NCBI GenBank assembly: GCA_029882915.1 | Contig: JAOUJZ010000001.1 | Location: forward strand, 1 to 64,000 | DNA: 64,000 bases | Reading direction: 5' to 3' | Origin: Gammaproteobacteria bacterium | Lineage (GTDB): Bacteria > Pseudomonadota > Gammaproteobacteria > Nitrosococcales > Methylophagaceae | Shown: positions 1 through 64,000 of the stretch, piece after piece | How positions within the stretch are numbered: the first letter of the stretch is position 1 | Layout of the letters: every line of letters begins with the position of its first letter | Notes under the pieces: generated by a model | The model's database searches: none | Told to the model about the DNA's origin: nothing | The model's input: only the letters and a program-made list of their open reading frames with translations | Translations under genes and position numbers: made by a program

Positions 1-98
1 CAACATCTGAAATTAAAATATCCGTTGTAATCGATGAAAAATATCTTGAACTTGCTGTCAGAGCATTACATGATGCCTTTGAACTTGAGAAAATATAA
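1..98 (+). CDS. lysC: aspartokinase, C-terminal fragment
   Basis: This is the end of a gene that starts before the window. Reading from base 3 gives a 31-residue tail with the segment [20 protein letters not shown], followed by TAA at 96-98. This is the typical end of the second ACT domain of aspartate kinase, the allosteric domain that senses lysine or threonine in the first step of the aspartate amino-acid pathway. The assignment is strengthened by csrA and tRNA-Ser immediately downstream, the usual lysC-csrA-tRNA-Ser order in gammaproteobacteria. The catalytic domain cannot be seen here. Confidence 0.85.
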
Positions 99-178
99 TT
101 AATTCGTAATAATCGATTTCAGTTGTTAAAATATCACTGTATAAAAACCATCTATTCGAATCATAAGAACTATGAACC

Positions 179-271
179 GGATATTATTGACTAACAGGTC
201 AATAGGGTTAGGAAACTGCCAAAATGGCAATCCTAAACCACACTCTAGGAAAGCATTTTTGGAAACAAGGA
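179..271 (+). promoter_or_regulatory. csrA 5' leader with repeated GGA motifs and a hairpin
   Basis: The 180 bases between lysC and csrA hold five GGA triplets, at 179-181, 211-213, 248-250, 261-263 and 269-271; the last is inside the Shine-Dalgarno sequence. A small hairpin (arms TAGGA 209-213 / TCCTA 231-235 and TGCCA 217-221 / TGGCA 225-229) contains one of them. CsrA dimers bind A(N)GGA motifs, and CsrA is known to repress its own translation in E. coli through several such sites. Autoregulation here is inferred from the motifs only. Confidence 0.5.
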
Positions 272-278
272 GAAAACC

Positions 279-464
279 ATGTTAATACTCACACGTCGAG
301 TTGGTGAATCACTCATTATTGGTGATGATGTTGTTGTGAATGTTCTAGGCGTAAAAGGCAATCAAGTCAGAATCGGCGTCGATGCACCTAAAGAAGTCTC
401 TGTACATCGTGAAGAAATTTACGATCGGATTCAAGCAGAAAAAGACGAATCAAATTCAGGCTAA
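279..464 (+). CDS. csrA: carbon storage regulator CsrA
   Basis: The 61-residue protein begins [10 protein letters not shown] and continues with the canonical CsrA/RsmA core, including the RNA-contacting R44 region (VSVHREEIY). CsrA is a dimeric RNA-binding protein that blocks or stabilises mRNAs by binding GGA motifs, and it controls carbon flow, motility and biofilm switching. Length is normal for the family. Start is supported by an AAGGAG Shine-Dalgarno at 268-273. It lies between lysC and tRNA-Ser in the standard gammaproteobacterial order. Confidence 0.97.
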
Positions 465-519
465 AAGCCAATATTTTACTAGCTCTAACAAGCAAACACC
501 TGATATAATATTCCGCTTT

Positions 520-609
520 GGAGAGCTGGCCGAGTGGCTGAAGGCGCGCCCCTGCTAAGGGCGTATAGGTTAATCCCTATCGAGGGTTCGAATCCCTCGC
601 TCTCCGCCA
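520..609 (+). tRNA. tRNA-Ser (anticodon GCU)
   Basis: The 90-nt cloverleaf has a 7-bp acceptor stem (GGAGAGC with GCTCTCC), an anticodon loop CTGCTAA giving anticodon GCU (reads AGC/AGU), the long variable arm expected of a class II serine tRNA, the T arm GGTTCGAATCC and an encoded 3' CCA. It follows csrA by 55 bases. Confidence 0.96.
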
Positions 610-656
610 ATAATTATTGCGGATGGGCAGTGTTTTCCGTATAATTACTTGATTAA

Positions 657-733
657 GCGCCCGTAGCTCAGCTGGATAGAGTACCTGGCTACGAACCAGG
701 CGGTCGCACGTTCGAATCGTGCCGGGCGCGCCA
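657..733 (+). tRNA. tRNA-Arg (anticodon ACG)
   Basis: The 77-nt cloverleaf has acceptor GCGCCCG paired with CGGGCGC, anticodon loop CTACGAA (anticodon ACG, reading CGN after A34 deamination), T arm CGTTCGAATCG and an encoded CCA. It probably shares a transcript with tRNA-Ser, 47 bases upstream. Confidence 0.96.
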
Positions 734-751
734 TTATTTGGTAATACATTC

Positions 752-787
752 AAGCAGTTAGTCACTTAGTGATTAGCTGCTTTTTTG
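752..787 (+). terminator. intrinsic terminator after the tRNA pair
   Basis: A near-perfect hairpin (AGCAGTTAGTCAC with GTGATTAGCTGCT) is followed directly by a run of T residues at 781-786. It lies 18 bases after tRNA-Arg and separates it from the convergent histidine kinase. Confidence 0.85.
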
Positions 788-817
788 TTTACAAGCATTA
801 ATCCCAACTATCTGAAT

Positions 818-2182
818 TTAAGCTTTGGGCAACTCGACCCAGAAAGTAGATCCTTTATCTTGCTCACTCAAGAATCCAATTTGGCCATCCATCGCTTCTA
901 TCAAACTTTTTGATATTGTTAAACCGACACCAGTACCTTGTATTTTAGATTTTTCATGGCCAAGGCGGTTGAAAGAACTGAATATTAAATGTTGGTGTGT
1001 TTCTGGAATGCCCTGACCAGTATCACTGATACTAATTTTTATGGTGTCAGGAAAATCCTGATAAGTTACGTTGAGAATCCCGCCAGAAATGTTATATTTT
1101 ATACCGTTACTAATCAGATTCAGTAGGACCTGTTTGAGACGCATATGATCCGCCCATACTGTATATTTAGTATCTTCAAAATTCAGTGCAATGTTGTTTT
1201 CTTTAGCTAGTATTTCTATGAATGTATGACATTCATTCAACACATTTGAAAGACTGACCTTTTGAAGTTTTAAGTCCATTTTTCCTGACTCAATTTTGGC
1301 CAGATCGAGCACTTGATCGATCAATTCCAGCAGATGTTTTCCGCCGTCATAAATATAATTTAGGCTCTGTAGATGCTCTTTTGAAGGAGGATCATCCGGA
1401 TCAGTTGCCATGATTTGTGTAAATCCCATGATAGAGTTAAGTGGTGTGCGTAATTCATGGCTCATACTTGATAAAAACTCTGATTTCGCCCTATTCGCTT
1501 CTTCAGCCAAATACCTCGCCTCTTCCAATTCTTTAGCATTACTTTCCAATAATTTATTGCTGCATAAGGCTCCCCAGTATTCTTTATTGGAACGAATAAT
1601 CTGGATATATAAGAAAACCAGATACACGTTCATTCCAAGAATGATACTAAGTGCTGTTCCAGACCATTGAAATGCCAAAACAATATATGCAGGCAAAAAT
1701 ATTACAACGACACACAACTGCGCCAGTTTTTTCCAGATAAAGATACTAATTGCCACACCAGCGGCTATTGCAACAGTAAAAACAAGAATAACCATTGTTG
1801 CTATGGTTAATTGGTATAGGTAGAAATTTACAGCAAGATAGATCCCCCATATGCCAGAAGTCGACAGTATGGCGAGTGAAGTTATACGCTTCCACTTTTC
1901 TAGGTCAGCATCACGTACTTTTTTAAGAGAGTGAAAAATAGATACTCTGAATAAAGCGCTTAAAGATAACAGCGTGATTAAAGCAAAGGTAAATACGGTC
2001 GCATCATCCAGAATAGATGTCAGAGGTACTGTTATAAGCATGCCGAATAGGCAAATAAACGGCCCAGCTAAAGTTCGCTTAGCAATATCCCAGGCCGCAA
2101 ATCGATTAAGCGAGTATATGCTTTCCTCATTAAACTGCTGTGAATCTGTCAGGTCTAATCCATGTAACATACGTGTCACCAT
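818..2182 (-). CDS. membrane sensor histidine kinase (orphan)
   Basis: The 454-residue protein has about five to six hydrophobic segments between residues 38 and 195, a short coiled coil (about 205-232), a HisKA domain with the phospho-accepting His242 in SHELRTPLNS, and a C-terminal HATPase with N box (LLNLISNGIKYN), G1 box (DTGQG) and G2 box (GTGVGLTIS). It should autophosphorylate in the inner membrane in response to an unknown signal sensed in or through the membrane. It carries no receiver domain, and no response regulator is adjacent, so its partner is elsewhere. Start is supported by an AAGGTG Shine-Dalgarno. The upstream 440-bp region contains a 20-bp palindrome that may control it. 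Confidence 0.9.
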   Translation of the reverse strand: MVTRMLHGLDLTDSQQFNEESIYSLNRFAAWDIAKRTLAGPFICLFGMLITVPLTSILDDATVFTFALITLLSLSALFRVSIFHSLKKVRDADLEKWKRITSLAILSTSGIWGIYLAVNFYLYQLTIATMVILVFTVAIAAGVAISIFIWKKLAQLCVVVIFLPAYIVLAFQWSGTALSIILGMNVYLVFLYIQIIRSNKEYWGALCSNKLLESNAKELEEARYLAEEANRAKSEFLSSMSHELRTPLNSIMGFTQIMATDPDDPPSKEHLQSLNYIYDGGKHLLELIDQVLDLAKIESGKMDLKLQKVSLSNVLNECHTFIEILAKENNIALNFEDTKYTVWADHMRLKQVLLNLISNGIKYNISGGILNVTYQDFPDTIKISISDTGQGIPETHQHLIFSSFNRLGHEKSKIQGTGVGLTISKSLIEAMDGQIGFLSEQDKGSTFWVELPKA

Positions 2183-2346
2183 ATAGCACCTTAACCTTAG
2201 TTAATCACTTGAGGGACAATCTCAATGGGCATTGAAGACATCTAGTTTATTTAGATGACTATAAGGATAGCATTGTCTTCTTGCGAAATGAACAATGATA
2301 AACAGACTAGATCATTTTTACTCAGAGCCCATCATCAAATTGTGCA

Positions 2347-2366
2347 TTTATGATCTAGATCATAAA
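2347..2366. promoter_or_regulatory. 20-bp perfect palindrome, FNR/CRP-family-like operator
   Basis: The two halves TTTATGATCT and AGATCATAAA are exact reverse complements. The core TGAT-CTAG-ATCA resembles the FNR/ANR half-site arrangement TTGAT-N4-ATCAA, with A instead of T at the outermost core position. An extra copy of one half, CTAGATCAT, occurs at 2307-2315. The site is about 165 bases upstream of the histidine kinase start and downstream of the convergently oriented ankyrin gene's 3' side, so the kinase is the likely target. The remainder of 2183-2624 shows no convincing gene. Confidence 0.5.
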
Positions 2367-2546
2367 CATGCTTATTAACAGCCGCAGTAGGGAAAATACT
2401 GAAACAAACTACCATTTCTATGTGTATTATTGCTTTCACTATTTGGGATTACACAATTCAATAATCCTGACTTGGTGGCTTGCGTTTGGATTTTGAAGTC
2501 ACAGCGTAGATGTGATTATTACGTTAATTAATAAAATCCATAAATA

Positions 2547-2578
2547 GGGGAGAAGCATTCCCTCTCATGCTTCTCCCC
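2547..2578 (-). terminator. hairpin terminator after the cytochrome-ankyrin unit
   Basis: Arms GGGGAGAAGCAT and ATGCTTCTCCCC form a perfect 12-bp stem with an 8-base loop. It lies 47 bases beyond the ankyrin gene stop. The T tract is modest on either strand, so efficiency is uncertain, and it might act in both directions. Confidence 0.65.
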
Positions 2579-2624
2579 TTATTTATTTGTGATTATTCAA
2601 GTAGTTGAATTGTTGAACGCTAGA

Positions 2625-3479
2625 TTAACTAGCTGCAGCCAGTGCTAATATCACGTTTTCATTTTTAGCTTCAGTAGCTAAATCTGCAGCAGACTTGCCC
2701 TCTTTGTCTTTTAGACTTGCTTTAGCTCCACGATTTAACAACTGTTTTACTACGTCAACATGCCCACCACTAGCAGCCATCATTAACGCACTTCGGCCAC
2801 GATCGTCCTGAAGATTGGCATCTGCGCCTGCATCTAATAACAAGGTCACAGCCTCATTTTTACCATAGCCTGACGCCCACATTAATGCCGTTAAGTCATG
2901 TCCATATTTCTTGTTAAGTTCTTCTGTCTTCGTCAAAAGAAGTTTAATAATGTCTAAATTACCACTTGCTGCTGCATAAATTAATGCTGTCTTGCCCGTG
3001 TTGTCAGCAACATCGACTAACGCATCATTGTCTAATAATAATTCGACAATTTTAGTGTGACCACCATAAACAGCTTCTGCTAGTGCGGTGACGTTTTTCA
3101 AACTAAAATGGTTTACTTCAGCACCTTGCTTTAATAAATAGTCAACAATGTCCAGATAGCCACCTTTTGAGGCAAGCATTAATGCACTTTGTCCTCGGGT
3201 ATTAAGCATATTGATTGCAGATTTTTGATCAACCAGATATTTCACAAGTTCAAGGTTGCCTGATTTTGCTCCATATATGAGTGCTGAATTACCAAAACGA
3301 TTACGTGCTTTGACTGATGCACCTTCAGCAATTAATTGTTTCACCTGATTGATATTGCCTTCCTTAGCCGCATCAAATAATTTGAAATTCAGCTCACGAA
3401 ACTCGTCCGCCTGTGCAATCGAGAACTGCAGGCAAAAGATCATCAATAAGTACATTGGAAGACTAATTCTGTTTTTCAT
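2625..3479 (-). CDS. exported ankyrin-repeat protein
   Basis: The 284-residue protein starts with a signal peptide (hydrophobic core about residues 8-20, likely cleavage after AQA-D) and is then almost entirely ankyrin repeats, about seven, recognisable by units such as GNSALIYGAKSGNLELVKYL and RSALMMAASGGHVDVVKQLL. Ankyrin repeats bind other proteins and have no catalytic role; the signal sequence puts this one in the periplasm. It begins 8 bases after the cytochrome c stop, so the two are surely co-transcribed. The neighbourhood suggests a chaperone or docking role for the cytochrome or the quinoprotein dehydrogenase, but that is inference. Confidence 0.85.
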   Translation of the reverse strand: MKNRISLPMYLLMIFCLQFSIAQADEFRELNFKLFDAAKEGNINQVKQLIAEGASVKARNRFGNSALIYGAKSGNLELVKYLVDQKSAINMLNTRGQSALMLASKGGYLDIVDYLLKQGAEVNHFSLKNVTALAEAVYGGHTKIVELLLDNDALVDVADNTGKTALIYAAASGNLDIIKLLLTKTEELNKKYGHDLTALMWASGYGKNEAVTLLLDAGADANLQDDRGRSALMMAASGGHVDVVKQLLNRGAKASLKDKEGKSAADLATEAKNENVILALAAAS

Positions 3480-3487
3480 GATGTTAA

Positions 3488-4126
3488 TTATTCTCCTTTA
3501 AAGCTGGACATGTAGTCAGCAATATCCTGTATCTCTTGTTCACTAAATGACTTGAACAATGTACCCATTGCAGGTGCATTTTTACGAACATCATTTTTGA
3601 AATCGTGCATTGTGTTTTTCAGATATTCTGGATGTTGGTTTGCAAGTCTTGGTACGCGGCTATTGCCTTTAAATGTGCCTAAGTGACAGGCAGCACACTG
3701 TCCAGCATCAGCAACCAATTTGGCCGCAGCAATCCGTTTTGGATCTAGTTTGTAATCTGTTTTTGGCCACTCTTGTTCTGAGAAGTATTCGGCCATTAAT
3801 TTTAAGTCTTCTTTTTCAATTCCAGCAACAATAGGTCCCATTACTTGACTAGCTCTCAAGCCTTTTTTCATGTCTTTTAGCTGGACATACATATAATAAA
3901 ATTCCTGGCCTGCTAGGGTAGGAAAAGTACCTATTGTTGACGCGCCTTTTTCACCATGGCAGCTAAAACAGGTTTTCAAGGTCTCTTGTACGGAGGCGTA
4001 CTTATCTTGCTCGCCTATAGGTGCTTCAGTTCCGGTCGCGAGTTTACCTTCATCTGCTATTACTGCACTTGTAAACATAGTTAATGCAGCCACTAGTAAC
4101 CAAGCTGATTTTAATTTGAACATCAT
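3488..4126 (-). CDS. periplasmic diheme cytochrome c (c4-like)
   Basis: A signal peptide (hydrophobic stretch in KSAWLLVAALTMFTSAVIA) precedes two class I cytochrome c domains, each with one CxxCH heme site: CFSCH in the first half and CAACH in the second. This two-domain layout of about 200 residues is that of cytochrome c4, a periplasmic electron carrier to terminal oxidases. The first possible ATG is at 4141, but the twin ATG at 4126/4123 follows a TGGAAA purine run and gives a cleaner signal peptide, so I prefer it. It lies just downstream of the quinoprotein dehydrogenase and upstream of the ankyrin gene, making it a plausible electron acceptor for the dehydrogenase. Confidence 0.85.
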   Translation of the reverse strand: MMFKLKSAWLLVAALTMFTSAVIADEGKLATGTEAPIGEQDKYASVQETLKTCFSCHGEKGASTIGTFPTLAGQEFYYMYVQLKDMKKGLRASQVMGPIVAGIEKEDLKLMAEYFSEQEWPKTDYKLDPKRIAAAKLVADAGQCAACHLGTFKGNSRVPRLANQHPEYLKNTMHDFKNDVRKNAPAMGTLFKSFSEQEIQDIADYMSSFKGE

Positions 4127-4146
4127 TGAATATATTTCCATTAATT

Positions 4147-4186
4147 AATAATCTATTCACTTGTAAGGACCAATGAATAGATTATT
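4147..4186. repeat. 13-bp perfect inverted repeat before the cytochrome gene
   Basis: Arms AATAATCTATTCA (4147-4159) and TGAATAGATTATT (4174-4186) are exact reverse complements separated by 14 bases. The element sits between the dehydrogenase terminator and the cytochrome start codon. It could be an operator for a dimeric regulator or an RNA hairpin in the cytochrome 5' leader. It has no T tract of its own. Confidence 0.55.
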
Positions 4187-4203
4187 AGTTTCAAAAATAA
4201 AAA

Positions 4204-4229
4204 TGGCCACCTCCTTACGAAGGTGGCCA
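4204..4229 (-). terminator. strong intrinsic terminator after the quinoprotein dehydrogenase
   Basis: On the minus strand, a stem of TGGCCACCT / AGGTGGCCA with a short loop is followed by TTTTTATTTTT. It lies 18 bases beyond the dehydrogenase stop and should end or strongly attenuate that transcript before the cytochrome gene. Confidence 0.9.
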
Positions 4230-4246
4230 AATTCATTACTCAGATT

Positions 4247-5974
4247 TTACTTTTTGTTCAACTTGTACGCAATAATTTCATTACCACGTTTGTAGTTCAT
4301 CTGAGCGTTACCACCTGAACCTACAACGATGTACTGATCACCAGCAACGTTATAAGAAGCAGGAGGTGCATTAACACCAGCTTTGGTTTGATCTTGCCAC
4401 ATTAACTCACCAGAAGTTGAGTTGTAAGCTTTGAACAAGCCATTGCCTTCACCAGTGAATACTAGTCCACCAGCTGTCGCCAAAATACCACCAATCATAG
4501 GTTGTTGTGTTTTGACTTTCCATTTGATTTTACCAGTGTTGTAATCAACAGCAGTCACATTACCCCATTGTTGTTCAGTTGGGATAACTTTGAATGCACC
4601 ACCAAGCCATAATTTACCTTCTGGATATGGTGTTTCTTCAACATGATAAGTCATTGGCTGATGCAAGTTGATTGCATAAGCTAAGCCTTGATTAGGATCT
4701 GTTGCCATTGGTGACCATTCAACACCACCGTTAGCGCCAGGCAACATGCTTGCACCTTCTTTAGTAGGCAATACCCAACGATCACGTTGCATTACCATTG
4801 GTTCTGAATGACGGATCAAGCTACAGTCAGATGCATTGTGCACATAAACATAACCAGTTTTACCACCGTGCAAGACGCCTTTCACTGTTTGACCATCTTC
4901 ATTCTTAACTGGAACAAGAATTGGAGGACTTACAGCATCAAGATCCCATACATCATGAGCGATGTATTGGAAGTGACAGATTTTTTCACCTGAATCCAGA
5001 TCTACTGAAACCAGTGAATTGGTGTAAAGGTTATCACCTGGACGGATAGCACCATATAGATCAGGAGATGGGTTACCAACCACGAAATACGCTCTGTTGT
5101 TATCGCGGTCAATAGCCATATTTTGCCATACACCACCACCCAGAGTTTTGTACGGGTCGCCTAATGTTTTCAGAGCTTCTTTCTCTGCTGCGATATCACG
5201 GTGCATGTATAAACCAGTAGCATCATTTTCAGCCCATACACCTGTTGAATCTTCAGGAATACTATGGAATGTCCATAATAATGCGCCAGTTTTCGCATCA
5301 AATGCTTTTACAAAGCCTCGAATACCATACTCACCACCATTAGTACCGATTAACACTTTTCCGTTAACAATGGTTGGTGCCATAGTTTCACTATAGCCAA
5401 GTTCAGGATCAGCAATTTGCGTTGCCCATACTTTTTTACCAGTTTTAGCATCTAATGCGACTAATTGAGAATCCAATGTTCCCATGTAGACCATATCTTC
5501 ATATGCTTGCACACCACGGTTATTTGGACCACAACAGTATGTTGTTATCGGCCCCATTTTATGCTGATAGTGCCACTTTTCTTTACCTGTTTTAGCGTCT
5601 AAGGCATAAACATGGTTGAATGACGACGTCACATACATAGTGCCATTAATTATGATTGGAGTTGTTTCTAATGAATCAACCACGTCCATTTTGAAAGTCC
5701 ATGCACGTTCCAAATTATGCACGTTTTCACGATTAATTTGCTCTGCTGGATAAAAGCGTGTTTGATTATAGTTAGCATTGGTATGCAAGAAGTTGTTTGC
5801 ATCGCCTGCTGCATTATCTAGCAGGTCCTGTGTAACAGTTTGCATATCACCAAACAATGTGCCACCTGTTACTTCTTCACCAGCAAAAGCACTCTGCAGA
5901 CCGGCTGTCATTAGCAGTGACGCGAGTCCTACTTTTATCAAGGTGCCACCACCCTTTTCTTTAAATTTGGACAT
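4247..5974 (-). CDS. PQQ-dependent alcohol dehydrogenase-family quinoprotein
   Basis: The 575-residue protein has a Sec signal peptide (cleavage near AFA-GE, residue 31) and an eight-bladed quinoprotein propeller of the methanol/ethanol dehydrogenase family. Visible family features are the vicinal cysteine pair C147-C148 (in YCCGPNNRG), probable metal ligands E215 (GGEYG) and N301 (GNPSPD), and the catalytic aspartate D344 in HDVWDLD. D346, two residues on, gives the D-x-D pattern that in XoxF-type enzymes adds a lanthanide ligand. The flanking CCGPNNRG and [12 protein letters not shown] differ from the usual MxaF/XoxF sequences (CCDxxNRG, HDEWD), so this is not a standard methanol dehydrogenase. 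There is no cytochrome domain, so it needs an external acceptor. Translation starts behind a strong AGGAGAGG. It follows the MFS gene by 85 bases on the same strand. Confidence 0.9.
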
Positions 5975-6059
5975 ATATCCCTCTCCTAAAAATTATAGTT
6001 TTGGATTGCAGCCTTGCTCGTACATTTTCTTGCGGCTACAGACAAGAAGCATAAATCAA

Positions 6060-7799
6060 TTATCTAACACTTTCTACCTCTAGTTCAGGATGGGTATTCT
6101 GAACATGATGCTTACTTTCTACTTTACGAAGAGTAAGATTGGAAATAAACGCAATTAACAATAAAGCGGCCATTGCATACATCGTTGAATTATATAAGCT
6201 CGGCGTTGGATCAATAGTCCCTGCAGGTGCAATCTCCATCAGTTTGGCGATTGATACTGTTTTTGCATCAATCAATTCTTGAAGATTACTCATACTCGAA
6301 CCAAATTTTTCCTGGAAGGCAATCGGATCAACTTTTTGAGCCAAAGAGTTCAGAGCACTATCAACTGAGTATTGTCTTAGATATGTGATAGCAAAGGGAC
6401 CTAATATTCCAGCAGTACTCCACGCGGTGAGTAAACGTCCATGAATACCGCCAACATGTAACGTACCGAAAATATCGGCTAAATATGCAGGTATTGTTGC
6501 AAAACCGCCGCCATACATTGTGAAGATGAGCATGGTGACTGCGTAGAACATAATTAACCATGTTATACCGGGGTTGACACTGGCTTGTGTGGCTACATAT
6601 GGAATTGATAGATACAGCAGCATGCCAAGCACAAAGAAAATGTGATAAGTGTTCTTTCGTCCAATGTAATCAGATAAGGACGACCAAACAAAGCGTCCAC
6701 ACATATTAAATACACTGATCATTAATACATAGGTAGCTGCAAAACGGGCATCGACGATAGTCGGTAAATTAGCACCAAAAATATCAGTTATCATTGTTTT
6801 AGCAACGCCAATAACGCCTATACCAGCAGTCACATTAAAACACAGGACTATCCAAAGGTGGTAAAATTGTGGCGTTTTTAAAGCTTCGTCAATGTGCACA
6901 TTACTCTGTGTGATTAACTCTTTTTCTAATTCCTCTGCTCTGTGTGGCACCCAACCTTCAGGCTTCCAGTCTTTAGCTGGCACACGAAAACAAAATGCTG
7001 CGATGGTCATCACTATGAAATACACAACACCAAGTGTAATAAAAGCACCTGCTGCTCCCGTATCCCCTGTACCAACCACGTAAACACCTTCAGGTCCGGG
7101 TACAGGTACTTTTGCCATATCCGCTACAGAAGCAATAACAACTTCCACTTTCGTCCCAGCAACTTCAGCAAAACGACGACCACCTTCAGTGATAAGGTTA
7201 ATATCTGCAACCTTACCTAAATATTCTGGGGCTTGATAATAAAGACTGAGCAGATAGGTTTTCAAGGGAGCACCAATCATTGCTCCACCACCAAATCCCA
7301 TAATAGCTATACCCGTGGCCATGCCTCGTCGATCTGGAAACCAACGAATCAAGGTACTTACAGGTGTAATATAAGCCAGACCCAGCCCACATCCTCCAAT
7401 AGCACCATAACCCAAATAGACTAACCATAGTTGGTGAGTTGATATACCGACACTACCGACAAGAAAACCGCCACCCCATAGTGTCGCAGCCAAAAATCCT
7501 GTTGCTCTAGGACCTACCTCTTCTAACCATTTACCTGCGATTGCAGCGGCAAGACCGAGAAAAACAATAGCCGTAGAAAATATCCAGACAACAGAAGAGA
7601 AATTCCAGTCATCGGCAGCACTGGCCACAACCCCAAATTGTTTTATCAAAGGGGGGTTAAAGATACTCCACGCATAAACCGAACCAATACATAAATGAAT
7701 AGCCACTGATACTGGGGCAATAAGCCATCTGTGAAAACTTGGCCTAGCGATAATACGATCTTTAGTTAGGTTGGCCATTAGGCCTGAAAATATCGACAT
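6060..7799 (-). CDS. MFS transporter, oxalate:formate antiporter (OFA)-like
   Basis: This is a 579-residue membrane protein with about 12 or more transmembrane segments and the major facilitator layout. The N-terminal segment (HLCIGSVYAWSIFNPPL) and GWFPDRRGMATGIAIMGFGGGA-type loop match the OFA carboxylate family. A 70-residue extramembrane insert lies after the sixth helix region (about residues 190-250), and the C-terminal portion also has an additional loop before the last helix, which makes it longer than the usual 420 residues. OFA members exchange or import small carboxylates. As first gene of the unit with the quinoprotein dehydrogenase, it might carry the acid product, which is inference. 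Start could be 7799 or the ATG at 7778 (MANLTK). Confidence 0.82.
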   Translation of the reverse strand: MSIFSGLMANLTKDRIIARPSFHRWLIAPVSVAIHLCIGSVYAWSIFNPPLIKQFGVVASAADDWNFSSVVWIFSTAIVFLGLAAAIAGKWLEEVGPRATGFLAATLWGGGFLVGSVGISTHQLWLVYLGYGAIGGCGLGLAYITPVSTLIRWFPDRRGMATGIAIMGFGGGAMIGAPLKTYLLSLYYQAPEYLGKVADINLITEGGRRFAEVAGTKVEVVIASVADMAKVPVPGPEGVYVVGTGDTGAAGAFITLGVVYFIVMTIAAFCFRVPAKDWKPEGWVPHRAEELEKELITQSNVHIDEALKTPQFYHLWIVLCFNVTAGIGVIGVAKTMITDIFGANLPTIVDARFAATYVLMISVFNMCGRFVWSSLSDYIGRKNTYHIFFVLGMLLYLSIPYVATQASVNPGITWLIMFYAVTMLIFTMYGGGFATIPAYLADIFGTLHVGGIHGRLLTAWSTAGILGPFAITYLRQYSVDSALNSLAQKVDPIAFQEKFGSSMSNLQELIDAKTVSIAKLMEIAPAGTIDPTPSLYNSTMYAMAALLLIAFISNLTLRKVESKHHVQNTHPELEVESVR

Positions 7800-8156
7800 T
7801 TAAACTTGCTACCCTATAAAATTGACTACTACACTCAAATTTCTATTCCTTATGCTGGACTGCATTCACAGCCTGAAAGATATTTCTTTATACCTACATT
7901 CATGCAAGCAATCCCTGAAATATTCCGTAAGATTAGTAACACTACTTTCTATCGTTGGCAAGCATCCTATCCCATACTCAATCAATGGTTTTTTATAATA
8001 TTACTTAATACTAATGTTCAAACTTAGCTCAGACAGTTGATTCTTACTGTCTAAACTCTTGATAAACAACTTTTCGCTGTGACTTATTATCATTGAATAC
8101 ACACAAAGACAGTTCATCACCTAATTTCATTAGTTTTGCGCTTAAATTTAATCTAT
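7800..8156. other. intergenic region between the MFS gene and pntB
   Basis: This 357-base AT-rich stretch should hold the promoter of the minus-strand MFS-dehydrogenase unit and the 3' end of pntB. I see only a weak inverted repeat, AGACAG (8031-8036) and CTGTCT (8047-8052). A 73-codon plus-strand reading frame at 7806-8027 lacks a ribosome binding site and any recognisable features, and I do not call it. Confidence 0.4.
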
Positions 8157-9548
8157 TCAATTTTGTAATTTTTTTAAAATTGTCTGCAAGCAATCACTAG
8201 CATCCCCGAATAACATTCGCGTATTTTCGTGTATAAACAATGGGTTACCGACACCCGCATAACCCGACGCCATACTACGTTTCAAGACAATCGTACTATG
8301 ACCTTTCCAGCACTCCAATACAGGCATACCCGCAATTGGGCTATTGGGATCTTCTAATGCAGAAGGGTTAACAATATCATTTGCTCCAATAACAATACTC
8401 ACATCAACATCAGGAAAATCATCATTAATCTCATCCATTTCATGCACAATATCGTATGGGACTTTGGCCTCAGCCAATAACACATTCATATGTCCAGGCA
8501 TTCGACCAGCAACCGGGTGAATTCCAAATCGGACATTTTTATTTTGGCTTCTCAATAACTTAGTTATTTCATACACAGTATGTTGAGCCTGTGCCACGGC
8601 CATACCGTAACCAGGAATAATCATTATATTTTTGGCGTCACGAAGCATCTGTACTGTTTCATTAGTATTAATCGACTGCACTTCACCTTCAACTTCCGTG
8701 GCCTCGCCCCCACTAGTGCTACCAAAGCCACCAGCAATAACACTGATAAAGTTTCGGTTCATTGCACGGCACATGATATAGCTCAGAATGGCGCCACTAC
8801 TGCCAACCAATGCCCCAGTGACGATTAATAAATCATTGCTTAACATAAACCCAGTAGCCGCTGCAGCCCATCCAGAATAACTGTTCAGCATCGAAACAAC
8901 GACAGGCATATCTGCACCACCAATGGCCATTACCATATGCACACCAAATATCAGAGCAATAATGGTCATTAGCATCAAAGGTACTGTACCGTCGCCGGTT
9001 TCAGTCCCTGCAAGAAACAGACTTCCAAGCCAAATCACTGCCACTAGCAGCACTAAATTAAACCAATGTCGCCCTTGTATTAATATTGGCTTACCACTGA
9101 CTCGACCACATAGTTTTCCGAAGGCAATGACCGAGCCTGAAAAGGTTATCGCTCCAATCAAAATACCGATATAAATTTCGACTTCATGAATAGTTTTTTC
9201 AGCACCTGAAAGAGTCGACGTATGGTCCATGAAGTTCGCATAACCAACCAATACTGCAGCCATCCCTACCAGACTATGCATTAAAGCGACCAGTTCAGGC
9301 ATTTGGGTCATTTCCACCTTTAATGCCGCTTTAGCGCCTAAAGCGCCACCGATTAACAAGGCAATGATCAATATTGTGTAGGAAGTAACGGCATCACTCA
9401 TTACTGTCGCAATGATAGCAATAGCCATACCGAGCATACCGTAGTAATTACCGCGGCGAGCTGTTGTTTGATTGCTGAGCCCACTTAGACTCAAAATGAA
9501 CAGAATTGAGGCCGCAATATGCGACATTGTTACTAAACCTTGTGACAT
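8157..9548 (-). CDS. pntB: NAD(P) transhydrogenase beta subunit
   Basis: The protein of about 463 residues has an N-terminal half of eight to nine transmembrane helices (the proton channel, dII) and a C-terminal soluble NADP(H)-binding domain (dIII), with the [10 protein letters not shown] nucleotide-binding loop, the [16 protein letters not shown] segment and the C-terminal [11 protein letters not shown] motif. With PntA it couples proton re-entry to NADPH formation in the inner membrane. I place the start at MSQGLVTM (9548), 10 bases after the pntA stop and behind AGGGA; the longer frame to 9578 would overlap pntA. Confidence 0.95.
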
Positions 9549-9558
9549 TCTATTTTCC

Positions 9559-11118
9559 CTATTTTCTAAACATTTCAAGCATACGACGGGTAACTAGAAA
9601 GCCACCTGCAATATTGATGGCTGCAATCAAAATAGCCAACCCAGATAAAATAGTGATTAATCTATCCGGTGCTGAAATTTCGACCAATGCACCAATAACA
9701 ATGATGCCGCTAATCGCATTAGTGACACTCATTAGTGGTGTATGTAACGATGCTGATACATTCCATATAACTTGGTACCCCACAAAACAGGCCAAAACAA
9801 ATACCGTAAAATGTGACATAAAAGAGGTAGGTGCCACAGCACCAATACCAAACAGGACTAACCCCACAACTACCAGTGGTAGCAGCTGTTTGATCGGCTC
9901 AGGTATGACAGATCCTTTCACTTTAACTTCTGTTGTTGGCGGCGCTTCCGTTTGTGGTGCTGGAGCAGCCGACAATTTAGGTGCTGGTGGCGGCCAAGTG
10001 GTATTTCCTTCCTGAATGACAGTAGTACCACGGATGACTTCATCATCCATATTCACGACCAGACCGCCATCTTTATCAGGGCATAAATCGGTTAACAAAT
10101 GACGTAGATTAGTCGCATACAGTTGACTCGATTGATTCGCCAGACGGCTAGGCAAATCCGTGTATCCGATTATGGTCACGCCATGCTTAATCACTACTTG
10201 ATCCTTTTCTGTGAACGCACAGTTGCCACCTCGCTCCGCTGCAAGATCAACAATGACACTACCCTGCTTCATAGACTCCACCATGCCGGCAGTAATCAAT
10301 TCTGGTGCTGGCTTGCCAGGAATCAAGGCTGTAGTGATAATAATATCCACTTCCATTGCTTGTCGTGCCAACAAGGCCATTTCCGCTTCAATAAATTCTT
10401 TTGACATGGTTTTGGCATAGCCGCCAGCACCTGAACCATCTTCTTCAAAATCCAGCATCAGAAATTCAGCATCCATACTTTCTACCTGTTCTTTCACCTC
10501 AGGACGAGTATCAAAAGCTCTGACTATGGCTCCCATACTTTTAGCTGCGCCAATAGCCGCTAAGCCTGCAACACCTACACCGATGACCAGAACCTTTGCA
10601 GGAAGTACTTTACCTGCAGCAGTTATCTGACCGGTAAAAAATCGGCCATAATGCTGAGCTGCTTCAACAATAGCGCGATAACCCGAGATATTGGCCATAG
10701 AACTTAAGGCATCCATTTTCTGAGCTCTCGATAAACGTGGAACACTATCCACTGCCAAAACCGTAGCTTTTTTCTCGGCCAAACGCTGCATCAACAGCTC
10801 ATTTTGCGCAGGCCAGATATAACTAATAAGATATTGCCCTTCATGCATAAGGTCGACTTCGTCTATAGCCAACCCAGGATGTATTTCTGGTGCCCTTACT
10901 TTCATGATGATGTCGCAGCTTTGCCATAACGATCTGGCGTCATCACTAATTTTTACACCCGCCTCTCTGTATGCTTCATCAAGAATATCTGCTGCCTGTC
11001 CAGCACCACTTTCAACATAAACTTCAAATCCCAGCTTGATGATTTTTTCTGCTTCATCAGGCGTTGTAGCCACACGTTTTTCGCCTTGATGTACTTCTTT
11101 AGGTATACCTATCTTCAT
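9559..11118 (-). CDS. pntA: NAD(P) transhydrogenase alpha subunit (fused dI and dIIa)
   Basis: The protein of 519 residues starts MKIGIPKEV, the alanine dehydrogenase/PntA N-terminal signature. It has an NAD-binding Rossmann segment ([22 protein letters not shown]) and the GYTDLPSR loop, then a proline-rich linker and four C-terminal transmembrane helices. The soluble NAD(H) domain and membrane part are one polypeptide, as in E. coli, rather than split PntAA/PntAB. The start at 11118 has a good AGGAGAAGG site; an upstream in-frame ATG (11163) would add 15 unrelated residues. It forms an operon with pntB and supplies NADPH for biosynthesis. Confidence 0.95.
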
Positions 11119-11245
11119 GCCTTCTCCTGAACTATTTAGAAGATTTAAAAGTAAAAATATCAAAAGTCACACGCGTCGTTACTTAAGCTAACTTTAGACA
11201 GTATTGCTCTATTGTTGTGTGAGCTTGATGAGGGAGCAGAATTTC

Positions 11246-11413
11246 ATGCATATGGAATTGCTAAGGAAATTTTTATTCTCTCTCAGGAGAATAACCTCAA
11301 CCTCAGAATATGAGATTGCTGTTTTTTTTTCAATCCTTTTCTGCTTTTTTGGCTGTTACACCCTAAATTACTATCACCAAAGAATTAATGCGGATCACAT
11401 AGTAAACCCATGA
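11246..11413 (+). CDS. possible small membrane protein
   Basis: In the 395-base gap between pntA and the CheY-like gene, a short frame beginning at ATG 11246 (MHMELLRKFL) could give a 55-residue protein with one hydrophobic helix (about residues 22-38, VFFSILFCFFGCY) and a basic N-terminus. A GGGAG lies about ten bases before the ATG. I recognise no family, and it may be chance. The rest of the gap should hold the divergent promoters for pntAB and the signalling operon; no clear boxes were identified. Confidence 0.25.
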   Translation: MHMELLRKFLFSLRRITSTSEYEIAVFFSILFCFFGCYTLNYYHQRINADHIVNP

Positions 11414-11513
11414 TATACATGGTTATTTATAGAATAGATACTCGTACTGTATAAATGTAATTAATAAGCGTAAGATTACAATTCATCATATTGATTAAGG
11501 AGGCGGGAACATT

Positions 11514-11882
11514 ATGGAAACCTCAAAAACCCTCATGATAGTCGATGATAGTAAGGTTGCAAGGATGATGACTAAAAGCATTATTCATAATGCTCACCCA
11601 GACTGGCTTATAGTTGAAGCTAACGATGGTTACGAAGCTATTGAATTGGCTAAGAAGCAAGCCATCGATTATTTTTCCGTTGATTTGAATATGCCCGGAA
11701 TTGAAGGCTTTGAAGTCATTGAAAAGATATGCACTCTCTCTCCCAAAGCAAAATTTGCATTGCTCACTGCGAACATCCAACAAAGTACACACGACAAAGC
11801 CACTAAAATGAATATCAAATGCATCAACAAACCCATTACAGAACAATCAATTAGTCAAATGCTGGAGTATTTCAATGACTAA
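11514..11882 (+). CDS. single-domain CheY-like response regulator
   Basis: The 122-residue receiver has no output domain. The acidic pocket (D11, D12), phospho-acceptor D57 in VDLNMPG, switch threonine T85 and conserved lysine K106 (NKPI) are all present, so it should be phosphorylated normally. A strong AAGGAGGCG precedes the start. Its end overlaps the CheC-like gene by 8 bases, which indicates translational coupling. It is the likely substrate of the downstream hybrid kinase/HPt pair and of the adjacent phosphatase. Confidence 0.92.
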   Translation: METSKTLMIVDDSKVARMMTKSIIHNAHPDWLIVEANDGYEAIELAKKQAIDYFSVDLNMPGIEGFEVIEKICTLSPKAKFALLTANIQQSTHDKATKMNIKCINKPITEQSISQMLEYFND

Positions 11883-12483
11883 CTCTGTCAATCTCGATCC
11901 ATTGGAAGAAGATTTTCTGATTGAGATTTTTAATCTGGGAATCGGTCAGGCAGCAGCTTCACTCAGCATGATGTTGCAACAGGAAATTGAGATTTCCGTA
12001 CCGGAAGTTCGGTTCATCAAGTTTTGCGATGTATCACACCATATTAATGCTAGTCATGACATATGCTGCGTTACTCAATCTATGGAGAGCGATTTTGAAG
12101 TCCAATCCATGCTGTTATTTCCCGAGGAAAATAGCCTGGAAATAGTTCGCTGTTTAATGAAAGAGAGTTTTTCTGATGAAATGATTCTTGAACTACAACA
12201 AGAGGCCATCTTAGAAATAGGTAATATAGTACTGAATGCGTGCATCGCTTCCTTTTCAAAGGCCATACAAGTTCACTTTAAGATTGCACCCCCTCTTTTT
12301 GAAAAATTGGATTCACAAAATCTTTCTCATAGTACTTTCGATAAGGAAAATGTAGTTTTTTTTGTCAAAGTCAATTTACATTTAAGTGAAAGTCTTATTG
12401 ATGGCAATGTACTTTTTATTTTGAAGTCAGAATCCATGAGAATACTACAACAAAAACTTCATGCAATCTTATTGAGCCTTTAG
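11875..12483 (+). CDS. CheC-like phospho-receiver phosphatase
   Basis: The 202-residue protein matches the CheC/CheX/FliY phosphatase family. Two E-x2-N active-site motifs are intact: E17-x-x-N20 in EIFNLGIGQA and E114-x-x-N117 in EAILEIGNIVLNA. In CheC, these helices insert a glutamate and asparagine to hydrolyse the aspartyl phosphate of CheY. Its position, overlapping the CheY-like gene and preceding the hybrid kinase by only 4 bases, says it resets this particular receiver. No CheD is adjacent; CheD is the usual activator of CheC in Bacillus and Thermotoga. Confidence 0.85.
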   Translation: MTNSVNLDPLEEDFLIEIFNLGIGQAAASLSMMLQQEIEISVPEVRFIKFCDVSHHINASHDICCVTQSMESDFEVQSMLLFPEENSLEIVRCLMKESFSDEMILELQQEAILEIGNIVLNACIASFSKAIQVHFKIAPPLFEKLDSQNLSHSTFDKENVVFFVKVNLHLSESLIDGNVLFILKSESMRILQQKLHAILLSL

Positions 12484-12487
12484 CAGG

Positions 12488-14578
12488 ATGAATAGGGACA
12501 TGTATTCCAATATCAATTCTAAAGATATTATCAATAATATTGACATAGGCCTTATTGGTTTAAACAAGAAGAAAGAAATCATTTTATGGAATGACTGGTT
12601 GGAGAAATATACTCAAAAGTCAAGCGATCAAACCTTGGGAAAGAAATTAGACGAAGTTTTTCCTGAGCTTATGCAATATAGCGCCAACAGCCGTATCATC
12701 TCAGCAATAAACAATGCTTTAGAGTTTGATTTTCCAGCAGTATTATCTCATGCATTCCATAAATCGCCCTTCCCTCTGTATCTTCCTGACTCTAAGATCT
12801 TATTACAACAAGCTGTTAGTATCACTCCTTTAGAATACGACAGCTCAAAAAGCTGCCTCATTCAAATTCAGGATGTTACTCCTGCAACACTTCGCGAGAA
12901 AAATTTTGAAGCTGTAGTTCAAGAACTTAAGAAAACTCAAAAAGCTCTAATTGAGGAAAAAAACAACGCTGAAAAAGCGAATAGCTTAAAAAGTACTTTT
13001 CTTTCTATCATCAGTCATGAAATTCGCACTCCTATGAATGCGATTATAGGCATGGTTCATCTAGCGTTACAGACAAAGCTATCCATTCCACAACTGGATT
13101 ACCTAAAAAAAATAAATGTCTCTGCCCATAACTTACTTTCTATTATTAATGACATTCTGGATGTTTCTAAAATCGAAGCAGGAAAACTATCCATAGAAAC
13201 AGTTGATTTTTATCTGCATGATGTTTTAAAAAACGTATTTACTGTGATTTCAGGTAATGCACATCAAAAAAATATTCCTCTTATTTTGGATGCCTCAAGC
13301 GATTTACCCCTCATGCTTCATGGAGATCCATTACGCCTTGAACAGATACTGACTAATCTGTCCATGAATGCCGTTAAATTTACTGATCAGGGTAAAGTTG
13401 TTATCCATATTAAATTGGTTAACAGTTCGAAAAACACGATTGATTTATTATTTTCTGTTCAAGATACTGGTGTTGGCATGACGCATCAGCAACAAACCGA
13501 ATTATTCATTCCCTTTACTCAACTAGACTCGTCAACAGCACGCAAATATGGTGGCACTGGTTTAGGCCTGACCATCTGTAAAGAACTTGTTGAATTAATG
13601 GGGGGACAAATCCATATTGAAAGCCAATTGGGTCTTGGTAGTAATTTTTATTTCACACTACAATTTGAGAAGGTGGCGTCCGAAGTTGTATCAGGCTATC
13701 AACTACCTGATAACTTGAATAATATTCGGGTATTGATAATCACTGACAATAATAATGACAAACTATTCTATTTAAAGATGCTTGAGTCATTTAACCTTTC
13801 TGTCGATGAAGCTGATGGTTATGAACAAGGTAAAAAATTATTACAACACGCAGCATTGATGAACCAGCCATTCCATCTAGTCTTACTTGATTGGCAGATA
13901 GTTAAAAATATCATTTCGTTTGACACTGCTGAGGATCTAACAAAGGAATTGAGACTCTCGAAAGAAGCAGAAATAATTCTACTGCATTCTGATAAAGATC
14001 TAGAAGATATTCTCACCCGGGTATCAGGGATTGATTTGAATCACCTTTTACTAAAACCTGTTTCCCCTACCTCTTTATATGACCATATCGTAACACTCTT
14101 TGAAAAGAAATTAATGGATTCAGAAAGTGAAGCAAATCCTCTCAAAGGCTCTAGAATTCTAGTGGTCGACGATAACGATTTTAACCTGCAAATCGCATGT
14201 GAAATCCTAGAACGAGCAGGCATTATTGCCGAAGCAGTCAGTGAAGGAATTAAGGCTGTTGAACTAATTAAGAATAGTATAAAACTACACACACCCTATG
14301 ACGCTGTTCTTATGGATATACAGATGCCAAACATGTCTGGTCTAGATGCAACACAAATTATCCGCCAATGGGAACAGCAATACTCTGAACATAAAGCTAT
14401 TCCCATCATCGCACTATCGGCCAATGCAATGGTCGATGATGCTGACAAAAGTCTGGCTAGTGGCATGAATGAACACTTGAGTAAACCAATTAATCCCAAC
14501 AAATTGTTAAAATCCTTACGTCAATGGATTGAAATTCATTCAAAACAGGATCAAGACATTGACCTCAACAGTAATTAA
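12488..14578 (+). CDS. hybrid sensor histidine kinase with two receiver domains
   Basis: The 696-residue protein lacks membrane helices and is probably cytosolic. Domain order: PAS-like sensor (about 12-135), coiled coil (140-168), HisKA with His177 in SHEIRTPMNAIIG, HATPase (N box MNAVKF, G1 DTGVGM, G2 GGTGLGLTIC, to about 395), a weak receiver (about 410-535, with ITDN instead of the acidic pair but LLDW retained), and a good receiver (about 555-680, VVDDND, acceptor D in VLMDIQMP, SKP lysine). This is the BarA/ArcB kinase design, but the HPt domain expected at the C-terminus is in another frame just downstream. Start may alternatively be the ATG at 12500, preceded by AGGG. Confidence 0.92.
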   Translation: MNRDMYSNINSKDIINNIDIGLIGLNKKKEIILWNDWLEKYTQKSSDQTLGKKLDEVFPELMQYSANSRIISAINNALEFDFPAVLSHAFHKSPFPLYLPDSKILLQQAVSITPLEYDSSKSCLIQIQDVTPATLREKNFEAVVQELKKTQKALIEEKNNAEKANSLKSTFLSIISHEIRTPMNAIIGMVHLALQTKLSIPQLDYLKKINVSAHNLLSIINDILDVSKIEAGKLSIETVDFYLHDVLKNVFTVISGNAHQKNIPLILDASSDLPLMLHGDPLRLEQILTNLSMNAVKFTDQGKVVIHIKLVNSSKNTIDLLFSVQDTGVGMTHQQQTELFIPFTQLDSSTARKYGGTGLGLTICKELVELMGGQIHIESQLGLGSNFYFTLQFEKVASEVVSGYQLPDNLNNIRVLIITDNNNDKLFYLKMLESFNLSVDEADGYEQGKKLLQHAALMNQPFHLVLLDWQIVKNIISFDTAEDLTKELRLSKEAEIILLHSDKDLEDILTRVSGIDLNHLLLKPVSPTSLYDHIVTLFEKKLMDSESEANPLKGSRILVVDDNDFNLQIACEILERAGIIAEAVSEGIKAVELIKNSIKLHTPYDAVLMDIQMPNMSGLDATQIIRQWEQQYSEHKAIPIIALSANAMVDDADKSLASGMNEHLSKPINPNKLLKSLRQWIEIHSKQDQDIDLNSN

Positions 14579-14948
14579 AGAGAAAGACAATACTATATTT
14601 CAGACAAATCACATCAGTATTTCTTCTGGTGTAGAGACGTTTGGTAACAAAGAAAGTTTCTTCAAGATGTTGTTTAAATTTCCTACATATGAAGCAGATG
14701 CTGGAGCTAAAATTAAACAAGCCTTTATTCAGCAGGATGTAAGGCGACTAGAAATCCTTGCACATACATTAAAAGGCACAGCATCAGTTATACATGCAAT
14801 ACAGTTACAGTCTTTGGCTAATGAACTAGAATCTGCCATCAAAGATCGGTCTGCCAATATCGGATATTTAATTAAAATGCTAGATAAAGAGATTGGGGCG
14901 GTTCTAGCTGAAATTGCTAAATTAAAAGACTCTTCACATCTAATATAG
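14529..14948 (+). CDS. HPt phosphotransfer domain protein, split from the hybrid kinase
   Basis: The frame encodes a four-helix HPt domain with the phospho-histidine H79 in LAHTLKGTASVIHA. It has no ATG before the middle of the domain: possible starts are TTG at 14529 or 14559, neither with a good ribosome site. The frame is open back to 14481 (preceding TGA 14478-14480), so it overlaps the end of the kinase by up to 98 bases in the +1 frame. In related kinases the HPt domain is fused after the last receiver. Either this is a frameshifted C-terminal domain, or it is translated by coupling from a rare start. Function as relay between receiver and CheY-like protein is inferred. Confidence 0.75.
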   Translation: MKFIQNRIKTLTSTVIKEKDNTIFQTNHISISSGVETFGNKESFFKMLFKFPTYEADAGAKIKQAFIQQDVRRLEILAHTLKGTASVIHAIQLQSLANELESAIKDRSANIGYLIKMLDKEIGAVLAEIAKLKDSSHLI

Positions 14949-14973
14949 AGAACCTGTTTCATAATAAGATTGA

Positions 14974-16071
14974 TTACATTCTTATTGCCTGTCTTTTAGT
15001 TCCCCAATTACCGGGAGATTTATCAAAGATACCTGAACATCGTGTACCACATTTTAGACAATTCCCTTCGGTCGATAATTGCCATTCACTCAACTCATAC
15101 CAATCGCGACCTATTAATAATTCACCACAATGATGACACCATGTACTGTCTCCATTTTTATCGTGCATATTGCCGACGTAAGCATAGTGAACACCATTTT
15201 CTAGGGCAATCTCTCTCGCTCTTTTCACAGTCGCTGGTGGTGTTGATGGTGTATCCATCATTTTCCAGTCTGGATGAAAAACTGAAAAATGCATCGGCAC
15301 ATCGGGTCCTAGATTCTCAACCACCCACTGGGACATTTCCTGAATTTCCGATTCTGAATCATTTTCGCCCGGTATTATCAACGTTGTCAGTTCTAACCAG
15401 ACATCGGTTTCGTGTTTTATATATTCAAGTGTTTCCAGTACGGGTTGCAAATGAGAACCGGTCAATTTGTGATAAAAACTTTCTGTAAATGCCTTCAGAT
15501 CAACATTAGCCGCATCCATATATTGATAAAACTCTGCTCTTGGTTCAGGGCAGACATAACCAGCAGTCACTGCCACATTTTTTATGCCGTGTTCAGTGCA
15601 GGCTTGGGCAACATCAATGGCATACTCATGAAAAATAACAGGGTCGTTATAGGTATAGGCTACGCTTCGGCAGCCTAATTCTTTTGCTTTTAAAGCAATC
15701 ATATCCGGTGTTGCTTTTGCCATTAGTGAATCCATTTCTCTGGATTTGCTGATATCCCAGTTTTGACAGAACTTACAGGCCAGATTACAGCCTGCAGTCC
15801 CAAATGACAGCACGGGCGTTCCAGGAAAAAAGTGATTAAGCGGTTTTTTTTCTATTGGATCAACTGCAAAGCCACTTGAACGGCCCCAGGTAGTCAATAC
15901 AATAGCATCATCTTGATTAGCACGAACAAAACACAATCCACGCTGACCTTTATGCATTTTGCAAAACCGAGGACAGAGATCACATTGAACTCGCCCATCG
16001 TCTAGTAAGTGCCAGTATTTAGTTGCAACAGCTTCAGGAAAGGTCTCTTTTTCACTAGCTGTATTTGTCAT
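14974..16071 (-). CDS. amrS: AmmeMemoRadiSam system radical SAM enzyme
   Basis: The 365-residue protein has the radical SAM cluster motif C95-x3-C99-x2-C102 (CNLACKFC) after GTAG, in a PflA-like fold, and an N-terminal cysteine set C30, C33, C37, C47 typical of this family (CDLCPRFC...GLC). A C-terminal pair of CxxC/CxxxC-type motifs (CHHC, CLKCGTRC) probably binds another metal. Radical SAM enzymes reductively cleave S-adenosylmethionine to start radical chemistry; the substrate of this family is not established to my knowledge. It is divergent from the MEMO and AMMECR1 partners with a 95-base shared promoter region. Confidence 0.9.
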   Translation of the reverse strand: MTNTASEKETFPEAVATKYWHLLDDGRVQCDLCPRFCKMHKGQRGLCFVRANQDDAIVLTTWGRSSGFAVDPIEKKPLNHFFPGTPVLSFGTAGCNLACKFCQNWDISKSREMDSLMAKATPDMIALKAKELGCRSVAYTYNDPVIFHEYAIDVAQACTEHGIKNVAVTAGYVCPEPRAEFYQYMDAANVDLKAFTESFYHKLTGSHLQPVLETLEYIKHETDVWLELTTLIIPGENDSESEIQEMSQWVVENLGPDVPMHFSVFHPDWKMMDTPSTPPATVKRAREIALENGVHYAYVGNMHDKNGDSTWCHHCGELLIGRDWYELSEWQLSTEGNCLKCGTRCSGIFDKSPGNWGTKRQAIRM

Positions 16072-16166
16072 AACGACACCTCACACATTTCAATTTAACT
16101 AAGCCTTGCAATCCTGAATGAGCAGCAGGATACTATCATTTAATACTACTCCTTTAGGAGCTCGTA

Positions 16167-16967
16167 ATGGAAACAATTCGCCCCCCTGCAGTTGCTGGCC
16201 TGTTTTATCCTGCACGTCCTGACGAACTCAATAATTTAATTGAACAAGATCTTAAGCAGGCAACACTAAATAGTGAATTACCCGATCCCAAAGTACTGAT
16301 CGTTCCACATGCTGGCTATATCTATTCAGGCCCAATTGCTGCCAATGCCTATATTTATCTCCAGAAACTTCGCCATCGTATCCAACGTGTGATTATTATT
16401 GGACCATCACATCGGGTCGGTTTTAATGGTGTCGCCTTAAGTGATGCTGATTTCTTTGATACACCATTAGGTCGTATCCCCATAGATAAAACCGCTCAAA
16501 AAACACTGTCCGAAATCATGGGTGTACATATACTTAATGAAGCCCATGCAGCAGAACATAGTCTAGAAGTTCAATTACCTTTTTTACAGCGTCTATTAGA
16601 CGAATTTACTATTGTGCCTATTGTCGCTGGCAATGCCAGCCCTGACCTAGTATCTGAGGTGATAGAGACTTTGTGGGGAGGTTCAGAAACATTGATCGTC
16701 ATCAGCTCTGATCTCAGCCACTATCACGACTACCAAACAGCACAACAACTTGACACGCAAACTTCTCAGGCCATTATTAACCTTGATGTCAATGCTATCC
16801 ATTCTCATAATGCCTGTGGCTGTGTTGGCATAAGAGGCCTACTGGACTTTGCTCAGCATCATCCATTAAATAGGGCTATTGTTGATTTAAGAAATTCGGG
16901 TGATACGGCAGGTAGCAAAGACAGTGTAGTTGGCTATGGTGCTTATCTCTTTTCGGAACCCACATAA
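16167..16967 (+). CDS. amrB: AmmeMemoRadiSam system protein B (MEMO1 family)
   Basis: The 266-residue protein begins with the hallmark PPAVAGLFYP and continues with VPHAGYIYSG and ISSDLSHYHD, the conserved blocks of the MEMO family. The fold resembles class III nonheme iron dioxygenases, and the histidines in these blocks are the candidate metal ligands. Its bacterial role is not established. The stop and the AMMECR1 start share one base (TAATG), so the two are translationally coupled. A GGAG Shine-Dalgarno precedes the ATG. Confidence 0.92.
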   Translation: METIRPPAVAGLFYPARPDELNNLIEQDLKQATLNSELPDPKVLIVPHAGYIYSGPIAANAYIYLQKLRHRIQRVIIIGPSHRVGFNGVALSDADFFDTPLGRIPIDKTAQKTLSEIMGVHILNEAHAAEHSLEVQLPFLQRLLDEFTIVPIVAGNASPDLVSEVIETLWGGSETLIVISSDLSHYHDYQTAQQLDTQTSQAIINLDVNAIHSHNACGCVGIRGLLDFAQHHPLNRAIVDLRNSGDTAGSKDSVVGYGAYLFSEPT

Positions 16968-17518
16968 TGTTGTCCGAAAGTCATCGCCAGACATTAAAAG
17001 AGCTGGCTCTTGCTTCTATCAAACACGGTCTGGCTCATGGTCGCCCATTGAAGATTGATCTGAGCACACTGGATCAAGAACTCACTGTCATCCGAGCCAC
17101 CTTTGTGACTCTCCAAAAACACGGCCAATTACGAGGCTGTATTGGGATGTTGGAAGCACACAGACCGCTGGCCCAAGATATTGCTGAAAACAGTTATGCA
17201 GCGGCGTTTTCAGATCCGCGATTTCCGCCGTTAACCGAAGATGAACTGAACGATCTCAATATTAACCTCTCAATTCTCAGTCCTGCTGAAATCATACCTT
17301 GCCACTCGGAAGAAGACTTACTTCAACAACTACGACCTGATATTGATGGGCTTATTCTTGACGATGGCATGCATCGGGCCACCTTTTTACCGTCCGTATG
17401 GGAATCGTTACCAGATGCTACCGATTTTGTTCAACATTTAAAGCTTAAAGCAGGATTACCCATCAACTACTGGGCATCAGACCTTCTAGCCTATCGCTAC
17501 ACCACAGAGAGTTTCTGA
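16967..17518 (+). CDS. amrA: AmmeMemoRadiSam system protein A (AMMECR1 domain)
   Basis: The 183-residue protein contains the AMMECR1 signature LRGCIGMLEAHRPLAQDIAENS and the following FSDPRFPPL block. AMMECR1 domains are conserved from archaea to humans with no assigned biochemical activity. Coupling to amrB and the divergent amrS make the standard three-gene AmmeMemoRadiSam set complete here. It ends 28 bases before the convergent ABC-ATPase gene. Confidence 0.92.
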   Translation: MLSESHRQTLKELALASIKHGLAHGRPLKIDLSTLDQELTVIRATFVTLQKHGQLRGCIGMLEAHRPLAQDIAENSYAAAFSDPRFPPLTEDELNDLNINLSILSPAEIIPCHSEEDLLQQLRPDIDGLILDDGMHRATFLPSVWESLPDATDFVQHLKLKAGLPINYWASDLLAYRYTTESF

Positions 17519-17546
17519 TAATGATGTCCAGAACAAAATCCTGTTT

Positions 17547-19262
17547 TTAATCTCTTTTATCTAATTGTTTTAACTTAAGATTTCGCATTCGATTGACTGT
17601 TGCAGCAAGTTCATACAGTCTCGGCATAGCAAGAGTTCCGGTAATATAAGGCGTGATAAAATCCAAGCCTTGCTGTTCAGCGTCAGTCAAGGCCTCACGC
17701 AAACCGACAACCATATCTAATGATGCTGAATCATCCTCACTGTTCAACTGATAAAAATATCGAATGAGATAACCAATCGCTGTGAGTTGAGCCTCATCGA
17801 CCAATTGTTCCACTTGAGAAACATTTATATCGTTCTGTCCATAACGTAATATTCGATTCTCAATAGCCTGTATTTTCTCTTTAGCGGCTTGATATTTTGG
17901 ACTTAGACAGGACGATTGAACTGAACGTATATTGCTGACGGCCACTGCAGGTAAATCGACATCGATTGGTACAGGATCATGTGCCAGCGCTTTTGCCGCA
18001 TCAGTCACATTCTTAGCGTAATAGTTGTCCATCATGATGACCGTTTCGGCCACACCAAAGAAATCTCCTGACCCTCCCATGACCAAAATAACGGATACGT
18101 CATTATTCCGTTTTAAATCCTGAACACGTTGCACTAAAGGAGTAATCGGTTCTTTATCCTTTGACACCAAGGCCTGCATCCGTTCATCGCGAATCATGAA
18201 ATTAGTTGCTGAAGTATCTTCATCAATAAGTAACATTTTTGTCCCTACTGACAGTGCTTCCATAATATTGGCAGCTTGTGAAGTGCTTCCACTGGCGTCT
18301 TGTGTCGTAAACTGATGTGTATCCTTACCCTGCGGCAAGTTACTGATAAAATAACTGATATCAACTTCAGTGATAGCTCGCCGATCTTCAGCTCGAATCT
18401 TAACCGCACTGGAAATTGTGACTACTTTTTCTCTACCATCCCCGGGGATATGGTCATATACGCCCCGTTCAAGGGCATGTAGCAAAGTTGATTTACCGTG
18501 AAACCCACCACCAACAATCAGGCTGATCCCTTCAGGTATCCCCATACCTCGTATCACTCCGCCGTGAGGTTGATTAAGTGTCACCACCAAAGTTTCCGGC
18601 GCTTTAAATAGCACAGCATCTGGTAGTGGCTTATCATCTATCCCACTCAATCTCGGCAAACAGGCTCCATCAGCAATAAATGCAACCAAATTGTGTTGAG
18701 ACAATTGTTGACGCAAAGCCTGCTGATCATCCACCGAGTTAACATGCCGTTTCACCTTATCTGGAGCAGATACCAACGGTTCAAGACCAGCAGCTATGAC
18801 AGCCGGTAATTCTTCAAACAACATGATGTTTGCCTGTTTCGCATTAACGGTACGCTTATCAGCTGGCAAGCCTATGCGAATACGAAGCTCAATATTGCCC
18901 TCATGGATCAATAATGCATTACGTTCTAACACCTCCTGTCCATACTGCACGATGGACATTTCACCACTCATACCATCGCCACGCCCACCTTTGACATGAT
19001 TATCAATCGCACGCATAAAGCTGCGTCCCAGAAAATCTTCCAGTGCTATTGTGCGACTACGTGTGTTAAACAGTGTGTCAGCAACGGCCGCTTTGTCTGC
19101 TTTAATAAATATGCGACAACGCGAAGGATCGGCAAAAGGATCTCCTTGCACATGATCGATTCGCAGTAAAAAATCGGGAAACTGATAATCACCTACAAGT
19201 TGCTTGTATGACTTGTAGCCATGGTTATCTATTGCATTAATGAGTTGTTTTAATTTATCCAT
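17547..19262 (-). CDS. predicted ABC-class ATPase (COG3044 family)
   Basis: The 571-residue soluble protein has a P-loop GGGFHGKSTLLHAL at about residue 250, the preceding VTLNQPHGG segment, a Walker B-like LLIDEDTSATNF and a conserved EDRRAITEVDIS block, all typical of the 'predicted ATPase of the ABC class' family. No transmembrane segments are present, so it is not a transporter subunit. Its cellular job is unknown. It is transcribed towards amrA, and I see no operon partners. Start choice (MDKLKQL) is the only good ATG. Confidence 0.85.
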   Translation of the reverse strand: MDKLKQLINAIDNHGYKSYKQLVGDYQFPDFLLRIDHVQGDPFADPSRCRIFIKADKAAVADTLFNTRSRTIALEDFLGRSFMRAIDNHVKGGRGDGMSGEMSIVQYGQEVLERNALLIHEGNIELRIRIGLPADKRTVNAKQANIMLFEELPAVIAAGLEPLVSAPDKVKRHVNSVDDQQALRQQLSQHNLVAFIADGACLPRLSGIDDKPLPDAVLFKAPETLVVTLNQPHGGVIRGMGIPEGISLIVGGGFHGKSTLLHALERGVYDHIPGDGREKVVTISSAVKIRAEDRRAITEVDISYFISNLPQGKDTHQFTTQDASGSTSQAANIMEALSVGTKMLLIDEDTSATNFMIRDERMQALVSKDKEPITPLVQRVQDLKRNNDVSVILVMGGSGDFFGVAETVIMMDNYYAKNVTDAAKALAHDPVPIDVDLPAVAVSNIRSVQSSCLSPKYQAAKEKIQAIENRILRYGQNDINVSQVEQLVDEAQLTAIGYLIRYFYQLNSEDDSASLDMVVGLREALTDAEQQGLDFITPYITGTLAMPRLYELAATVNRMRNLKLKQLDKRD

Positions 19263-19478
19263 GGCAACTCGAGCACCTCTGGTTAAATTCTCAGACTGAC
19301 GAAATCAGTATAAATCACCTAGTTCTATTTAGTTTAAATTTTGTGGAACAGTTAACGTTCATGAATGCTTGAAAAGAACTATAGATAGTATATGGTAGTA
19401 GTAACTTATCTCTTGAAAGAGCATGCTTATGAAGTTATTACTGAGGTATAAAACGATAAAGCATAGAGAATAATAACG

Positions 19479-20384
19479 ATGAGAGAAAAAAAGCCGCTTA
19501 TTCTATTTATTAGTGACTCGATGGAAAATATCGATTCTTTGGGTGCGCTTTTAGTTAAAGAGTACAATTTTACTGTCATAAAAAATGCATCAGAGATACT
19601 AAAAACCATCAGTGAAAAACTGCTTCCCGATATTATATTGCTTGATACCAGTATGCAGGAAAGTGACAGTTTCGATATTTGCCGACAACTTAATGAAGAT
19701 GATCTCACTAAAGATATTCCCATTATTTTTATTGCTGAGAAATCACACAATAGTGATGAAACAAAAGGCTTTGAAACTGGAGCTGTCGACTTCATAACCA
19801 TGCCTGTTAACCCTGTCGTAACCAAGGCTCGCATCCAGACACATATAAAGCTAAAACAACAACGAGATCTGCTTGCAACGCTAGCTGAAATAGATGGATT
19901 AACGGGTATTGCTAACAGGCGTCGATTTGATGAATTGCTAACGAAGGAATACAAACAAGCACTGCGAGAACATGAACCCATCGCATTACTTATGGTTGAT
20001 ATTGATGATTTTAAACCATTCAATGACCACTATGGGCATATGGCTGGGGACGCAACACTGAAACAGGTCGCTCACATCATTGATAAGACCTTGAACAGAC
20101 CTATGGACCTCGTGGCTCGTTATGGTGGCGAGGAATTTGTCTGTTTATTACCAAACACCGATATTGAAGGCATGACCCTGATTGCTAACTCTGTTTTAGA
20201 AGCCATACGTGCACTACGAATTCCCCATGAATTTGCTAGAGCCGCCGATATTCTAACCCTCAGCATAGGTGGCGCCTCTGTGATTCCGAAACATGGCGAT
20301 ACTCCCGAATCACTTGTCGTAATGGCAGATAAGCGACTTTATAAAGCTAAAGAAACTGGGCGTAACCGCTTTGTATTTGAATAA
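19479..20384 (+). CDS. receiver-GGDEF diguanylate cyclase with degenerate receiver
   Basis: The 301-residue protein has an N-terminal receiver (1-125) and a GGDEF domain (133-301). The active site is GGEEF (216-220), and an inhibitory RxxD site (207-210, RPMD) lies five residues before it, so it should make cyclic di-GMP under product inhibition. The receiver keeps acceptor D56 but lacks the usual lysine (M108 in TMPVNP) and the switch threonine (A86) and has only one acidic-pocket aspartate (D13), so normal phosphorylation control is doubtful. It lies alone, divergent from the ATPase gene by 216 bases. Confidence 0.93.
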   Translation: MREKKPLILFISDSMENIDSLGALLVKEYNFTVIKNASEILKTISEKLLPDIILLDTSMQESDSFDICRQLNEDDLTKDIPIIFIAEKSHNSDETKGFETGAVDFITMPVNPVVTKARIQTHIKLKQQRDLLATLAEIDGLTGIANRRRFDELLTKEYKQALREHEPIALLMVDIDDFKPFNDHYGHMAGDATLKQVAHIIDKTLNRPMDLVARYGGEEFVCLLPNTDIEGMTLIANSVLEAIRALRIPHEFARAADILTLSIGGASVIPKHGDTPESLVVMADKRLYKAKETGRNRFVFE

Positions 20385-20445
20385 AATAAGGTTTTTAAAA
20401 ACGAATTACATCTGATTTTATAATGTGCCATTAAAGGTACCTGAT

Positions 20446-22014
20446 ATGAATGACAATGACAGACAGTTTATCTCTTCACTGCTTCATCCTGAGGTCTATG
20501 AGCATGCTGTGGACAAGATTGAACTCGTCGAAACTCATATCTCATGGGTGATTCTAACCGGTCCTTTTGCGTACAAAATAAAAAAGCCCGTCAATCTTGG
20601 TTTCCTTGATTTTTCCACACTCGAAAAACGCCACTTTTATTGTAATGAGGAATTACGTTTAAATTCCAGACTGGCTCCGCAAATCTATCTTGATGTTGTT
20701 CCAATATCAGGAACAGAACAACACGCTAATTTCTCTGGCTCAGGTAGGATCATCGACTACGCCATCAAAATGGTGCAATTCCCACAAGAAATGCAACTGG
20801 ATCGTCTTCTGTCAGCTGAAGGTCTAAATATAGATCATATTGATGCCCTTGCTCTATGGATTGCAAACTTTCACCAACAAACAGATATTGCCAGCAAAAA
20901 TGATCACTATGGTGATCTAGAAAAGGTCTATCTACCCATTAAGGAAAACTTTATACAGCTTCGTCTGCTGGCTACTGAAAAACAAATCAGTAAACTCAAT
21001 GAAGTGGAACAGTGGAGCCAGAACTCATTTGACTCATTAAAACTGCTATTCGAACAACGAAAACAGGATGGTTTTATCCGAGAGTGTCATGGAGACCTGC
21101 ACCTGAGAAACCTGGTTTTCATTGATAATAAACCCGTTGCCTTTGACTGCATTGAGTTTGATCCTGAGCTTCGCTGGATAGATACCATTAATGATATTGC
21201 CTTTCTCATTATGGATTTACACAGTCTACAACAACCTGATTTAGCCCAACGATTATTCAATGCCTATCTCGAAATTACCGGTGATTACTCGGCAACTCAA
21301 CTCCTCCGATTTTATTTAGTCTATCGTGCATTGGTTCGGGCAAAAGTAGCTGCTATTAGTGCATCACAGGTAAACAACAACACACCAGAACAACAGAAAG
21401 ATCAGGGCGTTTGTAGTCGTTACCTTGAATTAGCCCAATCTTACCTGCAAACAAGAAAACCAATGTTAATTATCACATGTGGTATGTCCGCATCAGGAAA
21501 GACCACGCTGACACAACCATTACTTGAACAACTTCAGGCCATTCGAGTTCGTTCCGATGTTGAACGAAAACGTCTGTTTACGATAACGGGCAATGCAGAT
21601 AGCACTGCAAGCATTGATACTGGTCTTTATTCACCTGAAATAACACAACAAATCTATCACCATCTTGCTGAATTGGCTGAAGTTATCTTAAGTTCAGCGT
21701 ATCCAGTTATCATAGATGCTGCTTGTCTAAAGTATGAACAACGGGCTTTATTTCGTGACCTTGCGGCCAGACTAATTGTTCCTTTTGTTATTATTGAATT
21801 TACCGCCCGGCCCGACACATTGCGTCAACGCATTAATAGTCGACAAAAAGACATATCAGACGCTGACCAGTCCGTGCTTGAGCATCAACTGGCTAACTGG
21901 CAACCACTAGCTAAAAATGAGCTATCCGAAGTCATCACCATTGATACCGAATCTTCAACAGATCTAGACACTTTAATCACTAAACTAGCGTTGTATTACA
22001 AGGAACATCAATAG
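20446..22014 (+). CDS. aminoglycoside phosphotransferase-like/AAA kinase two-domain protein
   Basis: The N-terminal domain (about 1-310) is kinase-like, with the APH catalytic loop HGDLHLRN and metal-binding FDCIEFD. The C-terminal domain (about 340-520) is a P-loop kinase with [10 protein letters not shown]. This pair is a known conserved fusion (COG2187 plus COG0645) of unknown substrate; it is not evidence of antibiotic resistance. I prefer ATG 20446 (MNDNDRQF), behind AAAGG, to the GTG at 20425. The stop is 2 bases before ahcY, so it starts an operon with ahcY and pcm. Confidence 0.85.
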
Positions 22015-22016
22015 CC

Positions 22017-23282
22017 ATGAAAATGATTAAATCCGATATCAAGGATCATTCGCTCTCACAACAAGGTCGTGATCGTATTGAATGGGCTTTGCAGGAAATG
22101 CCTGTTCTACAACAACTTACAACACGTTTTAGCAAAGAACGTCCATTACAGGGCGTTCGCATGAGCTGCTGCCTTCACATCACTACCGAAACTGCCAATC
22201 TGGTACGAGCCCTTAAAGCCGCTGGTGCCGATGTCGTTCTTTGTGCCAGTAATCCACTCAGCACACAAGATGATGTTGCCGCTGCACTCGTTGAGCACCA
22301 TCAAATTCCTGTTTATGCTGTTTGTGGGGAATCTAACGAGCTTTACTATCAGCACATCAACGCTGCTCTGAATCACCGGCCAATGCTCACCATGGATGAT
22401 GGCGCTGATCTGGTTAGCGAAATTCATAAAAATCATCCTGAACTACTTCCTGAAATGATTGGTGGTACTGAAGAAACAACCACAGGTGTCATACGCCTAA
22501 GGGCGATGGCAAACGAAAATGCACTTAAATTCCCTATCATCGCTGTCAATGATGCCATGACTAAACACCTGTTTGATAATCGTTACGGTACAGGTCAAAG
22601 TACTCTGGATGGTATTATTCGTGCCACTAATATACTGCTTGCTGGCAAAACATTTACTGTTGTTGGTTACGGCTGGTGTGGTCGAGGTATCGCGATGCGA
22701 GCCAAAGGTCATGGAGCACAGGTCATAGTTACTGAGGTTAATCCTTTACGGGCTCTAGAAGCTAGTATGGACGGATATCAGGTTATGCCATTGACTGAAG
22801 CTGCAGCTCAATCAGATTTTATTGTGACTGCGACCGGTGACAAAAATGTGATCGACAAAAGGCACATGGATGTAATGAAAGATGGTTGTGTCATGTCTAA
22901 TTCAGGTCATTTCAACGTGGAGATCAATATTCCGGCTCTACAGGCAATGAGTATTAGCAAACATCAGCCTCGCCCTTCGGTTGAGCAATATACTCTCACA
23001 GATGGTCGAAAACTGTGCTTACTTGCACAGGGTCGTCTGGTTAACCTGGCTGCTGCTGAAGGCCACCCTTCTACAGTTATGGACATGAGTTTCGCCAATC
23101 AGATCCTGTCAGCAATCTATCTGGTTAAGACTACCGACAAATTGGCCAATACTGTTCACAATGTGCCCACTGAGATAGATCAGGAAATTGCTAGCCTGAA
23201 ACTGGCTACAATGAATATTCAAATTGACACACTAACTCAAGAGCAGAGTCATTATCTTTCATCTTGGCAAGAAGGAACCTGA
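22017..23282 (+). CDS. ahcY: S-adenosylhomocysteine hydrolase, short archaeal/Thermotoga-like form
   Basis: This 421-residue enzyme cleaves S-adenosylhomocysteine to adenosine and homocysteine, removing the inhibitor made by all SAM methyltransferases. Conserved blocks are [13 protein letters not shown], the [16 protein letters not shown] substrate region and the NAD-binding [17 protein letters not shown]. It ends [11 protein letters not shown], with none of the C-terminal KPDHYRY tail whose Lys and Tyr contact NAD of the neighbouring subunit in the human-type enzyme. Both the tail and overall block spelling resemble archaeal and Thermotoga enzymes. It lies between the two-domain kinase and pcm; pcm makes its substrate. 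Confidence 0.93.
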
Positions 23283-23304
23283 ACAGTCGTTTACGAGATA
23301 ACTC

Positions 23305-23973
23305 ATGAGTAAAAATATCAAAGAGATGATTGCCGATATTGAAGGTGAAGTTTTGCTGACACGTGGGTTTATCGGTAAAGACCAACTCAGTGCCAAAGTG
23401 ATGGCCGCGATGGCTACTGTGCCGCGTGACAAATTTGTACCGCCTGAATTACAAGCATTGGCTTTTTCGAATGGCCCATTGATGATCGGTCATGGTCAGA
23501 CCATTTCACAACCGTACATTGTTGCACTGATGACTGATCTTCTTGAACTCACAAAAGAGTCTACGGTATTGGAAATTGGTACCGGCTCTGGCTATCAAAC
23601 CGCCGTATTGTCGCTACTAGCAAAAAAGGTCTATTCAGTAGAACTCATCTCGGCACTAGCAGAAGCCGCAAAAGAGCGCTTACAAAATCTGAATTTCACC
23701 AATATTGAGACTCATATCGGTAACGGTTACGAAGGCTGGTTAGAACATGCTCCTTATGATGCCATCATTGTTACCGCTGCTGCTGCCTATATTCCACCAG
23801 CACTCACCGAGCAACTTAAATCTGGAGGAAAAATGGTGATACCTGTAGGCCTTCCTAATATGTATCAGGAGTTGTTGCTCATCACAAAGGATCAACAGAA
23901 TACGATTACCACTAGAAGTATCCTCGGAGTGGCGTTTGTTCCATTGGTGCAGCAAGCACCAATGGACGCTTAA
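23305..23973 (+). CDS. pcm: protein-L-isoaspartate O-methyltransferase
   Basis: The 222-residue protein carries family blocks VPRDKFVPPELQALAF, GHGQTISQPYIVALM and the SAM-binding motif I VLEIGTGSGYQTAVLS. It methylates isoaspartyl residues of aged proteins so they can revert. The product S-adenosylhomocysteine is degraded by the AhcY encoded 22 bases upstream. The last eight codons sit in a perfect inverted repeat that may act as a terminator or mRNA-end structure. Confidence 0.95.
   Translation: MSKNIKEMIADIEGEVLLTRGFIGKDQLSAKVMAAMATVPRDKFVPPELQALAFSNGPLMIGHGQTISQPYIVALMTDLLELTKESTVLEIGTGSGYQTAVLSLLAKKVYSVELISALAEAAKERLQNLNFTNIETHIGNGYEGWLEHAPYDAIIVTAAAAYIPPALTEQLKSGGKMVIPVGLPNMYQELLLITKDQQNTITTRSILGVAFVPLVQQAPMDA
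23941..23965. repeat. perfect 10-bp inverted repeat over the end of pcm
   Basis: CCATTGGTGC and GCACCAATGG flank a 5-base loop. The hairpin is entirely inside the pcm coding region, ending eight bases before its stop codon. No T tract follows on either strand, so it is not a standard intrinsic terminator, but it separates two convergent genes. Confidence 0.6.
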
Positions 23974-23986
23974 CTCGCTTAATAAT

Positions 23987-24433
23987 TTAATGAGTCAGGT
24001 ATTTTGGAAGATGACTTCTTATCTCTTCTACCGGGTGTTGCGTAAGATTTTTATCTAACTCAAAAATAATGCATTCACTCGTTTCTTTAGTCATCTGCTT
24101 GCGTAGCTCGCCCAGAAAAGCGGGTGCAGCAACAAGCAGTAATCTCCTCAACTTATTGGCTTTACGAGCATCATCCAGATACCCTCCTACTCGCTTGGCA
24201 AAATCAATGACTTGCTGTTGCTTTGGTTCTGTTTCATTTTGATAGGAATGGCCGCCTGCATTTCCACCCTGCCCAGAATCTTTGCCTGGCAAATCACTGA
24301 CCAAATTCTGTTCGTGCAATCTACCCTCTGGATGTGCCATGGTCTCTATTTCTTGTAAAGGCGCAATGGCGGAATCTGCTGTAAAAACACGTGCACGACT
24401 ACTATCAGCAACCACAATCATCGTTGATTTCAT
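23987..24433 (-). CDS. host attachment protein family member
   Basis: The 148-residue protein fits the family described as 'required for attachment to host cells' (COG5622): N-terminal WVVVADSSRARVF-like strand (here MIVVADSSRARVFTAD), a central segment GRLHEQNLVSDLPGKDSGQGG, and the C-terminal VVAAPAFLGELRKQM-like block. The name derives from an Agrobacterium-related protein; the molecular function is not known, and in a free-living bacterium the attachment label should be treated with caution. It converges with pcm. The 286 bases upstream (24434-24719) show no gene. Confidence 0.8.
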   Translation of the reverse strand: MKSTMIVVADSSRARVFTADSAIAPLQEIETMAHPEGRLHEQNLVSDLPGKDSGQGGNAGGHSYQNETEPKQQQVIDFAKRVGGYLDDARKANKLRRLLLVAAPAFLGELRKQMTKETSECIIFELDKNLTQHPVEEIRSHLPKYLTH

Positions 24434-24719
24434 AATTCAGGCCTCCAATGGTTCAACATTATGAACAATAATGCTGAAGATAAAAAACGGTTTATTTTGT
24501 CACCACAAGTTATCTGTTTTCACCAAACTACCACCAAGCTTGCATAGGTGTCTATAGCTGTTTACTCACGATCCACAAACAATAAAAGTAATCTTGTCGA
24601 TCATCAAGATAAGGTCATATTTACGTGGTGATAGTGCGTGTTTTCGTCTAAACTGAAAGATATATGGTGATGAGATAGCATTAAAAAGTTGTTTTTAAAC
24701 ATCATGGAGAATCTATAAA

Positions 24720-25301
24720 ATGTCTGTTTTTATGACTAGAAGTCTATTTTTTGGGCTGACACTGCTACTAGGTGCATGCAGTGGTCCTTTACCAAAAGGG
24801 ACAGATACAATTAAATCGCCATGGGATAGTTTTGAACAAGCTAAAAACTCATACGACAATATTATTTTGCGTGAAACAACCACATCTCAGTTGCAAGAAT
24901 TGGGATTCAATCCTTATAAGACACCCAATGTGAGAATTTTGTCTTATCTGGATATTATTCGAAAATTCAGTCCTAATGACTCTGTGAAATCTGAAGATTT
25001 GCCACCAAGTGTACGCACCTGTTTAGCATCACGTGAAGCTTGCCTTGCCTATGAAGCAACTCCCGGAGTCTACACTAGCACTCGTGTTGGTAATGTACTT
25101 TTAGACTTATTAAATTTTAAGCGTAAAAGCATCCAAACTGGCTGGTTTTTCAATGCCCTGATTGTTATTCATCATGATGTTGTTGTCTACAAAATTTGGA
25201 GTGGCACACCCATTATTGACTCCGAAAAAACTCGTAATAATCCTCTGGGGCCGATTCAAGAACCTGTAGGCTCCATCATGAAAGATGCTGCGGGGATATA
25301 A
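24720..25301 (+). CDS. putative lipoprotein of unknown function
   Basis: The 193-residue protein has a signal peptide with lipobox LLGAC (lipidated Cys20), so it should be anchored in the inner or outer membrane. The mature part contains a recognisable block TTTSQLQELGFNPYKTPNVRIL and two cysteines in VRTCLASREACLAY that could form a disulfide. I cannot assign a function. A GGAGA lies ten bases before the ATG. It appears to be a single-gene unit. Confidence 0.75.
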   Translation: MSVFMTRSLFFGLTLLLGACSGPLPKGTDTIKSPWDSFEQAKNSYDNIILRETTTSQLQELGFNPYKTPNVRILSYLDIIRKFSPNDSVKSEDLPPSVRTCLASREACLAYEATPGVYTSTRVGNVLLDLLNFKRKSIQTGWFFNALIVIHHDVVVYKIWSGTPIIDSEKTRNNPLGPIQEPVGSIMKDAAGI

Positions 25302-25366
25302 AAGCCTGACTGAAGTTAACTCTCTAGACAGTCGATTTCTATTTATTTATCAATGAGACTCTACCG

Positions 25367-25891
25367 CTAACAAATTGGGTGTTGAAGTTGTAACTCCGCA
25401 TAATTATTTTTATGTACCATTTCCAACCTCAGAATATCGCCATTATCAAAATACTGGAGCGGCTTGCTCACCTCTTCTATCCATTTTGTTGCAGCATCAA
25501 CAGCAACATTCTGACCTTGCTCACCGGCATTCCAGTGCATATAAACTTCATGACTTTCTTTTTCCGCAATTGCTTGCTGCTCTATTGGCTCAGGTATGAG
25601 AATGTACGAGCTGAATATTTCTAACAATCCCGGTGTTTCTGAACTATTCTCCAAAGAAACATCCCAGCCACGGACGAGTCCATGAGTGCTGTTACCCTTC
25701 TCAATACTGAAGCCATAAAGCGATAAAACACCATCCTCAACTGCTGGCAACATAGTGAGTGACGCCTGAACGGCTTTGATAATCCCAGCCTCCTTATCAC
25801 CTACCTCAGGCAGTGATAAAAACCAGTTTCCAAGCTTGATTGCCGCATCAACAATCCGCTGTTCTTGTTTTGAAATGATGATATTGTCCAT
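25367..25891 (-). CDS. hypothetical protein, unrecognised
   Basis: The 174-residue soluble, acidic protein has no signal peptide, membrane helix or familiar motif. It looks like two short alpha-beta units (residues 1-60 helical, 60-174 mixed). Uninterrupted length, codon use like neighbours and its isolated position between a convergent lipoprotein gene and tmRNA support a real gene. Function unknown. Confidence 0.6.
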   Translation of the reverse strand: MDNIIISKQEQRIVDAAIKLGNWFLSLPEVGDKEAGIIKAVQASLTMLPAVEDGVLSLYGFSIEKGNSTHGLVRGWDVSLENSSETPGLLEIFSSYILIPEPIEQQAIAEKESHEVYMHWNAGEQGQNVAVDAATKWIEEVSKPLQYFDNGDILRLEMVHKNNYAELQLQHPIC

Positions 25892-25962
25892 GATGGTTGA
25901 CCCCGGGTCTTTAAAAACAAAATTATCAATTTAATCTATGTGATGATATCGCCAAAAACAAA

Positions 25963-25986
25963 AAACCCCGCATTATAGCGAGGTTT
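25963..25986 (-). terminator. intrinsic terminator of tmRNA
   Basis: On the minus strand, AAACCTCGC and GCGGGGTTT form a stem (one G-U wobble) around TATAAT, followed by TTTTTGTTTTTGG. It lies 35 bases beyond the tmRNA 3' CCA. Confidence 0.85.
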
Positions 25987-26020
25987 CATGGTCTTTCTTG
26001 GTCTACGATGGACCGGTAAA

Positions 26021-26378
26021 TGGTGGAGGCGGCGGGAATCGAACCCGCGTCCGCAAATCCTCCGCTTTCAGCTCTACATGCTTATTCCATCTATTATTTT
26101 AACTACCAGCTACCCAATGGACAGGGAAAACAGTTAGCGATCTTGTTTAAGTTTTAATCTATCGGCACCAAGCATGCTTCAAGACGATCTTATGAGAATC
26201 GACCCCTGAAATCTGAACGCATAAGCACGGCTTCAGTCAGAGGCTAGCAAGCCTAAGCTGCTAGAGAGTAGTTGTTATCGTTTGCAACTATATTTTGTCA
26301 GTCTGTTTTACGAGAAGAACCGACATACTCGGCATGCACCTTAAGTTTTGTAACCCACGTCGAAGCCAGGTCGCCCCC
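26021..26378 (-). ncRNA. ssrA: transfer-messenger RNA
   Basis: The 5' end GGGGGCGACCTGGCTTCGACG and the 3' end with T arm GGGTTCGATTCCCGCC and CCA make the tRNA-like domain with a 7-bp acceptor stem. The resume codon GCA at 26285 opens a tag reading frame to TAG at 26253-26255, giving the tag ANDNNYSLAA, a typical degradation tag ending LAA. tmRNA rescues stalled ribosomes and adds this tag for proteolysis. Its protein partner smpB lies 53 bases upstream on the same strand. Confidence 0.96.
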
Positions 26379-26431
26379 AAAGTACTAATGAGACAGTATA
26401 GATGAGCGTTAGTTTCACTGCTAGAAAAGAA

Positions 26432-26920
26432 TTATTTATTCCTGAAAATACGTGCTTTTTCTTTCGCCCAGTCCCGATCTTTTTCTGTCGCACGTTTATC
26501 GTGGTGCTGTTTACCTTTAGCTAAAGCAATCTCCAGCTTTGCCTTACCCTTCTTCCAATACATGGCAACAGGGACAATAGTATAGCCTTTACGATCAACC
26601 GCACCAATAAGCCTGTTCAGTTCTAAACGGTGCAATAACAGCTTTCGACGACGGATATTGTCAGGATGAATGTGCGTTGATGCGGAAAGCATGGGAGAGA
26701 TATGCGCACCATGTAACCATGCCTCACCATTGTGAATCACAATATAACTTTCGTTCAATTGCAGACGTCCATCGCGCAGGCTTTTAACTTCCCACCCTTC
26801 CAGTACAATGCCCGACTCAAATTTGTCTTCAAGAAAGTAGTCATGTCTAGCCCGACGATTTTGTGCGATCGTACTGCTAGTATTTGTCTTTTTTTTGTTT
26901 TTTTTCGTTGCCATTCGCAT
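26432..26920 (-). CDS. smpB: SsrA-binding protein
   Basis: The protein of about 160 residues has the SmpB core: [29 protein letters not shown], then GAHISP and the basic C-terminal tail [24 protein letters not shown] that enters the empty mRNA channel. It binds tmRNA and brings it to stalled ribosomes. Two ATGs six bases apart (26920, 26914) are possible, without a strong Shine-Dalgarno. The lysine-rich N-terminus is normal. Gene order smpB-ssrA is common. Confidence 0.95.
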
Positions 26921-27007
26921 ATTATATAGTGCTATTTAGCTTAATAGCTTGAGCATTTGGTTAAAATCCAACAAAATCTAGTTTCATTTGATTACTTCGG
27001 GAAAATT

Positions 27008-28372
27008 ATGAGCAGACCAGCCAAATCTATTCATGGCCAGTGGTCGTCACGCTGGGCGTTTATTCTTGCTGCTACAGGAGCCGCTGTTGGTTTAGGTAAT
27101 ATCTGGAAATTTCCCTATATTACGGGTGAGAACGGTGGGGGTGCTTTTGTACTGGTTTACCTGTTATGTATCGCTGCTATAGGTATTCCAGTAATGATGG
27201 CCGAAATATTAATTGGTCGCCGTGGCAGACAGAATCCCGTCAACAGTTTGCATTCACTAGCTGCTGAAGAAGGCAAGAACTCTTTTTGGAAGTATCTTGG
27301 TTGGAGTGGTGTTCTATCAGGCTTTCTTATCCTGTCTTATTACAGTGTCATTGCTGGTCAGGCCATGGCTTATGTTTTCCGTACTTTTAGCGGTGTATTT
27401 GAGGGTGTCACCGCTGATGGTGCAAAAAGTATTTATTCGGCATTAATCAATGACCCTGAACGATTACTTGCCTGGCACACTGTGTTCATGGTGTTTACCA
27501 TGGTTGTAGTTGCCCGTGGCGTAAAAGGTGGTCTTGAAAAATCAGTTAGATTCCTGATGCCAGCGTTATTTGCCATCTTGCTGATGTTAGTTGGGTATGC
27601 GGCAAGCACTGGAGAATATTTCGCTCAGGGACTGGAATTTTTGTTTAAACCTGACTTTTCAAAACTGTCTGGTGAAGGTGTGTTGACCGCAATGGGACAT
27701 GCATTTTTTACACTCAGCCTAGGTATGGGAGCTATCATGGTCTATGGTTCTTATCTTCCCCAGAAAACATCTATTATGAAGGTGTCCATAGCCATTTCCA
27801 TTGCTGACACATTGGTTGCACTACTGGCAGGCATGGCTATTTTTCCATTGGTGTTTGCAAATGAACTGGCGACAGGTGCTGGACCCGGTCTTATTTTTGA
27901 AACCTTACCTATTGCTTTTGGTCATATGGTTGGTGGTACATTTTTTGGCGGCATGTTCTTTTTATTGTTGGTCTTTGCCGCATGGAGTTCTGCAATTTCC
28001 CTCATCGAACCAGCCATTGCATGGTTAGTAGAAAACAAAGACGTTAGTCGCCGGCGGGCATGTGTCATTGCGGGCTTTGCGACCTGGGCATTAGGTTTGT
28101 TGACCGTGCTATCGTTTAATGTGGGGAAAAGCTGGACACTGTTCGGCCAAACCATGTTTGGTTTACTTGATTATTTAACTGCCAACATTATGTTACCTTT
28201 AGGCGGTTTATTAATTGCCATTTTTGCTGGTTGGATAATGAAGCAACAAAGCACAGAGGATGAATTGGCTATTGAGCAGCCCAGATTATATATTATATGG
28301 CGAGCTCTGATCCGTTATGTCACCCCTGCTGCCATTGTGATTGTATTCATCAAAATTATCGGCTTATTTTAA
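27008..28372 (+). CDS. sodium:neurotransmitter symporter (NSS/SNF) family transporter
   Basis: This is a membrane protein of about 454 residues with 11-12 helices of the LeuT fold. The N-terminal helix 1 block WAFILAATGAAVGLGNIWKFPY with the unwound GLGNIW sodium/substrate site, and GGGAF in helix 2, are diagnostic. It likely takes up an amino acid or related amine with sodium. I start at MSRPAKS (27008), preceded by GGGAAA; the frame is open to 26957 but the extra residues look non-coding. It precedes ratA by 12 bases. Confidence 0.9.
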   Translation: MSRPAKSIHGQWSSRWAFILAATGAAVGLGNIWKFPYITGENGGGAFVLVYLLCIAAIGIPVMMAEILIGRRGRQNPVNSLHSLAAEEGKNSFWKYLGWSGVLSGFLILSYYSVIAGQAMAYVFRTFSGVFEGVTADGAKSIYSALINDPERLLAWHTVFMVFTMVVVARGVKGGLEKSVRFLMPALFAILLMLVGYAASTGEYFAQGLEFLFKPDFSKLSGEGVLTAMGHAFFTLSLGMGAIMVYGSYLPQKTSIMKVSIAISIADTLVALLAGMAIFPLVFANELATGAGPGLIFETLPIAFGHMVGGTFFGGMFFLLLVFAAWSSAISLIEPAIAWLVENKDVSRRRACVIAGFATWALGLLTVLSFNVGKSWTLFGQTMFGLLDYLTANIMLPLGGLLIAIFAGWIMKQQSTEDELAIEQPRLYIIWRALIRYVTPAAIVIVFIKIIGLF

Positions 28373-28384
28373 TTAGACTAATAT

Positions 28385-28824
28385 ATGACCACTATTACTC
28401 GAAGTTCACTCGTTTTGCACACACCCGATCAGATGTTTGATCTAGTTAATGATGTGGAGGCCTATCCCTCTTTTCTTCCTTGGTGTCGTGACTGTAAAAT
28501 CATTAGCAAATCTGATGATGTTATTACCGCTTCTTTGGATCTGGCCAAAGGCGGGATCCATCATGTGTTTTCAACCCGCAATACTCTGATTAAAGATGAG
28601 TCAATTGTTATCGAATTGATTGACGGTCCTTTTAAGCACCTTGAAGGCCATTGGCAATTCAGTAAGATTGGCGACAATCAAGGCTGTCGAGTACAGTTGG
28701 ATATGGATTTTGAATTTTCCAATCGACTCATTAGCATGGCGCTGGCCCCATTTTCACTCAAATATCTGGTTCTCTAGTTGAGGCCTTTTGTAAACGTGCC
28801 CAGGAAATTTATGGAAGCGACTAA
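28385..28824 (+). pseudogene. ratA: RatA/COQ10-like START protein with a frame break
   Basis: Frame 1 encodes 130 residues beginning TTITRSSLVLHTPDQMFDLVNDVEAYPSFLPWC, the N-terminal part of RatA/COQ10 lipid-binding domains, then derails after FEFSNRLISMALAP and stops at 28775-28777. The expected ending, PIFTQISGSLVEAFCKRAQEIYG, is present intact in the next frame and ends at TAA 28822-28824. Adding one C to the CCCC run at 28746-28749 restores a single 146-residue protein of normal length. RatA is variously described as a ribosome-association inhibitor and a ubiquinone-binding factor. The break may be a real mutation, programmed frameshift or sequence error. Confidence 0.85.
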
Positions 28825-29131
28825 GCTAATCACCGTTGAAGTTTCTTATGCTCTGCCAGAAGAACAGGTCATCTTGCCCATTGAAGTTTCGACAGACTGT
28901 AATGTTGAGGAAGCCATCAAGCGTTCTGGCATTTTGGAACGTTTTCCACACATTGACCTAGGCACAGATAAAGTCGGAATTTTTGGCAAGATGTGTAAAC
29001 TCAATGCCAGTTTACGTGATAAAGATCGTATTGAGATCTACCGAAAATTGATTGCTGATCCAAAAGAGTCTCGTCGTCAGAAAGCCGAAATGGAGCGTAA
29101 AAAACTTGAGCAGGAAAAACATGCAAGTTGA
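28811..29131 (+). CDS. ratB: RatB/RnfH-family ubiquitin-like protein
   Basis: The true start is ATG 28811 (MEATKLITVEVSYALPEEQ); the frame extends upstream to a TTG at 28778, but that portion is the shifted end of ratA. The 106-residue protein has the UPF0125 beta-grasp core with the IFGKMCKLNASLRDKDRIEIYRKLIADPKESRR block. The 14-base overlap with restored ratA is the normal ratA-ratB arrangement. Function is uncertain; it accompanies ratA in most gammaproteobacteria. Confidence 0.88.
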   Translation: MEATKLITVEVSYALPEEQVILPIEVSTDCNVEEAIKRSGILERFPHIDLGTDKVGIFGKMCKLNASLRDKDRIEIYRKLIADPKESRRQKAEMERKKLEQEKHAS

Positions 29132-29135
29132 CTGA

Positions 29136-29939
29136 TTAACGGCCTTCTAACAATGCCATTTCAGCATCAGTAAAACCAGCTTGTTTACGTGCCTGAGTGT
29201 GAAAAGGGCCACGCAGTTCGCCAGCAAAATACGTATCCAGTAGATCCTTAAATGTCTCCAGTGGGTTGACCTTTCGTTGCTCACATAGATAATTGAACCA
29301 ACGCGTGCCAATAGTGACATGACCTATTTCTTCTCGCAAAATAATCTCCAGAATATCAACAGCTCGTAAGTCACCACTATGACGTAATTTGTTCATCATT
29401 TTAGGTGTCACATCCAGCCCTCTGGCCTCTAATACCCGCGGTACCAAAGCCATTCGAATTAATGGATCGTGATGGGTTTTTTTTGCCATTTCCCATAAAC
29501 CATTATGAGCAGGGAAATCACCATAGTCATAACCCAAAGAAAGCAGATGCTCTCGTAATAAGATGAAATGCTCTGCTTCTTCAAAAGCCACTCTCGCCCA
29601 ATCATTGTAGAATTCTCTTGGTAAACCAGAAAAACGTGCAACAGCATCCCAGGCTAAATTAATCGCATTGAACTCAATGTGGGTGATGGCATGGATAAGG
29701 GGAGCGACACCATTGTCGATACTATTGCGACGTCTAGGCAAATCACGGGGAGCGACCAGTTCAGGTTTGTCTGGATGTCCAGCCACATCTGGTACCGCCA
29801 ATTCATCTTCGGAGATTATTAACTCACCAGCTAACCAGCGTTGATACAATTGCTGTGTCTGTTCAACTTTTGTGAGTGGATCAGTGATAAGCAAACAAGC
29901 CAGTGCACTTCGACGTAGATCATTTACTTGGTCAGCCAT
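29136..29939 (-). CDS. DUF455 ferritin-like protein
   Basis: The 267-residue protein belongs to the DUF455 family, with the conserved HIEFNAINLAWDAVARF, VAFEEAEHFILLREHL and EIILREEIGHVTIG blocks. The repeated E-x2-H motifs (EAEH, EEIGH) are those of a ferritin-like four-helix bundle with a possible di-iron site. Function is not established. Its start overlaps the upstream permease stop by 8 bases, so the two are coupled. Confidence 0.88.
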   Translation of the reverse strand: MADQVNDLRRSALACLLITDPLTKVEQTQQLYQRWLAGELIISEDELAVPDVAGHPDKPELVAPRDLPRRRNSIDNGVAPLIHAITHIEFNAINLAWDAVARFSGLPREFYNDWARVAFEEAEHFILLREHLLSLGYDYGDFPAHNGLWEMAKKTHHDPLIRMALVPRVLEARGLDVTPKMMNKLRHSGDLRAVDILEIILREEIGHVTIGTRWFNYLCEQRKVNPLETFKDLLDTYFAGELRGPFHTQARKQAGFTDAEMALLEGR

Positions 29940-30912
29940 CCAATCGTACCCGTGGATCGACCAGCGTATATGACAAATCTGTTAATACCAAACCGACAAT
30001 ATAAAGAACTGAACCTAAAAACACCATAGATCTCACAATAGCAAAATCCTGGGCATTGATTGCATCAATGGTATAACTTCCTAAACCCGGAATTCCAAAG
30101 AATGATTCCAATATCAGGCTTCCCATAAACAGCGTTGGAATAACGACAACCGCTCCAGTCAAGATAGGAATCATGGCATTTTTCAAAACATGTCTAAATA
30201 ACACCTGTACTTCAGATAAGCCCTTAGCACGGGCTGTACGCACATAGTCTTTGGATACCTCTTCAAGGAACAATGTTCGATACCAACGAGAGCCAGCGCC
30301 TATGCCCGAAACGACACCAATTGCAACTGGAAGGATAAGAAACTTAATAGCTGAAAACCCATCTCCAAAGCCAGAAATAGGCACTAGCTGCATCAGCTTA
30401 CCGACTAGGAACTGACCACCAATGATATAGAACAGCCCTGAAATCGACATGATGGTGACACAGATTATCACCCCAGCTAAATCTACATAGGTTGCCCGAA
30501 AGAAGACCATTAACAAGGCAAATGTGATGTTGACCAATAAACCAATCATGAATACCGGAACGGCAATGGCCAGACTAGGCCACATGCGTGTCTTTATGTC
30601 TTCAGCAATATCTCTTCCATCGTCGGCTCGGCCAAACTGGAATGAAAACAAGTTTAATGACGTATCGAAAAAGATAGTGTCTGTCGCTTTGTTGACACCT
30701 TCACTCTCACTATTCCACAACAACGCTTTATCGTAGCCACGTTCTTGCTTCCAGGCATCCATTGCTTCTTGCGTGACATGTTTAACCCCAAGGTTCATAC
30801 GCGCCATATCATCGGGCGTATTGACCATAAAAAACAAGGCAAACGTGAGTGCATTGACCCCTATCAGAATAGGAAATGCATACAAAATTCTTCTTACAAT
30901 ATAGGCAAACAT
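29932..30912 (-). CDS. DppB/OppB-type ABC transporter permease
   Basis: The 326-residue inner-membrane protein begins YIVRRILYAFPILIGVNALTF, the standard start of peptide/nickel permease B subunits, has a 90-residue periplasmic loop between helices 1 and 2, and carries the EAA loop that meets the ATPase (DYVRTARAKGLSEVQVLFRHVLKNA). Its usual partners (C-type permease, ATPases, binding protein) are not adjacent. Instead it overlaps DUF455. A solute-binding lipoprotein of the matching class is encoded at 56.5-58.7 kb and may belong to the same system. Confidence 0.9.
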   Translation of the reverse strand: MFAYIVRRILYAFPILIGVNALTFALFFMVNTPDDMARMNLGVKHVTQEAMDAWKQERGYDKALLWNSESEGVNKATDTIFFDTSLNLFSFQFGRADDGRDIAEDIKTRMWPSLAIAVPVFMIGLLVNITFALLMVFFRATYVDLAGVIICVTIMSISGLFYIIGGQFLVGKLMQLVPISGFGDGFSAIKFLILPVAIGVVSGIGAGSRWYRTLFLEEVSKDYVRTARAKGLSEVQVLFRHVLKNAMIPILTGAVVVIPTLFMGSLILESFFGIPGLGSYTIDAINAQDFAIVRSMVFLGSVLYIVGLVLTDLSYTLVDPRVRLDG

Positions 30913-31017
30913 AAATTACATAAATGATTAAATTCAGAATAGTATAAAACTGTTTTGTTTATCCAGTCATTGTTATTTAGAATACGTGTATCAACCTATC
31001 AATTAATAAGGCGTCAC

Positions 31018-31389
31018 ATGTCAAAAACAACAATGGATCTGGTTCAGGAAGCCAAAGCTTCAATTAACGAAGTCACTATTGAACAAGCCAAAACCATGTT
31101 TTCTGAAGGAAGCATTGCGCTTGATGTTCGTGAATCACTGGAATACGAAACTGGACATATCCCTAATGCCAAGCATATTTCGCGCGGTATGCTGGAATTT
31201 ATGATTGGTAATCATCCAGATTTTCAGAACAAAAATGCCTCGGTGGTTGTTTATTGTAAAAGTGGTGGACGCTCGGCGTTGGCAACAGCGACCTTGCAAC
31301 ATCTTGGTTACACTAACGTCTATTCTATGCTCGGTGGCTTCGATGCCTGGAGCGAAGGTAGCGATATTCCACCAGAAACACACGCTTAG
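31018..31389 (+). CDS. single-domain rhodanese
   Basis: The 123-residue protein has a rhodanese fold with LDVRESLEYETGHIPNAKHI and the catalytic Cys80 in VVYCKSGGRSALA. Rhodaneses move sulfane sulfur as a cysteine persulfide. There is no signal peptide when started at ATG 31018 (AAGG seven bases upstream), so it is cytosolic. It is 43 bases upstream of the secreted CGCP-motif protein on the same strand, so it might act in that unit, but sulfur transfer to it is only a guess. Confidence 0.88.
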   Translation: MSKTTMDLVQEAKASINEVTIEQAKTMFSEGSIALDVRESLEYETGHIPNAKHISRGMLEFMIGNHPDFQNKNASVVVYCKSGGRSALATATLQHLGYTNVYSMLGGFDAWSEGSDIPPETHA

Positions 31390-31432
31390 CTTCAAACACA
31401 TTCATCCACATAATTAAGGTAGGAGTTAATTT

Positions 31433-32185
31433 ATGAAATTACACAGATTACTGACCACAATCATATTGGCACTTGCTCTCAGCAGCACTGCTTTTGCAAC
31501 TGAAACGAATGTTATGGTTCGCGCCAAAGCGATTGATGCCAAATTTATCGGTAGCAGTGTTGGTGGTGTGAAAGTCGTCGTTGAAGATGCTGAAACAGGT
31601 GAAGTTCTTGACCAAGGCTGGATTAACGGTGATACAGGCAGTACAACAACTCTTATCAAAGAACCTGTCTCACGTGGTCAACAACTGACAGATGATAAAA
31701 CTGCTGGCTTTGTAGCCAAAGTGGATATTTCCAGCCCTCGTTTACTGCGATTTAAACTCATTGGGCCTTATGGATATCGTCAGGCACTACAGGAAGCGTC
31801 TGTCACAAGCTGGGTCATCCCAGGCAAAGACATGCTTGGTGATGGAATCATCATCAATATGCCTGGCTTTATTGTGGATGCTTGGACACGGGTATTAGAA
31901 GGTGGTCAAGTTGATATCTATACCAAGGCGACGATGCTTTGCGGCTGTCCTATTTACCCTGATGGTCCATGGGATCCAAGCAATTATGAAGCGACTGCAA
32001 TCTTGATGCAGAATGAAAAGAAAGTTGGTGACGTTAAATTAGCCTTTACGGGCCCTGTCGGCATGTTTTCAGCTAGCACAACGATCAAAAAGCCAGGACA
32101 CTATAAAGCTATTGTGTATTTATATGACAAAAAAACAGGCAATGTCGGCGTCGATCGCACTATGTTTGAAATCAATTCAAACTAA
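31433..32185 (+). CDS. secreted protein with CGCP motif, unknown function
   Basis: The 250-residue protein has a signal peptide (cleavage after AFA, residue 22) and a beta-rich mature region that looks like two immunoglobulin-like halves (about 28-110 and 180-250). Between them lies its only cysteine pair, C170 and C172, in MLCGCPIYPDGPWDP, which could be a metal site or redox pair. Translation starts behind GTAGGAG. I do not recognise the family. It sits between a rhodanese and the MNIO/DUF2063 pair. Confidence 0.75.
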   Translation: MKLHRLLTTIILALALSSTAFATETNVMVRAKAIDAKFIGSSVGGVKVVVEDAETGEVLDQGWINGDTGSTTTLIKEPVSRGQQLTDDKTAGFVAKVDISSPRLLRFKLIGPYGYRQALQEASVTSWVIPGKDMLGDGIIINMPGFIVDAWTRVLEGGQVDIYTKATMLCGCPIYPDGPWDPSNYEATAILMQNEKKVGDVKLAFTGPVGMFSASTTIKKPGHYKAIVYLYDKKTGNVGVDRTMFEINSN

Positions 32186-32193
32186 TTATATTT

Positions 32194-32227
32194 ATTCACG
32201 CCCTGTCATAAATAACGGGGCGTGAAT
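32194..32227 (+). terminator. stem-loop after the CGCP gene
   Basis: ATTCACGCCC (32194-32203) and GGGCGTGAAT (32218-32227) form a 10-bp perfect stem nine bases after the stop codon, but only TTTG follows, so termination may be partial. It separates the CGCP gene from the MNIO gene. Confidence 0.55.
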
Positions 32228-32290
32228 TTGTAACATTTCTCCCTGCCAATTGTCCTAATGACAAAGACAACCACCACCAGGAGATAGCAC

Positions 32291-33142
32291 ATGAATACAG
32301 CTTCTTGTCCCGTATCAGGTACAGGACTTGGGCTTCGACGTAGTTTTATGGATGATCTGGCAGCACAACAAGATAAAGCTGTTGATTTCCTCGAAGTCGC
32401 TCCTGAAAACTGGATGGAGATTGGTGGTCTATTAGGTAAAAAATTCACCTCTTTCGCTGAACATTATCCCATGATCTGCCACGGTTTGTCCTTATCAATC
32501 GGAAGCCCTTCCCCTCTTGATGAACACTTCCTGCTTCGCCTGAAAAAATTCCTCGATAAACACAATGTACGCTGTTATAGCGAACACTTAAGCTATTGTA
32601 GTGATGATGGTCATCTCTATGATTTGATGCCGATCCCATTCACCGAGGAGGCTGCCAGTTACGTCGCTAAGCGCATTCAGCGAGTTCAGGAAATTCTGGA
32701 ACGACGAATTGTGATGGAAAACGTATCGTATTACGCAGCGCCCGGCCAGGAAATGACTGAAATTGATTTTCTAAACGCAGTCATTAAAGAAGCGGATTGC
32801 GACCTATTACTGGATATAAACAATGTCTATGTTAATAGCATTAATCATGGTTACGATCCTGAACGCTATATTAAATCTGTTCCACAGCACCGCATCGCCT
32901 ACCTGCATATCGCGGGTCACTATAATGAAGCCCCTGACCTAATTATCGATACACATGGAGCGGATATTATTGAGCCTGTCTGGCAATTACTGGAAACGAC
33001 CTATCAACAACATGGTGTTTTACCAACACTTTTAGAGCGCGACTTTAATATTCCATCACTTGATTCTTTAGTCAGTGAACTAGATAAAATCCGCCATTAT
33101 CAAACCGTTCAGGAATTCAATCATGTCGCATACACAGCCTGA
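32291..33142 (+). CDS. MNIO (DUF692/UPF0276) family multinuclear iron oxygenase-like protein
   Basis: The 283-residue protein has the DUF692 TIM-barrel blocks: GLGLRRSFMDDL, FLEVAPENWME, the H-x-LSLSIGS region, LLLDINNVYVNS, LHIAGH and LLERDFNIP. Characterised relatives (MbnB, TglH, HvfB/BufB) use two or three iron atoms to modify cysteines or asparagines in ribosomal peptides, and act with a partner protein. The DUF2063 partner overlaps by 20 bases. What is missing is a precursor gene: the 105 bases upstream hold only a hairpin and a leader, and no cysteine-rich small frame is visible nearby. It starts behind CAGGAGAT. Confidence 0.88.
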   Translation: MNTASCPVSGTGLGLRRSFMDDLAAQQDKAVDFLEVAPENWMEIGGLLGKKFTSFAEHYPMICHGLSLSIGSPSPLDEHFLLRLKKFLDKHNVRCYSEHLSYCSDDGHLYDLMPIPFTEEAASYVAKRIQRVQEILERRIVMENVSYYAAPGQEMTEIDFLNAVIKEADCDLLLDINNVYVNSINHGYDPERYIKSVPQHRIAYLHIAGHYNEAPDLIIDTHGADIIEPVWQLLETTYQQHGVLPTLLERDFNIPSLDSLVSELDKIRHYQTVQEFNHVAYTA

Positions 33143-33887
33143 ACCACAAAACTTTATTGATACCCAATATCAATTTGCTCGCCATATTCGAGATCCGGAA
33201 CAAAATCCCGCACCTGACAACATTGAACAGCGCAGAATGCAAATTTATCGCGAACTGTTTTATAACAATATAGAAGGCTTTATTGCTAATGCCTTTCCAG
33301 TATTAAGGAAGCTTACTTCCGAAGAAGTCTGGCACAGTATGGTGCGAGATTTTATGAGCAAACACCGCTGTCAAACACCCTTATTTCATGAAATAGCGCG
33401 AGAGTTCCTGATCTATCTCGAAAAAGAACGTGACTGCACAAATGATCCAATTTTTATCCGAGATCTTGCCCATTATGAATGGGTTGAGCTGGCATTAAGT
33501 GTTTTAGATACCGAGATTGAACCTATGCAGGTCAATCCAGAGCAAGACTGTCTTACGCTAAAATTAAATACCTCCCCACTCGCTTGGCCTTTAGCATATT
33601 CCTATGCTGTTCATCAGATAGCTCCTGATAATCAACCCACACATGCCAATGACACAGCCACATTTCTGCTTATTTATCGCAATACTCAGGACAGTGTGAC
33701 ATTTATCGAATTAAACCCCGTCAGTGCCCGTCTTATTGATCTTCTCAATGAAGGACTGACTGGTAAGAGTGCTGCTGAGCGCATCGCATTGGAACTACAA
33801 CACCCAAATCCTCACGTAGTATTAGATGGAGCTAAAACACTTATTACCGATTGGATTCAACGTGAAATTTTAATAGCCGTGCAATAA
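33123..33887 (+). CDS. DUF2063 family partner protein (HvfC/BufC-like)
   Basis: The 254-residue protein has an N-terminal helical DUF2063 domain with QRRMQIYRELFYNNIEGFIANAFPVLRKL and a C-terminal region of about 100 residues of winged-helix-like character. Proteins of this family bind the peptide precursor and present it to the MNIO enzyme. It overlaps the MNIO gene by 20 bases, making co-translation likely, and ends at a strong bidirectional terminator. Confidence 0.87.
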   Translation: MSHTQPEPQNFIDTQYQFARHIRDPEQNPAPDNIEQRRMQIYRELFYNNIEGFIANAFPVLRKLTSEEVWHSMVRDFMSKHRCQTPLFHEIAREFLIYLEKERDCTNDPIFIRDLAHYEWVELALSVLDTEIEPMQVNPEQDCLTLKLNTSPLAWPLAYSYAVHQIAPDNQPTHANDTATFLLIYRNTQDSVTFIELNPVSARLIDLLNEGLTGKSAAERIALELQHPNPHVVLDGAKTLITDWIQREILIAVQ

Positions 33888-33888
33888 A

Positions 33889-33920
33889 AAAGGCTGAAGA
33901 TAATCACATCTTCAGCCTTT
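33889..33920. terminator. bidirectional terminator between DUF2063 gene and eda
   Basis: AAAGGCTGAAGA and TCTTCAGCCTTT form a perfect 12-bp stem with an 8-base loop, flanked by A-rich sequence on the left and T-rich on the right. It serves two convergent genes. Confidence 0.9.
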
Positions 33921-33944
33921 TAATTTTCTTAATACTAATGAAAT

Positions 33945-34577
33945 TTAGCTGGTTGCCAACTCTATGGCTTCAGCAGATAGACGGGTAATTTCATCCCAGT
34001 TTTCATCATCAACCAGATTGGCCGCACACATCCATGAACCACCCACGCAAGCTACATTTGGTAAATTGTAATAGTCTTTTACATTCTTTTGACTAACGCC
34101 ACCTGTTGGGCAAAAAGTGATTTGTGGGATAGGAGCACCTATTGACTTCAGCATTGGAACACCTCCCGCCGCTTCAGCTGGAAAGAACTTCATTTCCGTA
34201 ATGCCTTTTTCCAATAAGCGCATAGCTTCACTTGGATTTGCCACGCCCGGCAACAAAGGAACGCCCGTTGCCAAGGCAGCATCTATCATGGCATCTGTAG
34301 TACCCGGGCTGACAATAAATTCAGCGCCCGCATCGATGGCTTTGTTTAATGTTTCAATATTAATAATCGTCCCTGCACCAACGATTGCATCAGGCACTTC
34401 TGCTTTAATACGTTTAATAGCTTCTAATGCTACTGGTGTACGCAAGGTGATTTCTAAGACTTTTAAGCCGCCTTTTACCAACGCATGTGCTAAAGGCACC
34501 GCATGTTCAACATTGTTGATAACCATCACCGGCACAATCGGTGAAATATTCATGATCTCTTTAATTGTTAAGCTCAT
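33945..34577 (-). CDS. eda: 2-keto-3-deoxy-6-phosphogluconate aldolase
   Basis: The 210-residue class I aldolase cleaves KDPG to pyruvate and glyceraldehyde 3-phosphate, the last step of the Entner-Doudoroff pathway. The catalytic glutamate is in LEITLRT and the Schiff-base lysine in EMKFFPAEAAGG; VSPGTT and CPTGGV phosphate-binding loops are present. It follows edd by 35 bases on the same strand. In ribulose-monophosphate methylotrophs, this branch can also recover triose from formaldehyde-derived hexose phosphate. Confidence 0.96.
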   Translation of the reverse strand: MSLTIKEIMNISPIVPVMVINNVEHAVPLAHALVKGGLKVLEITLRTPVALEAIKRIKAEVPDAIVGAGTIINIETLNKAIDAGAEFIVSPGTTDAMIDAALATGVPLLPGVANPSEAMRLLEKGITEMKFFPAEAAGGVPMLKSIGAPIPQITFCPTGGVSQKNVKDYYNLPNVACVGGSWMCAANLVDDENWDEITRLSAEAIELATS

Positions 34578-34612
34578 TATGTTTTATTTTCCAAAATCTA
34601 TTTTAATTAATT

Positions 34613-36436
34613 TTATTCAACATTAAACATGTTGATAGCGCCAGTTTCAGCCGATGAAACGCCTTTACGGAAACTGTCAAAAAGCTCTCGACCCATACCA
34701 TAATGATGCTCAGTAGTACCTTTAATGCATTGAGTACGCTTTTCAAACACGTCATTATCAATCAAAACATTTAACTCACCTGTTTGTGTATTCAAATGAA
34801 TCATATCGCCTGCTCGTATACGAGTTAGGGGACCACCATCTTCACACTCAGGACACATATGTATCGCTGACGGGACCTTACCTGATGCCCCTGACATACG
34901 ACCGTCAGTCACGATCGCCACATGGAAACCTCTATCCTGTAATGACCCTAATAAAGGTGTGAGTTTATGTAATTCAGGCATACCATTCGCTTTCGGCCCT
35001 TGGAAACGAAGTACGACGATAAGATCTTTTTCCATTTCGCCACGTTTAAATGCAGCGACAACATCATCCTGATCATCGAACACCATAGCAGGAGCTTCTA
35101 CAATTTGATGCTCCTCAGAAACCGCTGAGATTTTAGACATGCCACGACCCAGATTGCCATGAATCAAATGCAAACCACCCGTTTCAGAGAATGGACTGTC
35201 AATAGTAGAAATAACCTTCGGATCGAGCGACTTACCAGGCCCTGGTTCCCAAACCAATTGACCATCAATCAATTTTGGTTCTTCGGTATAAGTGCTCATG
35301 CCACGCTTTGGAGCAACTGTAATTATGTCTTCATGCAATAAGCCGTGCTCTAATAGTTCGCCAATCAGAACACTCATTCCACCCGCAGCCTGAAAATGGT
35401 TAATATCAGCTTCGCCATTTGGATAAATTCGGGTGAGAAGTGGGATGATTTTCGTTATTTTATCAAAATCATCCCAGTTTATGATGATGCCCGCTGCTCG
35501 GGCGATCGCCACCAAATGCATAGTATGGTTGGTTGATCCGCCTGTGGCCATTAAACCAATTATTGCGTTCATGATTGCCTTTTCATCAATCATGTAACCC
35601 AATGGACGGAAATCATCGCCCATCGCAGTGTATTTTAATACTTGCTCTGTTGCACTGCCTGTCAACGCATCACGCAATGGAGTGTTCGGATTAACAAATG
35701 AGCTACCAGGCAGATGTAAACCCATCATTTCAACCATCATCTGGTTGCTGTTCGCAGTACCATAAAAAGTACATGTTCCAGGGCTATGGTATGATTCTGA
35801 TTCTGCTTTTAATAGTGCATCACGACCTACCTTACCTTCTGCGTATAGTTGGCGAATACGTACTTTTTCTTTATTCGGCAAACCACTTGGCATTGGACCG
35901 CCAGGGACGAAAACTGCAGGTAAATGTCCAAAGCTTAAGGCTGAAATCAATAAGCCTGGAACGATTTTGTCACAAATTCCTAAAAATAAGGCGCCATCGA
36001 ACATGTTATGGCTTAAACCAATGGCTGCTGACATGGCTATTACATCGCGACTAAATAATGATAACTCCATGCCGGGCTGACCTTGAGTCACGCCATCACA
36101 CATTGCTGGAACGCCACCTGCAAACTGGGCAACACCACCTGCTTTTCTTGCAGCTTCTTTAATGATATCCGGATAATCTTTATACGGCTGATGTGCTGAT
36201 AACATATCGTTATAAGCAGAAATAATTCCAATATTAGCTTTCACATTATTGGATAAATCAGATTTTTCAGCCGCAGGACAGGCAGCAAAACCGTGTACCA
36301 AATTACCACAGCCTAACTGAGCTCTATGAGGTCCATTTTGAACAGCGGCATCAATTCTAGCCAAGTACTTCGCTCGGCTTTCACGGCTACGCTCAATAAC
36401 CTCGTTAGTGACTGCTTTTAATACTGGATGAACCAT
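34613..36436 (-). CDS. edd: 6-phosphogluconate dehydratase
   Basis: The 607-residue protein of the IlvD/Edd family makes KDPG from 6-phosphogluconate. Family blocks include [24 protein letters not shown] (first part), [26 protein letters not shown] and the C-terminal [18 protein letters not shown]; conserved cysteines in CDKIVPG and the other two blocks are the iron-sulfur ligands. AAAGGTAG precedes the start. It is the first gene of an edd-eda operon. No hex repressor gene is adjacent. Confidence 0.96.
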
Positions 36437-36661
36437 AAACTACCTTTTCTATAATGCCCTGTTAGAAGTTAACACTACAAAGCTCTAAATTATGAACAAG
36501 CTAAATTAATTTAGCCCATTGTGGATTTTAAATAGCAGATTATTATACCTTTAAAAGGCCTTTTTCGCATGGAAAACTTCGTGCAACTACCACGTTTAAT
36601 GGCTGAATATCCATATATAACAACGCTTCACACAGGATTTTCTGTATATCTCTGGTGAGTT

Positions 36662-37744
36662 CTATCTGCCCACCAAATTCATTACCCAAGAAATTACAAC
36701 CACCTGCGGAACAGTCACTATCGGTAAAAACAATGCCACTTTCCATGACCCTGTTGTCTCTCGTAATGACATGATTTCAGTATAGTCGGTCGCAACACCA
36801 GTCATTAAAAAAGCAAAGCCATTTCCCGGCGCTTGTGCGCGTGTCACCAAATCGGCGGCAATCGGTGTTGACCCTTCAGAACAAATTTCCAGAATTGTCG
36901 CCACAATTAACGTCATCCCGAGCCCAGCTAGGGTAGCGCCAAAATAAGTCTGAAAACTGTCAATGGGTACAAAAGTACGAATGGCTGAGGCCAGTATCAC
37001 ACCAAGCAATAACCAACGCACGATCATTCGTGAATCTTTAATGCCTTCCCATGCCATGGAGGACCACCAATTAACACTAAAATTCGTTTCCCTCCAACCT
37101 TTTTTTGTCTCTATCCATGGTTGAAAGTCAATGGCTTCAATGGTGTTTGGGTTTGATGGCAATGCCCCCTTACGTACCAGTAAGTCAAAAACCAATCCAC
37201 TGATAATGCCGATCATCATTGAAAACACAACAAATAATAATGTCCATTTCCAACCAATCAAAGCAATTAATATCACCGTTAAAGACAAGGAATTCCATGG
37301 ACTGGCAATTAGAAATGCCATCACCTGACCTAGGCTCGCTCCACGCTGATATAGCCGCATGGCAACCAGTAAAATACCATGGCTACACAAGTCCAGAAAC
37401 AATCCCGCAATGGTTGCCCTTAAAATTCCTAAAAAGGTGTCGCCCTTGCCTAACAAAGAAGTAACAAACTCCCTTGGCACGCGTCCTAACAGACCAACAA
37501 ACAACATTCCTAATGCTAACCCTATCCACATACTATCCATAAGATGACGAATGGCTTCTACTAAACTGGCTAGTGATGGCCATGGATAGACTAAATCTGC
37601 AGCCACTAAATCAATAACATAACCGAGTGCAACTAAACTCAATGTTATCCAAAGCAATAAATCAGGACGCGACTTTTTAGCTGGCTCACTACCACAGCAA
37701 CTTTGCTGTTCAGGCGTTTCAGGTGGACTGCAACAGGATGACAT
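36662..37744 (-). CDS. DUF318/ArsP-like permease with cysteine-rich N-terminus
   Basis: The protein of about 360 residues has eight or so transmembrane helices with the DUF318 features (GLFLDLCSHGILLVAMRLY, IASPWNSLS, LEICSEGSTPIAADL). A 30-residue cytosolic N-terminus contains two CC pairs (SSCCSPPE and QSCCGSEP). DUF318 permeases include ArsP, which exports organoarsenicals, but many members have unknown substrates. The extra cysteines suggest binding of a soft metal or metalloid. The start at 37744 (MSSCCS) is likely; an in-frame ATG at 37759 is possible. The 225 bases between it and edd contain no gene. Confidence 0.82.
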   Translation of the reverse strand: MSSCCSPPETPEQQSCCGSEPAKKSRPDLLLWITLSLVALGYVIDLVAADLVYPWPSLASLVEAIRHLMDSMWIGLALGMLFVGLLGRVPREFVTSLLGKGDTFLGILRATIAGLFLDLCSHGILLVAMRLYQRGASLGQVMAFLIASPWNSLSLTVILIALIGWKWTLLFVVFSMMIGIISGLVFDLLVRKGALPSNPNTIEAIDFQPWIETKKGWRETNFSVNWWSSMAWEGIKDSRMIVRWLLLGVILASAIRTFVPIDSFQTYFGATLAGLGMTLIVATILEICSEGSTPIAADLVTRAQAPGNGFAFLMTGVATDYTEIMSLRETTGSWKVALFLPIVTVPQVVVISWVMNLVGR

Positions 37745-37839
37745 AAAAATTCTCAACATCTTCAGGTATGATCACGTTCTAATTGTACGACACATTTATA
37801 TAGAACAATATTCATTTTCAAATAAGGCAACCAAGATAT

Positions 37840-38526
37840 ATGACTGAAGGCAGACCACTACGCACAGTTCGAAGTTTTGTACGTCGAGAAGGTAGATTAA
37901 CGTCAGCACAACAACGCGCTATTGATAATCTTTGGCCCCAGTTTGCCATTGATGATGGTGAAAGCATTATCAATCTCAATCAATTATTTAGTCGAGATGC
38001 GCCTAAAGTACTAGAAATAGGATTTGGCAACGGTTCATCACTTGTGCAAATGGCTGCCAATCATCCAGAACAGGATTTTCTTGGTGTTGAAGTACATCGC
38101 CCTGGGGTTGGTCAATTACTCAATCTAGTCGAACAATGTCATTTAACAAATGTCCGTGTTGCCTGCACTGATGCTGTCGAATTACTCAAACACAGAATTG
38201 CTGATAACAGCCTTGATAGAGTGCAATTGTATTTTCCAGATCCATGGCATAAAAAACGTCATCATAAACGACGCATCATTCAACCTGATTTTATCACCCT
38301 GTTGGCAAAAAAAATAAAATCAGGTGGTCATCTTCACATGGCTACAGACTGGCAACACTATGCTGAGCAAATGCTGGAAGATTTAAGCAATAGTGACGTT
38401 TTTGTTAACTGTTCTCAGGATGATACCTATATAGCTCGTCCCGACTATCGTCCACTCACCAAATTCGAACAACGTGGGCAAAAATTGGGTCATGGTGTCT
38501 GGGATTTACTATTTAAACGACGGTAA
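37840..38526 (+). CDS. trmB: tRNA (guanine-N7-)-methyltransferase
   Basis: The 228-residue class I SAM methyltransferase modifies G46 in the variable loop of tRNAs. It has the SAM-binding block VLEIGFGNGSSLVQMA, the LGVEVHRPGVG segment and the family-specific YFPDPWHKKRHHKRRI followed by HMATDW. Length is standard. It is divergent from the DUF318 permease by about 95 bases. Confidence 0.96.
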   Translation: MTEGRPLRTVRSFVRREGRLTSAQQRAIDNLWPQFAIDDGESIINLNQLFSRDAPKVLEIGFGNGSSLVQMAANHPEQDFLGVEVHRPGVGQLLNLVEQCHLTNVRVACTDAVELLKHRIADNSLDRVQLYFPDPWHKKRHHKRRIIQPDFITLLAKKIKSGGHLHMATDWQHYAEQMLEDLSNSDVFVNCSQDDTYIARPDYRPLTKFEQRGQKLGHGVWDLLFKRR

Positions 38527-38604
38527 AAGCATATAAAACTTGCAGCATTTGTTTTCATACGCTAATTTCTGATTTCAGGATATAACAAAACAAGGCAATT
38601 AATT

Positions 38605-39921
38605 ATGGCGTGCATTAAAACTCTAAAACTAAGTACCCTAGTAATGGCGTCTGTATTTAGCTCGATAAGCTATGGCGCCGGATTTGCGATCATTGAACAA
38701 AGTGTTACTGGTTTAGGTCGTGCCTTTGCCGGTAGTGCAGCTGTTGCGGAAGACGCCAGCACCATCTTTTTTAACCCCGCTGGTCTGGTCTACCTTGATA
38801 GAGCCGAAATGGATGCAGCCATAAATTACATTGCTCCAAAAAGTGAGTTCAATGATGACTCATCGACCGTTACAGGCAGCGACGGCGGAGATGCCGGTAA
38901 TAATGCACTGGTTCCCAACTTTTATTATGCCCGACCGATTAATGACACAACTGTATTTGGTCTTGGTATCAGTGCTCCATTTGGTTTAGTCACCGAATAT
39001 GATGATGACTGGCAGGGGCGTTACCATGCCATCAAGTCTGACCTGATGACCATTAATATCAACCCGTCTTTAGCATTCAAAACTACAGATAAATTATCTG
39101 TTGGCTTCGGGCTAAGCCTACAATACATTGATCTTGAAATGACTCAAGCCGTTGATTTTGGAACTCTTTGTGCTATAGCTCCAGGTGGACCATATGCCTG
39201 CGCCAACCCAAAAAATAATGATGGAAAAGCAAAATTCACAGCAGATGACTGGGGCTGGGGATTTAACTTAGGGTTAATTTATCAAGTCACCGAAGCAACA
39301 AGACTGGCCATGTCTTACCGTTCAAAAATCTCACATCACCTAACTGGCAAAGGAAAGTTTTATGTGCCAAATGATGCAGTTACTCAAGCTGTAGCAACTG
39401 CCTCTGGGTTCACTAATGCAGCGATATCTGGCGATGTCGATTTACCAGAAACAGCTTCTTTTGCCATTCACCATCAACTCAATGAAAAATGGGCAGTTAT
39501 GGGAGATGCTAGCTGGACACGTTGGAGTCGCTTTCAAGAATTAGCTATTAATTCACCTGATCCTGCCAACAAACTTAATAGCACTAAAGAAGAAAAATGG
39601 GATAACTCTATGCGTTATGGTCTGGGAGTAACATATGCCTATAATGATAAATGGACGTTACGCGGCGGTGTCGCATTCGATGAAACGCCTATTTCTGATC
39701 AATACAGAACCGCTCGTATTGCTGGTGAAGATCGTAAATGGATAGCCATAGGGGCTAGCTATAAACAGTCTGATAAATTTACTATAGATGCAGGTTATAC
39801 CCATATATTTATCAGCGATCCAAAAATTGATGAAACACTGTCTCCTATTCCACACCGTCTCAGCGGGGACTTCGATGCCAGTGTCGATATCCTAGGCGTT
39901 CAAGTTCGTTGGTTTATGTAA
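38605..39921 (+). CDS. FadL/OmpP1/TodX-family outer-membrane transporter
   Basis: The 438-residue protein has a signal peptide (cleavage near SYG-AG), the N-terminal hatch signature GFAIIEQSVTGLGRAFAG and STIFFNPAGLVYL (the NPA motif), then repeated beta strands ending with the aromatic QVRWFM typical of outer-membrane barrels. FadL-type channels admit fatty acids or other hydrophobic substrates. An acyl-CoA synthetase gene follows after 15 bases, which points to fatty acids. Confidence 0.92.
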   Translation: MACIKTLKLSTLVMASVFSSISYGAGFAIIEQSVTGLGRAFAGSAAVAEDASTIFFNPAGLVYLDRAEMDAAINYIAPKSEFNDDSSTVTGSDGGDAGNNALVPNFYYARPINDTTVFGLGISAPFGLVTEYDDDWQGRYHAIKSDLMTININPSLAFKTTDKLSVGFGLSLQYIDLEMTQAVDFGTLCAIAPGGPYACANPKNNDGKAKFTADDWGWGFNLGLIYQVTEATRLAMSYRSKISHHLTGKGKFYVPNDAVTQAVATASGFTNAAISGDVDLPETASFAIHHQLNEKWAVMGDASWTRWSRFQELAINSPDPANKLNSTKEEKWDNSMRYGLGVTYAYNDKWTLRGGVAFDETPISDQYRTARIAGEDRKWIAIGASYKQSDKFTIDAGYTHIFISDPKIDETLSPIPHRLSGDFDASVDILGVQVRWFM

Positions 39922-39936
39922 CAGCGAGAAAATTAA

Positions 39937-41742
39937 ATGTCAGGAGTATCGACTGATTTCATTAAGACAGAACAAGCCGGAACATTATACGGATTATTTC
40001 GCGAGCGATTGAAGCGTAGCCCTAAGCACCCTGCGTATCGTAGCTATTCCAGTACGACAAAGTCATGGTATGACGTTACATGGCAGGAAGCGGCCATACA
40101 AATTGCCCGTTGGCAAGAAGCAATGGCAAACGAAAACCTTCAGTCTGGTGACCGGGTCGCTATAAACCTTCGCAACTGCAAGGAATGGGTTTATTTTGAT
40201 CAGGCTGCCTTGGGACTTGGTTTAGTTGTTGTCCCCTTATATCCAGATGATCGTCCTGACAATGTTGCTTATATATTGCAGGATGCTGATGTTAAATTAC
40301 TGTTCTTACAAAACACTGGGCAATGGAAACGACTTGCACCTTCTATCACTGAAGAACATCACCTTAAACGTATTATCATTAATACTTCTGACGATGATGT
40401 ATTGTCACCATCAGATAGTGTCGTCTATTCACAGCAATGGCTACCCATAAACCACGGTGCCCTTCGGGATTGGGATGCCAATCCACATCAGTTGGCCTCA
40501 ATCATCTACACATCTGGCACCACAGGTCGCCCTAAAGGTGTCATGTTAAGCCATCATAATATGCTGTCTGTTGCCAATGGCTCGTTACAGTATTTTGATA
40601 TTTTTCCAACAGATGTATTTTTATCATTTCTGCCTCTATCACACACATTGGAACGAACAGCAGGCTATTACTTACCCATGATGGCTGGCTCAACGGTTGC
40701 TTATGCACGCAGCATTCCTCAGCTTGCTGAAGATATGCAAGAAGTGAAACCCAGCATTATGATTGCTGTGCCACGCATCTTTGAGCGTATTTATTCTCGT
40801 CTTCAAAAGCAATTAGAAGATAAGTCGTTTATCTCCCGTTCATTGTTTATCACAACAGTTGCAACAGGATGGGCTCGTTTCCAGTTTCATCAAGGACGAA
40901 GTTGGTGGCGACCATACTTTATACTATGGCCCCTGCTTGAAAAACTGGTGGCATCAAAGGTAACACAACGTCTGGGTGGTAATATACGCTTGATTGTTTG
41001 TGGCGGTGCACCATTATCATCATCCGTTTCAAAGTTATTTACAGGTCTCGGACTAAGTCTAGTGCAAGGTTATGGCCTAACAGAAACCAGTCCAGTAATC
41101 AGTGTCAATAAACCTGAAAATAACGATCCCACCAGTGTTGGGCTAGCTATTCCCGGGGTTGAAGTAAAGATTGGAGATAATGATGAATTGTTAGTTCGTG
41201 GTCCAGGTAATATGCTAGGCTATTGGAACAATCATAAGGCCACAGCGCAAACTATCTCTACTCAGGGATGGCTACACACTGGTGATCAAGCCAGAATTAG
41301 TGATAGTGGCCATATTTATATTACTGGTCGAATAAAAGATATTCTTATACTTAATAATGGTGAAAAAGTCCCGCCCACTGATATTGAATCAGCCATCTTA
41401 GCGGATAATATATTTGAGCAAGCACTGATTGTTGGCGAAGGGAAACCGTATTTATCTGCTTTATTAGTACTGAATTCAGATCATTGGTTTGGTTTGGCCA
41501 AGCAGCATGGTCTGGATGGGTTTGACCATAATAGTTTGAACAGTAAAACACTGCACAATGACATTATCCAGCGTTTAAGAGAGTTGCTGCATGACTTCCC
41601 CGCCTATGCAAAAATCCGGCAAGTCACACTGAGTCTGGAACCATGGACAATAGAAAATAACTTAATCACACCCACCATGAAAACAAAACGGGCAAACGTT
41701 ATTTCTCACTATAAAAGTGATATTGAAAAAATGTACAACTGA
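39937..41742 (+). CDS. long-chain acyl-CoA synthetase-like AMP-binding enzyme
   Basis: The 601-residue enzyme has the AMP-binding signature IIYTSGTTGRPKGVMLSH, the QGYGLTETSPVIS block, a GDQA/GRIKDIL hinge region and the C-terminal lysine region (TPTMKTKR). It activates fatty acids to acyl-CoA through an acyl-adenylate. It resembles the FadD15/FAA type (longer, about 600 residues) rather than E. coli FadD. Coupled with the FadL-like gene upstream in an uptake-and-activation pair. Confidence 0.92.
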   Translation: MSGVSTDFIKTEQAGTLYGLFRERLKRSPKHPAYRSYSSTTKSWYDVTWQEAAIQIARWQEAMANENLQSGDRVAINLRNCKEWVYFDQAALGLGLVVVPLYPDDRPDNVAYILQDADVKLLFLQNTGQWKRLAPSITEEHHLKRIIINTSDDDVLSPSDSVVYSQQWLPINHGALRDWDANPHQLASIIYTSGTTGRPKGVMLSHHNMLSVANGSLQYFDIFPTDVFLSFLPLSHTLERTAGYYLPMMAGSTVAYARSIPQLAEDMQEVKPSIMIAVPRIFERIYSRLQKQLEDKSFISRSLFITTVATGWARFQFHQGRSWWRPYFILWPLLEKLVASKVTQRLGGNIRLIVCGGAPLSSSVSKLFTGLGLSLVQGYGLTETSPVISVNKPENNDPTSVGLAIPGVEVKIGDNDELLVRGPGNMLGYWNNHKATAQTISTQGWLHTGDQARISDSGHIYITGRIKDILILNNGEKVPPTDIESAILADNIFEQALIVGEGKPYLSALLVLNSDHWFGLAKQHGLDGFDHNSLNSKTLHNDIIQRLRELLHDFPAYAKIRQVTLSLEPWTIENNLITPTMKTKRANVISHYKSDIEKMYN

Positions 41743-41805
41743 ATTTCTTAATAGCGAATAACTAACTTTTGACGAACTTTGAAATAAATATCCGAAAAAA
41801 AACTC

Positions 41806-42693
41806 TCAAACTTCTAGAAATATATACACTTCATTTCCACAACCACGGTACTCCATTTTAGTAAACCCTGCCATTGCGGCCAAGGCAATTCCACGACCAT
41901 GACTATGAGCTATCCTGTCTGGCGATATTGTTAAATAATCCTGCCAGTCAAAACCATTTCCTTGGTCTTTAACTATAATATGGCAACCTGTTTCGTCGCG
42001 ATGAAACGTTAGATCTACCTTTTTGTCTTTATGTTCTTCCAGTTGAATACGGTCATTCACTTCCTTTTCCCATCGTCCTTCTTTAATTAACAAGGTCTTT
42101 TCATAATAAGTGATTCCCAAATTGCCATGCTCAACCGCATTAATCAGTATTTCAGACAAACCTATAATGATTTTTTGTGTATCTGGGCAAGCATTTGCAA
42201 TAAACAAAGCTAAATCACGAGCCTCTAGCAATGTATTAAACTGAAACTCTGCATAATGTAGGTTTTTCAAAGGCCTTGCTAACTTATCTAGCCCTGATTG
42301 TAATAGTTTGTATTGTTGTCGGTAATTAATCGCAGTATTAATTGTCGATATCAACATATCGTCATTAACTGGGTTGGTGAGAAAATATGCGCCAGCCTTA
42401 ACCCCCTCTAACACAGCACTCTTTTTCACCATTTCTGTTTGTATAATTACTGGACAATGTTGCTCTGCGGAATGGGCTGATATTTGATCTAATACATTAA
42501 TATTGTTTTTATTCGATAACATTTGATCCATGATGATTAAATCAAAACGGTCAGGATGAGATTCAAGTAAAGCTGATACATCTTTGCCTTTGTTAGCAAT
42601 AGTTAACTGGCAATCAAGTTCCTTTAGTGACTTTTTAAGTATCGCTAAATTATTCGATTTTTCGTTAATAAATAACACATGTGGTGAGACCAT
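41806..42693 (-). CDS. degenerate receiver fused to anti-sigma-type ATPase domain
   Basis: The 295-residue protein has an N-terminal receiver (1-125) that keeps acceptor D56 and T86 but has N10/E11 in place of the acidic pair and N107 in place of the conserved lysine (TNPVN). The C-terminal domain (about 150-295) is a GHKL ATPase of the RsbW/SpoIIAB type, with EILINAVEHGN, KDQGNGFDW and SHGRGIALAAMAG. No HisKA domain is present, so it is not a histidine kinase; it probably binds or phosphorylates an anti-anti-sigma factor (STAS protein), which is not encoded nearby. It is alone in its unit; the 182 bases upstream to folC show no gene. Confidence 0.85.
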   Translation of the reverse strand: MVSPHVLFINEKSNNLAILKKSLKELDCQLTIANKGKDVSALLESHPDRFDLIIMDQMLSNKNNINVLDQISAHSAEQHCPVIIQTEMVKKSAVLEGVKAGAYFLTNPVNDDMLISTINTAINYRQQYKLLQSGLDKLARPLKNLHYAEFQFNTLLEARDLALFIANACPDTQKIIIGLSEILINAVEHGNLGITYYEKTLLIKEGRWEKEVNDRIQLEEHKDKKVDLTFHRDETGCHIIVKDQGNGFDWQDYLTISPDRIAHSHGRGIALAAMAGFTKMEYRGCGNEVYIFLEV

Positions 42694-42875
42694 TACTCAG
42701 ATCCCTTATTTATGGGACAAGTAATCATTAACCAATCTAATTGCTTAACTGTTAACATTATTAGGATCCGCTGATTTTTATAATTAAAATTATACTCAAT
42801 CACACGATTCAATTATCTGAATTAGATCACCTTTTTTGAAATAAACCTTATTTTATGTAATGAAATAAGAACTTA

Positions 42876-44159
42876 CTACTTCATCTCGTTAATAGTATTA
42901 AAACGAAGAACTGCCTCAACCGTGTGAAATGATCCAAAGACCAGTATTCGGTCACCAAACAATGCATCTCTTTTTGCTTGTTGGTATGCATCAACCACTG
43001 TGTTGAAATGATGAATTCTGTCATTGGTAATGAGTTTCGTCATTTCTATGGCTAATTGTTCACCTGACATGCCACGATTACCATCTATACCTGCAACGTA
43101 CCAAAAATCTATAACGTCCTTTAATGTTGAAACAACAGCAGATATGTCCTTATCTTTAAGCATAGCTATGACTGCAATGGTTCGGCCATTGGACGGCTTT
43201 TCCAATAGTAATTTGACCAGGTTTTCTGCACCTTGCTGATTATGAGTAACATCAAGAATAACTTCAACATCGCCGGGAATTTGCTGAAAACGACCTGCAA
43301 GGCGAACGCTAATTAATCCAGTTTTTATGTGTTCTTCCCTTATCTTAAATCCTTGTGAGATTAATAACGAAATCACCTGCAAAACAGCGGCTGCATTCTG
43401 GATTTGATAGGCACCAGTAAGAGCTGGAAATGGAAGGTTATACCAATGATAATCCATACTCGACCAGTGCCAAACCTGAGCTTGTCTATCTACCTTGAAA
43501 TCAGATTCAGCCTGATATAAACATGAGTTTAGTGAGACCGCATAATTTAATACGCTCTGCGGCGGCGGCGATTCGGAACACACTACTGGTTTCCCTGCCC
43601 GTATGATACCGGCCTTTTCAGTAGCAATTTGTTCGCGATTATTGCCTAGCCACGCAGTATGGTCAAGGCTTATTGGTGTTATTAACGCAATATCACTATC
43701 AAATAAATTCACTGCATCCAATCGACCACCCATGCCTACTTCAAGGATCGCGATATCAATTTTTTGATGGCTAAATATATCGACTGCAGCCAGAGTGGCA
43801 AATTCAAAATAAGTCAATGAAACCTGATCACGAACCTTATCAATTCGGTCAAAAGCATTACAAATAGCAATATCATCGACAGGTATCCCATCAATACAGA
43901 TACGTTCGTTATAACTTAATAAATGTGGTGATGTGTAAGTGCCAGTTTGATATCCAGCAGCACGTAAAATTGCCTCCAGCATGGCAACAGATGATCCTTT
44001 GCCATTGGTGCCTGCCACCGTAATGACAGTAAAGGGTAATTTAGCTGCACCCCCAAGGCTTTCCCACACTTTACCCACACGCTCAAGTCCGGGATCAACT
44101 TCAGTAAAGTGGAGATTCTCCTGCCACTGTAGCCACTGTGGCAAGGTTTGAAAACGCAT
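42876..44159 (-). CDS. folC: bifunctional folylpolyglutamate/dihydrofolate synthase
   Basis: The 427-residue Mur-ligase-family enzyme has the P-loop VAGTNGKGSSVAMLE, TSPHLLSYNERI and GGRLDAVN blocks. It makes dihydrofolate and adds glutamates to folates, here important for C1 metabolism. It follows accD by 17 bases as the last gene of a long minus-strand operon, the usual accD-folC order. No dedD or cvpA gene follows, as would be common in gammaproteobacteria. Confidence 0.95.
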   Translation of the reverse strand: MRFQTLPQWLQWQENLHFTEVDPGLERVGKVWESLGGAAKLPFTVITVAGTNGKGSSVAMLEAILRAAGYQTGTYTSPHLLSYNERICIDGIPVDDIAICNAFDRIDKVRDQVSLTYFEFATLAAVDIFSHQKIDIAILEVGMGGRLDAVNLFDSDIALITPISLDHTAWLGNNREQIATEKAGIIRAGKPVVCSESPPPQSVLNYAVSLNSCLYQAESDFKVDRQAQVWHWSSMDYHWYNLPFPALTGAYQIQNAAAVLQVISLLISQGFKIREEHIKTGLISVRLAGRFQQIPGDVEVILDVTHNQQGAENLVKLLLEKPSNGRTIAVIAMLKDKDISAVVSTLKDVIDFWYVAGIDGNRGMSGEQLAIEMTKLITNDRIHHFNTVVDAYQQAKRDALFGDRILVFGSFHTVEAVLRFNTINEMK

Positions 44160-44176
44160 GCTGCTCTGACTTACGT

Positions 44177-45034
44177 TTAAATAGTAGCGCGTTTTTGCAT
44201 CATTGCTAGAATGCTTGCTAATCGATCTCGCATATCACGCCGATCAATAATCATATCAATCGCACCGTGTTCTAACAAAAATTCACTCCGCTGAAAGCCT
44301 TCTGGTAAAGTTTCTCGCACGGTTTGCTCAATAACTCGTGGGCCGGCAAAACCAATTAATGCTTTAGGTTCAGCAACATTGATGTCACCTAACATTGCCA
44401 AGCTGGCAGAAACACCACCCATGGTCGGATCTGTTAGTACAGATACGAATGGCACACCTGCGTTGCTAAGCTGAGAAAGAATGGCACTGGTTTTCGCCAT
44501 TTGCATCAATGAAAACAAGCCTTCCTGCATACGTGCCCCACCACTTGCAGAGAAGCAGATCAGTGGGATTTTTTTATTCAGCGCGACTTGGGCAGCACGA
44601 ACAAACTTTTCACCGACAACAGCGCCCATAGAGCCACCCATAAAGCTAAAATCAAACGACACAGCGACTACAGGTAAATCATTGATGGTTCCTTCCATGA
44701 CTAATAACGCATCTTTTTCACCCGTTGCTTTTTGGGCTTGATGAAGGCGATCTTTGTATTTTTTACTGTCTTTAAACTTCAATGTATCAACTGGCGATAC
44801 ATCAGCAGCAATTTCTACTCGCTCTCCTTCGTCTAAAAAGCTTTCAAGACGTGTACGAGCATTGATGCGTTGGTGGTGATCACATTTTGGGCAAACATGT
44901 AAGTTACGCTCCAATTCAGCACGATAAAGTACACTGTCACACGCCTGACATTTACACCAAACACCTTCAGGTACTGACCGGCTACGGACCTTTGTGCGAA
45001 TTTTCGATGGGATTAATTTTTCAAACCAACTCAT
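44177..45034 (-). CDS. accD: acetyl-CoA carboxylase carboxyltransferase beta subunit
   Basis: The 285-residue subunit has the N-terminal zinc ribbon ([23 protein letters not shown], four cysteines) and the crotonase-like carboxyltransferase core with [19 protein letters not shown] and [16 protein letters not shown]. With AccA it transfers the carboxyl group from biotin to acetyl-CoA, the first step of fatty acid synthesis. Length and position after trpA are typical. Confidence 0.97.
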
Positions 45035-45066
45035 ATTTTCACCTGTAGTATTTAATCGATAGCACG

Positions 45067-45885
45067 TTATTTCGCCGTAGCGTTTGTGTTCATTGCATGT
45101 CGCATTTCAGCTAGCAATCCGGCTAAGGCAGCGGGTAATTCTTCGGGTCGACTAGCGTGTTCTTCAATACAGCGTACAAGCGCACTACCAACGACTACGG
45201 CATCAGCAATTTCAGCTACTTCCGCAGCAGATTTTCCATCACGAATTCCAAATCCTACGCCTAAAGGTAAATCAGTACACTGCCTTAACGTAGCCATTTT
45301 CTCTGTCACTTCAGCCACATCAAGGCTAGCAGTACCAGTGACACCTTTTATCGAAACATAATAGATAAAGCCTCTGGCATATTGAGCAATCTTAGCCATT
45401 CTTTCGACTGATGTGGTTGGTGCAACCAGAAAAATAGTATCGATGTCATGCTCATCCATTATCGACAAGAACTCATCCGACTCTTCAGGTGGCATATCAA
45501 CAGTTAAGACACCATCAACCCCCACTTTCTGTGCATTTATAGCAAATTCCTTGTATCCCATTGCTTCTAATGGATTGGCATAACCCATTAGTACTATCGG
45601 TGTCTCTGTATCTTTTTCTCTGAATTGACGCACTATATCTAAAACATCATGAAGTGACACATCATTTTTCAGAGCTCGTTCACAGGCTTTTTGAATAACA
45701 GGGCCATCAGACATGGGATCAGAAAAAGGAATACCTAATTCTAATATATTCGCCCCAGCATCAACCAGAGCATGCAGTATGGATACTGTAACCCATGGTT
45801 CAGGATCACCCGCAGTAATATAGGGGATCAAAGCTGTTTGACCATCAGCCTTTAACTTCTCAAAACATTGTCTAATACGACTCAT
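45067..45885 (-). CDS. trpA: tryptophan synthase alpha subunit
   Basis: The 272-residue TIM-barrel enzyme cleaves indole-3-glycerol phosphate. It has ITAGDPEP, catalytic glutamate region [18 protein letters not shown] and catalytic aspartate in [15 protein letters not shown] (the PPEES block), plus VGFGI phosphate-binding loop. It is 10 bases downstream of trpB. Confidence 0.97.
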
Positions 45886-45895
45886 TACTTTTCTC

Positions 45896-47110
45896 TCAGA
45901 AATTCAATCCAGCCAACGCGGCAACTGTGTGCATGTCTTTATCACCACGACCTGACAGGTTAACTAGCAAAATTTTCTCTGCTGACATCGTTGGCGCCAG
46001 TTTACTGGCATATGCCAGAGCATGACTTGATTCCAGCGCTGGAATGATACCTTCTGTACGTGTTAAATCATGGAATGCCTGTAAAGCCTCATCATCAGTG
46101 ACTGAAACATACTGCGCTCGACCAATATCTTTTAGCCATGCATGTTCTGGCCCAACGCCCGGATAATCCAAACCGGCAGATATAGAATGAGTTTCAATGA
46201 TTTGACCATTGTCATCCTGCATTAAATAGGTGCGATTACCGTGCAACACACCTGGTGTTCCAGCACATAGCGGGGCAGAATGTTGACCGGTTTCAATACC
46301 ATGACCAGCACCTTCAACGCCATACATAGCAACACTTTCATCCTTAAGAAAAGGATGAAACAATCCAATGGCATTAGATCCACCGCCGATGCAGGCAACA
46401 AGCGCATCAGGTAAGCGTCCGGTTGCTGTTAATATTTGATTACGAGCCTCACGCCCGATGATAGACTGAAAATCACGAACCATAGCTGGATATGGATGGG
46501 GACCAGCAACGGTACCAATAATATAAAATGTCTCATCGACATTGGTAACCCAGTCCCTCAACGCTTCATTCAAGGCATCTTTCAATGTTCGTGAGCCAGA
46601 TTCGACCGGAATAACTTCTGCACCCAATAACTTCATTCGATAGACATTCATTGCCTGGCGTTGAACATCTTCAGCGCCCATATAAACAACACATTCCATG
46701 CCTAAACGAGCAGCTACAGTTGCTGTTGCCACACCATGTTGACCTGCACCGGTCTCAGCAATAATGCGCTTTTTACCCATCCGCTTTGCAAGCAATGCCT
46801 GACCGATAGTGTTATTTACTTTATGTGCACCGGTGTGATTCAAATCTTCACGTTTCAGATAAATTTGAGCACCACCAAGTTTGCCAGTCCAGTTTTCAGC
46901 CAGATAAATTGGTGATGGACGACCAACAAAGTCGGCTAAATCCTTGTCCATTTCAGCCTGAAAATCGGCGTCATTTTTATAGCGATTATAGGCTTCCTCA
47001 AGCGCATAAATCGCCTCCATTAAGGTCTCGCCTACAAAACGTCCACCATAAGATCCAAAATGCCCTCTATCGTCTGGGTAAGAATCATAATTATCCAACT
47101 GTTCAGCCAT
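45896..47110 (-). CDS. trpB: tryptophan synthase beta subunit
   Basis: The 404-residue PLP enzyme joins indole to serine. The PLP lysine is in [19 protein letters not shown], the phosphate-binding loop is GGGSNAIG, and the substrate glutamate region is AETGAGQHG. The start overlaps the trpF stop by 8 bases, so trpF, trpB and trpA are translationally linked. The other trp genes (trpE, G, D, C) are not in the window. Confidence 0.98.
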
Positions 47111-47717
47111 TTACTACCTCTTGCATAAAAGCGCTTATTTTTCGCTTATCTTTTATCCCTTTCGACAACTCTACACCGCCACTGACATCAACAGCGTAAG
47201 GTCGAACTTGTTCTATTGCCATCGCCACATTATCTACTGTTAAGCCTCCTGCGAGAATGACCGGTTTATCAATATCATTAATTAAAGACCAATCAAACAC
47301 CTCTCCGGTTCCACCTGGAGTACCGGCCTGGTAACTATCCAGTAATATCGCTGATGCCGAAGCATATCGATCTGCAATCTGGATCATATCAACATCATCG
47401 CGCATTCTTATCGCTTTTAAATACGGTTTATCAAATTGTTCACAATACTCTGGAGATTCATCACCATGGAACTGCAATAAATCGATAGTTAATGCCGATA
47501 AACAGGACCTCACCAATTCTGGTTCAGCATCAACAAATAATGCAACAATACTTACAAATGGAGGCAACCCTTTGACAATATCCTGTGCCTGCGCAATTGT
47601 CACAGCTCTAGGACTCGGCGAATAAAATACCAATCCTATTGCATCCGTCCCCATTTCAATTGCAATTTCAGCATCTTGGCGACGAGTGATTCCACAAATC
47701 TTTACACGTGTTCTCAT
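47103..47717 (-). CDS. trpF: phosphoribosylanthranilate isomerase
   Basis: The 204-residue TIM barrel has the general-base cysteine in VKICGI, the general-acid aspartate in LLDS, and [12 protein letters not shown] and DVSGGVE blocks. I start it at [10 protein letters not shown] (47717), as in the family; the frame is open to 47894, but those 59 residues overlap truA and have no family resemblance. It is a single-function TrpF, as in Pseudomonas, rather than the TrpCF fusion of enterics. Confidence 0.96.
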
Positions 47718-47752
47718 GAATTTGGTCTGAGAAAAAATTCTAATCTGATACT

Positions 47753-48532
47753 TTACCAGACCATTGGTAAAGCTGACACTGTTGGTAGCGCATATTTTGC
47801 TGGATATTCTACATTCATAAAATACAATCCATCGGGTGGCGATGTAATTCCCCCTTGAGCACGAGCGCGACTTTCTAATACGGATTTGGCCCATGAAACC
47901 GGTTCCTTACCTTCGCCTATAGGTACTAATACACCAACGATATTGCGTACCATGTGATGTAAGAATGATTGTGCCTTAACATCTACAGCAATATATTGCC
48001 CATATCTAGTCACCTGAATTTTTTCCATGGTTTTCATTGGACTCTTAGCTTGACACTCTTTAGCTCGAAAAGCTGAAAAGTCATGGTGACCAACTAATAA
48101 ATCTGCTGCGGCCTGCATGCGTTGCTCATCAAGAGGTCGAAAAAACCACCACATACGTTTATCCTGAAGCGCAGACCGGCTAACACGATTTAAAATCAAA
48201 TAACGGTAACTCCGATTTAAGGCTGAAAACCGGGCGCTAAAATCCTCATCAACTGGTTTTGCCCAAGTGACGTTGATATCCGCTGGCAAGTTAGTGTTAA
48301 GTCCCAATATCCAATTGCGCTCATCACGTTCAACATCAGTATCGAAGTGAACTACTTGCTGTAATGCATGAACGCCTGAATCTGTTCGACCGGCAGCTAC
48401 CGTCTTAACTGAGTGGTTGGCGACACGACTTAATGCATCTTCCAGGCAACCTTGAACGGTACGTTGAGATGGTTGAATTTGCCATCCGGCATGGTGTGTA
48501 CCGTTGTATTCAACACCTAAGGCTATTCTCAC
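47753..48532 (-). CDS. truA: tRNA pseudouridine38-40 synthase
   Basis: The 259-residue pseudouridine synthase starts [18 protein letters not shown] and has the catalytic aspartate in [18 protein letters not shown] and the [11 protein letters not shown] block. It modifies positions 38-40 in the anticodon arm of many tRNAs. It follows fimV by 12 bases and precedes trpF by 35, the usual fimV-truA-trpF order. Confidence 0.96.
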
Positions 48533-48544
48533 CCATCCCCCTGC

Positions 48545-51232
48545 CTACAACAAATCATCTAGTAGGCTTTGAGCTCTATGTTTTTGCTCGTCATTACCTT
48601 CAATAAGAACTTCTTCCAATATGCTTTTAGCGCCTTCGGGATCGCCCATATCTATATATGCAGTAGCTAGATCCAGCTTAGTTTCAGCTTCGTCGACCTC
48701 GTCAAAGTCACCTAAATCAAACTCTACCTCATTATCGGCATCATCTATTTTCCCTGCTATTTCACTGATAGCTTCATCCATTTCTGTTTCGCTAATCTCT
48801 TCCAGACCCACATCATCAAGGTCAGATAGTGAACTGTTACTATCTAGAGTAATATTGAGCTCTAGTAGTTCGTCATCTACCCCATCAATGTCAAGTGTCA
48901 GTGCTCCATCATCAATATCTATGTTTATCGTCTCGTCATCATTCTCGATATCCAGTGACATCGGTGCATCAGACATGCTGTTCTCATCTGTTGATTCAAT
49001 CGTACTAGCTAAATCCAGCGGTTCAATAATCGTTGATTCTTCAGCTTGACTACTAGGATTGAACGACAGTAAATCATCCTCTTCATCACTATCAGAAGAA
49101 GTAGTCTCTAGTGAGATATTTTGCAACTCTGTTGGTTCTGCTGGTTCTTCTTCTGAAATATCAATCGCCAGCGACTCACCGATCTCAACAGCATTATTGT
49201 CAATTTCTGGCTGCATGAATAATTGATGTTTTGGTGCTAATTCACGACCCCATTCGACAACTTCTTGCCATTGGCTTGTATCTTTATCAAGCTCCTGATA
49301 TTGATTGGCTAAATCAATGAACTCATCTGTTTGTTGCTGTTTGAATAAGACAAAGAGCAATTTATGAATGACATTTCCATTGGATGGTTGATCTTTATAG
49401 GCATCCTGTAGTGCTAGTTTTGCTTTTGTGAAATCACCGTAACTGACATAAACATCAGCATCATTGATGATATCTTCAACTGTTCTGGAAGGGCTAGATT
49501 CCTTTTCTTCCTGCGGTTCATCCTGTTCTGCTTGTGAATTGACTTTTGTCGTAGCGGCTTGGCCATCAAGTTTTTCATATGCCTCATCCCATGTCATATC
49601 TGGACGGTTAATTCTCCTAATAATTAACCAGAGAGCAAGTAACAACACTAACGCTGCCAACATTGATTCCATTTTATTCTCAGTGACAATGTTTTTTACT
49701 TTATCTACACCAGATTGAATTTCCTTCTCATCAATGCCGGCTAGTTCAGAAGTATATGAGATGACATCATCTATCAAAGGAATGGAAGTTAGAGCAACTT
49801 CTTCAGAGCCTGTGTCTAATGTTTCCTCATCAGTGGTGACTACATCTTCAACTGATGATTTCAGTTCAACGCCAGTGTCGTTCATGGCATCAACAGACTG
49901 TTCTTCCATATCTAAATCATTCCGAACTTGTTGTTCACCACTAGACAGTAATGCCGAAGCCTCTTCTGAAAGTATATCTATAGCGGTATCAGGATTTGTC
50001 TGTTGATCTTGTTCAAGCACACTTTGTAATCGTGCTAAATCGGCATCCTTTAATGAAATTAATCGACGTAAAGTCTGGATTTGTTCTTCCATCACCGCCA
50101 TACGAGATTTTATCTCAATATTTTCCTGTGTTTGGCCTTCAATGGTTTCTTGAGCTAATGTTAGCTGTTCGGATAGCTGAGTAATTTGATCGCTACCTAA
50201 CGGAGAGACTTCACTATCTTCCAGTGAGGTTTCATCGGTAGGCATCACAAGTTGGAGACGTGCAGTTGTTGTATCCTCACTTACTTTTTCTGTAACAACG
50301 GCTTCTTCTAATGCTTCTACTTCCTTTGATTCTACGGGTTCAACATCTGTTGAAATAGCAGTCGGTTCCTGTTGCTCATCAACAACACCTTCTGGTTCTG
50401 GTTCTGGTTCTGGTTCTGCTTCTGGCTCTGGCTCTGGCTCTGGCTCTGGTATTTTATTTCGATTTTTCCATAGGGTATTCTGTTCAACCACCTTAGCAAC
50501 CGCCTGTTTTTTGGACAGTTTATTAATGTCCTCAAGCGCTGGAATTGACAAGGTATAACCAGCCTTAAGCCCGTTTATATTATGGTTTAGAAACGCTGTC
50601 GGGTTTTCTTCTACCAGTGCCAGCATCATCTGATGCACGGAAACTGATTTTTCTGGTCTGGTTTTTAAGGCAACATCCCATAAGGTATCCGTACGGCCTG
50701 TAGGGCCATAATTTGTTGCATCATAGGATGGTGAACTAGGCGCAGTGTATTGATAGTCGGTAGTCACCGGTTGTTTTACGACCGGCTTCGATTCAACTTT
50801 TGTAGGTGTGGTAACTGCTTGTGAAAATACTTTTTTAGGCGGATCAAGCAGCACGGTATATTCACGTATCAAACGTCCTCCACCGGCTGTAGCTGTTAAT
50901 AAAAAATCAAGGAAGGGTTCTTTAACAGCTTGTTTAGAACTAATAACAATCGTCGTCGTTCCTGCTTTTTCGACCACGTCAAATTTAAGCTGGGTGAGTA
51001 TTTGACTGCGCACCAGACCTGCACGATCAAACTCCTTATCGGATGCTAATTGCACCTGTAAATTACCGACCTCATCACCACGTAATGCTGTCACTGGTAT
51101 TTCTGCCTGGAAAGGCTCATTAAGTGCTGATGATAACTCGATCTTACCCAAGCCAAGGGCAGAGACCTGGATCGGGGTCAAAAGACCTAGTGTACTCATC
51201 ACCACCACGCTGGCGAATATTCTAGTTATCAT
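48545..51232 (-). CDS. fimV: FimV-like peptidoglycan-binding polarity protein
   Basis: The 895-residue protein has a signal peptide, the FimV N-terminal block GLGKIELSSALNEPFQAEIPVTAL, a LysM-like segment (about 185-235, DTLWDVALKTRP...GYTLSIP), a PE-rich spacer, a coiled coil (about 350-400), a transmembrane helix (about 515-535, AALVLLLALWLIIRRI), TPR-like repeats and a very acidic region, and the C-terminal TPR with DLATAYIDMGDPEGAKSILEEVL. In Pseudomonas it organises the cell pole, type IV pili and cAMP signalling. The PE spacer is coded by a hexanucleotide tandem repeat. Confidence 0.93.
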   Translation of the reverse strand: MITRIFASVVVMSTLGLLTPIQVSALGLGKIELSSALNEPFQAEIPVTALRGDEVGNLQVQLASDKEFDRAGLVRSQILTQLKFDVVEKAGTTTIVISSKQAVKEPFLDFLLTATAGGGRLIREYTVLLDPPKKVFSQAVTTPTKVESKPVVKQPVTTDYQYTAPSSPSYDATNYGPTGRTDTLWDVALKTRPEKSVSVHQMMLALVEENPTAFLNHNINGLKAGYTLSIPALEDINKLSKKQAVAKVVEQNTLWKNRNKIPEPEPEPEPEAEPEPEPEPEGVVDEQQEPTAISTDVEPVESKEVEALEEAVVTEKVSEDTTTARLQLVMPTDETSLEDSEVSPLGSDQITQLSEQLTLAQETIEGQTQENIEIKSRMAVMEEQIQTLRRLISLKDADLARLQSVLEQDQQTNPDTAIDILSEEASALLSSGEQQVRNDLDMEEQSVDAMNDTGVELKSSVEDVVTTDEETLDTGSEEVALTSIPLIDDVISYTSELAGIDEKEIQSGVDKVKNIVTENKMESMLAALVLLLALWLIIRRINRPDMTWDEAYEKLDGQAATTKVNSQAEQDEPQEEKESSPSRTVEDIINDADVYVSYGDFTKAKLALQDAYKDQPSNGNVIHKLLFVLFKQQQTDEFIDLANQYQELDKDTSQWQEVVEWGRELAPKHQLFMQPEIDNNAVEIGESLAIDISEEEPAEPTELQNISLETTSSDSDEEDDLLSFNPSSQAEESTIIEPLDLASTIESTDENSMSDAPMSLDIENDDETINIDIDDGALTLDIDGVDDELLELNITLDSNSSLSDLDDVGLEEISETEMDEAISEIAGKIDDADNEVEFDLGDFDEVDEAETKLDLATAYIDMGDPEGAKSILEEVLIEGNDEQKHRAQSLLDDLL
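50391..50450. repeat. hexanucleotide tandem repeat inside fimV
   Basis: Ten consecutive 6-base units follow the pattern TCTGGN (one unit is TCTGCT), encoding alternating Pro-Glu on the minus strand. The unit length is a multiple of three, so copy-number changes would lengthen or shorten the spacer without breaking the frame. Confidence 0.9.
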
Positions 51233-51277
51233 CTTGTATCACCTTGTTTTAATCCCTGTTAAACACAATCCTAACAC

Positions 51278-52300
51278 TTACAAATATTTTTCAACCAGTA
51301 TTTCAGCGATCTGTACGCTATTTAAGGCCGCGCCTTTACGTACATTATCTGCCACCACCCACATATTTAGGCCATTCGGACATGAAATATCTTCGCGAAT
51401 ACGACCCACATACACGGGATCTGTGCCAGAGGCTTCGCTGACTGCTGTAGGATAACCGCCATCAACATGCTCATCAAGTACAACAATCCCGGGAGCATCT
51501 GCTAATAGTTTTTTAGCCGCTTCCGCTGTTATCTTGTCACGGGTTTCGATATGTAGCGCTTCAGAATGACCATAAAACACAGGTACTCGTACAGCAGTTG
51601 GATTAACTAAAATCGCATCATCACCCATAATTTTTTTAGTTTCCCACACCATTTTCATTTCTTCTTTGGTATAGCCGTTATCTTCAAAGACATCAATATG
51701 TGGCAATACATTAAAAGCGATTTGTTTTGGATAGACCTTACTTTCGACAGAACGTCCATTCAGCAATGCAGCTGTCTGTTTTGCCAATTCATCCATTGCT
51801 GCTTTTCCAGTACCGGACACTGCTTGATAGGTACAGACATTGACACGTGTAATACCCACTGCTTCATATATCGGTTTCATCGCCACTAACATCTGAATAG
51901 TTGAGCAATTAGGGTTAGCGATAATGCCACGATTTTTATAATCAGCAATGTCATCAGGATTCACTTCAGGTACTACCAGAGGTATATCATCGTCATAACG
52001 AAACTGTGAAGTATTATCAATTACCACACACCCAGCTGCTGCAGCCTTAGGAGCATATTCTTTAGAAACACTAGCACCAGGAGAAAACAAGCCGACTTGT
52101 ACCTTGGAAAAATCAAACGTTGCCAAATCTTCAACTCTAAGTGAGCGATTACCAAAACTAACTGTACTTCCCGCAGAGCGTTCACTTGCAAGAGCGTACA
52201 CCTTACCAACTGGGAAATTCCTCTGATGAAGAATTTCCAACATGGTCTCACCCACTGCACCTGTCGCGCCTACTACAGCAACATCAACTTTTTTACTCAC
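51278..52300 (-). CDS. asd: aspartate-semialdehyde dehydrogenase
   Basis: The 340-residue enzyme reduces aspartyl phosphate to the semialdehyde, the branch point to lysine, threonine, methionine and diaminopimelate. It has the NADP-binding VVGATGAVGETMLEIL, catalytic cysteine in NPNCSTIQM and substrate-binding H in GHSEALHIET. It follows leuB by 26 bases. Its pathway partner lysC is at the left end of the window. Confidence 0.97.
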   Translation of the reverse strand: MSKKVDVAVVGATGAVGETMLEILHQRNFPVGKVYALASERSAGSTVSFGNRSLRVEDLATFDFSKVQVGLFSPGASVSKEYAPKAAAAGCVVIDNTSQFRYDDDIPLVVPEVNPDDIADYKNRGIIANPNCSTIQMLVAMKPIYEAVGITRVNVCTYQAVSGTGKAAMDELAKQTAALLNGRSVESKVYPKQIAFNVLPHIDVFEDNGYTKEEMKMVWETKKIMGDDAILVNPTAVRVPVFYGHSEALHIETRDKITAEAAKKLLADAPGIVVLDEHVDGGYPTAVSEASGTDPVYVGRIREDISCPNGLNMWVVADNVRKGAALNSVQIAEILVEKYL

Positions 52301-52326
52301 AATTCACCTAACCTTAGAAAATCCAA

Positions 52327-53397
52327 TTACAGCGCTGCGACAACCGCATCGCCCATTTCAGAAGTACCCACTTTAGTCATCCCTTCTGAATAAATATCTG
52401 CCGTACGCAATCCTTGATCCAATACTTTGCTTACTGCATTCTCGACACGATCTGCCAGTGCCGGTTCATCAAGGGTATAACGTAGCATCATCGACGCTGA
52501 CAATATTGTCGCTAATGGATTAGCACTGTTTTTCCCTGCAATATCAGGAGCCGAGCCATGAATCGGTTCATACATGCCTTTACCATCTTCATCCAATGAA
52601 GCCGATGGCAACATTCCAATTGACCCGGTCAACATAGAAGCACAATCTGACAAAATATCACCAAACATATTTGTCGTTACCATAACATCGAACTGTTTAG
52701 GGGCTCTTACTAGTTGCATTGCCGCATTGTCTACATACATGTGACTCAACTCGACATCCTCATAATCACTCGCAAGCTCAGTCATCGTTTCACGCCATAA
52801 CTCAGTGCATTCAAGAACATTGGCTTTATCGACTGAACACAATCTACCCTGACGTTTTTGAGCAATGTCAAAAGCAACTTTACCAATTCGACGAATTTCG
52901 CTCTCTCTATAAACAAGAGTATTAAACCCTTCTTTTTCACCATTATCCAGAGTGCGAACACCGCGCGGTTGTCCAAAATAAATACCGCCCGTCAATTCAC
53001 GTACAATCATCAAGTCCAGACCGGCAACAACTTCTGATTTTAAGGTTGAAGCATCAGCTAGCTGAGGATAGAGAATTGCCGGGCGAAGATTAGCGAATAA
53101 ATTCAATTGACTACGAATACCTAATAAACCTTTTTCAGGTCGTACACTGATATCAAGTGATTCCCATTTATAACCACCAACTGCACCCAACAGTATGGCA
53201 TCTGCAGATTTTGACATTGCTACTGTTTCATCAGGCAAAGGCGTGCCTGTTTCATCATAGGCTGCACCGCCAATCAATCCATATTCAAGCTCAATATCCA
53301 GCCCATCTTTCTTTAATGCCTGTAAAACCTTGACCGCTTCAGCGACAATCTCTGGCCCAATTCCATCGCCAGCTAATACTGCTATTTTTTTTGTCAT
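52327..53397 (-). CDS. leuB: 3-isopropylmalate dehydrogenase
   Basis: The 356-residue beta-decarboxylating dehydrogenase has the [12 protein letters not shown] start, [10 protein letters not shown], the [13 protein letters not shown] active-site block and [12 protein letters not shown]-binding region. It catalyses the third step in leucine biosynthesis. It follows leuD by 50 bases. Confidence 0.97.
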
Positions 53398-53447
53398 TCT
53401 TTATATTCACTAATTAAAATTAAAATTACATTGTCACTCACTGCGCT

Positions 53448-54086
53448 TTATGAAAACAGCCATGGTGCCTGCTGTTGACGGTTTCTTTCATAAGCCTGAA
53501 TCTCGTCAGTATGCTGCAGTGTTAACCCAATATCATCTAGCCCATTAAGTAAACAGTGTTTTTTAAATGGATCTATATCAAAAGCTATTACCTCACCGTC
53601 AGGCAAAGCAATCTGTTGTTCTATCAAGTTCACTGCTATCTGATAGCCGGGATTTGTTTTTACAGCATCAAACAACTGATCGACTATTTTTTCATCAAGC
53701 TTTATAGCTAAAATGCCGTTTTTACTCGTATTGCTAAAGAAAATATCGGCAAAACTTGGTGCAATAATGACTCTAATCCCAAAATCATCCAGTGCCCAAA
53801 CAGCGTGCTCCCTGCTTGACCCACAACCAAAATTTTCACGGGCCAATAAAATAGTTCCACCCTGATAACGCTCTTGATTCAACACAAACTCTTCATTAAC
53901 TGGCCGACCTTCACAGCTTTTTCCAGGTTCACCTAAATCAAGATAACGCCATTCATCAAACAAGTTAGGGCCAAAACCACTGCGTTGAATTGATTTTAAA
54001 AATTGTTTTGGAATAATGGCATCTGTATCAACATTGGGTCTATCCAATGGGATCACAATACCTTGTACAACTGAAATCTTCTGCAT
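53448..54086 (-). CDS. leuD: 3-isopropylmalate dehydratase small subunit
   Basis: The 212-residue aconitase-family small subunit has the [18 protein letters not shown] start and [18 protein letters not shown] swivel-domain block. It needs the iron-sulfur subunit LeuC, whose gene is normally immediately upstream. Here a YceI-type gene lies there instead, so leuC must be elsewhere in the genome. Confidence 0.96.
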
Positions 54087-54103
54087 TTAAGCTCAATAAC
54101 CTC

Positions 54104-54697
54104 TTAATTTGATGTTTTGAAAGTAAGATAAAAACTCACTGGCACAGCGTGACTGATGCTTGGCAACTTCGCCACTTCACGTAATTGTTCTACACCTGCG
54201 ATTAAATCAAAGTCAGCTACATTAAGTATCGTTGGCTTGTCCGATATAACAAGGATCTTATCGCTCGACAACTTTGTCACTCGGACAGTCAACTCAACCG
54301 GCCTTATTTGCCCATGCAAGGATAACTGAGCAGTTACTATAAGGCTCACGGTCTCTGATATAGTTAATTCATCAATGACCTGAACGTCAATGAATGACTT
54401 TAGTGTCGCTTTGCTAAATTGGGAAACATCAAATAGTAACTCCCTCATTCGCTGATTACGTATTTCAATCCCAGTTTCAACGGTCGCTAAATCAATATCT
54501 ACTATCAATTCACCTTTTGAATCCCACTGACCACTCACAGATTTAAATTGGTGAACTTCAGCCACATTGCTTTTTTTAACTGAAATAAAATTAAGCTGTG
54601 ATTGCTCAGGAACAACAATCCAATCATTCGCTCCAGCTACTAACGGCGTTAAAGACACCAACACCAACAGTAATTGCACATATTTAATTATCTTCAT
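54104..54697 (-). CDS. YceI-family periplasmic lipocalin-like protein
   Basis: The 197-residue protein has a signal peptide (cleavage near VAG-AN or AGA-ND) and a YceI-type beta-barrel: WIVVPEQSQLNFISVKKSNVAEVHQFKSVSGQW, the LATVETGIEIRNQRMRELLFDVSQFSKAT block and LSLHGQIRPVELTV. YceI proteins bind isoprenoid-like or other hydrophobic ligands such as quinones. It fills the place of leuC between motB and leuD, 17 bases from leuD. Confidence 0.85.
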   Translation of the reverse strand: MKIIKYVQLLLVLVSLTPLVAGANDWIVVPEQSQLNFISVKKSNVAEVHQFKSVSGQWDSKGELIVDIDLATVETGIEIRNQRMRELLFDVSQFSKATLKSFIDVQVIDELTISETVSLIVTAQLSLHGQIRPVELTVRVTKLSSDKILVISDKPTILNVADFDLIAGVEQLREVAKLPSISHAVPVSFYLTFKTSN

Positions 54698-54713
54698 TGA
54701 TTACTCTCATTCA

Positions 54714-55640
54714 CTACTCAATCACCGTTACTTCACCTTCAACTTCTTCGTATTCTCGATTCAACTCTTCAATAGAGCGTGTAACCTCATCTTTAGCCGT
54801 CGACTTTAGGACGACAATTTCTACTCGACGATTACGTGCTCTATTTTCAACAGTATCATTAGGAGCTAGGGGATGTGTTTCAGCATAACCTTCCAATACA
54901 AACCGTTCTGGGGGGATATCTTCATGCCTCAACAGCACATGCACCACAGAGGTAGCTCGTGATGTAGAAAGCTCCCAATTTGAACGATATCGTGGCGTAT
55001 TAATAGGTACATCATCCGTGTGGCCTGCAACAGCAAGCTGGCCATCTGTCTTCACCAAAACATCATGAATTTTGTCTAAAATCGGGATAAACTCCCTATT
55101 TAGCTTAGCATCCCCAGACTGGAACGAGCCATTTTCTCGAATCCGAATTACAATTCGATTCATTTGGCTTTCTACATCAATCAGCCCTTCCTCAATTTCT
55201 TTTTCTAAAATTTCTTTAAACGTCTGTACTTCTTGCTCTATTTCTTCAGCCTGCTTCGCGGCAGCGGCTTCAGCAGCAGCGGCTGCAGAGGCAACTTCTT
55301 CAGCTTCCATTTTCATTTTTACTTCGTCACGAGAATCATCTACAGTATCCTGACGAACTTCTTTTAAAGGTGTTACTCGTGGCTCGCCTGGGCTGAATTC
55401 CTGTGCAATAATGCTACTGCCTTTGGGTATGTCATCAGCAAGCACTTCACGTTGTACCCCAAATGCATTATCCAAAGATTTAACTACCATTTTGTATTTC
55501 AATGCATCCATTTCAGCAAATGAAAGTAACAATACAAAAAAACACATTAACAATGACATAAGATCCGCAAAGGTAGCCATATAGGCTGGCAAGCCCTCTG
55601 GTGGACAATCACAATCAGTTTGTTCTACTTCTTCACTCAT
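54714..55640 (-). CDS. pomB: PomB/MotB-like flagellar stator subunit
   Basis: The 308-residue protein starts CDCPPEGLPAYMATFADLMSLLMCFF, closely like PomB of Vibrio, with the ion-binding aspartate D26 in the single membrane helix. An alanine/glutamate-rich segment (about 110-140, with AAAAAEAAAAKQAEEIEQE) precedes an OmpA-like peptidoglycan-binding domain (VAGHTDDVPI, NWELSTSRA, NRARNRRVEI). It anchors the sodium-driven stator. It follows the motA-type gene by 36 bases. No other flagellar genes are in the window. Confidence 0.92.
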   Translation of the reverse strand: MSEEVEQTDCDCPPEGLPAYMATFADLMSLLMCFFVLLLSFAEMDALKYKMVVKSLDNAFGVQREVLADDIPKGSSIIAQEFSPGEPRVTPLKEVRQDTVDDSRDEVKMKMEAEEVASAAAAAEAAAAKQAEEIEQEVQTFKEILEKEIEEGLIDVESQMNRIVIRIRENGSFQSGDAKLNREFIPILDKIHDVLVKTDGQLAVAGHTDDVPINTPRYRSNWELSTSRATSVVHVLLRHEDIPPERFVLEGYAETHPLAPNDTVENRARNRRVEIVVLKSTAKDEVTRSIEELNREYEEVEGEVTVIE

Positions 55641-55676
55641 CTGATGTAATTCCTTGTCTGCCTAGTTTTTTCTTCA

Positions 55677-56468
55677 TTACTCAGTGGCAGCGGCATCAGC
55701 AGCCATATCTTCCTCATCATCCCTATCACGCGCTGAAGCGGGTAGGAAATTATTCAATAGTTCCTCTAGGACTTTCGGGTTCTGGCCTTCCTGAATTCCC
55801 AGTACACTTTCGATAATAATCGTTTTATTCATTTGTTCTTCAGCGCTACGTAATGCCAGTTTATCGGCTATTGGCAGCGCAAACATGTTTGCTAACATCG
55901 CTCCATACAATGTTGTTAGCAAGGCTACAGCCATTGCTGGCCCGATTGATTTAGGATCTGACATGTTAGACAGCATTTGTACTAAACCAACCAAAGTACC
56001 GATCATACCCATGGCCGGCCCAGCATCACCCATGGACTTAAAAATCGCCTGCCCAATTTTATGACGATTTACGCTGGCATTCATTTCTCTTGTTAATGCT
56101 TTTCTGACTACCGCTGATTCATAGCCATCGACAAGCATCGTGATACCTTTAGCAAGCACTTCGTTATTAACCTCTTGATTTTCAAGGGATAGTAACCCTT
56201 CCTTTCTAGCAACACGTGCCAACTCAATGACGGTTACAATTAACTCCTGAGGGCTTTCAGCTTTGTGTGAGAATGCTTTCACTGCTGTTTTTATTGAACC
56301 AATAAATTGTCCAAGCGAGAATCGCATCATTACGACAGCAATTGTCCCGCCAAGCACTATCACCATAGAAGGTAGATTCACAAACCCCATTGCATCGGAA
56401 CCCAGTGCAATTGCACCAACAATAAGGCTCCAGGCAGCCAAAACACCGACTAATGTAGCTAAATCCAC
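55677..56468 (-). CDS. pomA: PomA/MotA-like flagellar stator subunit
   Basis: The 263-residue inner-membrane protein has four helices (about 5-25, 33-50, 150-170, 185-205), the cytosolic loop with RKEGLLSLENQ and conserved charged residues for rotor contact, and GMIGTLVGLVQML and MAVALLTTLYGAMLANM in helices 3-4. Resemblance to PomA together with the PomB partner suggests sodium as the driving ion. The C-terminus is acidic. It precedes pomB in one operon. Confidence 0.93.
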   Translation of the reverse strand: MDLATLVGVLAAWSLIVGAIALGSDAMGFVNLPSMVIVLGGTIAVVMMRFSLGQFIGSIKTAVKAFSHKAESPQELIVTVIELARVARKEGLLSLENQEVNNEVLAKGITMLVDGYESAVVRKALTREMNASVNRHKIGQAIFKSMGDAGPAMGMIGTLVGLVQMLSNMSDPKSIGPAMAVALLTTLYGAMLANMFALPIADKLALRSAEEQMNKTIIIESVLGIQEGQNPKVLEELLNNFLPASARDRDDEEDMAADAAATE

Positions 56469-56544
56469 TGCCTTATCTCCTTAGTACACAGCAATCTTGG
56501 TTTTCTAAACACAATGATTTTACCGAAAGCTAAGCAAAAAATCT

Positions 56545-58701
56545 TTATCTATGTTGACTTAAAGTGATTATTGCATTTTGCCGACGTCTGTAAACAACCC
56601 AAGCAGGCAATAAAAATAATGCCACAATGAAAATCACTAACATTAATGGCCATAATATCGGCCGATTCCATTGTTGCTGTAATTGAAATCGTTGCTGAGC
56701 GTCAATTCGACGATACTTAATGGAGTTATTGGCCATTAAATTTGGTTTTATATTTTTATTCCAGACATGATAGAGCGAAAATTGCTTAGGATGAAAGCCC
56801 CAAATCCATGGCGCATCTTCGTGCAAAATAGTCATCATTTGATCAATGATCAGTTGGCGTTGTGGCGTATCTTGCATTACTCGCATTTGTTCAAATAAAC
56901 GGTCAAATTCAGCATTTTGGTAGTTAGCAGCATTTTCTCCACCTGTCATGGTCTTACCATTGGGACCATACAATAAAAACAAGAAATTTTCCGGATCCGG
57001 ATAATCCGCATTCCACCCCCACTGAAAAAGTTGCGCCTGACCCTGACGCATTTTGTCCTGAAAACGATTGTAATCAGTGCTTCGAATAACCAGTTGTACA
57101 TCCAGCTTTTGAAATTGTTTTCGCAACCAATCAAACTGTGCTTTCGCATCTGGACCGCTTGCAGGAACATCAAAGTATAAAATCAATGGCTCTCCTGTTT
57201 GCTGATCTCGACCTTCAGGGTAACCTGCCTGCGCCAGTAATTCACGTGCTTGAAAAATCGATTTACGCTTAACCTCACCATTGACCCAATCATACACGCG
57301 TTGATTGATACCTTTTTCTCCATCTCTATATCCAAATATACCCGGTGGAATAGCTCCTTGAGCAGCTATGCCTCTGCCATTGGTAAAAATAGAGATGAAT
57401 TCCTCATAATCAATAGCGATTGAAATCGCCTGTCTTAATTTTTTCGCTCGCTCACTATTGCCTCCTACAACACTATCTAGCATATTAAAACCAATGTAAT
57501 AGGTTGAAGTACCAATTGCTGTTCTAAGTTTAATCCCCTTGGCTTTCATCTTATCGCTCAAACCAAACTCACCAGAACTAGCCATCTGAACAGCCTGATC
57601 AAAGCTATCAGAGCTTATTCCACTAACATCATAATAACCTTGAAGAAATTTATTCCAGTAAGAGGTATTTTCTTTTTCCAGAGAGAACACAACTTTATCA
57701 ATAAATGGCAGTCGCTTACCGGCATCATTTAATAAGCCCTGTTCAAGATCTAATTCTTCGCCTTCTGTAGGATAATGTTCAACACGGTAATTTGGATTTT
57801 TTTCAAGCACCATGCGGCTGTTAGGATCATTTTCAGTCAATTGATATGGCCCAGTACCCACTGGGAACCAGTCCAGAGTAATATTTTTTTTAATCAATCC
57901 AGTCTGAGCATAAAATGCATCCGCTTCCCACGGCACAGGCGAGAAAAATGGCATGGCCAACCAATAACGTAACTGAGGATATTTACCCACAACCTTAATT
58001 TGATAGTTATAACGATCGACAACCGTCACCCCTTCAATGGCTATTGCTTTTAGATCGATGCTTTGTCCTTGTTGTTTTAGTTGCCGCAATCGTTCCGCAT
58101 AATCAGATAAGCCAACAATATATTCACTCATCAAACCTAATATAGGTGAATGAATTTCCGGATGTGCCAGACGTTTGATTTGGTATACATAATCGTCCGC
58201 AGTCAGTTCCCTGCTACTTCGCTGTTCAAAATCCGATAAGGTAGTGATTTTCTCTAATTCGTCTTCTGCAAGTTGATGATATAAGTACTTATCTTTATGA
58301 GCCTTTACGAAAGCAGGATGTGGTTGATATAAAATACCCTTTTTAATGGTAATTTCATAAATACTGTAAGCCACATCTTCAATAGGAGCACTAGTGCCAA
58401 GTTCACTTCCATCCTCACCGATATAACGCACTACTGGTAACTGAGTTGAAGTCAGGGGAACCAATGTATACGGTCTTTTCAAATAGTGATATTGCAACGG
58501 TGGCTCATAAATCTGACCAGTAAAACTAGCCTCATTGGCACTGTATGAACGCGCAGGGTCAAGATGTTTAGGCCGCAGTGAAAATGATGAATATAAAACG
58601 GCTTCATCCTCCTGCTGCGGATAAGGAGAATTAACAGCCGTAAGCTCACATCCTGATAAACAAAGCAAAATAACGATATACAAATACGACAAAAAGCGCA
58701 T
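56545..58701 (-). CDS. ABC peptide-type solute-binding lipoprotein with C-terminal membrane helix
   Basis: The 718-residue protein has a lipobox LSGC (Cys18) and a family 5 solute-binding domain (DppA/OppA-like; LRPKHLDPARSYSANEAS, GTGPYQLTENDPNSRMVLEKNPNY, YYIGFNMLD, WNADYPDPENFLFLLYG). After the domain, a hydrophobic helix (about 680-702) and RRRQ end the protein. The double anchoring, lipid at the N-terminus and a helix at the C-terminus, is unusual. Permeases are not adjacent; a lone DppB-type permease is 26 kb away. It precedes pomA by 76 bases on the same strand. Confidence 0.88.
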   Translation of the reverse strand: MRFLSYLYIVILLCLSGCELTAVNSPYPQQEDEAVLYSSFSLRPKHLDPARSYSANEASFTGQIYEPPLQYHYLKRPYTLVPLTSTQLPVVRYIGEDGSELGTSAPIEDVAYSIYEITIKKGILYQPHPAFVKAHKDKYLYHQLAEDELEKITTLSDFEQRSSRELTADDYVYQIKRLAHPEIHSPILGLMSEYIVGLSDYAERLRQLKQQGQSIDLKAIAIEGVTVVDRYNYQIKVVGKYPQLRYWLAMPFFSPVPWEADAFYAQTGLIKKNITLDWFPVGTGPYQLTENDPNSRMVLEKNPNYRVEHYPTEGEELDLEQGLLNDAGKRLPFIDKVVFSLEKENTSYWNKFLQGYYDVSGISSDSFDQAVQMASSGEFGLSDKMKAKGIKLRTAIGTSTYYIGFNMLDSVVGGNSERAKKLRQAISIAIDYEEFISIFTNGRGIAAQGAIPPGIFGYRDGEKGINQRVYDWVNGEVKRKSIFQARELLAQAGYPEGRDQQTGEPLILYFDVPASGPDAKAQFDWLRKQFQKLDVQLVIRSTDYNRFQDKMRQGQAQLFQWGWNADYPDPENFLFLLYGPNGKTMTGGENAANYQNAEFDRLFEQMRVMQDTPQRQLIIDQMMTILHEDAPWIWGFHPKQFSLYHVWNKNIKPNLMANNSIKYRRIDAQQRFQLQQQWNRPILWPLMLVIFIVALFLLPAWVVYRRRQNAIITLSQHR

Positions 58702-58827
58702 GATGTCCCTGATTGTTTTTCAATAACGGCAATCATTATAACCACTTCAAAGGCATGTTGCCTCTTCCAGAAAGTGACGAATTACGGTAATTTAGTTTGT
58801 TTATTCCATAATTTCAGGAGATAACCC

Positions 58828-59613
58828 ATGGGGTTTTTACAAGGCAAACGCGTTTTAATTGTTGGTATTGCCAGCCCTCGCTCAATTGCATCCGGTATTG
58901 CACTCGCAATGGCGCGTGAAGGTGCTGAGCTTGCATTTACTTACCAAACAGAAAAATTAAAATCTCGCGTAGAGAAAATTGCCGATGAATGTGGCGCAAA
59001 TCCCGCATTATTATTCCCGTGTGATGTCTCTAGTGATGAGCAAATTGAATCTGTTTTTGAGCAACTGTCTAAACACTGGGATGGTTTAGATACCATTGTT
59101 CACTCAGTTGCTTTTGCACCTCGTGAACTGTTGCAAGGCAGTTATGTCGATAGTGTAACTCGTGAAGGGTTTGCCATCGCTCACGACATCAGTTCTTATA
59201 GTTTTACAGCGCTGGCCAAGGCGGGTAAGAGCATGATGGCTGGTCGTAATGGCTCACTATTAACATTGAGTTATTTAGGAGCTGAGCGAGCCATTGATAA
59301 CTACAATATCATGGGCGTAGCTAAAGCCAGTCTGGAAGCCAATGTTCGCTATATGGCTTATTCATTAGGTCCAGAAGGCACTCGTGTCAATGCCGTTTCA
59401 GCTGGACCAATAAAAACACTGGCAGCAGCAGGCATAGCTGATTTTAGTAAGAAACTGGCTTTGGGTGAACAGATATCTCCTCTTCGTCGTAACGTCACCA
59501 TTGAAGAGGTCGGTAATGTAGCTGCATTTATGTGTTCTGACTTAGCCTCTGGCGTCACAGGCGAAATCACCTACGTGGACAGTGGTTATAACATAGTCGG
59601 CATTGCCGGTTAA
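58828..59613 (+). CDS. fabI: enoyl-ACP reductase
   Basis: The 261-residue SDR-family enzyme reduces trans-2-enoyl-ACP with NADH, the last step of each fatty acid elongation cycle. FabI features are [22 protein letters not shown], the SVAFAPRE block and the Tyr-x6-Lys active site in [13 protein letters not shown]. Length is as in E. coli. CAGGAG precedes the start. It is followed by a good intrinsic terminator. Confidence 0.97.
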
Positions 59614-59641
59614 GCTAAAATACCAATTTCACTATTATTCT

Positions 59642-59672
59642 ACAGGGCATATTTTATGCCCTGTTTTATTTT
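59642..59672 (+). terminator. intrinsic terminator after fabI
   Basis: ACAGGGCAT and ATGCCCTGT form a 9-bp stem with a 4-base loop, followed by TTTATTTTT. It lies 28 bases after the fabI stop. Confidence 0.9.
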
Positions 59673-59700
59673 TAGAAGCTAATTTCATAAGGCGTAAATA

Positions 59701-60903
59701 ATGTCACATAAACATGCATTGATTTTATTGGCATTCATCATTATTGGTGCCATAACCGGGGTATTGTATGGTTGGTATTTTGGTACACAGGCGCAACAAC
59801 TTGCCTGGCTAGGCACCCTATTTTTAAACGCCCTAAAAATGACTATTATTCCACTGGTCATATCCTCTATTATTAGTGGCGTTGGATCTCTTGGTGATAT
59901 TCGTCACCTTGGTCGTGTAGGTGGTTTCACCCTCATCTATTACACGTTAACAACGGCCATTGCCGTCATGGTTGGTTTGTTAGTCGTGAACTGGATACAA
60001 CCGGGTAGTGGAATCAATCTGGGTGATCCCAGCATTCCTGAACATATCTTGGCTAAACAAGATACAGGCATGGCAGATATCATTCTGTCTTTGATTTCAC
60101 CCAATCTGGTTGCCTCTGCCAGCCAGACTCAATTATTACCACTGATCGTATTTGCTATCCTGTTTGCAATGGCATTGACTACTATTGGAAAAAAATCCAA
60201 CACTGTCTTTGCTGTCTTTGATGGCATCAATGAAGCCATGATGAAACTGGTTATCTGGATCATGCATCTTGCTCCAATTGGTATTTTTGCTTTAATTGCT
60301 GCCAGACTTGGTAATGCTGGGGGTGGTGAACAGTTTATGGCTGAAATAAAGGCCGTAGGCATGCATGTAGTCACGGTTCTTACAGGACTGGCAATACACT
60401 CCCTCATATTACTTTTGATTCTAGTTATCGTTGCCAAACAAGGCATTCCTTATCTTGTAGGGATGGCTCGAGCTCTGGTCACCGCATTTGGTACTGCAAG
60501 CTCTTCAGCCACACTACCCTTGACCATGGAATGTGCGCGCGAAAATAATATTGATCCCAAGGCTGTAAAATTTGTGTTGCCCCTTGGCGCAACTATTAAT
60601 ATGGATGGGACAGCACTCTATGAAGCTGCTGCCGTTTTATTTATCGCTCAGGCCTACGGTATTGATCTTACTATGGGACAACAAGGTATCGTGTTTGTTA
60701 CCGCTACCCTTGCTGCCATTGGCGCAGCCGGTATTCCAGAGGCCGGACTGGTCACTATGGTTATCGTGTTAACTGCTGTTGGTTTACCGCTTGAAGGTAT
60801 AGGTTTATTGCTTGCTGTTGACTGGTTCCTGGATCGTTTTAGAACAACAATTAATGTATGGGGTGATAGTGTCGGTGCTGCAGTCATTCACCGCTTAATG
60901 TAA
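59701..60903 (+). CDS. dicarboxylate/amino acid:cation symporter (DAACS)
   Basis: The 400-residue membrane protein is a GltP/DctA-type elevator transporter: LKMTIIPLVISSIISGVGSL, the serine-rich hairpin AFGTASSSATLPLTME (HP1), the NMDGTALYEA sequence in helix 7 and AAGIPEAGLVTMVIVL (HP2). It imports glutamate, aspartate or C4-dicarboxylates with sodium or protons. Specificity cannot be read with confidence. It has its own terminator downstream. Confidence 0.92.
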   Translation: MSHKHALILLAFIIIGAITGVLYGWYFGTQAQQLAWLGTLFLNALKMTIIPLVISSIISGVGSLGDIRHLGRVGGFTLIYYTLTTAIAVMVGLLVVNWIQPGSGINLGDPSIPEHILAKQDTGMADIILSLISPNLVASASQTQLLPLIVFAILFAMALTTIGKKSNTVFAVFDGINEAMMKLVIWIMHLAPIGIFALIAARLGNAGGGEQFMAEIKAVGMHVVTVLTGLAIHSLILLLILVIVAKQGIPYLVGMARALVTAFGTASSSATLPLTMECARENNIDPKAVKFVLPLGATINMDGTALYEAAAVLFIAQAYGIDLTMGQQGIVFVTATLAAIGAAGIPEAGLVTMVIVLTAVGLPLEGIGLLLAVDWFLDRFRTTINVWGDSVGAAVIHRLM

Positions 60904-60921
60904 CCACCAATGAACAGAAAT

Positions 60922-60950
60922 AAAAAAGGCGCTGAAAAGCGCCTTTTTTA
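60922..60950. terminator. bidirectional terminator between DAACS gene and ppiD
   Basis: AAAAAAGGCGCT and AGCGCCTTTTTT form a 12-bp stem with a GAAA tetraloop, flanked by A and T tracts. It serves two convergent genes. Confidence 0.93.
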
Positions 60951-60970
60951 TTTATTTGAACTTCACATCA

Positions 60971-62857
60971 TTATTTTAGATTCTGAGCTATAACCTCAAT
61001 ATCTGCATCTGTTTTCAGGCTGTCAATAAATGCCTGTAATTCGCTTTCACCACTAATACGAGACAAATATGATTCTAACCCATCACGATCTTCTTGTGAG
61101 GCATCTGCTGGATTACCATCATTCACTGCAGTAACATTAACAATGATGTAATTGCCATTTGTAGCTGTAAACCCTGTGAAATTAGCATCACCAATCGGTT
61201 TGGCTCCAGAAAATGCATGCTGCAGTACCTGTGCACTCACCTCTTTATTATCACGGCTGTATGGTTTGGCTGGTTGCCAGTCATTCTTACTGAATAAACT
61301 GTCTACTGCCTCTCCCGACTTTAATTGGCTCAGAATGGTTTCACCATGTTCGCGAGCTTTATCACTGGCACGCTGGAATCTAAGTTGTTCTCTAATTGCT
61401 GGTGCAACGGATTCAAATGGTAATTGACTTGCCTCTATGTGCTTATTTTTATGCAAAACAATCAAATGTGATTTAGATAACTCAATCACTGCACTATTCA
61501 AGTCATTGACAAGTACGTCTTCACTGAATGCCACATTAACTACTTTTTTATCGCTGGCAATACCCGAACCACCATCACGTGTGAATGCACCAGACGTCTT
61601 CACCTCCAGTGATAATGCTTCTGCTGTTACATCAAGGCTATCAGGGCTTTCATAACTTAGATCTGCAAGCTGTTCAGCTTGCTCATAAAACAATTCTTCA
61701 GCTTTTTGTAGGCGATAAAGTGATTCTACTTGGTCGCGAACATCAGCAAACGATTTGCTTTCCGGAGTTTTAATTTCCGTCAATTTTATTAGATGGTAAC
61801 CAAATTCAGTTTTAACGACTTCACTGATATTCCCAACTGTCTTCATTGAAAATACAGCTTTTTCAAATTCAGGTTCCATCACACCACGTTGGAACAACCC
61901 CAAATCACCACCTTCACTGGAAGATCCTGAATCTTGTGAAAATTCGGCAGCTAAGGTAGCAAAATCTTCACCAGTATCTAGGCGCTGTTTTATCGTTGAA
62001 AAGCTTGCTAATGCAGCTTGCTCATCACCTTCAATAAGAATGTGGCTTGCTCGGCGTTGTTCAGGACCAACAAACTGATCTTTATTATCGATATATAGCT
62101 GTTGTAATGAGGCTTCATCGACCTCAACAGCTTTAGACAAGCCATCAATAGACAACTCAAGGTAATTAACAATTATCTGTTCTGGCGTCGTATAATTCTG
62201 CTTATTTTTGTCATAAAAATGACGAACATCTTCATCCGTCACTGTTACCTTATCAAGCTGAGACTGTGCTGAAACTACGCCATAAGCAATGTCACGTGTT
62301 TGTTTTTCAAGGCGTAATACATTATCGATAGTAACTGGCATTACTAATGTTGTACGCTGAATATTATTAGTCAACTCCTGAGTCAACATATCTTGTCGTA
62401 ACTGAGATTCATAACGGGCTGGATCCAGACTGATTCGTGCCAGCATAATTCTGTAACGTTCAGGATCAAACTTACCCTGATTCTGAAAAGCTTGTGTTGA
62501 CTGAATCAGATTATTCACATCAGCATCACGAACACGTTGCCCAAGCTCATTATTTGCAGCCAACAACAACTTCTTCTCAATCAAGCTATCAAGCACTGTT
62601 TGTTTAACAGCCAATCCCTCGAACAGGGCAGGATCAAATTTATCAGCCATGACTTCACGCATACGGTCGCGGTACTGCTGGTAGGCTTGCTGAAATTCTG
62701 CCTGTTTAATTGGCTCACCATCGACAATAGCAACATTGGCATCTGACGGCCCATTCAAATAAGAGTTAACGCCCCATAATGCAAAGGGAATACTAATTAG
62801 TCCAACAATAAACCATGCAACCCAACCTTGGGCTCGTTCACGAATGAAATGCAACAT
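60971..62857 (-). CDS. ppiD: periplasmic folding chaperone PpiD
   Basis: The 628-residue protein has one N-terminal membrane helix (WVAWFIVGLISIPFALWGV), a SurA-N-like chaperone region (about 35-170) and a parvulin domain (about 263-360; RRASHILIEG, FATLAAEFSQDSGSS, GDLGLFQRGVMEPEFEKAVF, EFGYHLIKL). A long C-terminal chaperone part follows. It helps outer-membrane proteins leave the Sec channel. It lies downstream of hupB and the tRNAs, as in most gammaproteobacteria. Confidence 0.94.
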   Translation of the reverse strand: MLHFIRERAQGWVAWFIVGLISIPFALWGVNSYLNGPSDANVAIVDGEPIKQAEFQQAYQQYRDRMREVMADKFDPALFEGLAVKQTVLDSLIEKKLLLAANNELGQRVRDADVNNLIQSTQAFQNQGKFDPERYRIMLARISLDPARYESQLRQDMLTQELTNNIQRTTLVMPVTIDNVLRLEKQTRDIAYGVVSAQSQLDKVTVTDEDVRHFYDKNKQNYTTPEQIIVNYLELSIDGLSKAVEVDEASLQQLYIDNKDQFVGPEQRRASHILIEGDEQAALASFSTIKQRLDTGEDFATLAAEFSQDSGSSSEGGDLGLFQRGVMEPEFEKAVFSMKTVGNISEVVKTEFGYHLIKLTEIKTPESKSFADVRDQVESLYRLQKAEELFYEQAEQLADLSYESPDSLDVTAEALSLEVKTSGAFTRDGGSGIASDKKVVNVAFSEDVLVNDLNSAVIELSKSHLIVLHKNKHIEASQLPFESVAPAIREQLRFQRASDKAREHGETILSQLKSGEAVDSLFSKNDWQPAKPYSRDNKEVSAQVLQHAFSGAKPIGDANFTGFTATNGNYIIVNVTAVNDGNPADASQEDRDGLESYLSRISGESELQAFIDSLKTDADIEVIAQNLK

Positions 62858-62907
62858 AGAAGAGAACCTTCAAGAAAAATGTCTTTAAATTATCTAAAAA
62901 AACAGCT

Positions 62908-62940
62908 AAAAAAAAAGGCGCATATCATGCGCCTTTTTTT
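62908..62940 (-). terminator. intrinsic terminator after the tRNA-Val/tRNA-Asp pair
   Basis: GGCGCAT (62917-62923) and ATGCGCC (62927-62933) form a stem extended by A/T tracts on both sides. On the minus strand it follows tRNA-Asp and ends the tRNA transcript before ppiD. Confidence 0.9.
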
Positions 62941-62947
62941 ATAAAAC

Positions 62948-63024
62948 TGGCGGAGCGGACGGGACTCGAACCCGCGACCTCCGGCGTGACAGGCCAGCAT
63001 TCTAACCAGCTGAACTACCGCTCC
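62948..63024 (-). tRNA. tRNA-Asp (anticodon GUC)
   Basis: The 77-nt cloverleaf has acceptor GGAGCGG paired with CCGCTCC, anticodon loop CTGTCAC (anticodon GUC), T arm GGGTTCGAGTCCC and an encoded CCA. It lies eight bases downstream of tRNA-Val. Confidence 0.97.
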
Positions 63025-63032
63025 ATTTTTTC

Positions 63033-63108
63033 TGGTGGGTGCTGAGGGGATCGAACCCCCGACCCTCGCCTTGTAAGGGCGATGCTCTCCCAGCTGAGCT
63101 AAGCACCC
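63033..63108 (-). tRNA. tRNA-Val (anticodon UAC)
   Basis: The 76-nt cloverleaf has acceptor GGGTGCT paired with AGCACCC, anticodon loop TTACAAG with anticodon UAC, T arm GGGTTCGATCCCC and an encoded CCA. It lies 13 bases downstream of the HU gene, in the common hupB-tRNA order. Confidence 0.97.
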
Positions 63109-63121
63109 CAGAAAAAAAAAG

Positions 63122-63409
63122 CTAGTTTACAGCATCTTTTAAAGCCTTACCAGCTTTAAATGCAGGAATTTTTGCAGCTGCAATTTTAATTTCTTCACCA
63201 GTACGTGGATTACGGCCAATGCGTGCCGCACGGTCACGTACAGAGAATGTACCAAACCCAACTAATGTTACCTGATCACCACCACTTAACGCTTTAGTAA
63301 CTGCAGAAGTCATACCATCAACAGCTAAAGCCGCTTTTGCTTTTGAAATATCAGCAGCACTTGCAATTGCATCGATCAATTCAGATTTATTCACAACGTA
63401 ATTCCTCAT
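63122..63409 (-). CDS. hupB: DNA-binding protein HU
   Basis: The 95-residue protein begins [27 protein letters not shown] and has the HU beta-arm signature [26 protein letters not shown] with the intercalating NP. It bends and packages chromosomal DNA as a dimer. Four to five residues at the N-terminus (MRNY) precede the usual MNKSELI start; a GTG at codon 5 might be the true start (63397), since most HU proteins begin there. It is not an IHF subunit, judging from the GFGTFSV spelling and length. Confidence 0.93.
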
Positions 63410-63615
63410 CTCTAATTATTTAATAGTTATTGTCCCAATAGCAAAAAGTAGCGTACTACTCCATTGGAGTGTGTATCTAACTACAGCCGAAAAAACGTGT
63501 CAAGGCACTAATAGTGCTTTTTGTGCATCTATTCAAATAAACATTAAAAACAAAAATTCCATTCAGGTCTCTGATCAAAATTCATGCCTAAATATTCAAC
63601 TAAATATCAACTTTT

Positions 63616-64000
63616 TTATTGCGCCAGCCATGCACGGGTGATGGCTACATATTGTTCTATACTTATTGTCTCTGGTCGCTGTTGCAAATCAATATTTTCG
63701 GTCTGCAAGACTGTTTGAGAGATCATATTTTTCAGTGTGTTAGCAATGGTTTTTCGACGCTGTGAGAAGGCTTTACTAACAATGGTATTTAGCGCTTCGA
63801 TCGGTACATCACCGCCAACAAACTCAGCCCGTGGACGCAAATATATAATGGCTGACTCAACTTTAGGTATAGGATCAAAGGCTTCTGGGGGCACAATAAA
63901 CAGTTGTGTTGCATCACATTGATATTGCACCATGATACTCAAGCGTCCATAGGTTTTAGACCCAGGTTGCGCACAAATTCGCTCAACGACCTCACGTTGC
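63616..64000 (-). CDS. rsmA: 16S rRNA dimethyladenosine transferase, C-terminal part
   Basis: The gene runs off the right edge; the visible 128 residues are the C-terminal part. They include the QREVVERICAQPGSKTYGRLSIMVQY segment, the FIVPPEAFDPIPKVESAII block and the helical tail SKAFSQRRKTIANTLKN, all typical of KsgA/RsmA, which dimethylates A1518 and A1519 of 16S rRNA. The apparent ATG at 63942 is internal. The 206 bases between it and hupB show no gene. Confidence 0.95.
   Translation of the reverse strand, partial: QREVVERICAQPGSKTYGRLSIMVQYQCDATQLFIVPPEAFDPIPKVESAIIYLRPRAEFVGGDVPIEALNTIVSKAFSQRRKTIANTLKNMISQTVLQTENIDLQQRPETISIEQYVAITRAWLAQ

Follow-up and report, generated by a model that had tools for sequence, protein, structure and literature searches.

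The analysed window (64,000 nucleotides) very probably carries the enzyme half of a split HvfABC copper-peptide pathway of the captophorin/oxazolin type in a Methylophaga-like host, and the precursor HvfA is encoded on contig C33 of the same genome. We put the probability of this reading at about 0.88. The pathway is a known one (HvfABC/captophorin), here split over two loci, and not an undescribed one. The sequence-only reading had seen a candidate for an undescribed system, to be given up if a classical precursor turned up elsewhere; C33 encodes such a precursor.

Window genes and the identity of the enzyme pair

The four-gene layout reported earlier was borne out: on the + strand the order is rhodanese, CGCP protein, MNIO and DUF2063 protein. 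The features are as follows:

31018-31389, + strand: rhodanese-domain protein, 123 aa (PF00581, 80 bits)
31433-32185, + strand: secreted CGCP protein, 250 aa, invariant M[ML]CGC (motif conservation, AF2 model)
32194-32227, + strand: 13-bp hairpin in the CGCP-hvfB gap, arms 32194-32206 and 32215-32227 (gap z -5.2)
32230-32254, + strand: putative ECF-sigma promoter of hvfBC, GTAACA-N15-TGTC (element common to hvfA on contig C33)
32291-33142, + strand: HvfB-type MNIO enzyme, 283 aa (PF05114, 360 bits; NF003818; PDB 3bww)
33123-33887, + strand: HvfC, DUF2063 plus NGO1945_C, RRE-type MNIO partner (PF09836, NF050145, PDB 3dee)
33888-33921, + strand: intrinsic-terminator-like hairpin after hvfC

The rhodanese and CGCP genes are separated by a short gap of 46 bp, and the rhodanese is the probable first gene of a rhodanese-CGCP unit. 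The gap between the CGCP and MNIO genes is approximately 105 bp, and hvfB and hvfC overlap by 20 bp. The hairpin between CGCP and hvfB is a possible transcript boundary that is absent in some relatives. Its conservation among relatives is too poor for it to be called a terminator.

Judged by its domain-model scores, the window pair is an ordinary HvfB/HvfC pair. The MNIO enzyme matched the HvfB equivalog model NF003818 with 444.9 bits (cut-off 360) and scored 282.8 bits with the BufB model, under the cut-off of 310. Its DUF2063 partner was recognised as HvfC by NF050145 (305.6 bits, cut-off 142). HvfB matched PDB entry 3bww with an E-value of 4e-75, HvfC matched 3dee, and the HvfB ligand motifs LDINN, HIAGH, DTHG and ERDFN are all intact. 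In the whole genome only one MNIO and one HvfC were found, both in the window; the assembly, of 94 contigs, is about 90% complete and a second MNIO could be missing from it. The DUF2282 bufferin family (PF10048) had no match anywhere in the genome. Membership in the Buf1 bufferins was rejected on the lack of a DUF2282 precursor and the BufB score below the cut-off. Several other Methylophagaceae hold a second MNIO of about 270 bits, under the HvfB cut-off (e.g., G025:C16:64589-65359 and G015:C12:236244-237014). It probably belongs to a separate bufferin-type cluster, which is absent from the genome of the window.

The unlinked precursor and a common promoter element

The earlier statement that no precursor is visible near the enzyme genes holds. 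A search of all frames of the 64 kb window found no HvfA signature (EGKCG repeat or NPF..L.SGY leader element), and the gap 5′ of the MNIO gene contains no precursor-like ORF. The suggestion that the precursor may lie elsewhere was supported by a search of the host genome, in which the HvfA domain model NF050137 matched contig C33 with 38.7 bits (cut-off 19.5). The hvfA gene (C33:1087-1407) codes for a product of 106 aa with a Sec leader. The product contains NPFASTELSSGYMQLAEG and six cysteines, which are located in KCG motifs. With the full-length model NF050188 it scored 38 bits, below the cut-off of 95, and the MNIO-adjacent HvfAs of other genomes likewise stay under this cut-off. It is short and KCG-poor in comparison with some HvfAs of relatives.

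The precursor gene is followed at its 3′ side by a gene for the DoxX-like HvfX (C33:1486-2070; NF050144, 228 bits, cut-off 80) and then by an MsrP/MsrQ-like gene pair with Oxidored_molyb and Ferric_reduct domains. On the 5′ side of hvfA, in divergent orientation, are genes for an ECF sigma factor and for an anti-sigma factor of the zinc-finger (zf-HC2-like) type. The C33 locus is a complete Hvf cluster without hvfB and hvfC, and those two genes are in the window. As a side observation, the MsrP/MsrQ-like genes directly after hvfA-hvfX on C33 (L092:2072-3674) connect this copper-peptide locus with methionine repair in the periplasm.

The same split layout was observed in relatives. In seventeen members of the family, read in detail, hvfA is unlinked and encodes the same leader element, with the sigma factor, anti-sigma factor and HvfX beside it in nearly all of them, G018 excepted. 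In the more distant Gammaproteobacteria G049, G050 and G055, hvfA stands directly 5′ of hvfB, which is the usual arrangement. The lack of hvfA immediately upstream of the MNIO gene (it is on another contig in the host genome and elsewhere in relatives) is a difference of layout and not a failed core feature, because according to the literature linkage is usual and not required (PMC12452194). HvfA and HvfB occur together in 29 of the 44 genomes with a completeness of 90% or more and are both missing from 14; one genome has HvfB only and none has HvfA only (Fisher p 1e-10, without correction for phylogeny). Genome G001 carries two tandem hvfA-like genes (L098:3447-3866 and 4374-4793); the second has only two cysteines and is perhaps a decaying copy.

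The two loci have a promoter element in common. Across relatives, the gaps before hvfB contain TGTAACA followed 15 bases on by NGTC in nearly all cases, and the element recurs with identical spacing before the unlinked hvfA. It was seen first in the hvfB set and then at hvfA, and the spacing was taken from both; therefore, control genes and shuffled sequences served as the specificity test. The count covered at most 200 bp upstream of each gene: GTAACA-N15-NGTC was present before hvfB in 40 of 46 distinct regions and before hvfA in 17 of 18, related upstream sequences not being independent events. The expectation from shuffles is about 0.02 per set. The element was absent from all control regions, namely those of CGCP (0/38), rhodanese (0/31), hvfC (0/46), KDPG aldolase (0/32), ABC permease (0/40), DUF455 (0/29), DoxX (0/18) and the sigma factor (0/17). 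A strict pattern, TTGTAACA-N16-GTCNTA, matched hvfB in several genomes but not hvfA, where GTC is followed by different bases; the looser form was then counted. We infer that the sigma factor encoded beside hvfA recognises this element.

The HvfB/HvfC pair of the window most likely modifies the small cysteine-rich peptide of C33, which is itself probably copper-binding, by analogy with relatives, from which the promoter use is extrapolated as well. In the proposed mechanism, metal or redox stress would release the sigma factor, which would activate hvfA-hvfX as well as hvfBC from the GTAACA-N15-NGTC promoter and so coordinate the two loci. HvfC would present the HvfA leader to HvfB, and HvfB would oxidise the KCG cysteines to thiooxazoles. 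The modified HvfA would then be exported by Sec and bind Cu(I). Rhodanese and CGCP would represent a separate, older neighbourhood that stands upstream by chance.

It is improbable that HvfBC is instead a relic, or serves a small peptide missed in assembly gaps, with the C33 HvfA modified by another, unassembled MNIO. The genome completeness of about 90% and the short, KCG-poor HvfA would fit such a situation. However, the intact ligand motifs of HvfB and the promoter element common to hvfA and hvfB argue against it, as do near-complete relatives (e.g., G027 and G018) with one MNIO and an unlinked HvfA.

Comparison with known systems

In the characterised pathway, HvfBC oxidises the cysteines of HvfA to 5-thiooxazoles, the products bind copper, and the preferred form of the precursor is the full-length one, signal peptide included, which indicates a leader role (PMC13097082, PMC13419390). 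The system described here shares with Haemophilus HvfABC-HvfX and with FonABC/gonophorin (EGKCG captophorins/oxazolins; PMC13097082, PMC13419390) the HvfB and HvfC equivalogs, the DoxX-like HvfX and an HvfA with a Sec leader and KCG cysteines. It differs from them in that hvfA and HvfX are encoded at a locus apart from hvfBC, and in its degenerate HvfA repeats, in which spacers set the KCG units apart and EGKCGEGKCG is infrequent.

A similar regulatory arrangement is the sigmaF bufferin regulon of Caulobacter (CC2907-2905, CC3254-3257 and YedY; PMC3511200), in which an ECF sigma factor also serves several loci with MNIO, DUF2063, precursor and DoxX genes and an Oxidored_molyb gene. Its experimentally mapped promoter, GTAACC-N16-CGAA, drives MNIO/DUF2063/precursor operons and the YedY gene, and it resembles GTAACA-N15-NGTC (PMC3511200). 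The Caulobacter precursors, however, are of the DUF2282 type (Buf1) and adjoin their MNIO genes, whereas here the precursor is an unlinked HvfA. The anti-sigma factor is a membrane NrsF/DUF1109 protein in Caulobacter and a zf-HC2-like protein here.

Stand-alone Buf_EGKCG precursors, which likewise have no adjacent MNIO, were suggested by the authors who described them to be modified by MNIO enzymes of another locus (PMC12452194). In the present case, unlike in theirs, the partner locus is identified, and it is tied to the precursor by a promoter element across a family. The same work already mentions Oxidored_molyb and ferric-reductase genes beside EGKCG precursors (PMC12452194). In the main sequence cluster, about 4,000 MNIO enzymes are reported to lack an adjacent known precursor family (PMC12452194). 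Here, an "orphan" MNIO/DUF2063 pair was matched to its precursor in spite of missing linkage, by a genome-wide precursor search and a common ECF-type promoter element. The same approach may resolve some of those enzymes.

The CGCP protein and its neighbourhood

Of 59 relatives, 31 encode a homologue of the CGCP protein. Most of those with a name are Methylophaga, and the window is accordingly assigned to Methylophagaceae. The CGCP gene directly precedes hvfB in 22 of these 31 genomes, all of one family, so the CGCP-MNIO adjacency looked for in other genomes does recur. The flanking genes for DUF455, ABC permease, KDPG aldolase and Edd are kept as well. Because the flanks are conserved too, the adjacency is explicable by inherited synteny. 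Shared ancestry can explain the 22 genomes, but it is no proof of irrelevance.

The sequence-only reading had regarded the CGCP protein as a possible substrate. According to this proposal, HvfBC would act on CGCP itself and convert CGC to a copper ligand of the thiooxazole type, carried by a secreted, folded protein, HvfA being a second substrate or none. The adjoining CGCP, MNIO and HvfC genes in 22 genomes, the invariant CGC and the export of the protein speak for it, and large MNIO substrates are thought possible (PMC12452194). However, CGC is equally invariant in eight Bacteroidota genomes and in three order-mates (G038, G040 and G041), none of which has an MNIO over the threshold, and no MNIO was found near CGCP outside Methylophagaceae. 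Conversely, G003, G011, G012, G013 and G018, all at least 90% complete, keep hvfBC and hvfA and have no CGCP. The CGCP protein also contains neither a KCG repeat nor an HvfA-like NPF..L.SGY leader element. The hvfBC genes have their own conserved promoter element and CGCP has none, with read-through transcription possible. In G001, G006 and G007 the neighbourhood is divided at the CGCP/hvfB boundary. Rhodanese-CGCP stays with the ABC permease, its older neighbour, which is kept also in order-mates G038-G041, and hvfBC with its promoter element is located elsewhere, with the KDPG aldolase. CGCP as the substrate was rejected as the best reading, given the conservation of its cysteine motif where MNIO is absent and the retention of hvfBC where CGCP is absent. 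Modification of CGCP by HvfBC is unlikely, with only a slim chance for the proposal as formulated above, and the protein is probably an unrelated secreted neighbour of the enzymes. Slimmer still is the chance of two substrates in Methylophagaceae, the distant HvfA and the neighbouring folded CGCP, in which CGC would be turned into a thiooxazole copper site on the protein. A conserved neighbour should not be named a substrate from linkage alone.

A single functional operon of rhodanese, CGCP, HvfB and HvfC, with the rhodanese supplying sulfur as proposed earlier, would fit the 46 bp rhodanese-CGCP gap and the conserved order, but it is highly unlikely in view of the HvfB chemistry, which oxidises substrate cysteines without external sulfur (PMC13097082, PMC13419390), the hvfBC loci of G030, G031 and G035, at which no rhodanese was detected, the rhodanese-CGCP block without hvfBC in G001, G006 and G007, and the separate hvfBC promoter element.

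The CGCP protein has cysteines at positions 170 and 172 only, and its N-terminus is of Sec type as judged by eye. No exception to the M[ML]CGC motif was seen among the 30 aligned relatives, among 10 distant homologues of 36-43% identity or among class-level homologues, whose identity falls to 27%; the motif is possibly a metal or redox site. The protein matched no Pfam or NCBIfam family, and a comparison with PDB sequences gave weak matches only and no relative. The AlphaFold2 model shows two beta-sandwich domains (pLDDT 83). The C-terminal one (residues 145-250) matches the common FnIII/Ig-like folds (VIA-align Z about 10, 2.4 Å over 91 residues), and whole-chain Foldseek matches are poor (TM 0.2-0.3). 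The family is sparse in Gammaproteobacteria (11 of 369 sampled) and is present also in Bacteroidota and Hyphomicrobiales. In two Bacteroidota contigs the CGCP homologue is followed by a CcmE gene and a CcmF-looking gene of cytochrome c maturation (L153:9915-10307 and L147:7369-7764; CcmE was confirmed by Pfam in L153), which is a possible hint to the role of CGCP. In G007, a TauE/SafE sulfite-exporter-like gene directly precedes rhodanese-CGCP (L165:2687-3589), which suggests a sulfur-related context for these two genes.
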